DNA of 38,164 nucleotides. Origin: Elusimicrobia bacterium ADurb.Bin231 (GTDB lineage: Bacteria > Elusimicrobiota > UBA8919 > MWCF01). The translations under genes and the position numbers were made by a program. Below are positions 1-38,164 of the stretch, piece after piece (positions within the stretch are counted from its first letter, which is position 1; every line of letters starts with the position of its first letter). The stretch lies in assembly GCA_002069855.1 (NCBI GenBank), contig MWCF01000068.1:1-38164 (forward strand), given 5' to 3'. Under the pieces are notes generated by a model, which was given only the letters and a program-made list of their open reading frames with translations, did no database searches and was not told the DNA's origin.

Positions 1-45
1 AGACATCCTATAAAGAGTCAAGTAAAAAATAAAGGTCTTTGAAAA

Positions 46-1266
46 TCAAGAAGTAGAATTAACAAAAACCCTTGCTGGGTTGTACGGCTGACCGGATTTC
101 AACATAGAGAGCATCATATGAGCAAGTTTTTTAGCGACGCAGATAATCGCCTGCTTGTGGGACTTGCCCTGAGATACTTTTTTATGGTATAGCGTCCGCA
201 TTTCAGGATTATGTTTAAGGGAAGCAACGGCAGCCATATAGAGGTGCCAGCGCAGGTATTTTGGCCCGCGGTTGGACATTAGGTTATCCCGTTGAGATTC
301 GCCTGACTGATAAATTTTGGGGAAGAAACCGATAAGACCGGTGAATGCCTTAGCGTTAGCGAAGGATTTGCCATCGCGCCCGATAGCAGCAAGAACGGCA
401 GCGAGCGTTTTTTTACCGACACCGTCTATTGACAACAGGTTTTCGCCCGGGAAAGAGTCGTTGGGACCATTAGGGGATAAAATATCCTGAATTTGGGCAT
501 CAAGTTTCTGAATGTTATTTGAGAGCGATTGAATAAGCGAAAGGATCATTTTGAGATTTTCGCCGCGGGCAGTGTGCGCTTTACCGGAATAGCAGGAGTT
601 TTTGGCAGTATCAACAAGGCGCTGTAACTCGTCGCAGTTGAAATTGTTGCCCTGGATATGACGGACGAGTTTTTCGAGATGTTTTACTTTAACATTCGCC
701 AAGTGTTTAGCCGTAGGGAACTGCTGTAAGATATTCATAGAAGCGACCGCGAACGGATTTTTGACGGCTGTTTTGTGATATTCCGGGAAGACGAGATTCA
801 GAAGCGCCAATGACTGACGCTTGTAATTGAGCAGGTCTTTGATAAATTCGTAACGAAGTTTCACGAGTTCTCTGATTGTCAGAACGAGTTCATCCGGCAC
901 GAGGCAGTTGCCGTATTCGCCTGTGCGCAGGAGTTGAGCAATAACGAGCGCATCAATATCATCGGTTTTTGCTTTTTTACGCAATGCCTCCCGGAATTTG
1001 TTGGTGTAGAACGGGTTAAGAAGAACGACCTTAAAACCGTTAGATGTCAGGAACTCGTAGATATTTTCCCGGAAGTTGCCGGTTGCTTCCAGCCCGCAGA
1101 GAAGATTGGGAGCGGCAATCTGAAGTTTTTGAAAGCGTTCAAGCAGCGACTTGAAACCGTCGGAAGAATTGTCAAGGGAGAAAGCCGGCGCGACTTTTTC
1201 GCCTAAGTCCGAAACGAGCAGAAATTTATGCGACTTGTTTGCGACATCAATACCGAGATAAAACAT
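46..1266 (-). CDS. IS110-family transposase (DEDD/serine recombinase)
   Basis: This 406-residue protein is the recombinase of an IS110-type insertion sequence, which moves through a circular intermediate guided by a bridge RNA in characterised members. The N-terminal RuvC-like domain shows the DEDD set: Asp7 (GIDVA), Glu60 (GLEATG), and Asp102 and Asp105 (KTDDIDA). The C-terminal Transposase_20 domain carries an HhH-like segment (SIDGVGKKTLAAVL, about 278-291) and the QSGES motif with the likely nucleophile Ser320. Full length for the family. The start is supported by AAAGGAG about 9 bases upstream. No frameshift or stop interrupts it, so it may be active. Only 45 bases follow the stop before the window edge, so the right end of the element is at or just outside the edge. 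The long noncoding flank lies 5' of the gene, as in the IS110 (not IS1111) group. Confidence 0.95.
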   Translation of the reverse strand: MFYLGIDVANKSHKFLLVSDLGEKVAPAFSLDNSSDGFKSLLERFQKLQIAAPNLLCGLEATGNFRENIYEFLTSNGFKVVLLNPFYTNKFREALRKKAKTDDIDALVIAQLLRTGEYGNCLVPDELVLTIRELVKLRYEFIKDLLNYKRQSLALLNLVFPEYHKTAVKNPFAVASMNILQQFPTAKHLANVKVKHLEKLVRHIQGNNFNCDELQRLVDTAKNSCYSGKAHTARGENLKMILSLIQSLSNNIQKLDAQIQDILSPNGPNDSFPGENLLSIDGVGKKTLAAVLAAIGRDGKSFANAKAFTGLIGFFPKIYQSGESQRDNLMSNRGPKYLRWHLYMAAVASLKHNPEMRTLYHKKVSQGKSHKQAIICVAKKLAHMMLSMLKSGQPYNPARVFVNSTS

Positions 1267-1288
1267 AAAGGTACGCTCCTTTGATTAT

Positions 1289-1309
1289 GTCCTGAAACAA
1301 GTTCAGGAC
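1289..1309 (-). promoter_or_regulatory. Hairpin in the transposase 5' leader
   Basis: A perfect 8-bp inverted repeat (GTCCTGAA / TTCAGGAC) with a 5-base loop sits 22 bases upstream of the transposase start and just upstream of its ribosome binding site. It could separate the guide-RNA region from the transposase message or limit read-through translation. There is no T-tract on the transposase-sense side, so a classical terminator is not supported. The pairing is seen directly; the role is inference. Confidence 0.5.
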
Positions 1310-1361
1310 AGGTTTTTCAGCAGGTTCCATGAATGTTTAGCCAACATAGCCTGATTGATAA

Positions 1362-1386
1362 ATGGTAATCCCTGAAGGGACTCCAT
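1362..1386 (-). repeat. Conserved hairpin of the 3' bridge-RNA module (copy 1 of 2)
   Basis: ATGG pairs with CCAT and encloses an inner stem TCCC/GGGA with a TGAA loop. The outer frame ATGGTA...CTCCAT is shared exactly with 1442-1466, 80 bases away, while the inner bases differ. Confidence 0.6.
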
Positions 1387-1441
1387 AGCATCCTAAATAA
1401 ATGTTTCAGGCTAAACGACAGGAAGCAGTAGTCTTTTTCAA

Positions 1442-1466
1442 ATGGTAGCCGATAAATCGGCTCCAT
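1442..1466 (-). repeat. Conserved hairpin of the 5' bridge-RNA module (copy 2 of 2)
   Basis: Same outer frame as 1362-1386, but the inner stem is GCCGAT/ATCGGC. The same geometry with different paired bases suggests a structured RNA rather than a protein-binding DNA repeat. The 3' edge also forms a 12-base palindrome (CTCCATATGGAG, 1461-1472), so an alternative fold is possible. Confidence 0.6.
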
Positions 1467-1522
1467 ATGGAGGCACAAAAACTGTCTTTCCTGCTGAACT
1501 CCCAGATTGAATATCGGGGAAA

Positions 1523-1551
1523 TTGAAATATCGACTGTAAATTATTATACA
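1523..1551 (+). promoter_or_regulatory. Putative sigma70-type promoter for the TonB receptor operon
   Basis: TTGAAA (1523-1528) and TATACA (1546-1551) are separated by 17 bases, which predicts a start near 1558 and a leader of about 100 bases. On the opposite strand the same place holds TATAAT (1549-1544) facing the insertion sequence, so divergent promoters would overlap here. Lying at the edge of an IS, this promoter could have been altered or supplied by the insertion. Confidence 0.45.
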
Positions 1552-1613
1552 AATTTTCAAATGTTTTGCGATGATCGATGATGTAGCAACAAACTTTAGT
1601 TAATTCTGTTCGG

Positions 1614-1628
1614 ATGATATTTAATCAT
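1614..1628. promoter_or_regulatory. 15-bp inverted repeat, possible operator
   Basis: ATGAT-ATTTA-ATCAT is a perfect inverted repeat between the predicted promoter and the ribosome binding site of the TonB-receptor gene. It does not match the Fur consensus well. Function unknown; it may be chance in AT-rich DNA. Confidence 0.25.
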
Positions 1629-1655
1629 ACTGAACATTATATCAGGAGAAACAAT

Positions 1656-3689
1656 ATGAAAATAAATATAGTATTTTTATCGTTCGCATTTATGATATGT
1701 GCGGAAATATCGGCTGAAACTGGAAGTTATATAGGCAATTTGGGAGATCTTGGCGAGACAAGCGTGTATGTCGGTGTTCATAAAGAGTCGAAAAAGGAAA
1801 GTCCCGCTGTAGTGGTAAACGAAATATCCGGTGAGAAGTTAAAGAAGAGTGGCGTCCAGACAGTGGCAGATGCATTGGAAAGAGTGGCAGGAGTGGATAC
1901 CAGAAATTCCGGAAAAGGGCTGAATTCCATCAGTGTCCGCGGTTTTGATCAACAGTCCATGAAGGTGCTTATTGACGGTGTGCCTGCGTATGAATCGTAT
2001 TTCGGATTGGTTGATCTCAGTGTTATGCCGGTGGCGTCAATTGAGAAGATTGTTGTTTCAAAGGGCTCGTCTTCGATATTGTACGGTCCAAATACTATGG
2101 GAGGAGTGGTGAACATAATTACGAAAAAAGGCTCCGGAGCCCCTCAGACATCGTTAGTAACTTCATTCGGAGATTTCAATACATTCAATTATGGTTTGAA
2201 CCAAAGTGGAAAATTGGGAAAATTTAATTATAATGTAGGGTATAATAAACAAACTGCGGATGGCTGGGGATTGTCCAGAGATTTTGACAAAACCAACGTG
2301 AATACCGGAATTGCCACTGATTACAAAGAAGACGGCGGAAAAAGAGAAAATAGCGATTATATAAAACAATCCTTTGTCTGTAACATCGGTTATACTCCAG
2401 ATGAAACTTTGAAAACTAATTTATCCGTAAACTGGCTTAATCAGGAAAAGGGTTGTCCTATAAGTAATTTGATGGGCTCCGCGCATAAAGTTAAATTCAG
2501 TAATTGGTCGCAATGGCAGGCAAGCGTGGCTATGGAGAAAAATTTTAGTCCGTCGGCAGCGCTTAAAGGCCGCATTTTCTATATAAATCATGAGGATGAA
2601 CTTACAGTTGACACAATGACTACCGTGTCTATGGGCGGCCGGCCATATTTTGATAAATCCGTGTACAAGGATTATTCGTTCGGCGTAGAAAGTAACTTTT
2701 ATCTGAATATTCTGGAAGATAATCTTACAAAGATCGGGTTTACTTATCAGAAAGACAGTCACAATGGACAGGACTACAATGCGTGGATCTGGAAAAAGGT
2801 TGCCGGAGTATGGAATTCCACTATTACTCCGGGCTGGTCTGCGGAAAGCATTTCCGAGGCGGATACTTACAGTATAGGTTTGGAGAATTCTTTAATGTCG
2901 ATGGATGACAAATTAACTCTCAATTTCGGCTGCGGATACAACGGTTATGTGCCGCTGAAATCAGCAGGTGTTCCTCATCCGGATGATACATGGATTTTTA
3001 CTCCTCAAATCGGCGCAGACTATGAAGTGGCTGATAATACAACTTTGTACGGCTCCATAGGGAAGAAGGTAAGGTTTCCGAGAATGAAAGAGCTGTATAG
3101 CAAGATTGCAGGCGGCAATCCAGACATCGAAGCGGAACGGTCTATTTCTCAGGAATTAGGTATCCGTCAGGGAATCGGAGATGTTAAGATTTATTGCTCA
3201 TATTTTGATAATAATATCAGCAAAATGATATATAGTCAGAAAGATGCCAGTAAAAACACTTATTATGTCAATATAGGTAAGGCGCGTATTTACGGCGCGG
3301 AATCAGGTATCGAGGCGCCTCTGACTTCAAATTTGAGTATTTTAGGCGATTATACTTATTTGTATGCCTACGATAAAACAAACAGCCATGAAATAGCGCA
3401 GAAACCAAGACATAAATTTAATTTGGCTGTTGATTATTCGTTCGGTTTCGGTTTATCCGCGTATATGCAAGGGGTATATGTAGGGCAGCAAAAATTAGAT
3501 TCTCCGGCAAGAAATATATGCGAATATACTTTGTTTAATGCCAAGTTGTCGCAAAATTTATCTTCCGGCGAATCCGGTTCGCAACAGATTTTTATTTCTG
3601 TAAACAACTTATTTGACAAAGATTATGAGGAAGGTGACGGCCCTATGGCCGGCAGAAGTTTCCTTGCCGGTGTTGAATATGTTTTTTAG
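1656..3689 (+). CDS. TonB-dependent outer-membrane receptor
   Basis: A 677-residue TonB-dependent receptor for energy-driven import of a bulky ligand across the outer membrane. I chose ATG 1656 over the in-frame ATG 1614. It has AGGAG 8 bases upstream and begins at once with a signal peptide (MKINIVFLSFAFMICAEISA, cleavage near residue 20), whereas the earlier start would bury it. A plausible TonB box (TSVYVGVHK) follows. The plug domain shows the usual order: VADALERVAGVD, ISVRGFDQQSMKVLIDGVP, SSSILYGPNTMGGVVNIITKKG (split here across about residues 95-140). The rest is a 22-strand-type barrel ending in an aromatic residue (VEYVF). The size fits siderophore/cobalamin/metallophore receptors. 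It leads the cluster 1656-7926, and the adjacent ECF-like genes suggest they handle the same ligand in the inner membrane. The ligand cannot be named from sequence. Confidence 0.93.
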   Translation: MKINIVFLSFAFMICAEISAETGSYIGNLGDLGETSVYVGVHKESKKESPAVVVNEISGEKLKKSGVQTVADALERVAGVDTRNSGKGLNSISVRGFDQQSMKVLIDGVPAYESYFGLVDLSVMPVASIEKIVVSKGSSSILYGPNTMGGVVNIITKKGSGAPQTSLVTSFGDFNTFNYGLNQSGKLGKFNYNVGYNKQTADGWGLSRDFDKTNVNTGIATDYKEDGGKRENSDYIKQSFVCNIGYTPDETLKTNLSVNWLNQEKGCPISNLMGSAHKVKFSNWSQWQASVAMEKNFSPSAALKGRIFYINHEDELTVDTMTTVSMGGRPYFDKSVYKDYSFGVESNFYLNILEDNLTKIGFTYQKDSHNGQDYNAWIWKKVAGVWNSTITPGWSAESISEADTYSIGLENSLMSMDDKLTLNFGCGYNGYVPLKSAGVPHPDDTWIFTPQIGADYEVADNTTLYGSIGKKVRFPRMKELYSKIAGGNPDIEAERSISQELGIRQGIGDVKIYCSYFDNNISKMIYSQKDASKNTYYVNIGKARIYGAESGIEAPLTSNLSILGDYTYLYAYDKTNSHEIAQKPRHKFNLAVDYSFGFGLSAYMQGVYVGQQKLDSPARNICEYTLFNAKLSQNLSSGESGSQQIFISVNNLFDKDYEEGDGPMAGRSFLAGVEYVF

Positions 3690-3708
3690 TGAATAATTTA
3701 TGTATAAT

Positions 3709-3740
3709 GCGGGTGCTGCGTTTTAATGCGTGGAACCCGC
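3709..3740 (+). promoter_or_regulatory. Hairpin between receptor and TsaA-like gene
   Basis: A 6-bp inverted repeat GCGGGT/ACCCGC (3709-3714, 3735-3740) ends 13 bases before the preferred start of the next gene. No T-run follows. It could be an RNA-processing or stability element that separates expression of the receptor from the downstream genes. Pairing seen; role inferred. Confidence 0.3.
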
Positions 3741-3753
3741 AGAAATGCAATTT

Positions 3754-4137
3754 ATGAAGATAATATTGAAACCGGTCGGAATAGTCAGGAATGGAATAAC
3801 AGACAGACATAAAATGCCTTATGAAGGAGTGGACTCCGATATATATATATATCCCTGTTTCAGAAAGGCATTAAAGGGACTTAACAAACATTCCGACATC
3901 TTAGTCATATCATATCTTCATAAGGCAAAAAAAAATGTTTTGATAGCCCGCAGAAGAAGGAAGATTCCTATAGATAAGGTATATCGCGGGGTTTTTTCCG
4001 TGCGTTCTCCGGATAGGCCTAATCCGATAGCGATATCAAAAGTAAAACTGGTTAAATCTTTAAAAGGTATTATTAAAGTTAATGGGCTGGATGTTATTGG
4101 CGGCACTCCGATTCTGGATATAAAAAATGTGCAATGA
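3754..4137 (+). CDS. TsaA/TrmO-like SAM-binding domain protein
   Basis: A 127-residue protein of the UPF0066/TsaA (TrmO, YaeB) beta-barrel family. The hallmark RSPDRPNPIAIS (84-95) and the closing LDVIGGTPILDIK (112-124) are present. E. coli TrmO (about 235 residues) N6-methylates t6A37 of tRNA-Thr with SAM; this one has only the SAM-binding domain and lacks the usual KPY after DIK. GTG 3730 and ATG 3745 are possible starts, but homologues begin at the MKIILKPVGIV segment, so ATG 3754 is preferred. It overlaps the next gene by 11 bases. Placement between a TonB receptor and an ABC ATPase, rather than in a tRNA-modification context, suggests it works on the transported ligand or a metal/cofactor complex. 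That is inference. Confidence 0.8.
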   Translation: MKIILKPVGIVRNGITDRHKMPYEGVDSDIYIYPCFRKALKGLNKHSDILVISYLHKAKKNVLIARRRRKIPIDKVYRGVFSVRSPDRPNPIAISKVKLVKSLKGIIKVNGLDVIGGTPILDIKNVQ

Positions 4138-5425
4138 GCGAAATTTGATTATTTTTGAGCAGGTTTCAATATCTTCTTCTAACAGGTCTGATATGATTTT
4201 ATTTCCATTCGATCTGGCAATAAAATTCGATAGAATACTGTCTGTAATAGGGGTATCAGGTTCAGGAAAAACCACATTTCTAAAATTGGTAATGAATCTT
4301 CTCCGGCCGGAGTCGGGATGGATTACGGAAGGCAAAATAAAAAAAATGCCCGGTTTGCGTATCGGCTGGATTGCTCAAAATCCGTCTTTGCAATTGTTCA
4401 AAAATTTTGTGTTTGAGGAGTTTTATCCTTTAACCCGTAAAGAAAGTGAGAATTGCCTGTCAAAATTCGGGTTGGATTATCTTGCGGCGAAAAGATGCTG
4501 CGAATTATCCCAGGGTGAAAAAACTCTTATAGTTTTTGCCGTTGCAATGAGCAGAAATATAAATCTGCTTGTTATGGATGAAGTAATGGTTAACCTTTCC
4601 GCGTCGCGCAGGGACAATCTTAAAATGTGGTTGAAGAATTTTGTTTCTGCCGGAGGTTCTGTAATAAGCGTAGAACATACTACTGATATGGCGGAAATAT
4701 CCGATGATATAATATATATTGACCAGGGGCGGGTTCAGCCGGTATCCGGTGAAGTCGCGCGCTCCATATTGGCAGTTGATTTCTCAGGATTACCTTTGCA
4801 AAAAGATACGACAACCTGTAATTCCGAATGCCTTAATATTAGTGGTTTGTCTGATACAGGTATAGTATCTTCTGCCCTTAATCCTCTTGAACTCAGTATA
4901 AAAAAAGGAGAGTTTATTGGGCTCAAAGGTGATAATGGTACGGGCAAAACCACTTTGCTTAATATAATAGCGGGATTAATAAAGCCGGGACGGGGCAGAA
5001 TTACCTGCAACGGGAAGAAATTGAATGGACTAAAAAGCCGTCTTGGAAAAATGTCATTTGTATCACATGAGCCCTTAAACCAGCTTTTTGCCGCTACAGT
5101 ATCAGATGAATTCGATTTCACAAGATGCGCTTTTGATGGCGGCGCAGTTAAACTGCTCAAAGATTTTAATCTTGAAACATTAAGTGATAGAGGCATATAC
5201 ACTCTTAGTTACGGCGAACAGCAACGCCTTGTGTTGTCTGTTAATATTGTGTCGCCGGCAGACATATTGCTTCTTGATGAACCGACTTACGGAATGGATA
5301 AGCAAAATATGCGAGTATTGATTGAAACTCTGCTTTCCGAGAAAAAGAAAGGCAGGACCATTATTATGGCATCTCACGATGAATCTCTATTGAACCATTT
5401 GGCGGACAGGATTATTTCCATATGA
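4127..5425 (+). CDS. Tandem double-ABC ATPase of an ECF-type importer
   Basis: This 432-residue protein contains two complete ABC nucleotide-binding domains in one chain, like a fused EcfA-EcfA' pair. Domain 1 has Walker A GVSGSGKTT (42-50), Q-loop IAQNP (82-86), signature LSQGE (127-131), Walker B LLVMDEV (147-153) and switch His in SVEHT (181-185). Domain 2 has GDNGTGKTT (268-276), VSHEP (312-316, His in place of Gln), LSYGEQQR (360-367), LLLDEPT (381-387) and ASHDE (415-419). Both catalytic Glu residues are kept, so both sites look able to hydrolyse ATP. The start overlaps the previous stop and the gene ends in an ATGA overlap with the membrane component. This supports a cytoplasmic energising module for the next two proteins. 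Confidence 0.9.
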   Translation: MCNERNLIIFEQVSISSSNRSDMILFPFDLAIKFDRILSVIGVSGSGKTTFLKLVMNLLRPESGWITEGKIKKMPGLRIGWIAQNPSLQLFKNFVFEEFYPLTRKESENCLSKFGLDYLAAKRCCELSQGEKTLIVFAVAMSRNINLLVMDEVMVNLSASRRDNLKMWLKNFVSAGGSVISVEHTTDMAEISDDIIYIDQGRVQPVSGEVARSILAVDFSGLPLQKDTTTCNSECLNISGLSDTGIVSSALNPLELSIKKGEFIGLKGDNGTGKTTLLNIIAGLIKPGRGRITCNGKKLNGLKSRLGKMSFVSHEPLNQLFAATVSDEFDFTRCAFDGGAVKLLKDFNLETLSDRGIYTLSYGEQQRLVLSVNIVSPADILLLDEPTYGMDKQNMRVLIETLLSEKKKGRTIIMASHDESLLNHLADRIISI

Positions 5426-6024
5426 AAAACAAAACTGAAGAACATTATACGATTGCGTATATAGCGGTTTTCGGTACCTTATGGGGTATATCTGAGGCGG
5501 TGTTGGGCGGCTTTTTGCATATTATCAATATGCCGTTTAAAGGCACGGTTCTTACCGCAATAGGCACCGTGATTTTATTGACAGGCGCTTGGCTGCTTCC
5601 GGTTAAAAGAGGTTTCCCGTTTTTGTATATGGGGTGCATAGCATGCGTTGTAAAACTATTTTCTATGGGAGTGCTGCGAATCAATATTTTTGTTTCGTTA
5701 ATGATAGAAGCATTCTTACTGCAGATTACAGTGTCTGCGCTCGGATATAATATATTAGGTTATCTTGCGGCAGGTATGCTGGCATGTCTGTGGCCGTTAT
5801 TTTCCAGGATGCTTTTGTACGGATTGATTTTCGGGCAGGGATTCTATAATATGTATTACGATACGCTTAAAGAAGCGCAGAAAATAGTTGGTTTGTCCTT
5901 TAAAGGCGGTATAATAATTCTGGGGATAATGACAGCCATACACGCTGCTGTAGGACTCGCTGCCGGATACATAGGATGGATGAGCGGTAGAAAATTGAAA
6001 GGTATAAAATATGGCAAGATTTAG
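5422..6024 (+). CDS. Six-helix membrane protein, candidate ECF substrate-binding (S) component
   Basis: A 200-residue hydrophobic protein with about six membrane segments (roughly 9-31, 40-58, 66-84, 88-110, 112-140, 155-185). This size and helix count are typical of ECF S components. A striking GTLWGISEAVLGGFLH segment lies in helix 1. It lacks the MHIPDG start of CbiM/NikM, so a Co/Ni role is not supported. It does not match the riboflavin, thiamine, biotin or folate S components I know. Translation is coupled to the ATPase (4-base overlap) and to the EcfT-like protein (14-base overlap). I infer it binds the ligand delivered by the TonB receptor. The identity is unconfirmed and it may belong to an uncharacterised S family. 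Confidence 0.6.
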   Translation: MKNKTEEHYTIAYIAVFGTLWGISEAVLGGFLHIINMPFKGTVLTAIGTVILLTGAWLLPVKRGFPFLYMGCIACVVKLFSMGVLRINIFVSLMIEAFLLQITVSALGYNILGYLAAGMLACLWPLFSRMLLYGLIFGQGFYNMYYDTLKEAQKIVGLSFKGGIIILGIMTAIHAAVGLAAGYIGWMSGRKLKGIKYGKI

Positions 6025-7081
6025 GGTGTATATCGGTTTGATTTTTATATGTTTTGCTATTTCTTCCAATTCTATTATACTGCTTCTTGCTGCGGCAGTA
6101 TCTCTGATTTTTAACTATAAGAAATCCTATCATAATGTATTTCGTCATTTGCCCTATTTGCTTGTATTCTGTCTTGTCTCATTCATTCTGACACGCAGTT
6201 ATTCTGCTATCGACGCTGTAGTACCTATGTTCTTAAGAACAGTTCTTCTTTATAATGCGTTTCTTATTTTTACCGAAAACATAAATTACGATAAGTTTAG
6301 GGATTTTTTGGAGAGGGTTGCCGGCAAGAAATTAGCCGCGGAATTAGCTTTGTCTCTGAATATATTGCCTGTTCTGCGCAGGAACTTTTTTTGTTCTTAC
6401 GGCACATTTTATCTGCGCGGCAATGTGACTGCATCCAAACCTCGCAGGTATTTAAGTTTTTTACATTCAGTGCTGCTGCAAGGTCTTGGCGCAGCAGATA
6501 GAATAGCGGAAAACATGTCTATGTCTGATGTTTCTGCCGGTCCGAAGATATATATCATTACCGGAGCAAGGCACTGCGGAAAAACTACTTATGCCATGAA
6601 ATTGGCTGAGGAATTTAAAACCAACGGCTGGCCTGTCTATGGCATACTTTCCCCGGGTACAATTGAGCATGGAGTAAGACGGACAATAGATGCCGTCAAC
6701 ATAGGCACAGGAGAAAAACATCTGCTTGCTTCAAGAGCTGGTTTGTCTGCTAAAAGAGCGGTTGCATACGGCGGGTTTGAGTTCTCGGAAAAAGGACTGA
6801 AATTTGCTAAGGATACTTTGCTCTCCTATAAAAAAGGCGGTATTGTTTTTGTAGATGAAATAGGCCGTATAGAACTGTCTGGCGGAGGTTATGCGGAAGA
6901 ATTGAGGACTTTACTAAAGTCGGATATCTCGTCAATTTTTATGGTAGTGCGCAGGGATTTCATTAATGACGTGATTTCCGAATTCAAAATCAGCAAATAC
7001 GAGTTGATCATAAGCGACGGGAACTGCGAACACGAATCGGCACAACGCATACCGTATTCAAGCTGTAATGAGAGAATATAA
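6011..7081 (+). CDS. EcfT-like membrane domain fused to a THEP1-type NTPase
   Basis: A 356-residue two-part protein. Residues 1-175 hold three or four membrane helices followed by amphipathic helices ending in LGAADRIAENMSMSD, resembling the coupling helices of EcfT that contact the ATPases. Residues 178-345 are a THEP1/DUF265-type P-loop NTPase: Walker A GARHCGKT (185-192) and Walker B IVFVDEIG (278-285), with the family's YGILSP strand (210-215). THEP1 proteins hydrolyse NTPs slowly and are otherwise stand-alone; a fusion to a transporter coupling subunit is unusual. It overlaps the S-like gene by 14 bases and the methyltransferase gene by one. The NTPase could act as a nucleotide sensor or kinase on the imported ligand, but this is speculation. 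Confidence 0.75.
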   Translation: MARFRVYIGLIFICFAISSNSIILLLAAAVSLIFNYKKSYHNVFRHLPYLLVFCLVSFILTRSYSAIDAVVPMFLRTVLLYNAFLIFTENINYDKFRDFLERVAGKKLAAELALSLNILPVLRRNFFCSYGTFYLRGNVTASKPRRYLSFLHSVLLQGLGAADRIAENMSMSDVSAGPKIYIITGARHCGKTTYAMKLAEEFKTNGWPVYGILSPGTIEHGVRRTIDAVNIGTGEKHLLASRAGLSAKRAVAYGGFEFSEKGLKFAKDTLLSYKKGGIVFVDEIGRIELSGGGYAEELRTLLKSDISSIFMVVRRDFINDVISEFKISKYELIISDGNCEHESAQRIPYSSCNERI

Positions 7082-7926
7082 TGAAACTTGATTGTATTGA
7101 TTGGAATGAAATGTGGAAAGAGGAATCCTGCGCAAGCCATTGGCAAGATGCCTCTAAAAAGGGACTCTGGGATAAACGCGCTTACAAATTCAATAAAAAG
7201 GTGGGTAAATTTATCACCGGAGGGAACCGTGATAAAGGTGATTATATATCCAATGTTCTTGCCAAGATTGAAATAAAACCCGGATGGACGGTGCTGGATA
7301 TAGGCAGCGGTCCAGGCAGCCTGGCAATTCCTTTGGCGCAAAAAGGCGCTAAAGTTACAGCCATGGATATTTCATTGGAAATGCTGAAATACTTAAAAAT
7401 AAATGCCGCGGCCGCAGGCGCAGACAATATCACAACTGTTAATTCCTCGTGGGAAACTGCTATGGCCGATAAACTGGTTGTGATTCACGATGTGGTTGTG
7501 GCTTCAAGATCATTGACTCCCGTGGATATAAGACAGACGATGTCTGATCTGGATTCAATCGCCAGATATGCCGTTTATATCACTTTTCCTATTATACATT
7601 TACCTTTTGATTGGGAAGCGTACAAAGCCATAGGCAGGAAGGGCAAAAAGAATCGGAGTCCGTACATATATGTTTATAATACTCTTTATCAAATGGGAAT
7701 TGCCGCGAATGTGGAAATAATATATTCAGTTGTTAGAACCAATTATGAAAGCATAGAGGATGCTATAGAAAATTTACAGTGGCGTACTGAACCGTTTACC
7801 CCGGAAGAAAGAGCAAAGCTCGTGAAATTTTTGGAAAAGAAGTTTGCCGCACGTCCGCCGGATCAGTCGTTTATTCATGAAGGGAGATCCGTTTGGGCGC
7901 TCATTTCGTGGAAAAAGGAAAGTTAG
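7081..7926 (+). CDS. Class I SAM-dependent methyltransferase
   Basis: A 281-residue Rossmann-fold methyltransferase. Motif I VLDIGSGPGS (71-80) binds SAM, and the acidic end of strand 2 is VTAMDIS (92-98). The N-terminal extension rich in Trp and Lys (WNEMWKEE, WQDASKKGLW) is characteristic of a subgroup found next to transporter genes in anaerobes, as I recall. There is no radical-SAM or O-methyltransferase catalytic motif that would identify a substrate. The ATG overlaps the preceding stop by one base, so it is the last gene of the coupled operon. Together with the TsaA-like protein this gives two SAM-binding enzymes in one uptake operon, which hints that the ligand is made or modified by methyl or aminocarboxypropyl transfer, as metallophores are. 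That is inference. Confidence 0.85.
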   Translation: MKLDCIDWNEMWKEESCASHWQDASKKGLWDKRAYKFNKKVGKFITGGNRDKGDYISNVLAKIEIKPGWTVLDIGSGPGSLAIPLAQKGAKVTAMDISLEMLKYLKINAAAAGADNITTVNSSWETAMADKLVVIHDVVVASRSLTPVDIRQTMSDLDSIARYAVYITFPIIHLPFDWEAYKAIGRKGKKNRSPYIYVYNTLYQMGIAANVEIIYSVVRTNYESIEDAIENLQWRTEPFTPEERAKLVKFLEKKFAARPPDQSFIHEGRSVWALISWKKES

Positions 7927-7984
7927 TTTTTGTTTCCGGTTTTGTTCAGGCAGCTAATTTAAGATTACATCCTGTGAAATTCAA

Positions 7985-8465
7985 ATGCGTGCAAGAAAAA
8001 ATATAATATCTGAACAAACAGTCATACTGAGTATCAGGTTACCGTTTGTATCCTTCAAATTTTTACTCGGAATGGTTTCTTTAAAGATACTTCCGTTCCC
8101 CTTTAGCGTTTTAATAGGCATTTCACTGCTTTTAATCGGTTTTTTCGATATTAGCATAAATATGTTGAATCTATTTATGCTGTTTTTCCTAAAAAAAGCG
8201 TTTTACCGATGTATGCTTGTTGACCATAATTTTCGATAAGTTAAGATATTATGCCGGTAGCTCCAGAGAATGGAAGGAATTCGGAACGGCACTTGATGTA
8301 ATGTTATCGTTTCTTATAGTGGCTGTTATAGTCAGTGGCGGATTGACCCGTTACTTCTCCGCTTTCGGGATGTTGCTATGGAATACGAGCGTTGTTATCA
8401 ATGTCCTTGGTTCCGGATTATCACGTATGATGCATGCTCTGGAACATAGTTTTTTTAAGGCATAG
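7985..8465 (+). pseudogene. Small membrane-protein gene split by a frame change
   Basis: Two adjacent short reading frames look like halves of one protein. The first (7985-8239, 84 codons) has two hydrophobic helices and ends LVDHNFR-stop. The second, in the +1 frame (8217-8465, opening only with TTG), continues with DKLRYYAGSSREWKEFGTALD and two more helices. Joining them near 8236 gives a continuous membrane protein of about 155 residues. Neither half has a good ribosome binding site, and the second has no ATG start. I do not recognise the family. Alternatives are a programmed +1 shift at TTT CGA, a sequencing error, or two unrelated small proteins. It lies between the uptake operon and the xanthine dehydrogenase genes. 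Confidence 0.45.
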
Positions 8466-8606
8466 GTCAAACTTATTAGAAATATTTCCAGTCCTGAAAA
8501 AGTTGGCAATTCTATAGATAATGCTTATCGTAATTTGTCTATTCCGGCTCTTTTGCTGTTATAATATTCTTAATCGCTTGCATTTTCGTATAGTAATCTC
8601 AATCAC

Positions 8607-8640
8607 GGATAAAAGATATTTTAACTTGATTTTTTTATCC
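8607..8640. promoter_or_regulatory. Inverted repeat over the xdhA -35 region, possible operator
   Basis: GGATAAAA (8607-8614) and TTTTATCC (8633-8640) form a perfect 8-bp inverted repeat with an 18-base spacer. It covers the predicted -35 hexamer of the xdhA promoter, as expected for a repressor site. It has no T-run suited to termination of the upstream gene. Pairing seen; role inferred. Confidence 0.4.
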
Positions 8641-8654
8641 AAGTTTTATAAAAT
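8626..8654 (+). promoter_or_regulatory. Putative sigma70-type promoter for xdhAB
   Basis: TTGATT (8626-8631) and TAAAAT (8649-8654) are separated by 17 bases, predicting a start near 8661. The rest of the 277-base gap 8466-8742 is AT-rich and shows no gene or recognisable riboswitch. Confidence 0.5.
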
Positions 8655-8742
8655 AAAAATTATTAGGCATTTTTAATATAATAAAAAATGTTTGATATGA
8701 GAAAATCAAGTCAAAAGCCATTTTAGCAGAAGGGAGGCGGCA

Positions 8743-10158
8743 GTGTTGAGCTTTATAATAAATAATAAAGAGATATGTACCGATTTGCCTTCAGGGATGG
8801 TGTTGCTCGATTTTATAAGAGAAGAGCAGCATTTAACCGGGACAAAGGAGGCATGTCGCGAGGGAGAGTGCGGGGCATGTACAGTGCTGGTCGGTACTAT
8901 GTGTCCGGACGGTATAAGTTATAAAGCATGCGCCTCTTGCATTCTTCCTATCGGAGATGTCAAGGGATGCCACATAGTGACTGTGGAGGGGTTAAGCGGT
9001 GATACTCTTAATACAGTTCAACGCCTTATAGTTGAAAATAATGCGTCCCAGTGCGGATTTTGCACTCCCGGAATAGTTTTATCATTAACAGGTTTTTGTC
9101 TTACAAGTGAAACATTTGCTTATGAAGACGCTATTGATGCTCTTGACGGCAATATATGTCGTTGTACGGGTTATGTTTCTATTCGTTCCGCAGCGCGTTG
9201 CCTGTGTGAAGAATTGCGGCACATATGCGATAATAAAAACGGCCGCATTCCCGCTCTTATTGAAGCCGGAGTTCTCCCGCGGTATTTTCTTGATATTCCT
9301 GCCAGGTTAAAGGCTCTTGCTTCTTGCTCCGTTTCTGCTGACACATCTTCTAAATGTTCCAATAGTAATACCGTTCCAGTAGCCGGCGGCACTGATTTGT
9401 TTGTTCAAAAGCCTGAAGAATTGCGGGCAGCCCATATCGCTTTTTTATCCCGCCGTTCCGATTTGAATTATATTCGTGCTGGCGATGCTTCGCTTTTTAT
9501 CGGCAGTGCTGTAACTATAGAAGAATTTAGAAATTCTCCAGAGGTTCTTCGCTATTTTCCATCAATGAAAAGCGATCTTTTACGTCATTCCTCGCATATC
9601 CTCAGGAATAAAGCTACCCTTGCAGGAAATATAATAAACGCATCGCCTGTGGGAGATATGTCAATTATTCTTCTGGCTCTCGGCGCAAGGCTTGTAATAG
9701 AAGGCAAAGACGGCAAAACGCGTAATACTCCGCTTGAAGAATTCTTCCTTGGATATAAAAAAATGGCATATTCATGCGGAGAATTGGTGCGCGAGATTGT
9801 AATTCCATTACCGAGTAACACTCTGTTTAATTTTGAAAAAGTTTCCAATCGCGAAACTCTTGATATAGCTGCCGTTAATACTGCGATGCACATAAATATT
9901 TCGGCGGATGACAAAATAGTTGATCTGCGTATTTCCGCCGGAGGTGTAGCGCCTATTCCTCTGCTTGTGCGCGGCTTGGAAAAATTTTACGGATTAAAAA
10001 CTGTTCCGGATACTTGTTTGGCAATTGCGGATACGGTTATGAATTCCGTTACTCCGATCGACGATATTCGCGGTTCCGCAGAATATAAAAAATTGCTTTT
10101 GAAACAACTGATTCTTGCGCATTTTGATACTTTTGGAATAAGGCAGGTGACTAAATGA
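8743..10158 (+). CDS. xdhA: Xanthine dehydrogenase, [2Fe-2S] and FAD subunit
   Basis: This 471-residue protein carries the electron-transfer half of a molybdenum hydroxylase, laid out like Rhodobacter XdhA. The plant-type ferredoxin domain has Cys38, Cys43, Cys46 and Cys63 or Cys66. The all-helical second Fe-S domain has CGFC (104-107) and CRC (139-141). From about residue 200 comes the FAD domain, with VPVAGGTDLFV and ILRNKATLAGNI plus ASPVGDM. Electrons pass from the Mo site through the clusters to FAD and NAD+. The start is GTG, chosen because GGGAGG lies 4 bases upstream and the sequence begins directly with the ferredoxin strand; TTG 8746 is an alternative. It overlaps xdhB by 4 bases, so the two subunits are translationally coupled. 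Its promoter lies in the preceding gap. Confidence 0.95.
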   Translation: MLSFIINNKEICTDLPSGMVLLDFIREEQHLTGTKEACREGECGACTVLVGTMCPDGISYKACASCILPIGDVKGCHIVTVEGLSGDTLNTVQRLIVENNASQCGFCTPGIVLSLTGFCLTSETFAYEDAIDALDGNICRCTGYVSIRSAARCLCEELRHICDNKNGRIPALIEAGVLPRYFLDIPARLKALASCSVSADTSSKCSNSNTVPVAGGTDLFVQKPEELRAAHIAFLSRRSDLNYIRAGDASLFIGSAVTIEEFRNSPEVLRYFPSMKSDLLRHSSHILRNKATLAGNIINASPVGDMSIILLALGARLVIEGKDGKTRNTPLEEFFLGYKKMAYSCGELVREIVIPLPSNTLFNFEKVSNRETLDIAAVNTAMHINISADDKIVDLRISAGGVAPIPLLVRGLEKFYGLKTVPDTCLAIADTVMNSVTPIDDIRGSAEYKKLLLKQLILAHFDTFGIRQVTK

Positions 10159-12398
10159 AAAACAATGATATGAACATGCATGTTCGCGGGGCCTCTATAT
10201 TTGTTGATGATATAGTTACGCCCGAGGGCTGTCTTCATGCTGCCTTATACACATCTCGGGTAGCCAGGGGTATTATACATTCGCTCGATATTAGCAAAGC
10301 AGCAGCCGCGCCGGGCGTGGTTGCGGTGTACACTCATCGCGACATTCCGGGTCTCAATCAAGTGGGACATGTGTCAAAAGATCAGCCATTGCTTGCTGTA
10401 GATAAGGTTGAATATATTGGTCAGCCGATTGCTTTAATAGTGGCACAGACGCGCCGTCAGGCATTACTTGCGGCTAAATTAGTTACTGCAGACATTGAAC
10501 AACTTGAAGCGGTATTTGATCCTCGTGTTGCTTTTGAACGCGGAATGATACATGGACAAAAGAGCATACTTGTCAAAGGAGATACCTCTGCTGCGTTTGC
10601 AAAATGTAAATATATCGTGCAAGGTACACAATCAACCGGTCCACAGGAACATTTTTATTTTGAGACGCAACGAGCATTAGCGATACCCGAAGAGCATGGT
10701 ACCATCAAAGTCTGTGCAAGTTCGCAATCACCAGGCGCTTTTCATCGGCATATAGCGGAAGTGCTTGGAATCCCGCAATCCAAGGTTGAATTTGATATCC
10801 GTCGACTCGGCGGCGCATTCGGAGGCAAGGAATCTACAGCCGTCTGGGTTGTTGCGCCGGCATTGGCTGCTTTTATACTGAAAAAACCCGTAAAATTGGT
10901 GTTGACTCGCAATGAGGATATATTTACTACCGGCAAAAGGCATGCTTATGAATATGATTATAAAATAGGTCTTGATGCGGAAGGAAATATTCTTGCCTAT
11001 GAGGTAATTTTATATCAGCATGCAGGAGCGTGCGCTGATATTTCTATTGCTGTGCTCACACGTTCTTTGTTGCATGCTTCTGGTTCATATCGTGTTCCTA
11101 ACATTAGTGTTACAGCAGTCAGTTGCCGTACAAATATTCCACCAAATAATGCTTTTCGCGGGTTCGGTGTGCCGCAGGGCACTTTCGGGATAGAATACGC
11201 TATTACCAAAGCCGCGGAAATTATGGGCGTGGATGTAACTCTTCTTAAACATAAAAATCTGCTGCGTGACGGAGATACTTTGCCTTATGGAATGAAACTG
11301 GAAAAGGTTAATGCCATTAAATGCTGGGAAACTCTTGATAAACAGGTCAATATTGCGCAGCGATACGCGGAAGTGGAAAAATATAATATGACGCATACTG
11401 ATACTAAACGCGGAATTGCCGTAATACCGGTTTGTTTCGGCATTTCTTTTGCGCAAACAGCGCTTAATCAGGCAAGTTCATTGGTAAATATATATGTGGA
11501 TGGCAGTGTCGCCGTAAGTACCGGCGCTGTTGAGATGGGGCAGGGCGTGAACACTAAGATTCAAATTATTGCGGCTAATACATTAGGCATCAGTACGGAG
11601 AAAGTTAGATTGGGAACCACTAACACATTACGCATTCCGAATGCTTCTCCCACATCCGCCAGCACAGGCGCCGACCTTAACGGTATGGCTACGAAATTCG
11701 CCTGTGAAGAATTATACACGCGTCTTAAAAAATTTGCCGCCAAACATCTTAATCATAATAATCCGGATGAAATTACATTGCGTGATAATGCCGTATATAT
11801 TAATAATAAGAAAACGGAACTTGATTGGGAAAAATTGGTTGCAGCAGCGCAATGGGCAAGAATAGATCTATCTTGCCATGCGTTTTACGCCACGCCCAAT
11901 TTACATCTTGATCCAAAGACATTTATTGGCCGGCCGTTTGCTTATTATAGTTACGGCACATCTCTTACTTCAGTAATACTTGATGTCCGTCGCGGAACAT
12001 ATGTTTTTGACGGGATAGATGTAGTCCACGATGTCGGGCAAACTCTTAGTGAAGCCATTGACCGCGGGCAGGTAGAAGGCGCAGTTATACAGGGTATGGG
12101 GTGGTCAACCATAGAACAGATTCGTTATTCTTCAGACGGCAGGGTTCTTACAGGGGTGAATGCTTATAAAATTCCGGATATTAAGTTCTGTCCGTCGCAT
12201 TTCAAAGTTACGCTTTTGCCTAATTCAGACAATCCGTATGCTGTGTGTAATTCCAAAGCAGTGGGAGAACCGCCGTTTATTCATGGGTTGGGCGCATATT
12301 TTGCCATATTGCATGCGTTGCGCGCGGTGCGCAAAGACAAAGAATTGCCTTCATTACCTTTAACTCCCGAAAAGGTATTTATGTACATACACAGTTAA
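10155..12398 (+). CDS. xdhB: Xanthine dehydrogenase, molybdenum-binding subunit
   Basis: A 747-residue catalytic subunit that hydroxylates purines (hypoxanthine to xanthine to urate in known enzymes) at a Mo-pterin site. The diagnostic residues of true xanthine dehydrogenases are all present. QEHFYFE (164-170) supplies the substrate-binding Glu165, FRGFGVPQG (334-342) supplies Arg335, and VGEPP (703-707) supplies the catalytic base Glu705. Cofactor loops GGAFGGKE (219-226), MGQG (461-464) and SASTGADLNG (501-510) are intact. Length fits Rhodobacter XdhB (about 777). By comparison, the second large subunit in this window lacks the purine-binding Glu. It ends 20 bases from the convergent xdhC. 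Confidence 0.95.
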   Translation: MKNNDMNMHVRGASIFVDDIVTPEGCLHAALYTSRVARGIIHSLDISKAAAAPGVVAVYTHRDIPGLNQVGHVSKDQPLLAVDKVEYIGQPIALIVAQTRRQALLAAKLVTADIEQLEAVFDPRVAFERGMIHGQKSILVKGDTSAAFAKCKYIVQGTQSTGPQEHFYFETQRALAIPEEHGTIKVCASSQSPGAFHRHIAEVLGIPQSKVEFDIRRLGGAFGGKESTAVWVVAPALAAFILKKPVKLVLTRNEDIFTTGKRHAYEYDYKIGLDAEGNILAYEVILYQHAGACADISIAVLTRSLLHASGSYRVPNISVTAVSCRTNIPPNNAFRGFGVPQGTFGIEYAITKAAEIMGVDVTLLKHKNLLRDGDTLPYGMKLEKVNAIKCWETLDKQVNIAQRYAEVEKYNMTHTDTKRGIAVIPVCFGISFAQTALNQASSLVNIYVDGSVAVSTGAVEMGQGVNTKIQIIAANTLGISTEKVRLGTTNTLRIPNASPTSASTGADLNGMATKFACEELYTRLKKFAAKHLNHNNPDEITLRDNAVYINNKKTELDWEKLVAAAQWARIDLSCHAFYATPNLHLDPKTFIGRPFAYYSYGTSLTSVILDVRRGTYVFDGIDVVHDVGQTLSEAIDRGQVEGAVIQGMGWSTIEQIRYSSDGRVLTGVNAYKIPDIKFCPSHFKVTLLPNSDNPYAVCNSKAVGEPPFIHGLGAYFAILHALRAVRKDKELPSLPLTPEKVFMYIHS

Positions 12399-12407
12399 AA
12401 AGTATTA

Positions 12408-12422
12408 TTGAAATAGATTCAA
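12408..12422. terminator. Weak bidirectional hairpin between xdhB and xdhC
   Basis: TTGAA-ATAGA-TTCAA lies in the short gap where the two convergent genes end, and it reaches into the xdhC stop. The 5-bp stem is weak and lacks clear T-runs, so it can be at most a minor terminator. Confidence 0.2.
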
Positions 12423-13234
12423 CAGGAAATTCTTAGTGATTTTCCGCTGGCATTGTTTTTTACTTTTAACATCTCAGCAATAATGCTTATTGATATTTCA
12501 GCGGGTGTGTTAAAACATCCTATATCCAGTCCTATAGGAGAATAAACCTTATCTGAAAGTTCCAATTTGTCTTTTTTGAGCATTTTAAAAAGTTCGCCGA
12601 CCTTGGTCGCACTGCCTATCATTCCTATATAATAAGCAGGTGTAGTGATAGATGCCCGCAGACAGACATAGTCATATTTGTGTCCGTATGTGACTATTAC
12701 TATTGCGGTTTTTGAGGTTATATTCAATTCTTTTATTGTCTTTTCGAAATCCCCGCAGATTATTTTTGCCGCTCTCGGGAATCTTTTTTCATTGGCGAAT
12801 TCCGGTCTATTGTCTATAACGACATAGCGTATTTCGAGCATATCGGCTATCTTTGCCAGATTTTCGCATATATGCCCGCCTCCGCATACAACCAGTTCAT
12901 AATCTTGACAATATAATTCCATCATAACTTCAGTTTTTCCGCCGCACATCATTCCGAGAGGTATATCCTTTTTTGTTTTTTGGTGCGATGTGAGGTCGTA
13001 AGAGTTTTTTTTAATTTTTTCAGTGCCGTCAGCCATCATTTTTATAGCGTCTTTAATGACTGTTCGTTCAATATCTCCACCGCCAATGGTTCCGAATATT
13101 TGTCCTGTCGGCAGAACCGCCATTCTTGCGCCTATGTCGCGCGGGGTTGACAAATCGGAGTTTATGACTGTGGCAAGCACGAAACTTTTTCCGGTTTTTT
13201 GAAGTTCAACTATTTTTTCGAAGATGTTTTCCAT
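12419..13234 (-). CDS. xdhC: XdhC/CoxI-family molybdenum hydroxylase maturation factor
   Basis: A 271-residue XdhC-family protein. Family members bind the molybdenum cofactor, promote its sulfuration and insert it into xanthine dehydrogenase-type enzymes. The N-terminal XdhC_CoxI domain contains GTIGGGDIE (48-56) and the MMCGGKTEV segment. The C-terminal Rossmann domain begins LVVCGGGHICENLAKIA and ends in the conserved YIGMIGS and GLDIG motifs. I start it at 13234 because AAAGGAG lies about 7 bases upstream and the protein then opens with the XdhC helix; the longer frame from 13285 adds 17 unrelated residues that overlap the upstream gene further. It overlaps the end of the MocA-like gene by 29 bases, so the two are coupled. 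It may serve both molybdenum hydroxylases in the window. Confidence 0.93.
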   Translation of the reverse strand: MENIFEKIVELQKTGKSFVLATVINSDLSTPRDIGARMAVLPTGQIFGTIGGGDIERTVIKDAIKMMADGTEKIKKNSYDLTSHQKTKKDIPLGMMCGGKTEVMMELYCQDYELVVCGGGHICENLAKIADMLEIRYVVIDNRPEFANEKRFPRAAKIICGDFEKTIKELNITSKTAIVIVTYGHKYDYVCLRASITTPAYYIGMIGSATKVGELFKMLKKDKLELSDKVYSPIGLDIGCFNTPAEISISIIAEMLKVKNNASGKSLRISC

Positions 13235-13862
13235 AAAATGTCTCCTTTGAGTTTGAATATTCCCGTATGTCTTTTGGATAATCAAAATCCATCACTATAG
13301 AAGGATCGTTAACAGATATAAATTTTACTTTTTTTGGATATTTAACAAAGAATGCCCTTGCTCCGCCTTCTATCTTTTCAGTAACTATCTTCTTAAATAT
13401 TTCTTTTGGAAATATCGCGGGATGTCCCTTTCTGCGCCTGTAACTTGGAACATACATTTTGTTTTTATGCTTTTGCCAGGATTTTATTAAGGTTTTATAG
13501 GTCGACAGTTTTGTAAGAGGATGATCCACAGGAGTAAAAATTATAGCGCGGCATTCCTCTGGCAGCACTGAAATGGCTGTTTTTAACGATATAATCTGTT
13601 CGGCGTTGAAATTACGGTTTATAACAACGGTTATCTTATCCGCCAGCCCTTTTTTAACGAGAAAATTATTGACAATTTTGTTTTTATATCCAAGCACTAC
13701 AACGATATTATGTATGCCAGCATTTTCAAAATCGTCTATTATTTTTTCTATAAAAGTTGTTGAGCCGTTCAATTTAAGCAGTGCCTTTATCCTGCCCTGC
13801 ATCCGTCTTCCATTGCCTGCAGCCAAAATAATTCCAAAAATAGATGATGTGGTGGAAACCAT
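13206..13862 (-). CDS. MocA/MobA-like molybdopterin nucleotidyltransferase
   Basis: A 218-residue NTP-transferase. The nucleotide-binding loop is LAAGNGRRMQGRIKALL (13-29), with the distal Lys26 of the family. The metal/substrate motif is FTPVDHPL and the later GHPAIFP segment is typical of MocA, which attaches CMP to molybdopterin for xanthine dehydrogenase-family enzymes (MobA attaches GMP). Position next to xdhC and two molybdenum hydroxylases supports MocA over MobA. Ten bases separate it from the upstream dehydrogenase, and its 3' end overlaps xdhC. No gene for earlier steps of molybdopterin synthesis is in the window. GMP or CMP specificity cannot be decided by eye. Confidence 0.85.
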   Translation of the reverse strand: MVSTTSSIFGIILAAGNGRRMQGRIKALLKLNGSTTFIEKIIDDFENAGIHNIVVVLGYKNKIVNNFLVKKGLADKITVVINRNFNAEQIISLKTAISVLPEECRAIIFTPVDHPLTKLSTYKTLIKSWQKHKNKMYVPSYRRRKGHPAIFPKEIFKKIVTEKIEGGARAFFVKYPKKVKFISVNDPSIVMDFDYPKDIREYSNSKETFYGKHLRKNS

Positions 13863-13872
13863 AAACTGGCAA

Positions 13873-16362
13873 TTAATCTTCTTTTAAAAGTTTCAATTCC
13901 GCGGTTGTACGTTTTCTCATTTCCAATGCGCCCACAAAACATTTCTTTGTGCAGATGGAGCATCCAATGCATTTTGCCGGGTCTATTTCAGGGAAACCTT
14001 TCTTGTCTAAAGAAATTGCCTGGTATGGACATCTTGTGCAGTTCCCGCAGTTTACGCAAAGTTCCTTTATTAAAGAAGAAATCTTTTTTGTGGGAGTCAG
14101 AGCCATGAAATCCTTTATGGGATTGGGTTGAGCTATACCGATCAGTTCTTTCATTGATTTGATTCCGCGTTCTTTCATAAGGTAACTCACGCCGTTTGCC
14201 AACTCGTCGTAAATTCCATATCCGTATTTTGTAACGATAGTGCAGAATTGAACTGTTTTTACTCCCAATGCCAGGAAATGAGCAGCTTGCTTATAGTTCA
14301 TAGGCCCGCCGTTGCCTGAAATTGTAACTCCTACAGGTATAGCATTCGCCAAAGTGAAATAACTTATAGGAGTGACACCTTCACCGCTCATTCCGAAAAC
14401 AATTCCATCTTCCCATTGCGCCTTGTCTATTTTACGAAAATCCATTACAGGGAATGTGTTAGCGAGTGTTATGCCTGCTTTTTTCCCGGGGTACTTATCC
14501 AGCACTTCTTTGATGGCGCGCACTATAACTGCGACTGATGTGACTGCTGCTGTTAGTTTGAATAATTTGGGTACTTCTGGATTGCTTGCTTCCATAATCC
14601 AGTTGATTATTTTTGCGGTCAAACGCGGATTCTGTGAAACTATGTCTCCTTCTGTGCCGTCTCCGCCCTGCGGGCAGGAAAGTGAGTATTCTATACCCAT
14701 TACTCCGGAACTTTCCAGTTTTTTTGTGTTTGACTGCCAGCCCTTCCTGTCGTTTTCGTCATTGCCTGTAACAGGTCCGCCGGTTGATGCCATAGTCAGC
14801 CGGTCCGGATATTCTTTTATTAATTTTTCCACTTCCTTGCAAACTCTGTCTAAATGATGACCTGAGACATTGTCGCAGTTCCCGTAAGTGAGATTATTGA
14901 AGGCGTGCATGTATTCTCCGGGTATGTGTATGGGAACATTATCAAAGGAGGTTTTCATAATTCCGCCGGCCCATCCAGCTTCGTATGCCTTTTTCATCTG
15001 GTCATACCCGTCGGAAGGCGGCGCTGCTGAAAGCAAGAAAGGAGATCTTATGTTCCTTCCAAAAAAATCTGTTTCAAGAGAAATCGGTGTGTGAACATAA
15101 CCCGGCAGAGATATTGTGCTCTTTACATTCTTTTCTATTTTCGGTTGTTTTGTTTTTTGGATATACGCGTCAACTGCGGATGCGGTATTTTTTCCCGCTG
15201 CTACAGCTTCGACAACTGTAGTCGGTCCGTTTACGCAATCTCCCGTTACAAAAATGCCATCCTGTGATATCCCCGGCATGTCAGGTTTGTTTCCTATGGC
15301 GATAATTATATGGTTCACGTCTTCTCTGTTTTGTTTGCTGTTTGGAATATCCTTTAAATCTTTTAAATTGAATTTTTTCCCTGCGGGAAGCATTATTTTT
15401 GAAACGGTAATGCCGCCTATCTTTTTGCCTTTTGCCTTTATCGCAAGTATTTTCGTTCTGCCTGTAACCTCAATTTTATTGTCTAACAATTCTTTTCTTT
15501 CTCTGGGTGTAAGCGGCATTTCAGATATATCTTCAAGCGCAATCATTTCAACATTGCTTGCCCCGTTAAGTTTTGCTGTAACAGCGCAGTCAAGAGCGGA
15601 CGCTCCTCCTCCCTGAACAACAACTTTGCCTTTGAATTTAAATTTTTTCGGATTCATAAGATAATCAATCGCGTTTACCGCTAATTCCTGATTTTCTATA
15701 CCCGGCATAATCGGTTTCCACAATCCTACTGCGATTATCACGGCATCAAATCCCTTTTTTAGAAGTTCTTCCGGATTTTTTACAGGAGATTTTAATTTTA
15801 TTGTTATGTCTCCAAGAGTTTTCAGAAAATCTATATCGGATTTCAGGGCGTTTTTGGGAAGACGGTGGTCGGGAATCATATTACATGTGCCGCCTGCTTT
15901 ATCCATTTTGTCAAATATTACTATTTTGTATCCCATCTGCGAAAGTACTCCGGCGGCTCCGAGTCCTGCCGGACCCGCGCCTATGATTGCCACTTTTTTT
16001 CCGTTTGATCTTGACTTTTTAAATTGCGGTATCCCGCCGAGTTGATTCGCTTTTCTTATGATGTTTGCCTGCAGTTCCGGAATGTTTATAGCGCCGTCAA
16101 AAGATTTATGGGAGCATTTGCTCATACAATGTCTGTCAGGGCATACATGTCCGCATACGCCTCCGAGCGGGTTGTTTTTCATAATCAGCGCTGCAGCGCG
16201 CAGAAAATCCTGTTTCTCTGCTGTTTTGGAAGCCATTATAAAATCAAAAGGCGAACAGTTCGCAGGGCACGCTTTTTCACATGGCCTTTCTTCGCAATAT
16301 TCGCACCTTGAAAGTTCTGCTTTAAGCTGCATGTCGGTTAACGGAACATATTTTTTATTCAC
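13873..16362 (-). CDS. Dihydropyrimidine dehydrogenase-like flavin/Fe-S enzyme (PreT-PreA fusion)
   Basis: An 829-residue multi-domain oxidoreductase in the order of mammalian DPD. The N-terminal Cys-rich Fe-S domain has C20, C23, C28, C32, C36 and C70, C74, C79, C83. A GltD-like FAD/NAD(P)H domain follows (GAGPAG 128-133; second dinucleotide loop QGGGASALDCA 250-260; FVTGDCVNGP 371-380). Then comes a DHOD-like FMN barrel (about 425-735). A 2x[4Fe-4S] ferredoxin tail has CVNCGNCTRC (769-778) and CIGCSICTKKC (798-808). In bacteria this is usually two proteins, PreT and PreA. The active-site loop (LSCPQGGDGTEG, 561-572) is one residue shorter than in DPD, and the position of the catalytic Cys (ACGQ in DPD) reads VSQ, so the substrate may not be uracil or thymine. 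GTG start with AGGAGG 6 bases upstream. It leads the operon with the MocA-like gene and xdhC. Confidence 0.85.
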   Translation of the reverse strand: MNKKYVPLTDMQLKAELSRCEYCEERPCEKACPANCSPFDFIMASKTAEKQDFLRAAALIMKNNPLGGVCGHVCPDRHCMSKCSHKSFDGAINIPELQANIIRKANQLGGIPQFKKSRSNGKKVAIIGAGPAGLGAAGVLSQMGYKIVIFDKMDKAGGTCNMIPDHRLPKNALKSDIDFLKTLGDITIKLKSPVKNPEELLKKGFDAVIIAVGLWKPIMPGIENQELAVNAIDYLMNPKKFKFKGKVVVQGGGASALDCAVTAKLNGASNVEMIALEDISEMPLTPRERKELLDNKIEVTGRTKILAIKAKGKKIGGITVSKIMLPAGKKFNLKDLKDIPNSKQNREDVNHIIIAIGNKPDMPGISQDGIFVTGDCVNGPTTVVEAVAAGKNTASAVDAYIQKTKQPKIEKNVKSTISLPGYVHTPISLETDFFGRNIRSPFLLSAAPPSDGYDQMKKAYEAGWAGGIMKTSFDNVPIHIPGEYMHAFNNLTYGNCDNVSGHHLDRVCKEVEKLIKEYPDRLTMASTGGPVTGNDENDRKGWQSNTKKLESSGVMGIEYSLSCPQGGDGTEGDIVSQNPRLTAKIINWIMEASNPEVPKLFKLTAAVTSVAVIVRAIKEVLDKYPGKKAGITLANTFPVMDFRKIDKAQWEDGIVFGMSGEGVTPISYFTLANAIPVGVTISGNGGPMNYKQAAHFLALGVKTVQFCTIVTKYGYGIYDELANGVSYLMKERGIKSMKELIGIAQPNPIKDFMALTPTKKISSLIKELCVNCGNCTRCPYQAISLDKKGFPEIDPAKCIGCSICTKKCFVGALEMRKRTTAELKLLKED

Positions 16363-16778
16363 TAATATCCTCCTAAAAAAATAAAATTTAATTTTAATAT
16401 TTTATTAAAATATAAGGTTTTAGTCAAGAGGTGTAGAATATTTGAAAATTCAAGCGATAAGCGCGGATAGGAGCCTGAGAGCAAAGCGTTAGCGCGACAC
16501 TTATACAGAGGATACGTTATACGTAACGAGGATTATAAAAAATATATTTCATTTCTTTTCAAATATGTTTTTCAGAATGTTATCTTATTTTGCTCCGGAT
16601 AGATTGTTTTAACCTGTATGCTGAAAAGTTTTTTATTAGGTTTGTTATAAAAAAAATATTTTCCGCTGGGTCGGGGGAGGGAAATTAAATTGCTTATATA
16701 AAATATACGGTAATAAAACATTAAGACGCTGAAAATTGCATTTATCAAAGAAAAACAAGCGAGAATTATAACAATAAT
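16363..16778. other. 416-bp intergenic region with promoter and GC-rich palindromic island
   Basis: Apart from the promoter at 16399-16427, the only conspicuous content is a GC-rich island at about 16452-16532 in otherwise AT-rich DNA. It contains GCGATAAGCGC, GCGTTAGCGC and the palindrome CGTTA-TACG-TAACG (16515-16528). It resembles a degenerate relative of the GAGCGTAAGCGCGG repeats at the right end of the window. No gene or known riboswitch was seen. Confidence 0.4.
16399..16427 (-). promoter_or_regulatory. Putative sigma70-type promoter for the DPD-like operon
   Basis: On the minus strand TTGACT (16427-16422) and TAAAAT (16404-16399) are 17 bases apart. The predicted start is near 16392, about 30 bases before the GTG of the DPD-like gene and its strong AGGAGG. 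Confidence 0.6.
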
Positions 16779-17663
16779 TTAATTTTTAATTTTTGAATTA
16801 TGATTATTCTTTTCAAATTTTTGTTTAACCATCAATTTGTCAGCGCGCTCCAGCAATTTGTCTATAGAACAAGGTTCTTCAGGATCAAAAACAACTATTC
16901 CAAAACTTAAAGATAGAAGATATTTTCTGTGCCCTTTTTCATTTGCCGCATCCAGATTTTGCTGCAGGCGGGTGGTTGTTGTTTCAGTATTGTAATCGCT
17001 TGTTTCCAAAACAAGAGCCACAAATTCATCTCCCTTTAATTTAACAATAATATCTTCGTAACGGAATGTTTCCCTTAGTACTTTTGCTATATCAAGCAAT
17101 GCGAGATCTCCTTCTTTATGACCCCATGTTTTATTGATGTGTTCCAATCCGTCCACATCGGCAAAAACCAACAGCATTTTTTTCTTCAATCTTTGTACAA
17201 GTTTCAGTTGGTGTTCCGCGATATGCATGAATCCCCTGCGGTTATACAACCCTGTAAGTTCGTCTATCAATGAGAGACTTCTGAGCTTTTGCAAAAGTCC
17301 ATGACGTTCTATGGCATAACGCAGAATATGCAGTAGGAATTTCCCGTTTAGTTCTTCTTTTACTATGTAATCCTGCGCTCCTTCATGCACTGCGTGGATA
17401 GCTATTTCTTCGTTGTCAAGTCCGCTTATTATCACAATCGGGAGGGATGCGTTATGCTGGATTTTATACAAGGATTCCATACCGTTGCCGTCCGGCAGGC
17501 TCAGATCCAGCAGGATCACGTCAATGTCCTCTTTTTTGATGTATTCAATGCCCGATGAGAGAGTTTCGGCGATAAATAAATTTATTCTTTCGCCGGTTTC
17601 TTTCAAAGTCTTTTTGAGAATAACTACATCTTCGGCATTGTCCTCAATATATAAGATTCTCAT
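16779..17663 (-). CDS. Response regulator with GGDEF output domain
   Basis: A 294-residue REC-GGDEF protein, predicted to make cyclic di-GMP on phosphorylation. The receiver (1-120) has the acidic pair Glu7/Asp8, phospho-acceptor Asp53 (LLDLSLPDG), Ser80 and Lys102. The GGDEF domain (about 130-280) has DELTGLYNRRGF, the metal-binding Asp169 in FADVDG, and a signature that reads KGDEF (210-214), so the first Gly is Lys. The inhibitory I-site RxxD (RYED, 201-204) sits exactly five residues before it. Whether KGDEF is active needs testing. No histidine kinase is nearby. Start ATG 17663 has a GGGAGGG just upstream. It follows the PP-loop gene by 31 bases and may be the last gene of that operon. 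Confidence 0.92.
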   Translation of the reverse strand: MRILYIEDNAEDVVILKKTLKETGERINLFIAETLSSGIEYIKKEDIDVILLDLSLPDGNGMESLYKIQHNASLPIVIISGLDNEEIAIHAVHEGAQDYIVKEELNGKFLLHILRYAIERHGLLQKLRSLSLIDELTGLYNRRGFMHIAEHQLKLVQRLKKKMLLVFADVDGLEHINKTWGHKEGDLALLDIAKVLRETFRYEDIIVKLKGDEFVALVLETSDYNTETTTTRLQQNLDAANEKGHRKYLLSLSFGIVVFDPEEPCSIDKLLERADKLMVKQKFEKNNHNSKIKN

Positions 17664-17694
17664 CCTACCCTCCCGTCAACAATAAGATAAACTC

Positions 17695-18339
17695 TTATTT
17701 TGCGTTATATCGTTTTTCTGCGATGTAATTTAAGGCAATATTGAGTTTGTTGAGAGTGTATTTTTCCACATATTCGCTTTTTATCCGGTTTTCTCCGAAC
17801 AGACATTTTGCCTGCTGTGGCTTTGCCGGAATACCTGCAGAAAGTATTATATTTTTAATTCTTTCAGATGTTAAATCGTATAAAGGATGTTCGTTTTTTA
17901 TGTTGAATTTTCCGCATAGCCGCGATGCCACTTTGATATATTCCTGTGTTTGTTCCGGATAATAGTTTTGGCTTTTTTGAAATCCGTCGGCAATAATATT
18001 TATATGATTTTTCATGCAGAAAAGTATGGATTCGGAGAGCATCGCGAGTTTGCAGGCGCAGCATACCAGAACCCCGTATTTTTTCACATCCTTTTCAAGA
18101 GTTTTGATAGCCATTTTATGAAACAGATCTTTGCTGTTAAGCATTCTCCATGAACATAATTGCGGGAATTTTTTTATGATGATTTTAGATTTTTTTTCCG
18201 AAAGGTCAAGATCGCTTTCAACGCCGTTGTCAAAAGTTACAAGATAGGTTTTGACGCCCTTTTTAAGATAATAAACTGCCGCTGCTGTGCTGTCAGTCCC
18301 TCCGGAAAAAAGAATCAGAACTTTTTTTTGTTTATTCAT
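17695..18339 (-). CDS. PP-loop (N-type ATP pyrophosphatase) protein
   Basis: A 214-residue protein with the PP-loop SGGTDS at 12-17 (FSGGTDSTAAA). Family members (QueC, ThiI, TtcA, LarE and others) adenylate a substrate, often for sulfur or nitrogen transfer. Cys93, Cys94 and Cys96 (VCCACK) and Cys179 (AKCLFG) could bind a metal/Fe-S cluster or carry persulfide. The DGFQKSQNYYPEQT segment (118-131) replaces the usual substrate loop of QueC, so preQ0 synthesis is not a safe call. I start at ATG 18339; TTG 18354 would add five residues, and neither has a clear ribosome binding site. Its position behind a molybdenum hydroxylase suggests a role in cofactor or Mo-S maturation, or in substrate activation. 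That is inference. Confidence 0.75.
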   Translation of the reverse strand: MNKQKKVLILFSGGTDSTAAAVYYLKKGVKTYLVTFDNGVESDLDLSEKKSKIIIKKFPQLCSWRMLNSKDLFHKMAIKTLEKDVKKYGVLVCCACKLAMLSESILFCMKNHINIIADGFQKSQNYYPEQTQEYIKVASRLCGKFNIKNEHPLYDLTSERIKNIILSAGIPAKPQQAKCLFGENRIKSEYVEKYTLNKLNIALNYIAEKRYNAK

Positions 18340-18438
18340 TCTGTTTTTTAGCAAAAAATACGTTTTACTTCCTCAAAACATCCATAAATCCGAATTTTGC
18401 CGCGAACGAATGTTGCCGGAAGAGCTGTTCAGCATGTG

Positions 18439-18915
18439 TTATTTATTGCCTTTCATATACCTCTGGGCAAGGATTGCTCCTTCAAAAATAGCTTCATATC
18501 CGGTGCATCTGCAAAGATGTTTTGCCAATGCGTTTGTTATTTCTTCTTGCGTGGCGTCTATGTTTTTTGTGAATAGCGCGTAAAGTTCCAGCACTATGCC
18601 CGGGGTGCAGTATCCGCATTGTACTGCGCCGGCTTCTATCAATGCCTTTTGTATAGGGTGTATGGTTTTTCCTTTAGACAGTCCCTCTATTGTCAGAATA
18701 GTTGTTCCGTCTGCTTTTATCGCCGGCATGGAACAACTTTTTTTCGCCTCGCCGTCAACGATTACAGTACATGCTCCGCAGGAGAGATCGTCACATCCCT
18801 TCTTTGTTCCTGTAAGACCAAGTTTATCCCTCAATACATCAACAAGTTTCTCCCAGCCGTCTATTTCCACAGTTCTTTTTATTCCGTTTACGGTAATACT
18901 GATTTTTTGAGCCAT
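18439..18915 (-). CDS. Molybdenum hydroxylase small subunit, 2x[2Fe-2S]
   Basis: A 158-residue CoxS/HcrC-type iron-sulfur subunit. Plant-type cluster ligands are Cys41, Cys46, Cys49 and Cys61 (GCDDLSCGACTV). The C-terminal cluster uses Cys100, Cys103, Cys135 and Cys137 (CGYC, CRC). Length and layout are complete. The spacer after the first Cys reads DDLS rather than the REGE of the window's XdhA, typical of the non-xanthine branch. It starts one base after the large-subunit stop, so the two are translated together. No FAD subunit gene accompanies the pair, so its electron acceptor is unknown. The next gene downstream is the PP-loop protein after 99 bases. Confidence 0.93.
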   Translation of the reverse strand: MAQKISITVNGIKRTVEIDGWEKLVDVLRDKLGLTGTKKGCDDLSCGACTVIVDGEAKKSCSMPAIKADGTTILTIEGLSKGKTIHPIQKALIEAGAVQCGYCTPGIVLELYALFTKNIDATQEEITNALAKHLCRCTGYEAIFEGAILAQRYMKGNK

Positions 18916-18916
18916 T

Positions 18917-21232
18917 TTATTTACCCTCTAATGTTTTTTTGATTTTTTCAGGAGTTACAGGTATTTCAAAGAAATCCACTCCTATAGCGTCGTATATCGC
19001 GTTCAATATTGACGGAGCCACTCCGATAACAGGATGTTCTCCGATTCCTCTTGCTCCGAACGGGCCTATATGTTCCGGAGTCTCTATGAATTCCACGGTG
19101 TATTTCTTAGGCGCGTCCTTTATATTAGGGAATCTATATTTGGAGAAGAACGGATTTAGGCATTTCCCGTTTTTGTCAAATTTTATTTCTTCGCACAATG
19201 TCGCGCCGATAGCCATCATAACTCCTCCGTTGACCTGTCCGCGGATTTGTTTTGGATTGATTACCCTGCCTATGTCGAAACATGACGCGAAGTGGTCAAC
19301 AATAGTTCGTCCCGTAGCTTTTTCTATTCGTATTTCGCACGCTTGCGCGCCGAAAGTGTAGGTTACGCCCATGGAACCCTGCCCGTTTTTATCCGGATTG
19401 CAGTACCTCGGCAACCGGGCATCCGAGGTGGACTGAATTACTTCTCCGACTGTTATTCCGTCCGGATACATATATCCGTGAACCAGCCTGCCGATTTCTA
19501 TCTTTATGCTTGGGTCATGTTTCAAAAATATTTCGTCTCCCGCGTATTCAAGCATATCTGTGTCGACTCTCAATGCCTGAGACGCAGTTTCTTTCAGTTT
19601 TTGTATTGCCTTTTCGCATGCCCTTATTACTGCTCTTCCGCCCTGAATAGTAAACATAGATCCTATTGTCTGCCATTCCCAGGGAGAAAACTGAGTGTCA
19701 ATTTCAGTATAGACCCGTATTCTTTCAGGCGATATTTTTAAAGTTTCTGCTGCGATTTGTCTTACTACGGTTCTCAATCCCTGTCCTACTTCAGCTCCTG
19801 CCATGTTTATGCACACGCTCCCGTCAACATTAAATTTCAAAAAACAACTTTTTGAAGAGAATGGCGCTCCTTTAGGGGATTTCATCAATGCGGAGAAACC
19901 TCTGCCGTAATAATATTTGTCATCTTCTTTGGGTTTTGAACCGGAAAATAGTTTTTTCTTTATGATATCCGAGCATTGTTTTACACTGCCGTTTGATTCC
20001 CAGAGCAGTTCTCCGAGAGCCGTATATTTGCCAGGTCCCAGATAATTCATCTCTCGTAATTTGAAAGAATCTATATTGAGTTTTCTTGCTATTATATCTA
20101 TCATTCTTTCAATGCCGAATTGGGATTCCTGATGCCCATATCCTCGATATGCTCCAACAGGGGTTGTATTTGTATAAATGGAATATCCGTCCAAATAGCA
20201 GTAGGGAAATTCATAAGCTCCGGTGCAGTTGTGCGTAGCTCCTCTCATTATATGGAGGCCTGTATCGACATAAGCGCCTGTCGAATGGTATATTGCTGCT
20301 TGAAGAGCTACGAATTTGCCGTCTTTTTTCACTCCGACCTTGAATTTTGTTCTGATGCCGTGTCCAAGTAAAGAACTTAAAAAATCTTCTTTTCTCGAGC
20401 ACATCCATTTCACGGGCCTTCCCGGCACAAAATGTGCTATCCATGCCACTGTCTGTTCTATGGTAACATCTGATTTGTAGCCGAAACATCCGCCGACTTC
20501 AGGGACATGCACTCTTACATCTCCAATCGGAACTTTATATTTCCGCGCTATGTCTTCTCTAACCACAAAAGGGCATATTGTGGAGGACCATATTTCTATT
20601 GTATTATCTTCATGGAATTGTGCTATTGCTCCGTGCGGCTCTAACGCCGCGGAAGAGCCCCATGGATATACAAATTCGCCTTCAAAAGTATGGTCTGATT
20701 CCTGAAATCCCTTTTCAATATCTCCTTTTTTGCAGCAGTAATGATCCCCTATGTTTGTGCCTGCTTCAGGACCTATTCCCGGAAGATGCCAGTAATTTCC
20801 GCTGTCTGGATGTAAAAGTACCGCATCCTTTTTCAGAGCGTCCATAGCGTCCACTATAACAGGAAGAGGCTCGTATTTTACTTTTATTTTTTTTAACGCT
20901 GTCTTTGCCTGATTCGGGTTTTCCGCGAGTACCGCAGCGACAGGTTCTCCGATATAAAGAACCCTGTCAACAGCCATCGGCAATCTATCTTGCACATTGT
21001 CGCCGAATCTGAAATCGCAGCCTTTGCCTGTAACAATTTTTACCACACCTTCGCTTTTTTTCGCTTCCGAAATATCTATGGAAATAATTTTTGCATGGGC
21101 GTATTCCGGATAAAGAATAGCGGCATAAAGCATGCCCGGCAGTTTTATATCGTCTATAAATACCGCTTTACCTATTGCTTTTTTAATGGCATCGGGTCTG
21201 TCAACATTTTTTCCTATGTATTTAAAGTTCAA
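18917..21232 (-). CDS. Molybdenum hydroxylase large (Mo-pterin) subunit, non-xanthine type
   Basis: A 771-residue catalytic subunit of the xanthine oxidase superfamily. Cofactor loops are GGCFGYKSD (247-255), AYRGYGHQES (361-370) and AGAEVGQG, and the catalytic Glu is in GIGEHPV near the C terminus. The segment that in xanthine dehydrogenase reads QEHFYFE is here SSAALEPHGAIA (193-204), so the purine-binding Glu is absent. The substrate is therefore more likely another N-heterocycle or an aldehyde. The start is TTG, supported by GGAGG 8 bases upstream and alignment of the first strand with homologues. It lies 16 bases after the amidohydrolase gene and one base before the small subunit, a clear operon. 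The pathway role is probably hydroxylation of a ring that the amidohydrolase opens or deaminates (inference). Confidence 0.93.
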   Translation of the reverse strand: MNFKYIGKNVDRPDAIKKAIGKAVFIDDIKLPGMLYAAILYPEYAHAKIISIDISEAKKSEGVVKIVTGKGCDFRFGDNVQDRLPMAVDRVLYIGEPVAAVLAENPNQAKTALKKIKVKYEPLPVIVDAMDALKKDAVLLHPDSGNYWHLPGIGPEAGTNIGDHYCCKKGDIEKGFQESDHTFEGEFVYPWGSSAALEPHGAIAQFHEDNTIEIWSSTICPFVVREDIARKYKVPIGDVRVHVPEVGGCFGYKSDVTIEQTVAWIAHFVPGRPVKWMCSRKEDFLSSLLGHGIRTKFKVGVKKDGKFVALQAAIYHSTGAYVDTGLHIMRGATHNCTGAYEFPYCYLDGYSIYTNTTPVGAYRGYGHQESQFGIERMIDIIARKLNIDSFKLREMNYLGPGKYTALGELLWESNGSVKQCSDIIKKKLFSGSKPKEDDKYYYGRGFSALMKSPKGAPFSSKSCFLKFNVDGSVCINMAGAEVGQGLRTVVRQIAAETLKISPERIRVYTEIDTQFSPWEWQTIGSMFTIQGGRAVIRACEKAIQKLKETASQALRVDTDMLEYAGDEIFLKHDPSIKIEIGRLVHGYMYPDGITVGEVIQSTSDARLPRYCNPDKNGQGSMGVTYTFGAQACEIRIEKATGRTIVDHFASCFDIGRVINPKQIRGQVNGGVMMAIGATLCEEIKFDKNGKCLNPFFSKYRFPNIKDAPKKYTVEFIETPEHIGPFGARGIGEHPVIGVAPSILNAIYDAIGVDFFEIPVTPEKIKKTLEGK

Positions 21233-21248
21233 GGTAACCCTCCAGTGA

Positions 21249-22469
21249 TTATCTGTATAATTTAGTGGTCGATGCTGTTTCCGCTATTACTTTTCCGCTG
21301 CTGATAACAAAAGCGGGAGCTTCCTGGTCTCTTAATGCTTCAAGCACGCTATTCACTCCGAGTATTACCATATTTGCGTCATTGCCTTCCTTCAAACCGA
21401 AGTTTTTCACATTCATGGCTTTTGCGCCGTTGATTGTTATCATATCATATAATGTTTCCATCTGATCCGCGCCGGTCATCCACAGCAGATGGGATGCTAA
21501 AAATGCTATTTCAAGCATATTGTTGCGGCCGTAAGGATAATAAGCGTCTGAAATATCATCCTGACCGAGACATACCAGAGCGCCTTCTTCCAGCAATTCG
21601 CCTACTCTTGCGTGTAATGGACCTGTCTGCGGATCCGTAACTATGCCTATGCCGGATTTTTTGAGAAGAGCTACAACTTTTTGGAAATACGGTTTCGGAT
21701 ATAAGCACATTGCCCTGGCATGTTGCGCAAGAACCCTGCCCTGCCAGCCTGTTTTAATTGTTTCAGTGGCAAGCATTTCAAGAGTTTTTAATGTCGGATC
21801 TCCGGCGTCATCAACAAGCATGGATACATCTTTATTATATTTTCTGGCTATAGCCACCATCTTTTCTATATGAGTTTTTTCGTCCTGTTCAGTGTATTCT
21901 ATCCAAGGTATTCCGCCTACTATGTCAGCGCCGAGATCCATTGCTTGTTTGACAAGATCTTCAGCTCCGGGTTCTCTTACCACGCCGTCTTGAGGAAAAG
22001 CCACAACCTGAACATTAACAATTCCTTTAAATTCATCTCTTGCTTTTATAAGCGCTTTTACGCCTTCAAGTTTTGCCTTTGAATCAACATCTGCGAATGC
22101 TCTGATGTGAAGATTTCCGTATTTGGCTGCCAATTCAAGCGCTTTCCTGACATTTTTTATTATCCATTTTTCATCATAATTTGCTTTAACGCGCGCGGCA
22201 AGTTCTATTGCAGTCATCGCTTTGCCCATATCGCTGCCGTGGTAATCTTTTAATGCCTTTTCATCCATCATTTGCAGTGTCCAGACCTTGCATAAATGAA
22301 GATGAGCGTTACAATAGGATTCAGTAACGAGATTCCCTTTTGCGTCGATCCATTTGTCCGCTTTTGTTGATATTTTTGCCGCGATTTTTGAAATTTTGCC
22401 TTTATCGATACCTATATCAAATAATTCTTTTTTGCCTCTTAGTTTCGCATTTCTGATGATGAGATCCAT
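21249..22469 (-). CDS. Cytosine deaminase-like amidohydrolase
   Basis: A 406-residue amidohydrolase-superfamily TIM barrel most like CodA. Matching segments are NAHLHL (His56, His58), VVAFPQDG (Gln160), GGIPWIEYTE, AQHARAM (His250) and LGQDD (Asp304), then the family's YYPYGRNNMLEIA. The strand that in CodA gives HCDE (metal ligand His214 and proton-shuttle Glu217 in E. coli) here reads LVDD (218-221), so the ligand His becomes Leu and the Glu becomes Asp. Either the metal site is rebuilt or the reaction differs from cytosine deamination. AAAAGGAGG lies 8 bases before the ATG. It leads the operon with the second molybdenum hydroxylase, suggesting hydrolysis of a ring or side group produced or consumed by that enzyme. 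Confidence 0.88.
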   Translation of the reverse strand: MDLIIRNAKLRGKKELFDIGIDKGKISKIAAKISTKADKWIDAKGNLVTESYCNAHLHLCKVWTLQMMDEKALKDYHGSDMGKAMTAIELAARVKANYDEKWIIKNVRKALELAAKYGNLHIRAFADVDSKAKLEGVKALIKARDEFKGIVNVQVVAFPQDGVVREPGAEDLVKQAMDLGADIVGGIPWIEYTEQDEKTHIEKMVAIARKYNKDVSMLVDDAGDPTLKTLEMLATETIKTGWQGRVLAQHARAMCLYPKPYFQKVVALLKKSGIGIVTDPQTGPLHARVGELLEEGALVCLGQDDISDAYYPYGRNNMLEIAFLASHLLWMTGADQMETLYDMITINGAKAMNVKNFGLKEGNDANMVILGVNSVLEALRDQEAPAFVISSGKVIAETASTTKLYR

Positions 22470-22566
22470 TCTTGCTGCCTCCTTTTGTGGTGTTTTAGAT
22501 AAGATTTTAAAAATTAATTTAAAATTTAAATTAACTATTATAAACTTGTTAAATGAAATATATTAT

Positions 22567-22595
22567 ATTTTAATAAAATAAGAGTAATTTGTCAA
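22567..22595 (-). promoter_or_regulatory. Sigma70-type promoter for the amidohydrolase/molybdenum hydroxylase operon
   Basis: On the minus strand a perfect TTGACA (22595-22590) and TAAAAT (22572-22567) are 17 bases apart. The predicted start is near 22560, giving a leader of about 90 AT-rich bases. The rest of the gap up to typA (22596-22764) shows no gene. Confidence 0.65.
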
Positions 22596-22764
22596 GTTAA
22601 AGTATAAAATTTAAGTATAAATATGGGGTTTTGGATTAATACGGCTGTTTGAAAAATATTTAAAGAAATTTTTCATTAAACCCTAATTGCGGAAACAATA
22701 TAAGGTTTATTTTAATCGCGTGTTTTTTTAGCACTGGTTTTTCATTGTTTAATTTGCACGCTGT

Positions 22765-24600
22765 TTAGTCCCCGTTCCTGCCGGAGTTATGCCTGTTCCG
22801 CTCAGATACTGAAAGAATTGCTTTTCTTAGCCGGATGGATTTCGGAGTCACTTCTATAAGTTCGTCGTCTTTTATGAATGTTATCGCTCTTTCTAATGTC
22901 ATCGGCTGTACAGGGGTAAGGACTATATTGTCATCTTTTCCTGCGGCCCTCATATTCGAAAGTTTTTTTTCTTTACACGGGTTTACGTTTATGTCTGCGT
23001 CGCGATTGTTTTCTCCTATTATCATGCCTTCATATACTGGATCATTTGGGGAAATAAATATTATTCCTCTTGGTTCAAGATTATAAATAGCGTATGGAGT
23101 TGCTTTGCCGAATCTGTCGGAAATCAGTGATCCTGTTGCCCTTAAAGAGAAATCGCCTCTGTATTCTTCGTAATCTTGGACATAAGAGTTCATTATACCG
23201 GTACCCCTGGTGTCAGTTAAGAATTCGCTCCTGTATCCGATAATGGCGCGCGTGGGGGCGGTGAATTCTATCCGCACCCTGCCGGTCCCGTGATTCACCA
23301 TATTGATCATCTTCCCTTTTCTGTTGGAAAGTTTTTCTATAATGATTCCGATATTCTCTTCGTCGCAGTCGATAAAAAGGTGTTCTATAGGTTCCAGTAT
23401 TTGACCGTTTTTATTCTTGAAAATGACCCTCGGTCTTCCGACGCTTAGTTCAAAATCCTCCCGGCGCATCATTTCAATAAGTATTTCCATCTGGAACTCG
23501 CCTCTTCCCTTGACTGTATAAGTATCTGATCCCTGAATTTCTTCAACCTGTATCGCTACGTTTTGAAGAGATTCTTTGCGCAGTCGTTCCAGTATTCTTC
23601 TTGATTGTACAATGTTCCCTTCAGTCCCTGCCAGAGGCGAAGAATTTATGGTAAACATCATGGAAATTGTCGGTTCGTCAATTTCTATTCTTTTAAGAGC
23701 CTTGGGATTTTCCTTGTTGCATATCGTATCTCCTATAGACACGTCTTCAATTCCGGCAAGTATTATTATGTCTCCAGCTGATGCTTCAGTCACTTCTTTT
23801 ATGCTGATACCGTCATAAACCTGAAGTTTTGTCGTTTTTAAAGGCAGTTGCGCGCCGTTGTCTTTTATACATACCAGATTATTATTTTTGCTTACGTGTC
23901 CGTTAAAAACTCTGCCGACTGCCAGCCGCCCGACATAATCGGAATAATCCAGATCGCATACCAGCATCTGAAAAGGTTCATCCGGGTTATACGTCGGACC
24001 CGGGATTTTTTCTATAATGGTTTGAAACAGTACGCTTAGATCTTTTTCTTTGCTTGTGAGAGATTTTTGCGCTATGCCTTCTTTTCCTATAGAATAGATA
24101 ACCGGGAAATCTATCTGATGGTTTTTGGCATCAAGATCCATAAATAATTCATATACGGAGTCAAGAACTTCTTTGGGCCTGGCGTCTTTTCTGTCTATTT
24201 TATTTATCAGAACAATAATTTTTAATCCGGATTCCAGCGCTTTTTGCAGAACAAACCTTGTTTGGGGCAGCGGCCCTTCGGCAGCGTCAACGAGAAGAAC
24301 CGCTCCGTCAACCATTTTAATGGCCCGTTCCACTTCGCCTCCAAAGTCGGCGTGCCCGGGAGTATCAAGGATGTTTATTCTAACATCGTTCCACATTGCC
24401 GCGCAGTTTTTTGCGGAAATGGTAACGCCGCGTTCTTTTTCAAGATCCATGTTGTCCATAATGCGTTCCGAGACGTCCTGGTTCTCTCTGAAAATTCCGC
24501 TCTGGCGCAGCATATGGTCAACAAGCGTAGTTTTGCCGTGGTCAACGTGAGCTATAATTGCTATGTTTCTTACTTTCTCGTTCCTTTGTATGTTTTTCAT
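22765..24600 (-). CDS. typA: Ribosome-associated translational GTPase TypA/BipA
   Basis: A 611-residue EF-G-like GTPase. The G domain is intact: AHVDHGKTT (G1), RGVTIS (G2), DTPGHADF (G3), NKIDR (G4). Beta-barrel, EF-G III/V-like and BipA-specific C-terminal domains follow, including NHGTGRVR and EFLTDTRGTGIMN. Length is standard for BipA (about 600-615). BipA assists ribosome biogenesis and stress adaptation, notably at low temperature. A weak AAAGGAT lies upstream of the ATG. A Rho-independent terminator separates it from yajQ upstream, so it probably has its own promoter; TATAAT at 24643-24638 is a candidate -10, but no good -35 is visible. Confidence 0.97.
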   Translation of the reverse strand: MKNIQRNEKVRNIAIIAHVDHGKTTLVDHMLRQSGIFRENQDVSERIMDNMDLEKERGVTISAKNCAAMWNDVRINILDTPGHADFGGEVERAIKMVDGAVLLVDAAEGPLPQTRFVLQKALESGLKIIVLINKIDRKDARPKEVLDSVYELFMDLDAKNHQIDFPVIYSIGKEGIAQKSLTSKEKDLSVLFQTIIEKIPGPTYNPDEPFQMLVCDLDYSDYVGRLAVGRVFNGHVSKNNNLVCIKDNGAQLPLKTTKLQVYDGISIKEVTEASAGDIIILAGIEDVSIGDTICNKENPKALKRIEIDEPTISMMFTINSSPLAGTEGNIVQSRRILERLRKESLQNVAIQVEEIQGSDTYTVKGRGEFQMEILIEMMRREDFELSVGRPRVIFKNKNGQILEPIEHLFIDCDEENIGIIIEKLSNRKGKMINMVNHGTGRVRIEFTAPTRAIIGYRSEFLTDTRGTGIMNSYVQDYEEYRGDFSLRATGSLISDRFGKATPYAIYNLEPRGIIFISPNDPVYEGMIIGENNRDADINVNPCKEKKLSNMRAAGKDDNIVLTPVQPMTLERAITFIKDDELIEVTPKSIRLRKAILSVSERNRHNSGRNGD

Positions 24601-24656
24601 AATTTTTTTATTTATCCTTTACCGAAAAAAGTGTCGTATTATATAAAATTTCAACG

Positions 24657-24688
24657 AAAAAAACCGGACTATATACATCGTTTCCGGT
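24657..24688 (-). terminator. Rho-independent terminator after yajQ
   Basis: On the minus strand ACCGGA (24688-24683) pairs with TCCGGT (24668-24663) around a 14-base loop, directly followed by a run of seven T (24663-24657). It lies about 64 bases past the yajQ stop and before typA. Confidence 0.7.
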
Positions 24689-24751
24689 AACCGGCTCTAA
24701 CCTTTACATTTAATATGCGCCGAGTTCCTGAAGATACGGACGGAAAACTTT

Positions 24752-25249
24752 CTACCTGTAGTTCGTAAACTGCAGTGGAATAGGATAATCTTTTGATTTT
24801 ACGAAATTGATTACCGCCTGAAGTTCGTCTTTGTCCCGGCCTGTAACTCTTATTTGTTCGTCCTGTATAGCCAGTTGTACCTTCAAATTTTTTGCTTTTA
24901 TATCTTTTACAATAGTTTTCGCCAATTCCGTTTCAATTCCAGAAACGACTGTGTTTGTTTCACGAACTGCTCCGCTGATATTCGTCTCGGTGCTTTTTAC
25001 AGACAGCGATTTGTTGCTGACTCCCCGTTTTGCCAGTTTTGCCAAAAGAATTGATTTTATCTGCTTAAGATGGAATTCCGATGCCGTGGAAAGAATAACG
25101 GTCTTTTCGGAGCGGTTGAATTTTATAATGGAATTACTTCCTCTTAAATCAAACCTGTTGATTATTTCTTTCATAGCGATGTTTACCGCATCGTCTATAG
25201 ATTGCAGATTGATTTGCGATACTATGTCAAAACTGAAATTATTAGCCAT
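24752..25249 (-). CDS. yajQ: YajQ-family nucleotide-binding protein
   Basis: A 165-residue YajQ protein of two RRM-like halves. Family hallmarks are the N-terminal FSFDIVSQ, the NRFDLRGS segment and the terminal PLQFTNYR. Some members bind cyclic di-GMP and modulate transcription; others bind nucleic acid. I start at ATG 25249 because AAGGAG lies 6-7 bases upstream and homologues begin with the MANNFSFD-type sequence; the frame stays open to 25297, but the extra 16 residues are not family-like. A REC-GGDEF protein lies 7 kb away, but any functional link is unproven. Transcribed from its own promoter (TATAAT 25292-25287), divergent from ileS. Confidence 0.95.
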   Translation of the reverse strand: MANNFSFDIVSQINLQSIDDAVNIAMKEIINRFDLRGSNSIIKFNRSEKTVILSTASEFHLKQIKSILLAKLAKRGVSNKSLSVKSTETNISGAVRETNTVVSGIETELAKTIVKDIKAKNLKVQLAIQDEQIRVTGRDKDELQAVINFVKSKDYPIPLQFTNYR

Positions 25250-25286
25250 TGTTTTTCTCCTTGAATGATAAAATAATAATTTCAGC

Positions 25287-25315
25287 ATTATACACAATTT
25301 TTTTTAATATTACAA
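25287..25315 (-). promoter_or_regulatory. Putative promoter for yajQ
   Basis: Minus-strand TTGTAA (25315-25310) and a perfect TATAAT (25292-25287) with a 17-base spacer. The predicted start near 25280 gives a 30-base leader. Confidence 0.5.
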
Positions 25316-25358
25316 ATAATTATGAATTAGCCGGAGAATTTTCAATTTAATTTAACGC

Positions 25359-25386
25359 TTGATTTTTTCAAATAAAGATATATAAT
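25359..25386 (+). promoter_or_regulatory. Putative promoter for ileS-lspA
   Basis: TTGATT (25359-25364) and TATAAT (25381-25386) with a 16-base spacer. The predicted start near 25393 gives an unusually long leader of about 170 bases. That leader holds two hairpins: ATTCGT/ACGAAT (25445-25469) and CCGG/CCGG (25472-25492). No T-box consensus was found. Confidence 0.5.
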
Positions 25387-25565
25387 AAAAAACTTAAAAG
25401 CTCTTGAAATTGTTAAGATATTTTATACATATAAAAAAGGAAAAATTCGTCGTAGAAATAAATACGAATATCCGGTGACAGTTTTGAGCCGGCATATAAA
25501 TTATAAAATCGACATAAGTGTTTAAGATTGTGTTTAGTTAAACTTGTGGAATGGAGCAACAATTT

Positions 25566-28358
25566 ATGGAATATAGTAAAACTGTAAATCTTCCGAAAAC
25601 TGATTTTTCAATGAAAGCTAATCTTCCCCAGCGTGAACCTTTAATGCTGGAATTTTGGAGTAAATCCGGAATCTATCAAAAGATGACTTCTAAAAATTCC
25701 GATAAGAAAAAGTTTATTCTTCACGACGGACCTCCTTATGCCAACGGGAATATACACCTCGGCACAGCGTTGAACAAAATTCTTAAAGATATTGTTATAA
25801 AATATAAATTAATGTCCGGATTTTCCGCACCATACATACCGGGCTGGGATTGTCATGGATTGCCTATAGAATACCGTTTGATGAAAGAACTTGGCAAAAC
25901 AAAAGCCACTATAGATAAAATAGAGTTTCGCGAAAAGGCGGCATTATTCGCTTTAAAGTATATGGGCGTGCAAAGGGAAGAATTTATGCGCCTGGGTTGT
26001 TTCGGAGATTGGGAAAATCCGTATCTTACTTTAAAAAACGAGTATGAGGGAACAATAATTTCCGTTTTCAGAAATCTTTTAAAAAAGGGGTATATTTACA
26101 GGAAACTTAAACCTGTGTACTGGTGCGCGACCTGCGAAACTGCTCTCGCAGACGCGGAAGTGGAATATGCGGATCACACATCGCCTTCCATCTATGTAAA
26201 ATTTTCGGTTGTAAAACTTACGGAAAAACTTTCCCGGGTAAAGGCATCATCTTCCTTGCACGCTGTAATATGGACAACCACCCCTTGGACATTGCCTGCC
26301 AATGTCGCTCTTGCTTTTCAGCCGTCAATAGAATATGTTTTTGTTGAAACCGGCTCCGGCACATACATCGTTGCGTCCGCGAGAATGGAACAGTTCTTGA
26401 AACATCTTAACATACAGGATTTTAAAGTTGTTTTCAAGGCACCCGGCTTGGATTTCGAAGGACTTGTATGCCGTAATCCGGTAGTGGAAAGGGAATCCGT
26501 AGGAATCCTCGCGGATTTTGTGTCAACAGAAGAAGGAACCGGCATAGTGCATATAGCGCCAGGGCACGGTGAAGACGACTACATCGCAGGAACTAAATAT
26601 AAACTGCCTGTTATTTCTCCGGTTGACGATAGAGGAAGATTTACCGGTGATGTTCCGCTGTTTGAAGGGCAAAAGGTGTTTGCTGCTAATGAAAATATCA
26701 TTAATTATTTGAAAGAAAAAGGACTTCTGCTTTCGGTTTTTGATATAAGCCATTCATACCCGCATTGCTGGAGATGCAAGAAACCAATAATTTTCAGAGC
26801 CACCAAACAATGGTTTTTATCTGTTGAAAACGATAATTTGCGCAAAAATTTGCTGGATTCCATAGAAACTGTAAAGTGGATACCGGATTACGGTAAAAAC
26901 AGAATCAAGGGTATGCTTGAATCAAGGCCTGATTGGTGTCTTACAAGGCAGAGATATTGGGGTACGCCATTGCCAATTATATTTTGTCCTGACTGCGACG
27001 AACCTATTTTAGACGACAGAGTATTGGAAAATATAGAAAAAATTGTTTTTGCATCCGGCACGAACGGGTATCTTAAAACCCCTGTATCGGAAATAATTCC
27101 TGCAGGAATAAAATGTTCCAAATGCGGAAAATCGGAATTCAAAAAATCCGAGGATATTCTTGATGTATGGTTTGATTCCGGCGTATCCTCTTTCGCGGTT
27201 GTTGACGCGAAAAAAGAATTGTCTTTTCCTGCGGATTTGTATCTTGAGGGTTCCGACCAGCACAGAGGGTGGTTTCAGACATCTCTTATACCGGCAGTGG
27301 CGTTGAAAGGTCTTCCCCCGTATAAAACGGTACTTACGCATGGTTTTGTCGTTGACGGCGAGGGAAAGAAGATGTCAAAATCTCTCGGCAATGTTATTTC
27401 CCCGCAGGATATAATCAAAAAATACGGCGCGGAAATTTTGAGGCTTTGGGTCGCTTCTGAGAACTATCAGGAAGACATCCGGCTTTCAAACGAAATTGTC
27501 GCCCATCTTGTGGACGCTTACAGAAAAATAAGAAACACTTTCAGATTCATTCTCGGCAATATAAATGATTTTGATTCTTCAAAAGCAGTGGAATATCCGG
27601 AATTGCTGGACATCGACAAATGGATCCTTTCAAGATTCAACCGTTTGCTTGCGGAAACGGAAAAATCATACGATAATTATGAATTTCATAGAGTATTCCA
27701 TATGGTGTATAATTTCTGCGTAGTGGAAATTTCCTCGTTCTATTTTGATATTCTCAAAGACCGGCTTTACACTTTCGGCAAAAATTCCCGCGAACGGCTT
27801 TCTGCTCAGACGGTTCTTGAACATATTTTCGTTAAATTAACGGCATTGCTTGCGCCTGTGCTGTCATTCACCGCTGAAGAGGCCTACAATGCATACAAAA
27901 AAGACAAATCTTCGGAAAAGAATCTGCCGGACTCGGTATTTATGCTTGATATGCCCAAAATAGACACTTCGTTTGTCAACGAAGATATTGAAAAAAAGTT
28001 TGATGCCATTATAGATATAAGGGAATTTGTGCTGAAACTTTTGGAAGAGGAAAGAAAAAAGGGAGTCATCGGAAATTCCCTTGAGGCGAAACTCACGATC
28101 TACGCGAAATCTGAAGAAAAAAGAAAGTTTTTGAAGGATAATCTTGCGAATCTTATAGGTGTGTGTATGGTTTCCCAGATTGTGCTTGCGGATTCACCAT
28201 GCTGCGGCATTGCCGACGGGACTGGCGATACGGAATTTTTAGTTTCGCACGCCACCGGCAAAAAATGCGCCAGATGCTGGATGTGGGCGGAAGATGTGGG
28301 CAGGATTCCCGAACATCCTGAGATATGCTCCAAATGCGTAAAAAATCTATCCTTATAA
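25566..28358 (+). CDS. ileS: Isoleucyl-tRNA synthetase
   Basis: A 930-residue class I aminoacyl-tRNA synthetase that charges tRNA-Ile and edits misactivated Val. The HIGH motif is NIHLG within GPPYANGNIHLG (55-66), and the KMSKS loop is GKKMSKSLGN near residue 600. The CP1 editing domain contains TTPWTLPANVA and the GTGIVHIAPGHGEDD loop. A C-terminal zinc finger (CARCW...CSKC, about 900-925) marks the bacterial form. ATG 25566 is preferred because GGAG is 9 bases upstream; ATG 25551 would add five residues with a poor ribosome site. It overlaps lspA by 34 bases. Confidence 0.97.
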   Translation: MEYSKTVNLPKTDFSMKANLPQREPLMLEFWSKSGIYQKMTSKNSDKKKFILHDGPPYANGNIHLGTALNKILKDIVIKYKLMSGFSAPYIPGWDCHGLPIEYRLMKELGKTKATIDKIEFREKAALFALKYMGVQREEFMRLGCFGDWENPYLTLKNEYEGTIISVFRNLLKKGYIYRKLKPVYWCATCETALADAEVEYADHTSPSIYVKFSVVKLTEKLSRVKASSSLHAVIWTTTPWTLPANVALAFQPSIEYVFVETGSGTYIVASARMEQFLKHLNIQDFKVVFKAPGLDFEGLVCRNPVVERESVGILADFVSTEEGTGIVHIAPGHGEDDYIAGTKYKLPVISPVDDRGRFTGDVPLFEGQKVFAANENIINYLKEKGLLLSVFDISHSYPHCWRCKKPIIFRATKQWFLSVENDNLRKNLLDSIETVKWIPDYGKNRIKGMLESRPDWCLTRQRYWGTPLPIIFCPDCDEPILDDRVLENIEKIVFASGTNGYLKTPVSEIIPAGIKCSKCGKSEFKKSEDILDVWFDSGVSSFAVVDAKKELSFPADLYLEGSDQHRGWFQTSLIPAVALKGLPPYKTVLTHGFVVDGEGKKMSKSLGNVISPQDIIKKYGAEILRLWVASENYQEDIRLSNEIVAHLVDAYRKIRNTFRFILGNINDFDSSKAVEYPELLDIDKWILSRFNRLLAETEKSYDNYEFHRVFHMVYNFCVVEISSFYFDILKDRLYTFGKNSRERLSAQTVLEHIFVKLTALLAPVLSFTAEEAYNAYKKDKSSEKNLPDSVFMLDMPKIDTSFVNEDIEKKFDAIIDIREFVLKLLEEERKKGVIGNSLEAKLTIYAKSEEKRKFLKDNLANLIGVCMVSQIVLADSPCCGIADGTGDTEFLVSHATGKKCARCWMWAEDVGRIPEHPEICSKCVKNLSL

Positions 28359-28804
28359 GCATTATATTAATAATTGTTTCTTTAGATCAGATTACAAAAG
28401 CATACGTGACAGAACGATTTTGCTACGGGGAGTCCTTTCCTGTATTATATAATATATTTCATATTACATATGTAACTAACACAGGAACGGCATTCAGTAT
28501 GTTTTCCGGTTACAGCGGTCTGCTTTTGATATTTTCCATTTGCGCGGCGCTCGGTATTGCCGTATACCTGTTCTTTGACAAATTCAAGAAAACATCAGGG
28601 GATGCCATCCCGCTCTCTTTCATTCTCGGAGGGGCAGTCGGAAATTTAACTGACAGAATTTTCCGAGGAGCAGTCGTGGACTTTTTGGATCTCCGAGTTT
28701 GGCCCATATTCAATATCGCGGATTCCTTTATTACAATCGGTATGACAATTATAATCGTAGAAATAATAATTAGGGAATCTAATTTGAAAAAAATAAAAAA
28801 ATAA
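28325..28804 (+). CDS. lspA: Lipoprotein signal peptidase (signal peptidase II)
   Basis: A 159-residue inner-membrane aspartic protease that removes signal peptides from prolipoproteins. Four membrane helices are visible. The family boxes VSLDQITK, TNTGTAFS, GNLTDR-FRGAVVDFLD and FNIADSFI carry the catalytic Asp pair (the last Asp of the VVDFLD box region and Asp of NIADS). The ileS-lspA order is common in bacteria. The gene begins inside the 3' end of ileS; ATG 28334 is an equally possible start. A substrate in this window is likely the Wza-like lipoprotein. Confidence 0.95.
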   Translation: MLQMRKKSILISIILIIVSLDQITKAYVTERFCYGESFPVLYNIFHITYVTNTGTAFSMFSGYSGLLLIFSICAALGIAVYLFFDKFKKTSGDAIPLSFILGGAVGNLTDRIFRGAVVDFLDLRVWPIFNIADSFITIGMTIIIVEIIIRESNLKKIKK

Positions 28805-28813
28805 TTTTTTCTC

Positions 28814-28842
28814 TTGACAGAACTAAAAAAAAAATATAAAAT
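28814..28842 (+). promoter_or_regulatory. Upstream sigma70-type promoter of the polysaccharide locus (P1)
   Basis: A perfect TTGACA (28814-28819) and TAAAAT (28837-28842) are 17 bases apart, just after the lspA stop. The CRP-like palindrome at 28862-28877 would lie downstream of its start and could block it. Confidence 0.5.
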
Positions 28843-28861
28843 CTATCCAAATTATAAGAAT

Positions 28862-28877
28862 TGTGACTTTTGTCACA
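28862..28877. promoter_or_regulatory. CRP/FNR-family operator
   Basis: TGTGACTTTTGTCACA is a perfect match to the CRP consensus TGTGA-N6-TCACA. Its centre is 16 bases before the next -35 box, about 59-61 bases before the predicted start. This is the classical class I activator position. Confidence 0.65.
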
Positions 28878-28892
28878 CTATTGATTTTCTTG

Positions 28893-28921
28893 TTGACATT
28901 TACGCATAAATTACTTATACT
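28893..28921 (+). promoter_or_regulatory. Main sigma70-type promoter of the polysaccharide locus (P2)
   Basis: A perfect TTGACA (28893-28898) and TATACT (28916-28921) are 17 bases apart. The predicted start is near 28928, about 40 bases before the fecR-like gene, which has GGAGGA upstream of its ATG. Confidence 0.65.
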
Positions 28922-28968
28922 TAATTAAGTAAATGAAGTTAAACTAATTTTATCGGAGGAATCGTTTT

Positions 28969-29778
28969 ATGAAATGTAACACATTTAAAGCAGTTGCGGG
29001 AGTTGCGGTATTATTGTTTGTAACAGGAGTAAATGCTATGTTCGCCGCTCCGAAGACGCCTGTCGCAATAGCGGTGGAAGTAAGAGGCATGGCGCAGATA
29101 ACGGAAGAGGGGCAGGCGGCTCGTACCCTTACAGTAGGCAAAGAGGTTGGAGAAGGAGACCAGCTGGAGACACAAAAAGGCGCGTATGTTAAGTTGATAA
29201 GAACAGACAGCAGTGTTATAAAATTGAACCAGAATACAAAGTTCAGCATAGACACAAGTTTCCCGGGCGAGGAAAAGGGTTCAAAATTCTCAGTTAAAAT
29301 TGGCCAGATGTTTATGAAGGTTTTTAAAGAAAGAGGGGTATCGAAAAAATTCATAATCAAAACCCCTACTGCTGTTTGCGCTGTCCGCGGCACTGAAGTA
29401 GATGTAAACGTGGATGAATCCGGAATAAGCGCATTTACAGTATTCTCCGGAGAAGTTGAAGTATCAAACGATATGGGCGCAGTAGTGCTGACAAAAGGCA
29501 ACCAGACAAAAGTTGAACCTGATCAACCGCCTGCTCCTCCTGTGGTTGTAAAACTTGAAGAGGGTGCGCGTTGGGATGAGGAAGCAGAACAAGAGCCTTC
29601 GAAGAAAGAAGAAAAGAAACAAGAGGGAAAAAAGGAAGAGAAAAAAGAAGAGAAAAAAGAAGAGAAAACAACAAAACCCGGTGAGGATAAACCTGTTGCC
29701 GGAGTAGAAGAAGAAGCAGAAGTTGTACCTGAACCGCCGGCTCCTCCTATTGAAGAGGCAAGTCCGACTGCTAAGTAA
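28969..29778 (+). CDS. Secreted FecR-domain protein with charged tail
   Basis: A 269-residue exported protein. A signal peptide (about 1-27, cleaved after MFA) is followed by a FecR domain (about 30-170) with the usual GDQLETQKGAYVKL and KTPTAVCAVRGTEVDV segments. In iron systems FecR is an anti-sigma regulator with an N-terminal cytoplasmic part and a membrane helix; both are missing and there is no sigma factor gene here. This is therefore the periplasmic/secreted FecR type, probably structural or surface-linked. The C-terminal third is low complexity: Lys/Glu repeats (about 205-235), then Pro/Glu-rich sequence, encoded by an A/G-rich micro-repeat prone to length change. It is the first gene behind the CRP-like site. 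Confidence 0.88.
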   Translation: MKCNTFKAVAGVAVLLFVTGVNAMFAAPKTPVAIAVEVRGMAQITEEGQAARTLTVGKEVGEGDQLETQKGAYVKLIRTDSSVIKLNQNTKFSIDTSFPGEEKGSKFSVKIGQMFMKVFKERGVSKKFIIKTPTAVCAVRGTEVDVNVDESGISAFTVFSGEVEVSNDMGAVVLTKGNQTKVEPDQPPAPPVVVKLEEGARWDEEAEQEPSKKEEKKQEGKKEEKKEEKKEEKTTKPGEDKPVAGVEEEAEVVPEPPAPPIEEASPTAK

Positions 29779-29870
29779 AAGTATAATATATTACTTGGTA
29801 TTAAAGATTTTTAATTTAAAATAAAAGAAAATTTAATAATTCTGAAAAGTAATTTAAGGAGGTTGACAGG

Positions 29871-31073
29871 ATGAATAGTTTTAAAAGGAGTGTAGTAAGT
29901 TTGTTGTGTTTGGCGGTAACTGGGACTGCATTGTTTGCGCAGGGCAACATCAAAGTGGGAATGGTAGAGGTTCACCCATACATTGATTTCAAGGTGGTTA
30001 GCGACGACAACATTTATTTAGATAAGAACAACGAGGAAGATGCTGTAATAACGAATATTTCTCCCGGTATAGGACTTATGTTTCCTATTCAAAAACATAA
30101 ATTTGCCTTAAATTATCGCGCGGACATACAGAATTATTCTGTGGCAGCATCCACAAACGACGCGAAAATGCATTCCGTGGACGGATTGATTGATTTGAAA
30201 TTTCCGTCAGGCATAGTGTTTAAAGTAAAAGATGCTTTTAAGAAAACCGTGGATCCTGCTACAAGTGAATTGGTGGCAAGAGCTGAAAGACAGCAGAATA
30301 ATTTAGATGTGGAAGCAGGATATATGTCAACTGCCGGCAAGTTTTCCGCTGTTTTAACATATTCTCAGGAAACGCATAAATACGATGAAGCAGCGTACAA
30401 ACCCGGTCTTAACAGGACTGTTGATGTGCCTGGAATAAATCTTTATTACAATCTTTCTCCTAAGACATCTCTTCTGTTAGGGTATGATATGGGTATAATC
30501 AACTATGAATATGATTCTAATAAGAACGATTCCAAATATCAATCCGCCGTGCTCGGCGCAAAAGGGCAAATCGCTCCTAAAACAGTAGGTATCGTCAAGG
30601 TTGGCATGCAGATGAGAAAATATGACGATCTCAAAGATTCCGTTACAAACGAAGAAGAAGATTTCAATGAAATGATAGCAAGTTTAGGTGCAAAAACAAC
30701 TTTTACAAGCATGACAAATCTTGAAATCTCTGTAAGCCGCGCACCTGTGGAATCAATTTACGCTCCGAATGTGTACAATATTTCTACAGTTGCCGGATTG
30801 AAACTTAACCAAAAAGTAGGAGATAAACTTTCCTTGTCTCTGGACGGTTCAACAACAATTAGCGATTATCCGGAAGCTTCCACTGTTGTATCTACAGGAG
30901 CATCCAAGAAAAGACAGGATACTATAAATTCCGTAGGATTAAACGCATCGTATCCTCTTCAGGACTGGGTTACTCTTAATGCCGGATATACTATGAAAGT
31001 AAGAAGTTCAAATTTCAGCGACTTTGATTATACGGATAATCTCATAAGCGGCGGATTACGGCTTATTTTCTAA
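29871..31073 (+). CDS. Outer-membrane beta-barrel protein (BBP2-like)
   Basis: A 400-residue exported barrel. The signal peptide (MNSFKRSVVSLLCLAVTGTA, cleaved near residue 24, LFAQ) is followed by alternating hydrophobic/polar strands and a terminal Phe (LRLIF), the outer-membrane assembly signal. The conserved start of the barrel (VHPYIDFKVVSDDNIYLDKN) resembles the BBP2/EpsL-type barrels found in exopolysaccharide and PEP-CTERM gene clusters. It may be the outer-membrane exit or surface anchor of the polymer. AAGGAGG lies 8 bases before the ATG. The 92-base gap after the FecR gene has no terminator. Confidence 0.8.
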   Translation: MNSFKRSVVSLLCLAVTGTALFAQGNIKVGMVEVHPYIDFKVVSDDNIYLDKNNEEDAVITNISPGIGLMFPIQKHKFALNYRADIQNYSVAASTNDAKMHSVDGLIDLKFPSGIVFKVKDAFKKTVDPATSELVARAERQQNNLDVEAGYMSTAGKFSAVLTYSQETHKYDEAAYKPGLNRTVDVPGINLYYNLSPKTSLLLGYDMGIINYEYDSNKNDSKYQSAVLGAKGQIAPKTVGIVKVGMQMRKYDDLKDSVTNEEEDFNEMIASLGAKTTFTSMTNLEISVSRAPVESIYAPNVYNISTVAGLKLNQKVGDKLSLSLDGSTTISDYPEASTVVSTGASKKRQDTINSVGLNASYPLQDWVTLNAGYTMKVRSSNFSDFDYTDNLISGGLRLIF

Positions 31074-31124
31074 ATCCTGCTAATATAGAGAAAAATTAAT
31101 TTATATTGTTAGTATGTTTATAAA

Positions 31125-31158
31125 AACGCCCGGGATGGGAATGTGCATATCGGGCGTT
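31125..31158 (+). terminator. Hairpin between barrel gene and wza-like gene
   Basis: A strong 8-bp GC-rich stem, AACGCCCG (31125-31132) with CGGGCGTT (31151-31158), encloses 18 bases that can pair further (GATG/CATA). No long T-run follows (TTGTTTC), so it may be a leaky terminator or mRNA-stability hairpin that lowers expression of downstream genes relative to the barrel. Confidence 0.45.
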
Positions 31159-31189
31159 GTTTCATATAGGAGATAATTTTTTTATTGAT

Positions 31190-31840
31190 ATGGTAAAAGG
31201 TTATTTAAAAATATGCTTGCTTATAATATGCTTAATCGGGTCAGGATGCAAAACATCCGGTAACAGGGTATCCGCTGATGATAGATCTGTCCTTTCCACA
31301 ATACCTATAGAAGGTCAATTAAACATCAATTATCAAAAAGAATATAAAATTAATCCTACGGAACTTCTCCAAATAACAGTTTATCAGGAGCCGGACTTAG
31401 AAAGAACAGTCAGGGTTACAAATGACGGTTATATATCTTTTCCATTAATTGGCAAGGTAATGGTTGCAGGTCTTACAGTTATAGAAGCGGAAAATAAACT
31501 TGCTTTACTTCTCGGCAAGGATTATATCGTAAGTCCGCAGGTAAGCATATTCGTAAAAGAATTCCAAACGGAAAAAGTTGTTGTTATAGGAGAAGTCAAG
31601 ACTCCTGGTTCTTACGATTTGCCGCATGGCCGAGCATTGACTTTGCTTGAAGCAATCGCTTTAGCCGGAGGATTTACAAAGGTTGCGTCTGCGGATAGCA
31701 TAAGGGTTATCAGGGTAGAGGATGGAAAACAAAAATATATTCCTGTAAAAGCATCAGATATTACAAGAGGCGGGGACAAATCCAAAGATATTATTTTGAA
31801 ACCCGGAGACATTATTTTTATTCCTGAAAGAATGTTTTAA
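31190..31840 (+). CDS. Wza-like polysaccharide export lipoprotein
   Basis: A 216-residue periplasmic/outer-membrane export protein. The signal peptide ends in a lipobox-like LIGSGC with Cys20 (Gly at -3 is unusual). A Poly_export domain follows (YKINPTELLQITVYQEPDL, VRVTNDGYISFPLIGKV, 50-105), then a SLBB domain (VVVIGEVKTPGSYDLPHGRALTLLEAIALAGG, given here in parts, about 125-165). It lacks the C-terminal membrane helix of E. coli Wza, as short forms do, so the neighbouring barrel may supply the outer-membrane channel. Start choice is uncertain. AGGAG lies 17 bases before ATG 31190, which is long; ATT 31184 would sit at better spacing, and TTG 31157 overlaps the upstream hairpin. Confidence 0.88.
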   Translation: MVKGYLKICLLIICLIGSGCKTSGNRVSADDRSVLSTIPIEGQLNINYQKEYKINPTELLQITVYQEPDLERTVRVTNDGYISFPLIGKVMVAGLTVIEAENKLALLLGKDYIVSPQVSIFVKEFQTEKVVVIGEVKTPGSYDLPHGRALTLLEAIALAGGFTKVASADSIRVIRVEDGKQKYIPVKASDITRGGDKSKDIILKPGDIIFIPERMF

Positions 31841-31875
31841 GCGCTCGGAAAGAATAAAAGCATAGGAGTATGATT

Positions 31876-32226
31876 CCCTCGTTCATGCGGATAGTAAGTG
31901 GTTAGTAGTAAGTAGGGAATGCAGTTGCAGGGCTTGTCCCTGCTTAAATGGCTTTCATTCTGAACGGAGCGCAGCGTAGTGAAGCAATCTCGCTTTTGCC
32001 GTCATTCTGAGGCAACGCCGAAGAATCTCGCAGTTAAGGTTTTATGCGGAGAAGAGGGACAAGATGGAGATGTTTCGCTTTGCTCAACATGACGACGTTA
32101 GGAGATACTTCGTACTAAAGACGCTGTCATTGCGAGCGTAAGCGCGGCAATCTCGCTTTTGCCGTCATTCTGAACGGAGCGCAGCGTAGTGAAGAATCTC
32201 GTTGTTTCCGTTAACAACACTGGTAA
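31876..32226. repeat. Cluster of dispersed intergenic repeats between wza-like and wzc-like genes
   Basis: The 436-base gap is made almost entirely of repeats. 31876-31948 is related to the middle of the 165-bp repeat at 37218. 31956-31992 and 32164-32201 are CATTCTGAACGGAGCGCAGC-type units. 32001-32030 is a GTCATTCTGAGGCAACGCCG-type unit. 32066-32095 is an inverted unit whose complement reads GTCATGTTGAGCAAAGCGAA. 32126-32155 is a CATTGCGAGCGTAAGCGCGG-type unit. The unit at 32164 shares its 3' flank (TTGTTTCCGTTA) with the one at 36152, so the repeated length there is about 60 bases. Confidence 0.85.
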
Positions 32227-32276
32227 GAACAATAAAAGAAACAATATAAGCTTAATTTAATTGAGGAAATGTAATT

Positions 32277-34073
32277 ATGATAAAAGTGTCCAATACAGCT
32301 AAGGCGCAAGAACTTCAGCTTGAAGATTATATACAATTACTTTTTAGAAGGAAATGGATTTTTATAACATTTTTTATTATTGTTGTTACAATAGTTGCCA
32401 TTGCCACCTTTCGTATGCGCCCTGTTTATCGCGCTACAGCTACATTGCTTATAGAAAAAGAGTCCACTCCCAATCCCTATCAGGAAAATGTTATGGTGGA
32501 TGTGTCCCAGCTGGATTATTATATGAGTCAGTACAAGATAATGAAGAGTCGCACTCTTGCCAAAAAAGTTATCGACGAATTGAAACTTGAGAAACATGAA
32601 GAATTTATAGAATCCAAAAATATAATTGATTCGTTTTTGAAACGTATATATGTGGAACCCGACAGGGGCACCCGTCTTGTCAAATTAAGCGCGGAATCTT
32701 ATTACCCGAATCTCGCTGCAAAAATGGCTAATACTCTTGCTGATGCTTATATGGAGCAGAACCTTGAGAATAAGTTATTTGCGTCCAAAGAGATACTTAA
32801 ACGACTTCCGGATTCCGCTTCTGATAACTGGGATAGCGGTAAAGAAGACCGTTTGGATTCTCTGCCTTCAGTTGTAAATAATACACTTATTCAATCGTTA
32901 AAGGCAAACTATATAAAACTTGAAACTGAATATGCTGATCTTTCAAAAAGGTATAAAGACAAACATCCCAGTCTTGTAAGTTTGCGCGCTGAAATGGAGC
33001 AGTTAAAAAACCGCATTGATATAGAAATAAAAAACATAGTGGAAAGTATAAAATTCGAATTGTCAGGACAACTTAAAACAAACAATGTGCGTATAATAGA
33101 TCCTGCTGAAGTGCCGCAAAATCCTATTAAACCAAAAAAGAAATTAAATATACTTCTTGCTATTATAGTTGGTTTGCTTGGCGGAAGCGGGCTTGCGTTT
33201 TTTGTTGATTACACAGACAACACCATTAAAACTCAGCAGGACATAGAGCAGTATCTTATAATTCCGTTTTTGGGATTTATTCCTAAATTAACTGCCAAGA
33301 ACAAGAATGAAAAAAAGGGGGAAAGAAAATTATTCGTTGTTTCAAACCCTCATTCTCCGGAATCGGAATCTCTTAAAAGTATCCGTTCCAATGTAACATT
33401 GACATTGCCTGATAAAAAATTCAAAACGCTTCTTATTACAAGCGCTGGTCCTGAAGAAGGAAAAACAATAATATCCTCCAACCTGTCGGTAAGTTTTGCA
33501 AATATGGGAGAAAGAACGCTTCTTGTTGACTGCGACCTTCGCAGACCCGCTGTAAGCAAAGTATTTCAGAAATTGCATAACAGGGGTATGGGCGATTATC
33601 TCACTGAAGAAGCAGGTATTGACGATATAGTTCATAAAACTGACATAGAAAATTTTTCAGTGATTTTTGCCGGAAAACATAAACACGGGCACAGAGAAAT
33701 TCTGCATCCTTTAAAAATAAAAAAGTTTATAGAAGAAGTAAAAACAAAATATGATGTTGTCGTGTTTGATTCCCCTCCTGTTATGTCTGTAAACGACAGT
33801 ATGAACATAGCAATCTGTGTTGACGGAATCGTTCAGGTTATCCGCTACGGCAAACTTAACAGAAAACTTGTTGAACGGTGTACTCAGGTATTGTCCGACA
33901 CAGGCACAAAAATAATAGGTGCGGTTCTCAATGGTGTTGATACTGAAAGCCGCGGGCATTACTATTACTATTATTACTACAATTATTACGGTAAGTACGG
34001 GTACGGAAATATCAAATCAGATAAAGAAAGAGATTCTACGATGTCAAAACCTGCGGTTAGTCAAAAGGCGTAA
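32277..34073 (+). CDS. Wzz-domain bacterial tyrosine kinase (Wzc-like)
   Basis: A 598-residue inner-membrane co-polymerase and autokinase controlling chain length and export. The N-terminal Wzz domain begins after membrane helix 1 (27-45); helix 2 (291-310) follows the PxxP-like PQNPIKPKKK. A coiled-coil region lies at about 205-260. The cytoplasmic BY-kinase domain has Walker A AGPEEGKT (390-397), Walker A' LLVDCDLRRP (415-424) and Walker B VVVFDSPP (494-501). The tail has a dense tyrosine cluster (562-576, HYYYYYYYNYY) for autophosphorylation, encoded by a TAT/TAC micro-repeat. Start ATG 32277 has a GAGG upstream. It probably works with the Wza-like lipoprotein and the following polymerase. 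Confidence 0.94.
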   Translation: MIKVSNTAKAQELQLEDYIQLLFRRKWIFITFFIIVVTIVAIATFRMRPVYRATATLLIEKESTPNPYQENVMVDVSQLDYYMSQYKIMKSRTLAKKVIDELKLEKHEEFIESKNIIDSFLKRIYVEPDRGTRLVKLSAESYYPNLAAKMANTLADAYMEQNLENKLFASKEILKRLPDSASDNWDSGKEDRLDSLPSVVNNTLIQSLKANYIKLETEYADLSKRYKDKHPSLVSLRAEMEQLKNRIDIEIKNIVESIKFELSGQLKTNNVRIIDPAEVPQNPIKPKKKLNILLAIIVGLLGGSGLAFFVDYTDNTIKTQQDIEQYLIIPFLGFIPKLTAKNKNEKKGERKLFVVSNPHSPESESLKSIRSNVTLTLPDKKFKTLLITSAGPEEGKTIISSNLSVSFANMGERTLLVDCDLRRPAVSKVFQKLHNRGMGDYLTEEAGIDDIVHKTDIENFSVIFAGKHKHGHREILHPLKIKKFIEEVKTKYDVVVFDSPPVMSVNDSMNIAICVDGIVQVIRYGKLNRKLVERCTQVLSDTGTKIIGAVLNGVDTESRGHYYYYYYYNYYGKYGYGNIKSDKERDSTMSKPAVSQKA

Positions 34074-34120
34074 TGACAAGGCATGTCTCTGGTATACTGA
34101 GACGAAATTGAAAGTTGCCC

Positions 34121-34158
34121 GTCATTCTGAATATAGCGCAGCGAAATGAAGAATCCCG
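34121..34158 (+). repeat. Diverged dispersed repeat unit between wzc-like and ligase genes
   Basis: GTCATTCTGAATATAGCGCA followed by GCGAAATGAAGAATCCCG is a diverged member of the GTCATTCTGA...GAAGAATCTC family, in the same orientation as the copies at 32164 and 36152. A partial echo (ATATAGTTCAGCGC) lies at about 34189-34202. Confidence 0.75.
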
Positions 34159-34230
34159 TAGTTGTCCAGCAGTTGCCGTTATTACTAAATATAGTTCAGC
34201 GCAAACGCCGGCTGCAAAATTAATATATGT

Positions 34231-36087
34231 ATGACAAATATAATAGAAAGCTTATTAGTTCTGCTAATCGTTTTAACCCCATTGGCATTCGGCACAGTGG
34301 ATGTATGGGCAATATCTCTTTTCGAGTTTATTGTGGCAGTTGCCGCCGTGCTGTTCATCTGGAAAGACCATAGTTGTTACAATTATACCTCGGACGAATA
34401 TTTCGAGCATCCACATTCCCAAAACCAAAAATTCAATCTGTTCCCTTTTTTGTTATGCATATTTATATTTCTTGCTATTATTTTATTTCAGATGATTCCT
34501 TTTCCAGCGTCTCTTTTACGAATTATTTCTTCCAATACTGCCGGATATTTTGATAGAATTTTTTCTTTTATCGGAGGATGGACTGCGCAAACAATCACTT
34601 TTGACATATACCAGACACAATTTGAACTATATAAACTTTTATCCTACGCTTTGGCATTTTTTATAATAATTTTCTGTATAAACACCAAAAAGCGCATAAA
34701 CCGGTTTATATTTATTATTTTTGTTACGGGATTTGCTATCTCCATCTTCGGCATAATACAAAAATACGGATACAACGGCAAACTTTACTGGATTTGGCCT
34801 CTTAGAAGAGGTGAACCTTTCGGTCCGTTTGTCAATAGAGACCATTTCGGCGGTTACATCAATCTTATTATTCCGCTCGGGCTTGGGTATCTTTTAACAA
34901 ACATAGAAAAATCAAAAAAGATTTTGGTGGGTTATATTACTGTAATAATGATTACAGCGCTTGTTATTTCTCTTTCCAGAGGCGCTGTTTTAAGTTTTCT
35001 CGGAGCTCTTATATTCTTTACATTCCTGGTATTGATGTTTACAGAAGTAAGAAAAGGCAAAATTATAATTCCAATAACCGCTATTATAATTGTTACTATT
35101 ATTTTTCTTTTTTGGCTTGATTGGGGGCTCGTAATAGCGAGGCTAAAAACTATAATTGATTCCGAAAGTGGCATAATGAGACCTCGTTTGCCTATATGGA
35201 TAGATTCTCTTAAAATAATTAAAGATTTCCCGTTATTAGGTATAGGTTACGGCAATTTCCAAAATGTGTTCCCGTTATATCAAAAATCCCATCTTAACAA
35301 GTTCTGGCGGCATACACATAATGATTATCTTCAATCGGTAACGGAAATGGGTGCAATAAGCGTTATATTGGTATTGGCATTTTACTGTATGCTTGTATGG
35401 TATGTAATAAAACTTTTGCGCGAAAGCGAAGATAACTGGAAGATAGGTCTTTCTATGGGCGCAATAACATCCTGTTTAACCATATTGCTTCATAGTTTTG
35501 TGGATTTTAATCTACGCACTACATCCAATGCCTTTCTTTTCGCTGTTATAACAGGGCTTACTATTTCCATACTTACAGTTGATGATGAGAAAAAAGATTT
35601 ATTTTCTCTTATATGCGGAAATAAACAGTGGATGTTTTACAAAATAAAAATACTTTTTACTATTTTAATAGTTTTTTATATATCTTTTTCAGTTAAGGTA
35701 TTTGTTTCAGACAGGTATTATCAATCTGCTCTTGGTAAAAAGGAAATTGATGCTAAAATATCAGGTATTGAAATGGCTGTAAAATGGAACAAAAAAAATC
35801 CGGTTTATAAACATCAACTGGCATTGTTATATCAGCAGAAGGCCTCGGAACCCGGTATTAAACCCTATGATAAATATAAGCTGCTTTTTTCTGCTAAAAA
35901 AGAAATTGAAACAGCAATAGAGTTGTCTCCGGCACAGATAAAATATCTTGCCAGTTACGGCTGGCTGCTTGGGAATCTTGGCAGGTACGACGAGGCAATA
36001 AGATGTTTGGATACTGCGGTTGAACTTAACCCGGATTTAAAGCCAGCCTCCAAGCTGAAGAAGGAGTTTCTGAAGCTGAGGGGCTGA
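34231..36087 (+). CDS. O-antigen ligase/polymerase family membrane protein with TPR tail
   Basis: A 618-residue membrane protein with about 11-12 helices and a Wzy_C/O-antigen-ligase domain. Family signatures are NRDHFGGYINLIIPLGLGYL, SLSRGAVLSFLGALI and the large periplasmic loop RLPIWIDSLKIIKDFPLLG-IGYGNF with HTHNDYLQSVTEMG. The C terminus after the last helix (about 490-618) holds tetratricopeptide-like repeats (LGRYDEAIRCLDTAVELNP). Members polymerise or ligate polysaccharide repeats at the outer face of the inner membrane. Ribosome site before ATG 34231 is weak. Whether it acts as polymerase or ligase cannot be told from sequence. Confidence 0.9.
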   Translation: MTNIIESLLVLLIVLTPLAFGTVDVWAISLFEFIVAVAAVLFIWKDHSCYNYTSDEYFEHPHSQNQKFNLFPFLLCIFIFLAIILFQMIPFPASLLRIISSNTAGYFDRIFSFIGGWTAQTITFDIYQTQFELYKLLSYALAFFIIIFCINTKKRINRFIFIIFVTGFAISIFGIIQKYGYNGKLYWIWPLRRGEPFGPFVNRDHFGGYINLIIPLGLGYLLTNIEKSKKILVGYITVIMITALVISLSRGAVLSFLGALIFFTFLVLMFTEVRKGKIIIPITAIIIVTIIFLFWLDWGLVIARLKTIIDSESGIMRPRLPIWIDSLKIIKDFPLLGIGYGNFQNVFPLYQKSHLNKFWRHTHNDYLQSVTEMGAISVILVLAFYCMLVWYVIKLLRESEDNWKIGLSMGAITSCLTILLHSFVDFNLRTTSNAFLFAVITGLTISILTVDDEKKDLFSLICGNKQWMFYKIKILFTILIVFYISFSVKVFVSDRYYQSALGKKEIDAKISGIEMAVKWNKKNPVYKHQLALLYQQKASEPGIKPYDKYKLLFSAKKEIETAIELSPAQIKYLASYGWLLGNLGRYDEAIRCLDTAVELNPDLKPASKLKKEFLKLRG

Positions 36088-36113
36088 AGTATCCGTGGTA
36101 TAAACAAAACGCC

Positions 36114-36214
36114 GTCATTCTGAGGCAACGCCGAAGAATCTCAAGGCAGCTGTCATTCTGAACGGAGCGCAGCGTAGTGAAGAATCTCGTTGTTTCCGTT
36201 AGCAATACGGATAA
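36114..36214 (+). repeat. Two dispersed repeat units between ligase and epimerase genes
   Basis: 36114-36142 repeats the GTCATTCTGAGGCAACGCCG unit of 32001-32030. 36152-36189 repeats the unit at 32164-32201 essentially base for base, and similarity continues through TTGTTTCCGTTA to about 36214. They fill most of the 158-base gap before the epimerase ribosome site (AGGAG near 36235). Confidence 0.85.
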
Positions 36215-36245
36215 GACGAAAAAATTTACAGTATAGGAGTGAAAA

Positions 36246-37214
36246 ATGAAAACCATACTTGTTACAGGAGCAGCCGGATTTATCGGATTCAAAACCTGTG
36301 AACTGCTGCTCAATAGCGGTCACAAGGTCGTAGGAATTGATAATCTAAACTGGTATTATGACATTCGTTTGAAAAACTACCGGCTTAACCAATTAAAAAA
36401 ATACGAAAACTTCAAATTTTTCAAAGCAGACATAGAAAACATTAAACATATAGAAAAAATATTCAAGGCAAATAAACCCGAGGCAGTAATAAATCTTGCT
36501 GCGCGCGCTGGTGTCAGGTACAGTATGGAAAACCCTTTTGTCTATATGACCACAAATGCTACAGGCACACTAAACCTTTTGGAGCTCTGCCGTAAAAATA
36601 AAATAAAAAAATTCGTTCTTGCTTCAACATCTTCGCTCTATGCAGGCCAGAAAATGCCTTTTAAGGAGACATTGCCTGTAAATACCCCGATATCTCCGTA
36701 TGCTGCGTCAAAAAAAGCAGCTGAAGCAATGTGTTATTCATATCATTACCTATACGGGCTTGACATAACCATTGTCAGATATTTTACTGTGTATGGACCT
36801 GCCGGCAGGCCGGATATGAGCATATTCAGGTTCATTAAATGGATAGATGAGGAACATCCTATTGAACTTTTTGGCGACGGCAGTCAAAGCAGAGATTTTA
36901 CTTATGTTGACGATATAGCAAAAGGCACCATAAAAGGATTGAAAAAGGTAGGATTCAAGGTGATAAATCTCGGCGGGGACAGTCCGCACAAATTATCGTA
37001 TTGTATTAAATTGATAGAAAAATATCTTGGCATTAAAGCAAAGATTAAAAAACTTCCGTTCCATATAGCTGATATAAAGGCTACATGGGCTGATATAACA
37101 GAGGCGCGGAAAACATTAAAGTGGGAACCGACGATAGGTATTGAAGAGGGCATTAAAAGGACAGTTGAATGGTATGTAGAAAATAAATCCTGGCTTAAAC
37201 ACATAAAGCTGTGA
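36246..37214 (+). CDS. NAD-dependent epimerase, UDP-glucuronate 4-epimerase-like
   Basis: A 322-residue extended short-chain dehydrogenase. NAD+ binding loop GAAGFIG (8-14), then IDNLNWYYD (31-39). The catalytic triad comprises Ser near 128-130 (ASTSSLY) and YxxxK at Tyr152-Lys156 (SPYAASK). The RYFTVYGPAGRPDM segment and the end motif IGIEEGIKRTVEWY are typical of UDP-glucuronate 4-epimerases, which supply UDP-galacturonate for capsule or exopolysaccharide. UDP-glucose 4-epimerase is a less likely alternative. AGGAG lies about 8 bases before the ATG. It provides sugar precursor for the polymer handled by the upstream genes. Confidence 0.92.
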   Translation: MKTILVTGAAGFIGFKTCELLLNSGHKVVGIDNLNWYYDIRLKNYRLNQLKKYENFKFFKADIENIKHIEKIFKANKPEAVINLAARAGVRYSMENPFVYMTTNATGTLNLLELCRKNKIKKFVLASTSSLYAGQKMPFKETLPVNTPISPYAASKKAAEAMCYSYHYLYGLDITIVRYFTVYGPAGRPDMSIFRFIKWIDEEHPIELFGDGSQSRDFTYVDDIAKGTIKGLKKVGFKVINLGGDSPHKLSYCIKLIEKYLGIKAKIKKLPFHIADIKATWADITEARKTLKWEPTIGIEEGIKRTVEWYVENKSWLKHIKL

Positions 37215-37217
37215 TCC

Positions 37218-37382
37218 GCCGTCATTTTGAACGCAGCGCAGCGTAGTGAAGAATCTCGTCTTTAACGGCGGGATACTTCGCTGCACTCATTTCCTCGTTT
37301 CTGAGGATAGTAAGTGGTAAGTAGCGAGTGGGGAATGTAGCCGCAGGGCTTGTCCCTGCCTAAAAATGCTTGTTATTGCGAG
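37218..37382 (+). repeat. 165-bp composite repeat, copy 1
   Basis: It begins GCCGTCATTTTGAACGCAGC, contains the hairpin GCAGGG-CTTGT-CCCTGC, and ends TGTTATTGCGAG. It matches 37972-38136 over the full 165 bases with about three differences that I can find. Its middle part is related to 31876-31948. Another short unit (GAGTGCAGCGACGAAGCAATC) follows directly. The remainder of the gap to 37491 shows nothing recognisable. Confidence 0.9.
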
Positions 37383-37491
37383 GAGTGCAGCGACGAAGCA
37401 ATCTAATGCAGTCATTGCGGGCTTAATGGTCAAAATTGTTGTTGAAAGAGGCTAAAAAAAGTAGTATTATCGACTAAATAGGCGAAAATGA

Positions 37492-37926
37492 CGCGGTTTC
37501 AATATTGAAAAAGCAGGCAGCGGGACGATTGACATGATGCATCGTTGTCAGAAGGCAGGATTGCCCAAACCTGAATTTAAGATTGATGGTGGTTCTTTTG
37601 TTTTGAAAGTATGGCGAAAGCGGCTCGAAAAAGGCAAGGACATGTGGGAGGCATCAAGTCGGCACCAAGTAGGCACTAAGTTGGCACTAAGTCAGTACCA
37701 AGTTGAGATTCTTCGTAGTTCTGATACCGATAAGGAGATTACAAAATTAATGGCTATTGCGCAAAGGACTGATCGCACTAAGTTTCGGAATCAAGTGCTT
37801 AATCCGTTAATTGAAGAGGGGCTTTTAGAGATGGCCATTCCTGATAAGCCTCGTAGTAGTAAGCAGAGGTATCGCATAACAAAAAAAGGAACAAAGTTTT
37901 TAAAGAAATATGATAAGCAAAAGTAA
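37492..37926 (+). pseudogene. C-terminal remnant of an AlbA_2/RecG-like ATP-binding protein
   Basis: The open frame from 37492 reads IEKAGSGTIDMMHRCQKAGL at its start. This is the internal linker motif of the large AlbA_2-domain (divergent AAA_4, RecG-like) putative transcriptional regulators, usually about 400-500 residues. What remains is that linker, a GTKLALSQYQVEIL stretch, and the C-terminal winged-helix end (KFRNQVLNPLIEEGLLEMAIPDKPRSSKQRYRITKKG, about 95-130 of the ATG 37534 frame). The N-terminal two thirds, including the AlbA_2 and ATP-binding parts, are absent and a stop lies just upstream at 37489. ATG 37534 could still give a 130-residue DNA-binding fragment. Flanked by 165-bp direct repeats. 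Confidence 0.72.
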
Positions 37927-37971
37927 ATACACTATGAAAATGAGGGCTGTTTTCAGTATGATAGATAAGGT

Positions 37972-38136
37972 GCCGTCATTTTGAACGCAGCGCAGCGTAG
38001 TGAAGAATCTCGTCTTTAATGGCGGGATACTTCGCTACACTCATTTCCTCGTTTCTGAGGATAGTAAGTGGTAAGTAGCGAGTGGGGAATGTAGTCGCAG
38101 GGCTTGTCCCTGCCTAAAAATGCTTGTTATTGCGAG
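37972..38136 (+). repeat. 165-bp composite repeat, copy 2
   Basis: About 98 percent identical to 37218-37382 in direct orientation (differences seen at TTTAATGG, CGCTACAC and GTAGTCGC). It is followed at 38128-38160 by a CATTGCGAGCGTAAGCGCGG-type unit like the one at 32126, which runs to the window edge. Confidence 0.9.
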
Positions 38137-38164
38137 CGTAAGCGCGGCAATCTCGCTTTTGTAG

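What the first reader, a model, noticed from the sequence alone, without database searches (positions are those of the whole stretch)
1335..1518. A probable bridge RNA with two programmable-looking modules upstream of the IS110 recombinase
Between the recombinase and the left end, the sequence folds as a 5' hairpin and then two modules. Each is closed by its own stem and capped by a hairpin with an identical outer frame (ATGGTA...CTCCAT) but different, compensated inner stems. Order, size (about 180 nt), strand and position match the bridge RNA of IS110-group elements such as IS621, where one loop reads the target and the other the donor. The internal duplication of the cap hairpin suggests the two loops arose by duplication.
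Basis: partly seen in the sequence, partly recalled or inferred. Interest (0 to 1): 0.75.

Follow-up and report, generated by a model that had tools for sequence, protein, structure and literature searches.

The report
Bridge RNA aimed at ribosome-binding sites
A jumping DNA element in an uncultured bacterium carries what looks like a genuine 'bridge RNA' guide, and in this branch of the family the guide resembles the ribosome's own gene-start-finding sequence, so the elements land right next to gene starts.

Summary
In detail: window 1335-1499 (minus strand) contains two stem-closed modules with look-alike caps, upstream of an IS110 recombinase (49-1266, minus). A covariance model built only from seven homologues finds the window at 124.8 bits, E 1e-27; covariation in those homologues exceeds all shuffles. 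Other copies in the same genome fix the ends (core CT at 1-2 and 1644-1645). All four guide-to-DNA pairings expected of a bridge RNA are present and compensated across families: left donor 16/16, right donor 19/19, left and right target far above mismatched pairings. The excised circle would rebuild a TTGACT-17-TATAAT promoter. So the bridge-RNA reading is right. In nearly every insertion examined the left end abuts AGGAGG-like sequence and a start codon, and the left target guide resembles the 16S rRNA anti-Shine-Dalgarno tail. The window's own guide fits its target only 7 of 9, and fits two sister copies poorly. The "5' hairpin" is the weakest part, the RNA is probably longer than 180 nt, and duplication of the loops is not supported. 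New variant of a known kind; no RNA or activity was measured.

The parts
1..1645 (-). IS110-group element; CT core at both ends (right end 1-2, left end 1644-1645); contig starts exactly at the right-end core
   Evidence: other left ends at contig ends C10 and C24 and other right ends at contig starts C97 and C117 of the same genome diverge from the window exactly at CT
49..1266 (-). DEDD recombinase, 406 aa
   Evidence: PF01548 4.7e-32, PF02371 7.3e-22, NF033542 IS110 RNA-guided transposase 233 bits; phmmer to IS621 8wt6 E 1e-23; D7, E60, D102, D105 and S321 invariant in 12 relatives
3..21 (-). right end: -35-like TTGACT (16-21) and left-donor sequence AGGATGT just before the core
1636..1641 (-). 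-10 TATAAT just inside the left end; the circle junction gives TTGACT-17-TATAAT
   Evidence: spacing 17 (14 of 16) or 18 (2 of 16) across the 16 elements tested
1608..1635 (-). left-end hairpin just after the -10, candidate true 5' stem-loop
   Evidence: present in most but not all homologues; start of the RNA not measured
   Evidence: counterpart in L002 by eye only
1419..1493 (-). target-binding module: stem 1482-1493/1419-1431
   Evidence: compensatory changes, covariance-model hit
1468..1478 (-). left target guide UUGUGCCUCCA (anti-Shine-Dalgarno-like GCCUCC)
   Evidence: 7 of 9 with the window's own left flank; family-wide coupling 0/10000
1442..1466 (-). cap hairpin of target module with bulged A
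1433..1439 (-). right target guide GAAAAAG
   Evidence: 5/6 with the C117 flank, 4/6 with the C97 flank; family-wide at most 1 of 20000 permutations
1335..1416 (-). donor-binding module: stem 1409-1416/1335-1342
1389..1394 (-). left donor guide AGGAUG
   Evidence: same as right-end AGGATG; 16/16 elements, six sequence variants
1362..1386 (-). cap hairpin of donor module
1351..1359 (-). right donor guide AU[CAA]UCAG pairing CTGATAT discontiguously
   Evidence: 19/19 elements match the four core-proximal bases, six variants
1316..1324 (-). CCUGCUGAA, complementary to UUCAGCAGG (1490-1498): closing or alternative helix overlapping the target-module stem
   Evidence: cognate pairing -313 vs -224 (sd 12.5) kcal/mol over 19 elements, 0/10000
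1644..1658 (+). insertion target: Shine-Dalgarno AGGAGA and start codon ATG (1656) of the TonB-dependent-receptor-like gene 1656-3689
   Evidence: direct reading

Best explanation
It is the bridge RNA of an IS110-group insertion sequence. The first module reads the target and the second reads the element's own joined ends, so the recombinase can bring the two together and exchange strands at a CT core. Excision joins right end to left end, rebuilding a promoter that would transcribe the RNA. In this branch the left target guide carries a CUCC(U)-type sequence like the 3' tail of 16S rRNA, so the element enters the Shine-Dalgarno sequence just upstream of start codons, with the core forming the first AG of AGGAGG, and leaves AGGAGG and the start codon intact on the gene side. 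Shown here by computation: structure conservation, ends, guide/DNA complementarity and its compensation, site context. Inferred: transcription, recombinase binding, catalysis, and that anti-Shine-Dalgarno guidance is the cause of the site preference.
For: Homologue-only covariance model finds the window at 124.8 bits, E 1.1e-27, 26 of 28 model pairs kept; covariation: 26 cells changed on both sides vs 11.9 shuffled, 0/500. Ends fixed by other copies. The empty site between C97 and C24 with one CT restores an rnfC-like frame whose TGA stop overlaps the ATG of an rnfD-like frame (gene names from reading the translations). Left donor guide 16/16 exact over six variants, null mean 3.5, max 12. Right donor guide 19/19, null mean 4.1, max 13 in 20000 draws. 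Left target guide: 141-151 matches of 207 in 23 families vs 110-114 (sd 5) permuted, 0/10000, and 78-84 vs about 50 in the part outside CTCC. Right target guide 87/108 vs about 72.6, at most 1/20000. Site context: all 27 sites score SD >= 4 of 6; 21 of 27 also have a start codon in range with an ORF of at least 60 aa or open; with the stricter SD >= 5 it is 17 of 27 against 0.2% of random positions. NCBI-annotated start codons lie right beside the left end in Enterococcus plasmid copies.
Against: No RNA or recombination data. The window's own left guide matches its target only 7 of 9, its last base opposes the core T with A, and it fits the C24 and C10 insertions poorly (3 of 9 each). The window's own right flank is off the contig. 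The homologue model does not match IS621's RNA, so kinship with IS621's RNA rests on layout, not sequence. Guide registers were set by reading, then tested with one fixed register. The sites come from few lineages and are not fully independent.
Confidence: 0.93

Rival explanations
1. A bridge RNA, but the Shine-Dalgarno preference arises from the recombinase or from survival bias (only insertions outside coding sequence persist), not from the guide.
For: Insertions just before genes are less harmful than insertions inside them; in the window group CUCC of the guide can also pair with GGAG of the adjacent cap, a structural reason for its presence.
Against: The guide's variable bases outside CTCC follow each family's own target: L011 9/9; L092 TGCCCCCT on both sides at a site that is not a typical Shine-Dalgarno; viral guide variants CCACCUCC and CCAUCUCC each with matching sites. 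Survival bias does not predict a position fixed to the base within AG|GAGG.
Confidence: 0.08
2. A structured 5' leader that controls recombinase translation (attenuator) rather than a guide RNA.
For: It lies directly upstream of the recombinase; the extra helix 1490-1498/1316-1324 and the hairpin 1288-1310 sit before its ribosome-binding site.
Against: Does not predict complementarity of the loops to element ends and insertion sites in compensated form. It could be an additional role.
Confidence: 0.03
3. Chance fold in the intergenic region.
For: AT-rich intergenic DNA with several inverted repeats; the plus strand also folds better than shuffles.
Against: Covariance-model hit E 1e-27 from homologues alone and covariation beyond shuffles.
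Confidence: 0.005

Closest known systems
IS621 bridge RNA and recombinase (IS110 group; Durrant et al. 2024 PMC11208160, Hiraizumi et al. 2024 PMC11208158)
   Same: RNA upstream of the recombinase in the left end; target loop then donor loop; left guides pair the bottom strand, right guides the top strand; split right-donor pairing; CT core; promoter rebuilt at the circle junction; a bulged A in the 3' strand of both caps
   Different: Recombinase 406 aa, 26-29% identical in two pieces, in a separate branch of the tree; RNA not matched by the homologue model; about 100 nt more leader if transcribed from the junction promoter; 68 nt between donor module and recombinase, whereas in the E. coli copy the IS621 RNA runs up to the start codon; left donor guide appears to stop two bases short of the core; extra helix to downstream sequence; target is a Shine-Dalgarno antisense, not REP
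seekRNA of IS1111/IS110 elements (Siddiquee et al. 2024 PMC11187229)
   Same: RNA from the non-coding region that selects the target; upstream of the recombinase in the IS110 type
   Different: IS1111 type lies downstream of the recombinase; a text search of the paper showed no Shine-Dalgarno or ribosome-binding-site target
IS900 and relatives of mycobacteria (from memory, not retrieved here)
   Same: recalled target CATGN4-6CNCCTT, i.e. between start codon and ribosome-binding site, in an IS110-family element
   Different: no guide RNA was known when this was described; not compared here

Membership tests
IS110 family element | DEDD RuvC-like domain plus Transposase_20 domain with conserved serine | tested here: met
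IS110 family element | no target duplication, short core shared by both ends | tested here: met
   CT core; empty site restored with a single CT
IS110 group (not IS1111) | long non-coding end upstream of the recombinase | tested here: met
   left end 379 bases, right end 48 bases
IS110-group bridge RNA | two internal-loop modules with conserved structure | tested here: met
IS110-group bridge RNA | 5' stem-loop | tested here: inconclusive
   two candidates, 1608-1635 and 1499-1522; start of RNA unknown
IS110-group bridge RNA | first loop complementary to target on both sides | tested here: met
   met for the family; in the window itself 7/9 on the left, right flank only inferred
IS110-group bridge RNA | second loop complementary to donor on both sides | tested here: met
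IS110-group bridge RNA | promoter rebuilt across the circle junction | tested here: met
   (sequence only)
IS110-group bridge RNA | transcribed, bound by the recombinase, needed for recombination | not testable with these tools
   needs experiment
IS621 bridge RNA as a sequence family | matched by the same covariance model | tested here: not met
   model R1 gives no hit in an IS621 locus; no Rfam family matches the window

The most novel reading that the evidence does not exclude
A branch of IS110 elements spread over Elusimicrobiota, Omnitrophota, Nitrospirota, Bacillota and viral contigs has bridge RNAs whose target guide mimics the anti-Shine-Dalgarno tail of 16S rRNA, giving them a landing site that exists before many genes of nearly any bacterium and that leaves the gene's translation start intact; an extra helix to sequence beyond the donor loop may switch the RNA between guide and recombinase leader.
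Probability: 0.7. Interest if true: 0.65.

Novelty: new variant of a known kind. Interest (0 to 1): 0.52.

Why it matters
It extends bridge RNAs to a deep branch with a naturally different guide layout, and ties an old observation (some IS110 elements sit at ribosome-binding sites) to a testable cause: an RNA guide that copies a motif nearly universal in bacteria. That would explain broad host range and low damage to the host, and it gives many natural guide/target pairs on which the pairing rules can be tested.

Tried and rejected
Rfam gave nothing. RNAalifold on MAFFT alignments mis-folds the donor module, so a structure read from the window fold and the homologues was named and counted instead. 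A weak model hit at 13413-13484 (15 bits, E 0.04) was taken as chance. The first run of the closing-helix test used wrong 3' segments for the window, L002 and L057 and was repeated. The same test on IS621 was cut at the wrong place and is discarded; that RNA ends at the start codon, so there is no downstream segment to test. An uninterrupted version of the window's own target was sought through its receptor gene in 150 genomes of the phylum; none found. Joining C117 to the window gives a clean ferredoxin-like stop, AAGGAGA and ATG, but C10 is an alternative partner, so this pairing is only plausible. Literature searches found no report of an anti-Shine-Dalgarno bridge RNA guide, but the library lacks most subscription papers. 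The phage and plasmid collections held no near copy of the viral element L058. Relatives L009, L013, L018, L078, L080, L088 and L089 have less clear ends and were left out of the pairing tests. Internal duplication of the loops was rejected as unneeded.

Full report
What was claimed and whether it is there. They are there at the stated place. The minus strand 1330-1540 folds at -65.2 kcal/mol, 4.3 standard deviations below dinucleotide shuffles. The recombinase at 49-1266 carries both IS110 domains, passes the NCBIfam IS110 RNA-guided transposase cut-off, and the only solved relatives found are IS621 and ISCro4.

Homology and covariation. Seven homologues (L002-L008, 47-80% identical recombinases) have the same arrangement. 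A covariance model built without the window hits the window at 1346-1497 minus with 124.8 bits, E 1.1e-27, 26 of 28 model pairs kept. In the homologues 86% of cells pair, 26 cells changed on both sides against 11.9 in shuffles, covariation score 0.442 against 0.254, 0/500, and sliding the partners destroys it. Caveat: seven related sequences, and the outer donor stem was not counted.

Ends of the element. The genome holds further left ends (contigs C10, C24) and right ends (C97, C117). They diverge from the window exactly at CT, giving core CT at 1-2 and 1644-1645. Joining the flanks of C97 and C24 with one CT gives a reading frame whose translation looks like the end of RnfC, with a TGA overlapping the ATG of an RnfD-like frame: a single core and no duplication, as expected of IS110.

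Donor guides. Six bases of the right end (just before the T that precedes the core) are the same as six bases in the 5' side of the second loop in 16 of 16 elements, across six variants (AGGATG, AGGACG, AGTTGG, AGCTGG, AGTTAG, AGTTTG); shuffled pairings give 3.5 on average, at most 12. On the other side, CTNN at the left end is matched by the 3' side of the loop in 19 of 19 elements over six variants, shuffled mean 4.1, at most 13. In the window, and by eye in L002-L005, the pairing has the split AU[3]NNAG form described for IS621. Related elements share variants by descent, so the shuffle counts overstate independence, but six variants changing together on both sides is not explained by descent alone.

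Target guides. With one fixed register, the left target guide matches its own target in 141-151 of 207 positions over 23 families against 110-114 in permuted pairings, 0/10000; restricted to the six positions outside the common CTCC it is 78-84 against about 50, 0/10000. The right target guide scores 87/108 against about 72.6, at most 1/20000. For the window itself the left match is 7 of 9, and the two other left flanks in the genome match poorly (3 of 9 each), so the target claim for this copy rests on the family as much as on itself.

What the target is. Read outward, the left flanks begin AGGAGG, AGGAGA, AGGGAG and the like, followed at 5-16 bases by a start codon. All 27 sites score at least 4 of 6 against AGGAGG. 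In 21 of 27 a start codon in range opens a frame of at least 60 codons or running off the locus; with at least 5 of 6 it is 17 of 27, against 0.2% of random positions. The six failures are short frames (L011, L012, L060, L061, L077) and one without a start codon in range (L074); L012 has an ATG slightly beyond the range. Several sites are near-duplicates (for example L059 and L069), so the effective number is smaller. Independent NCBI annotation puts start codons directly beside the left end in L086, L087 and L090. Exceptions: L011 looks like an insertion in a hairpin, and L092 sits at ATGCCCCCT, matching its guide but not a typical Shine-Dalgarno site. The window copy lies in AG|GAGAAACAATATG of the gene at 1656. 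The guides (for example CCACCUCCU, AUACCUCCU) resemble the 16S rRNA tail CACCUCCUUA (established knowledge). That the guide causes the preference is an inference supported by the compensation, not shown.

Expression. Joining right and left ends gives TTGACT-17-TATAAT in the window and near-consensus promoters with 17 or 18 base spacing in all 16 elements tested, as described for IS621 (PMC11208160). A second TATAAT lies at 1544-1549. The RNA would then be about 290 or 200 nt, longer than the 177 nt of IS621.

An extra helix. UUCAGCAGG (1490-1498) can pair with CCUGCUGAA (1316-1324) beyond the donor module. Over 19 elements the cognate duplex energy sums to -313 kcal/mol against -224 (sd 12.5) for non-cognate pairings, 0/10000, though in several elements taken alone it is no better than shuffles. 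It overlaps the target-module stem, so it is either a closing helix with a shifted junction or an alternative state. In the E. coli copy, IS621's RNA runs up to the recombinase start codon, so it has no equivalent downstream segment.

Placement. The recombinase belongs to a 384-406 aa branch separate from the about 326 aa IS621 branch (deep forks weakly supported). The homologue model does not match IS621's RNA. It is wired like IS621's bridge RNA and would work like it; by sequence it is a different RNA family. Duplication of the loops is not supported: the shared cap frame is lost in more distant members.

Verdict. Interpretation supported: a bridge RNA at 0.93, with the anti-Shine-Dalgarno guide as the interesting part (0.7). 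Site preference for ribosome-binding regions in IS900 is recalled from memory and lowers novelty; the library held no paper that links it to a guide RNA.

Noticed in passing
window 1490-1498 with 1316-1324 (minus): Conserved complementarity between the start of the target module and sequence after the donor module, overlapping the target stem; possible switch.
   Followed up: partly
window 1288-1310 (minus): Perfect 9-pair hairpin TGTCCTGAACTTGTTTCAGGACA just before the recombinase ribosome-binding site; L002 has a different but pairing hairpin there.
   Followed up: no
window 1608-1635 (minus): Hairpin starting right after the left-end TATAAT, seen in most relatives; a transcript starting 7 bases after the -10 would lack part of its first arm.
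   Followed up: partly
L034 (C97) and L037 (C24) of the same genome: Another copy of the element sits between frames that read as rnfC and rnfD, separating the operon.
   Followed up: partly
L036 (C10 end): A diverged left end (short deletion, 93% identity) beside AGAGGGGGGGG, a target that fits the guide poorly.
   Followed up: no
L060, L061 left flanks: Sites CCATCTCCCT match guide CCAUCUCCC perfectly but one base out of register, suggesting a flexible linker or a shifted core.
   Followed up: no
L004 start, L063, L064, C10, C24, C97, C117: Contigs break at the ends of these elements, as expected for multicopy insertion sequences collapsed in assembly.
   Followed up: no
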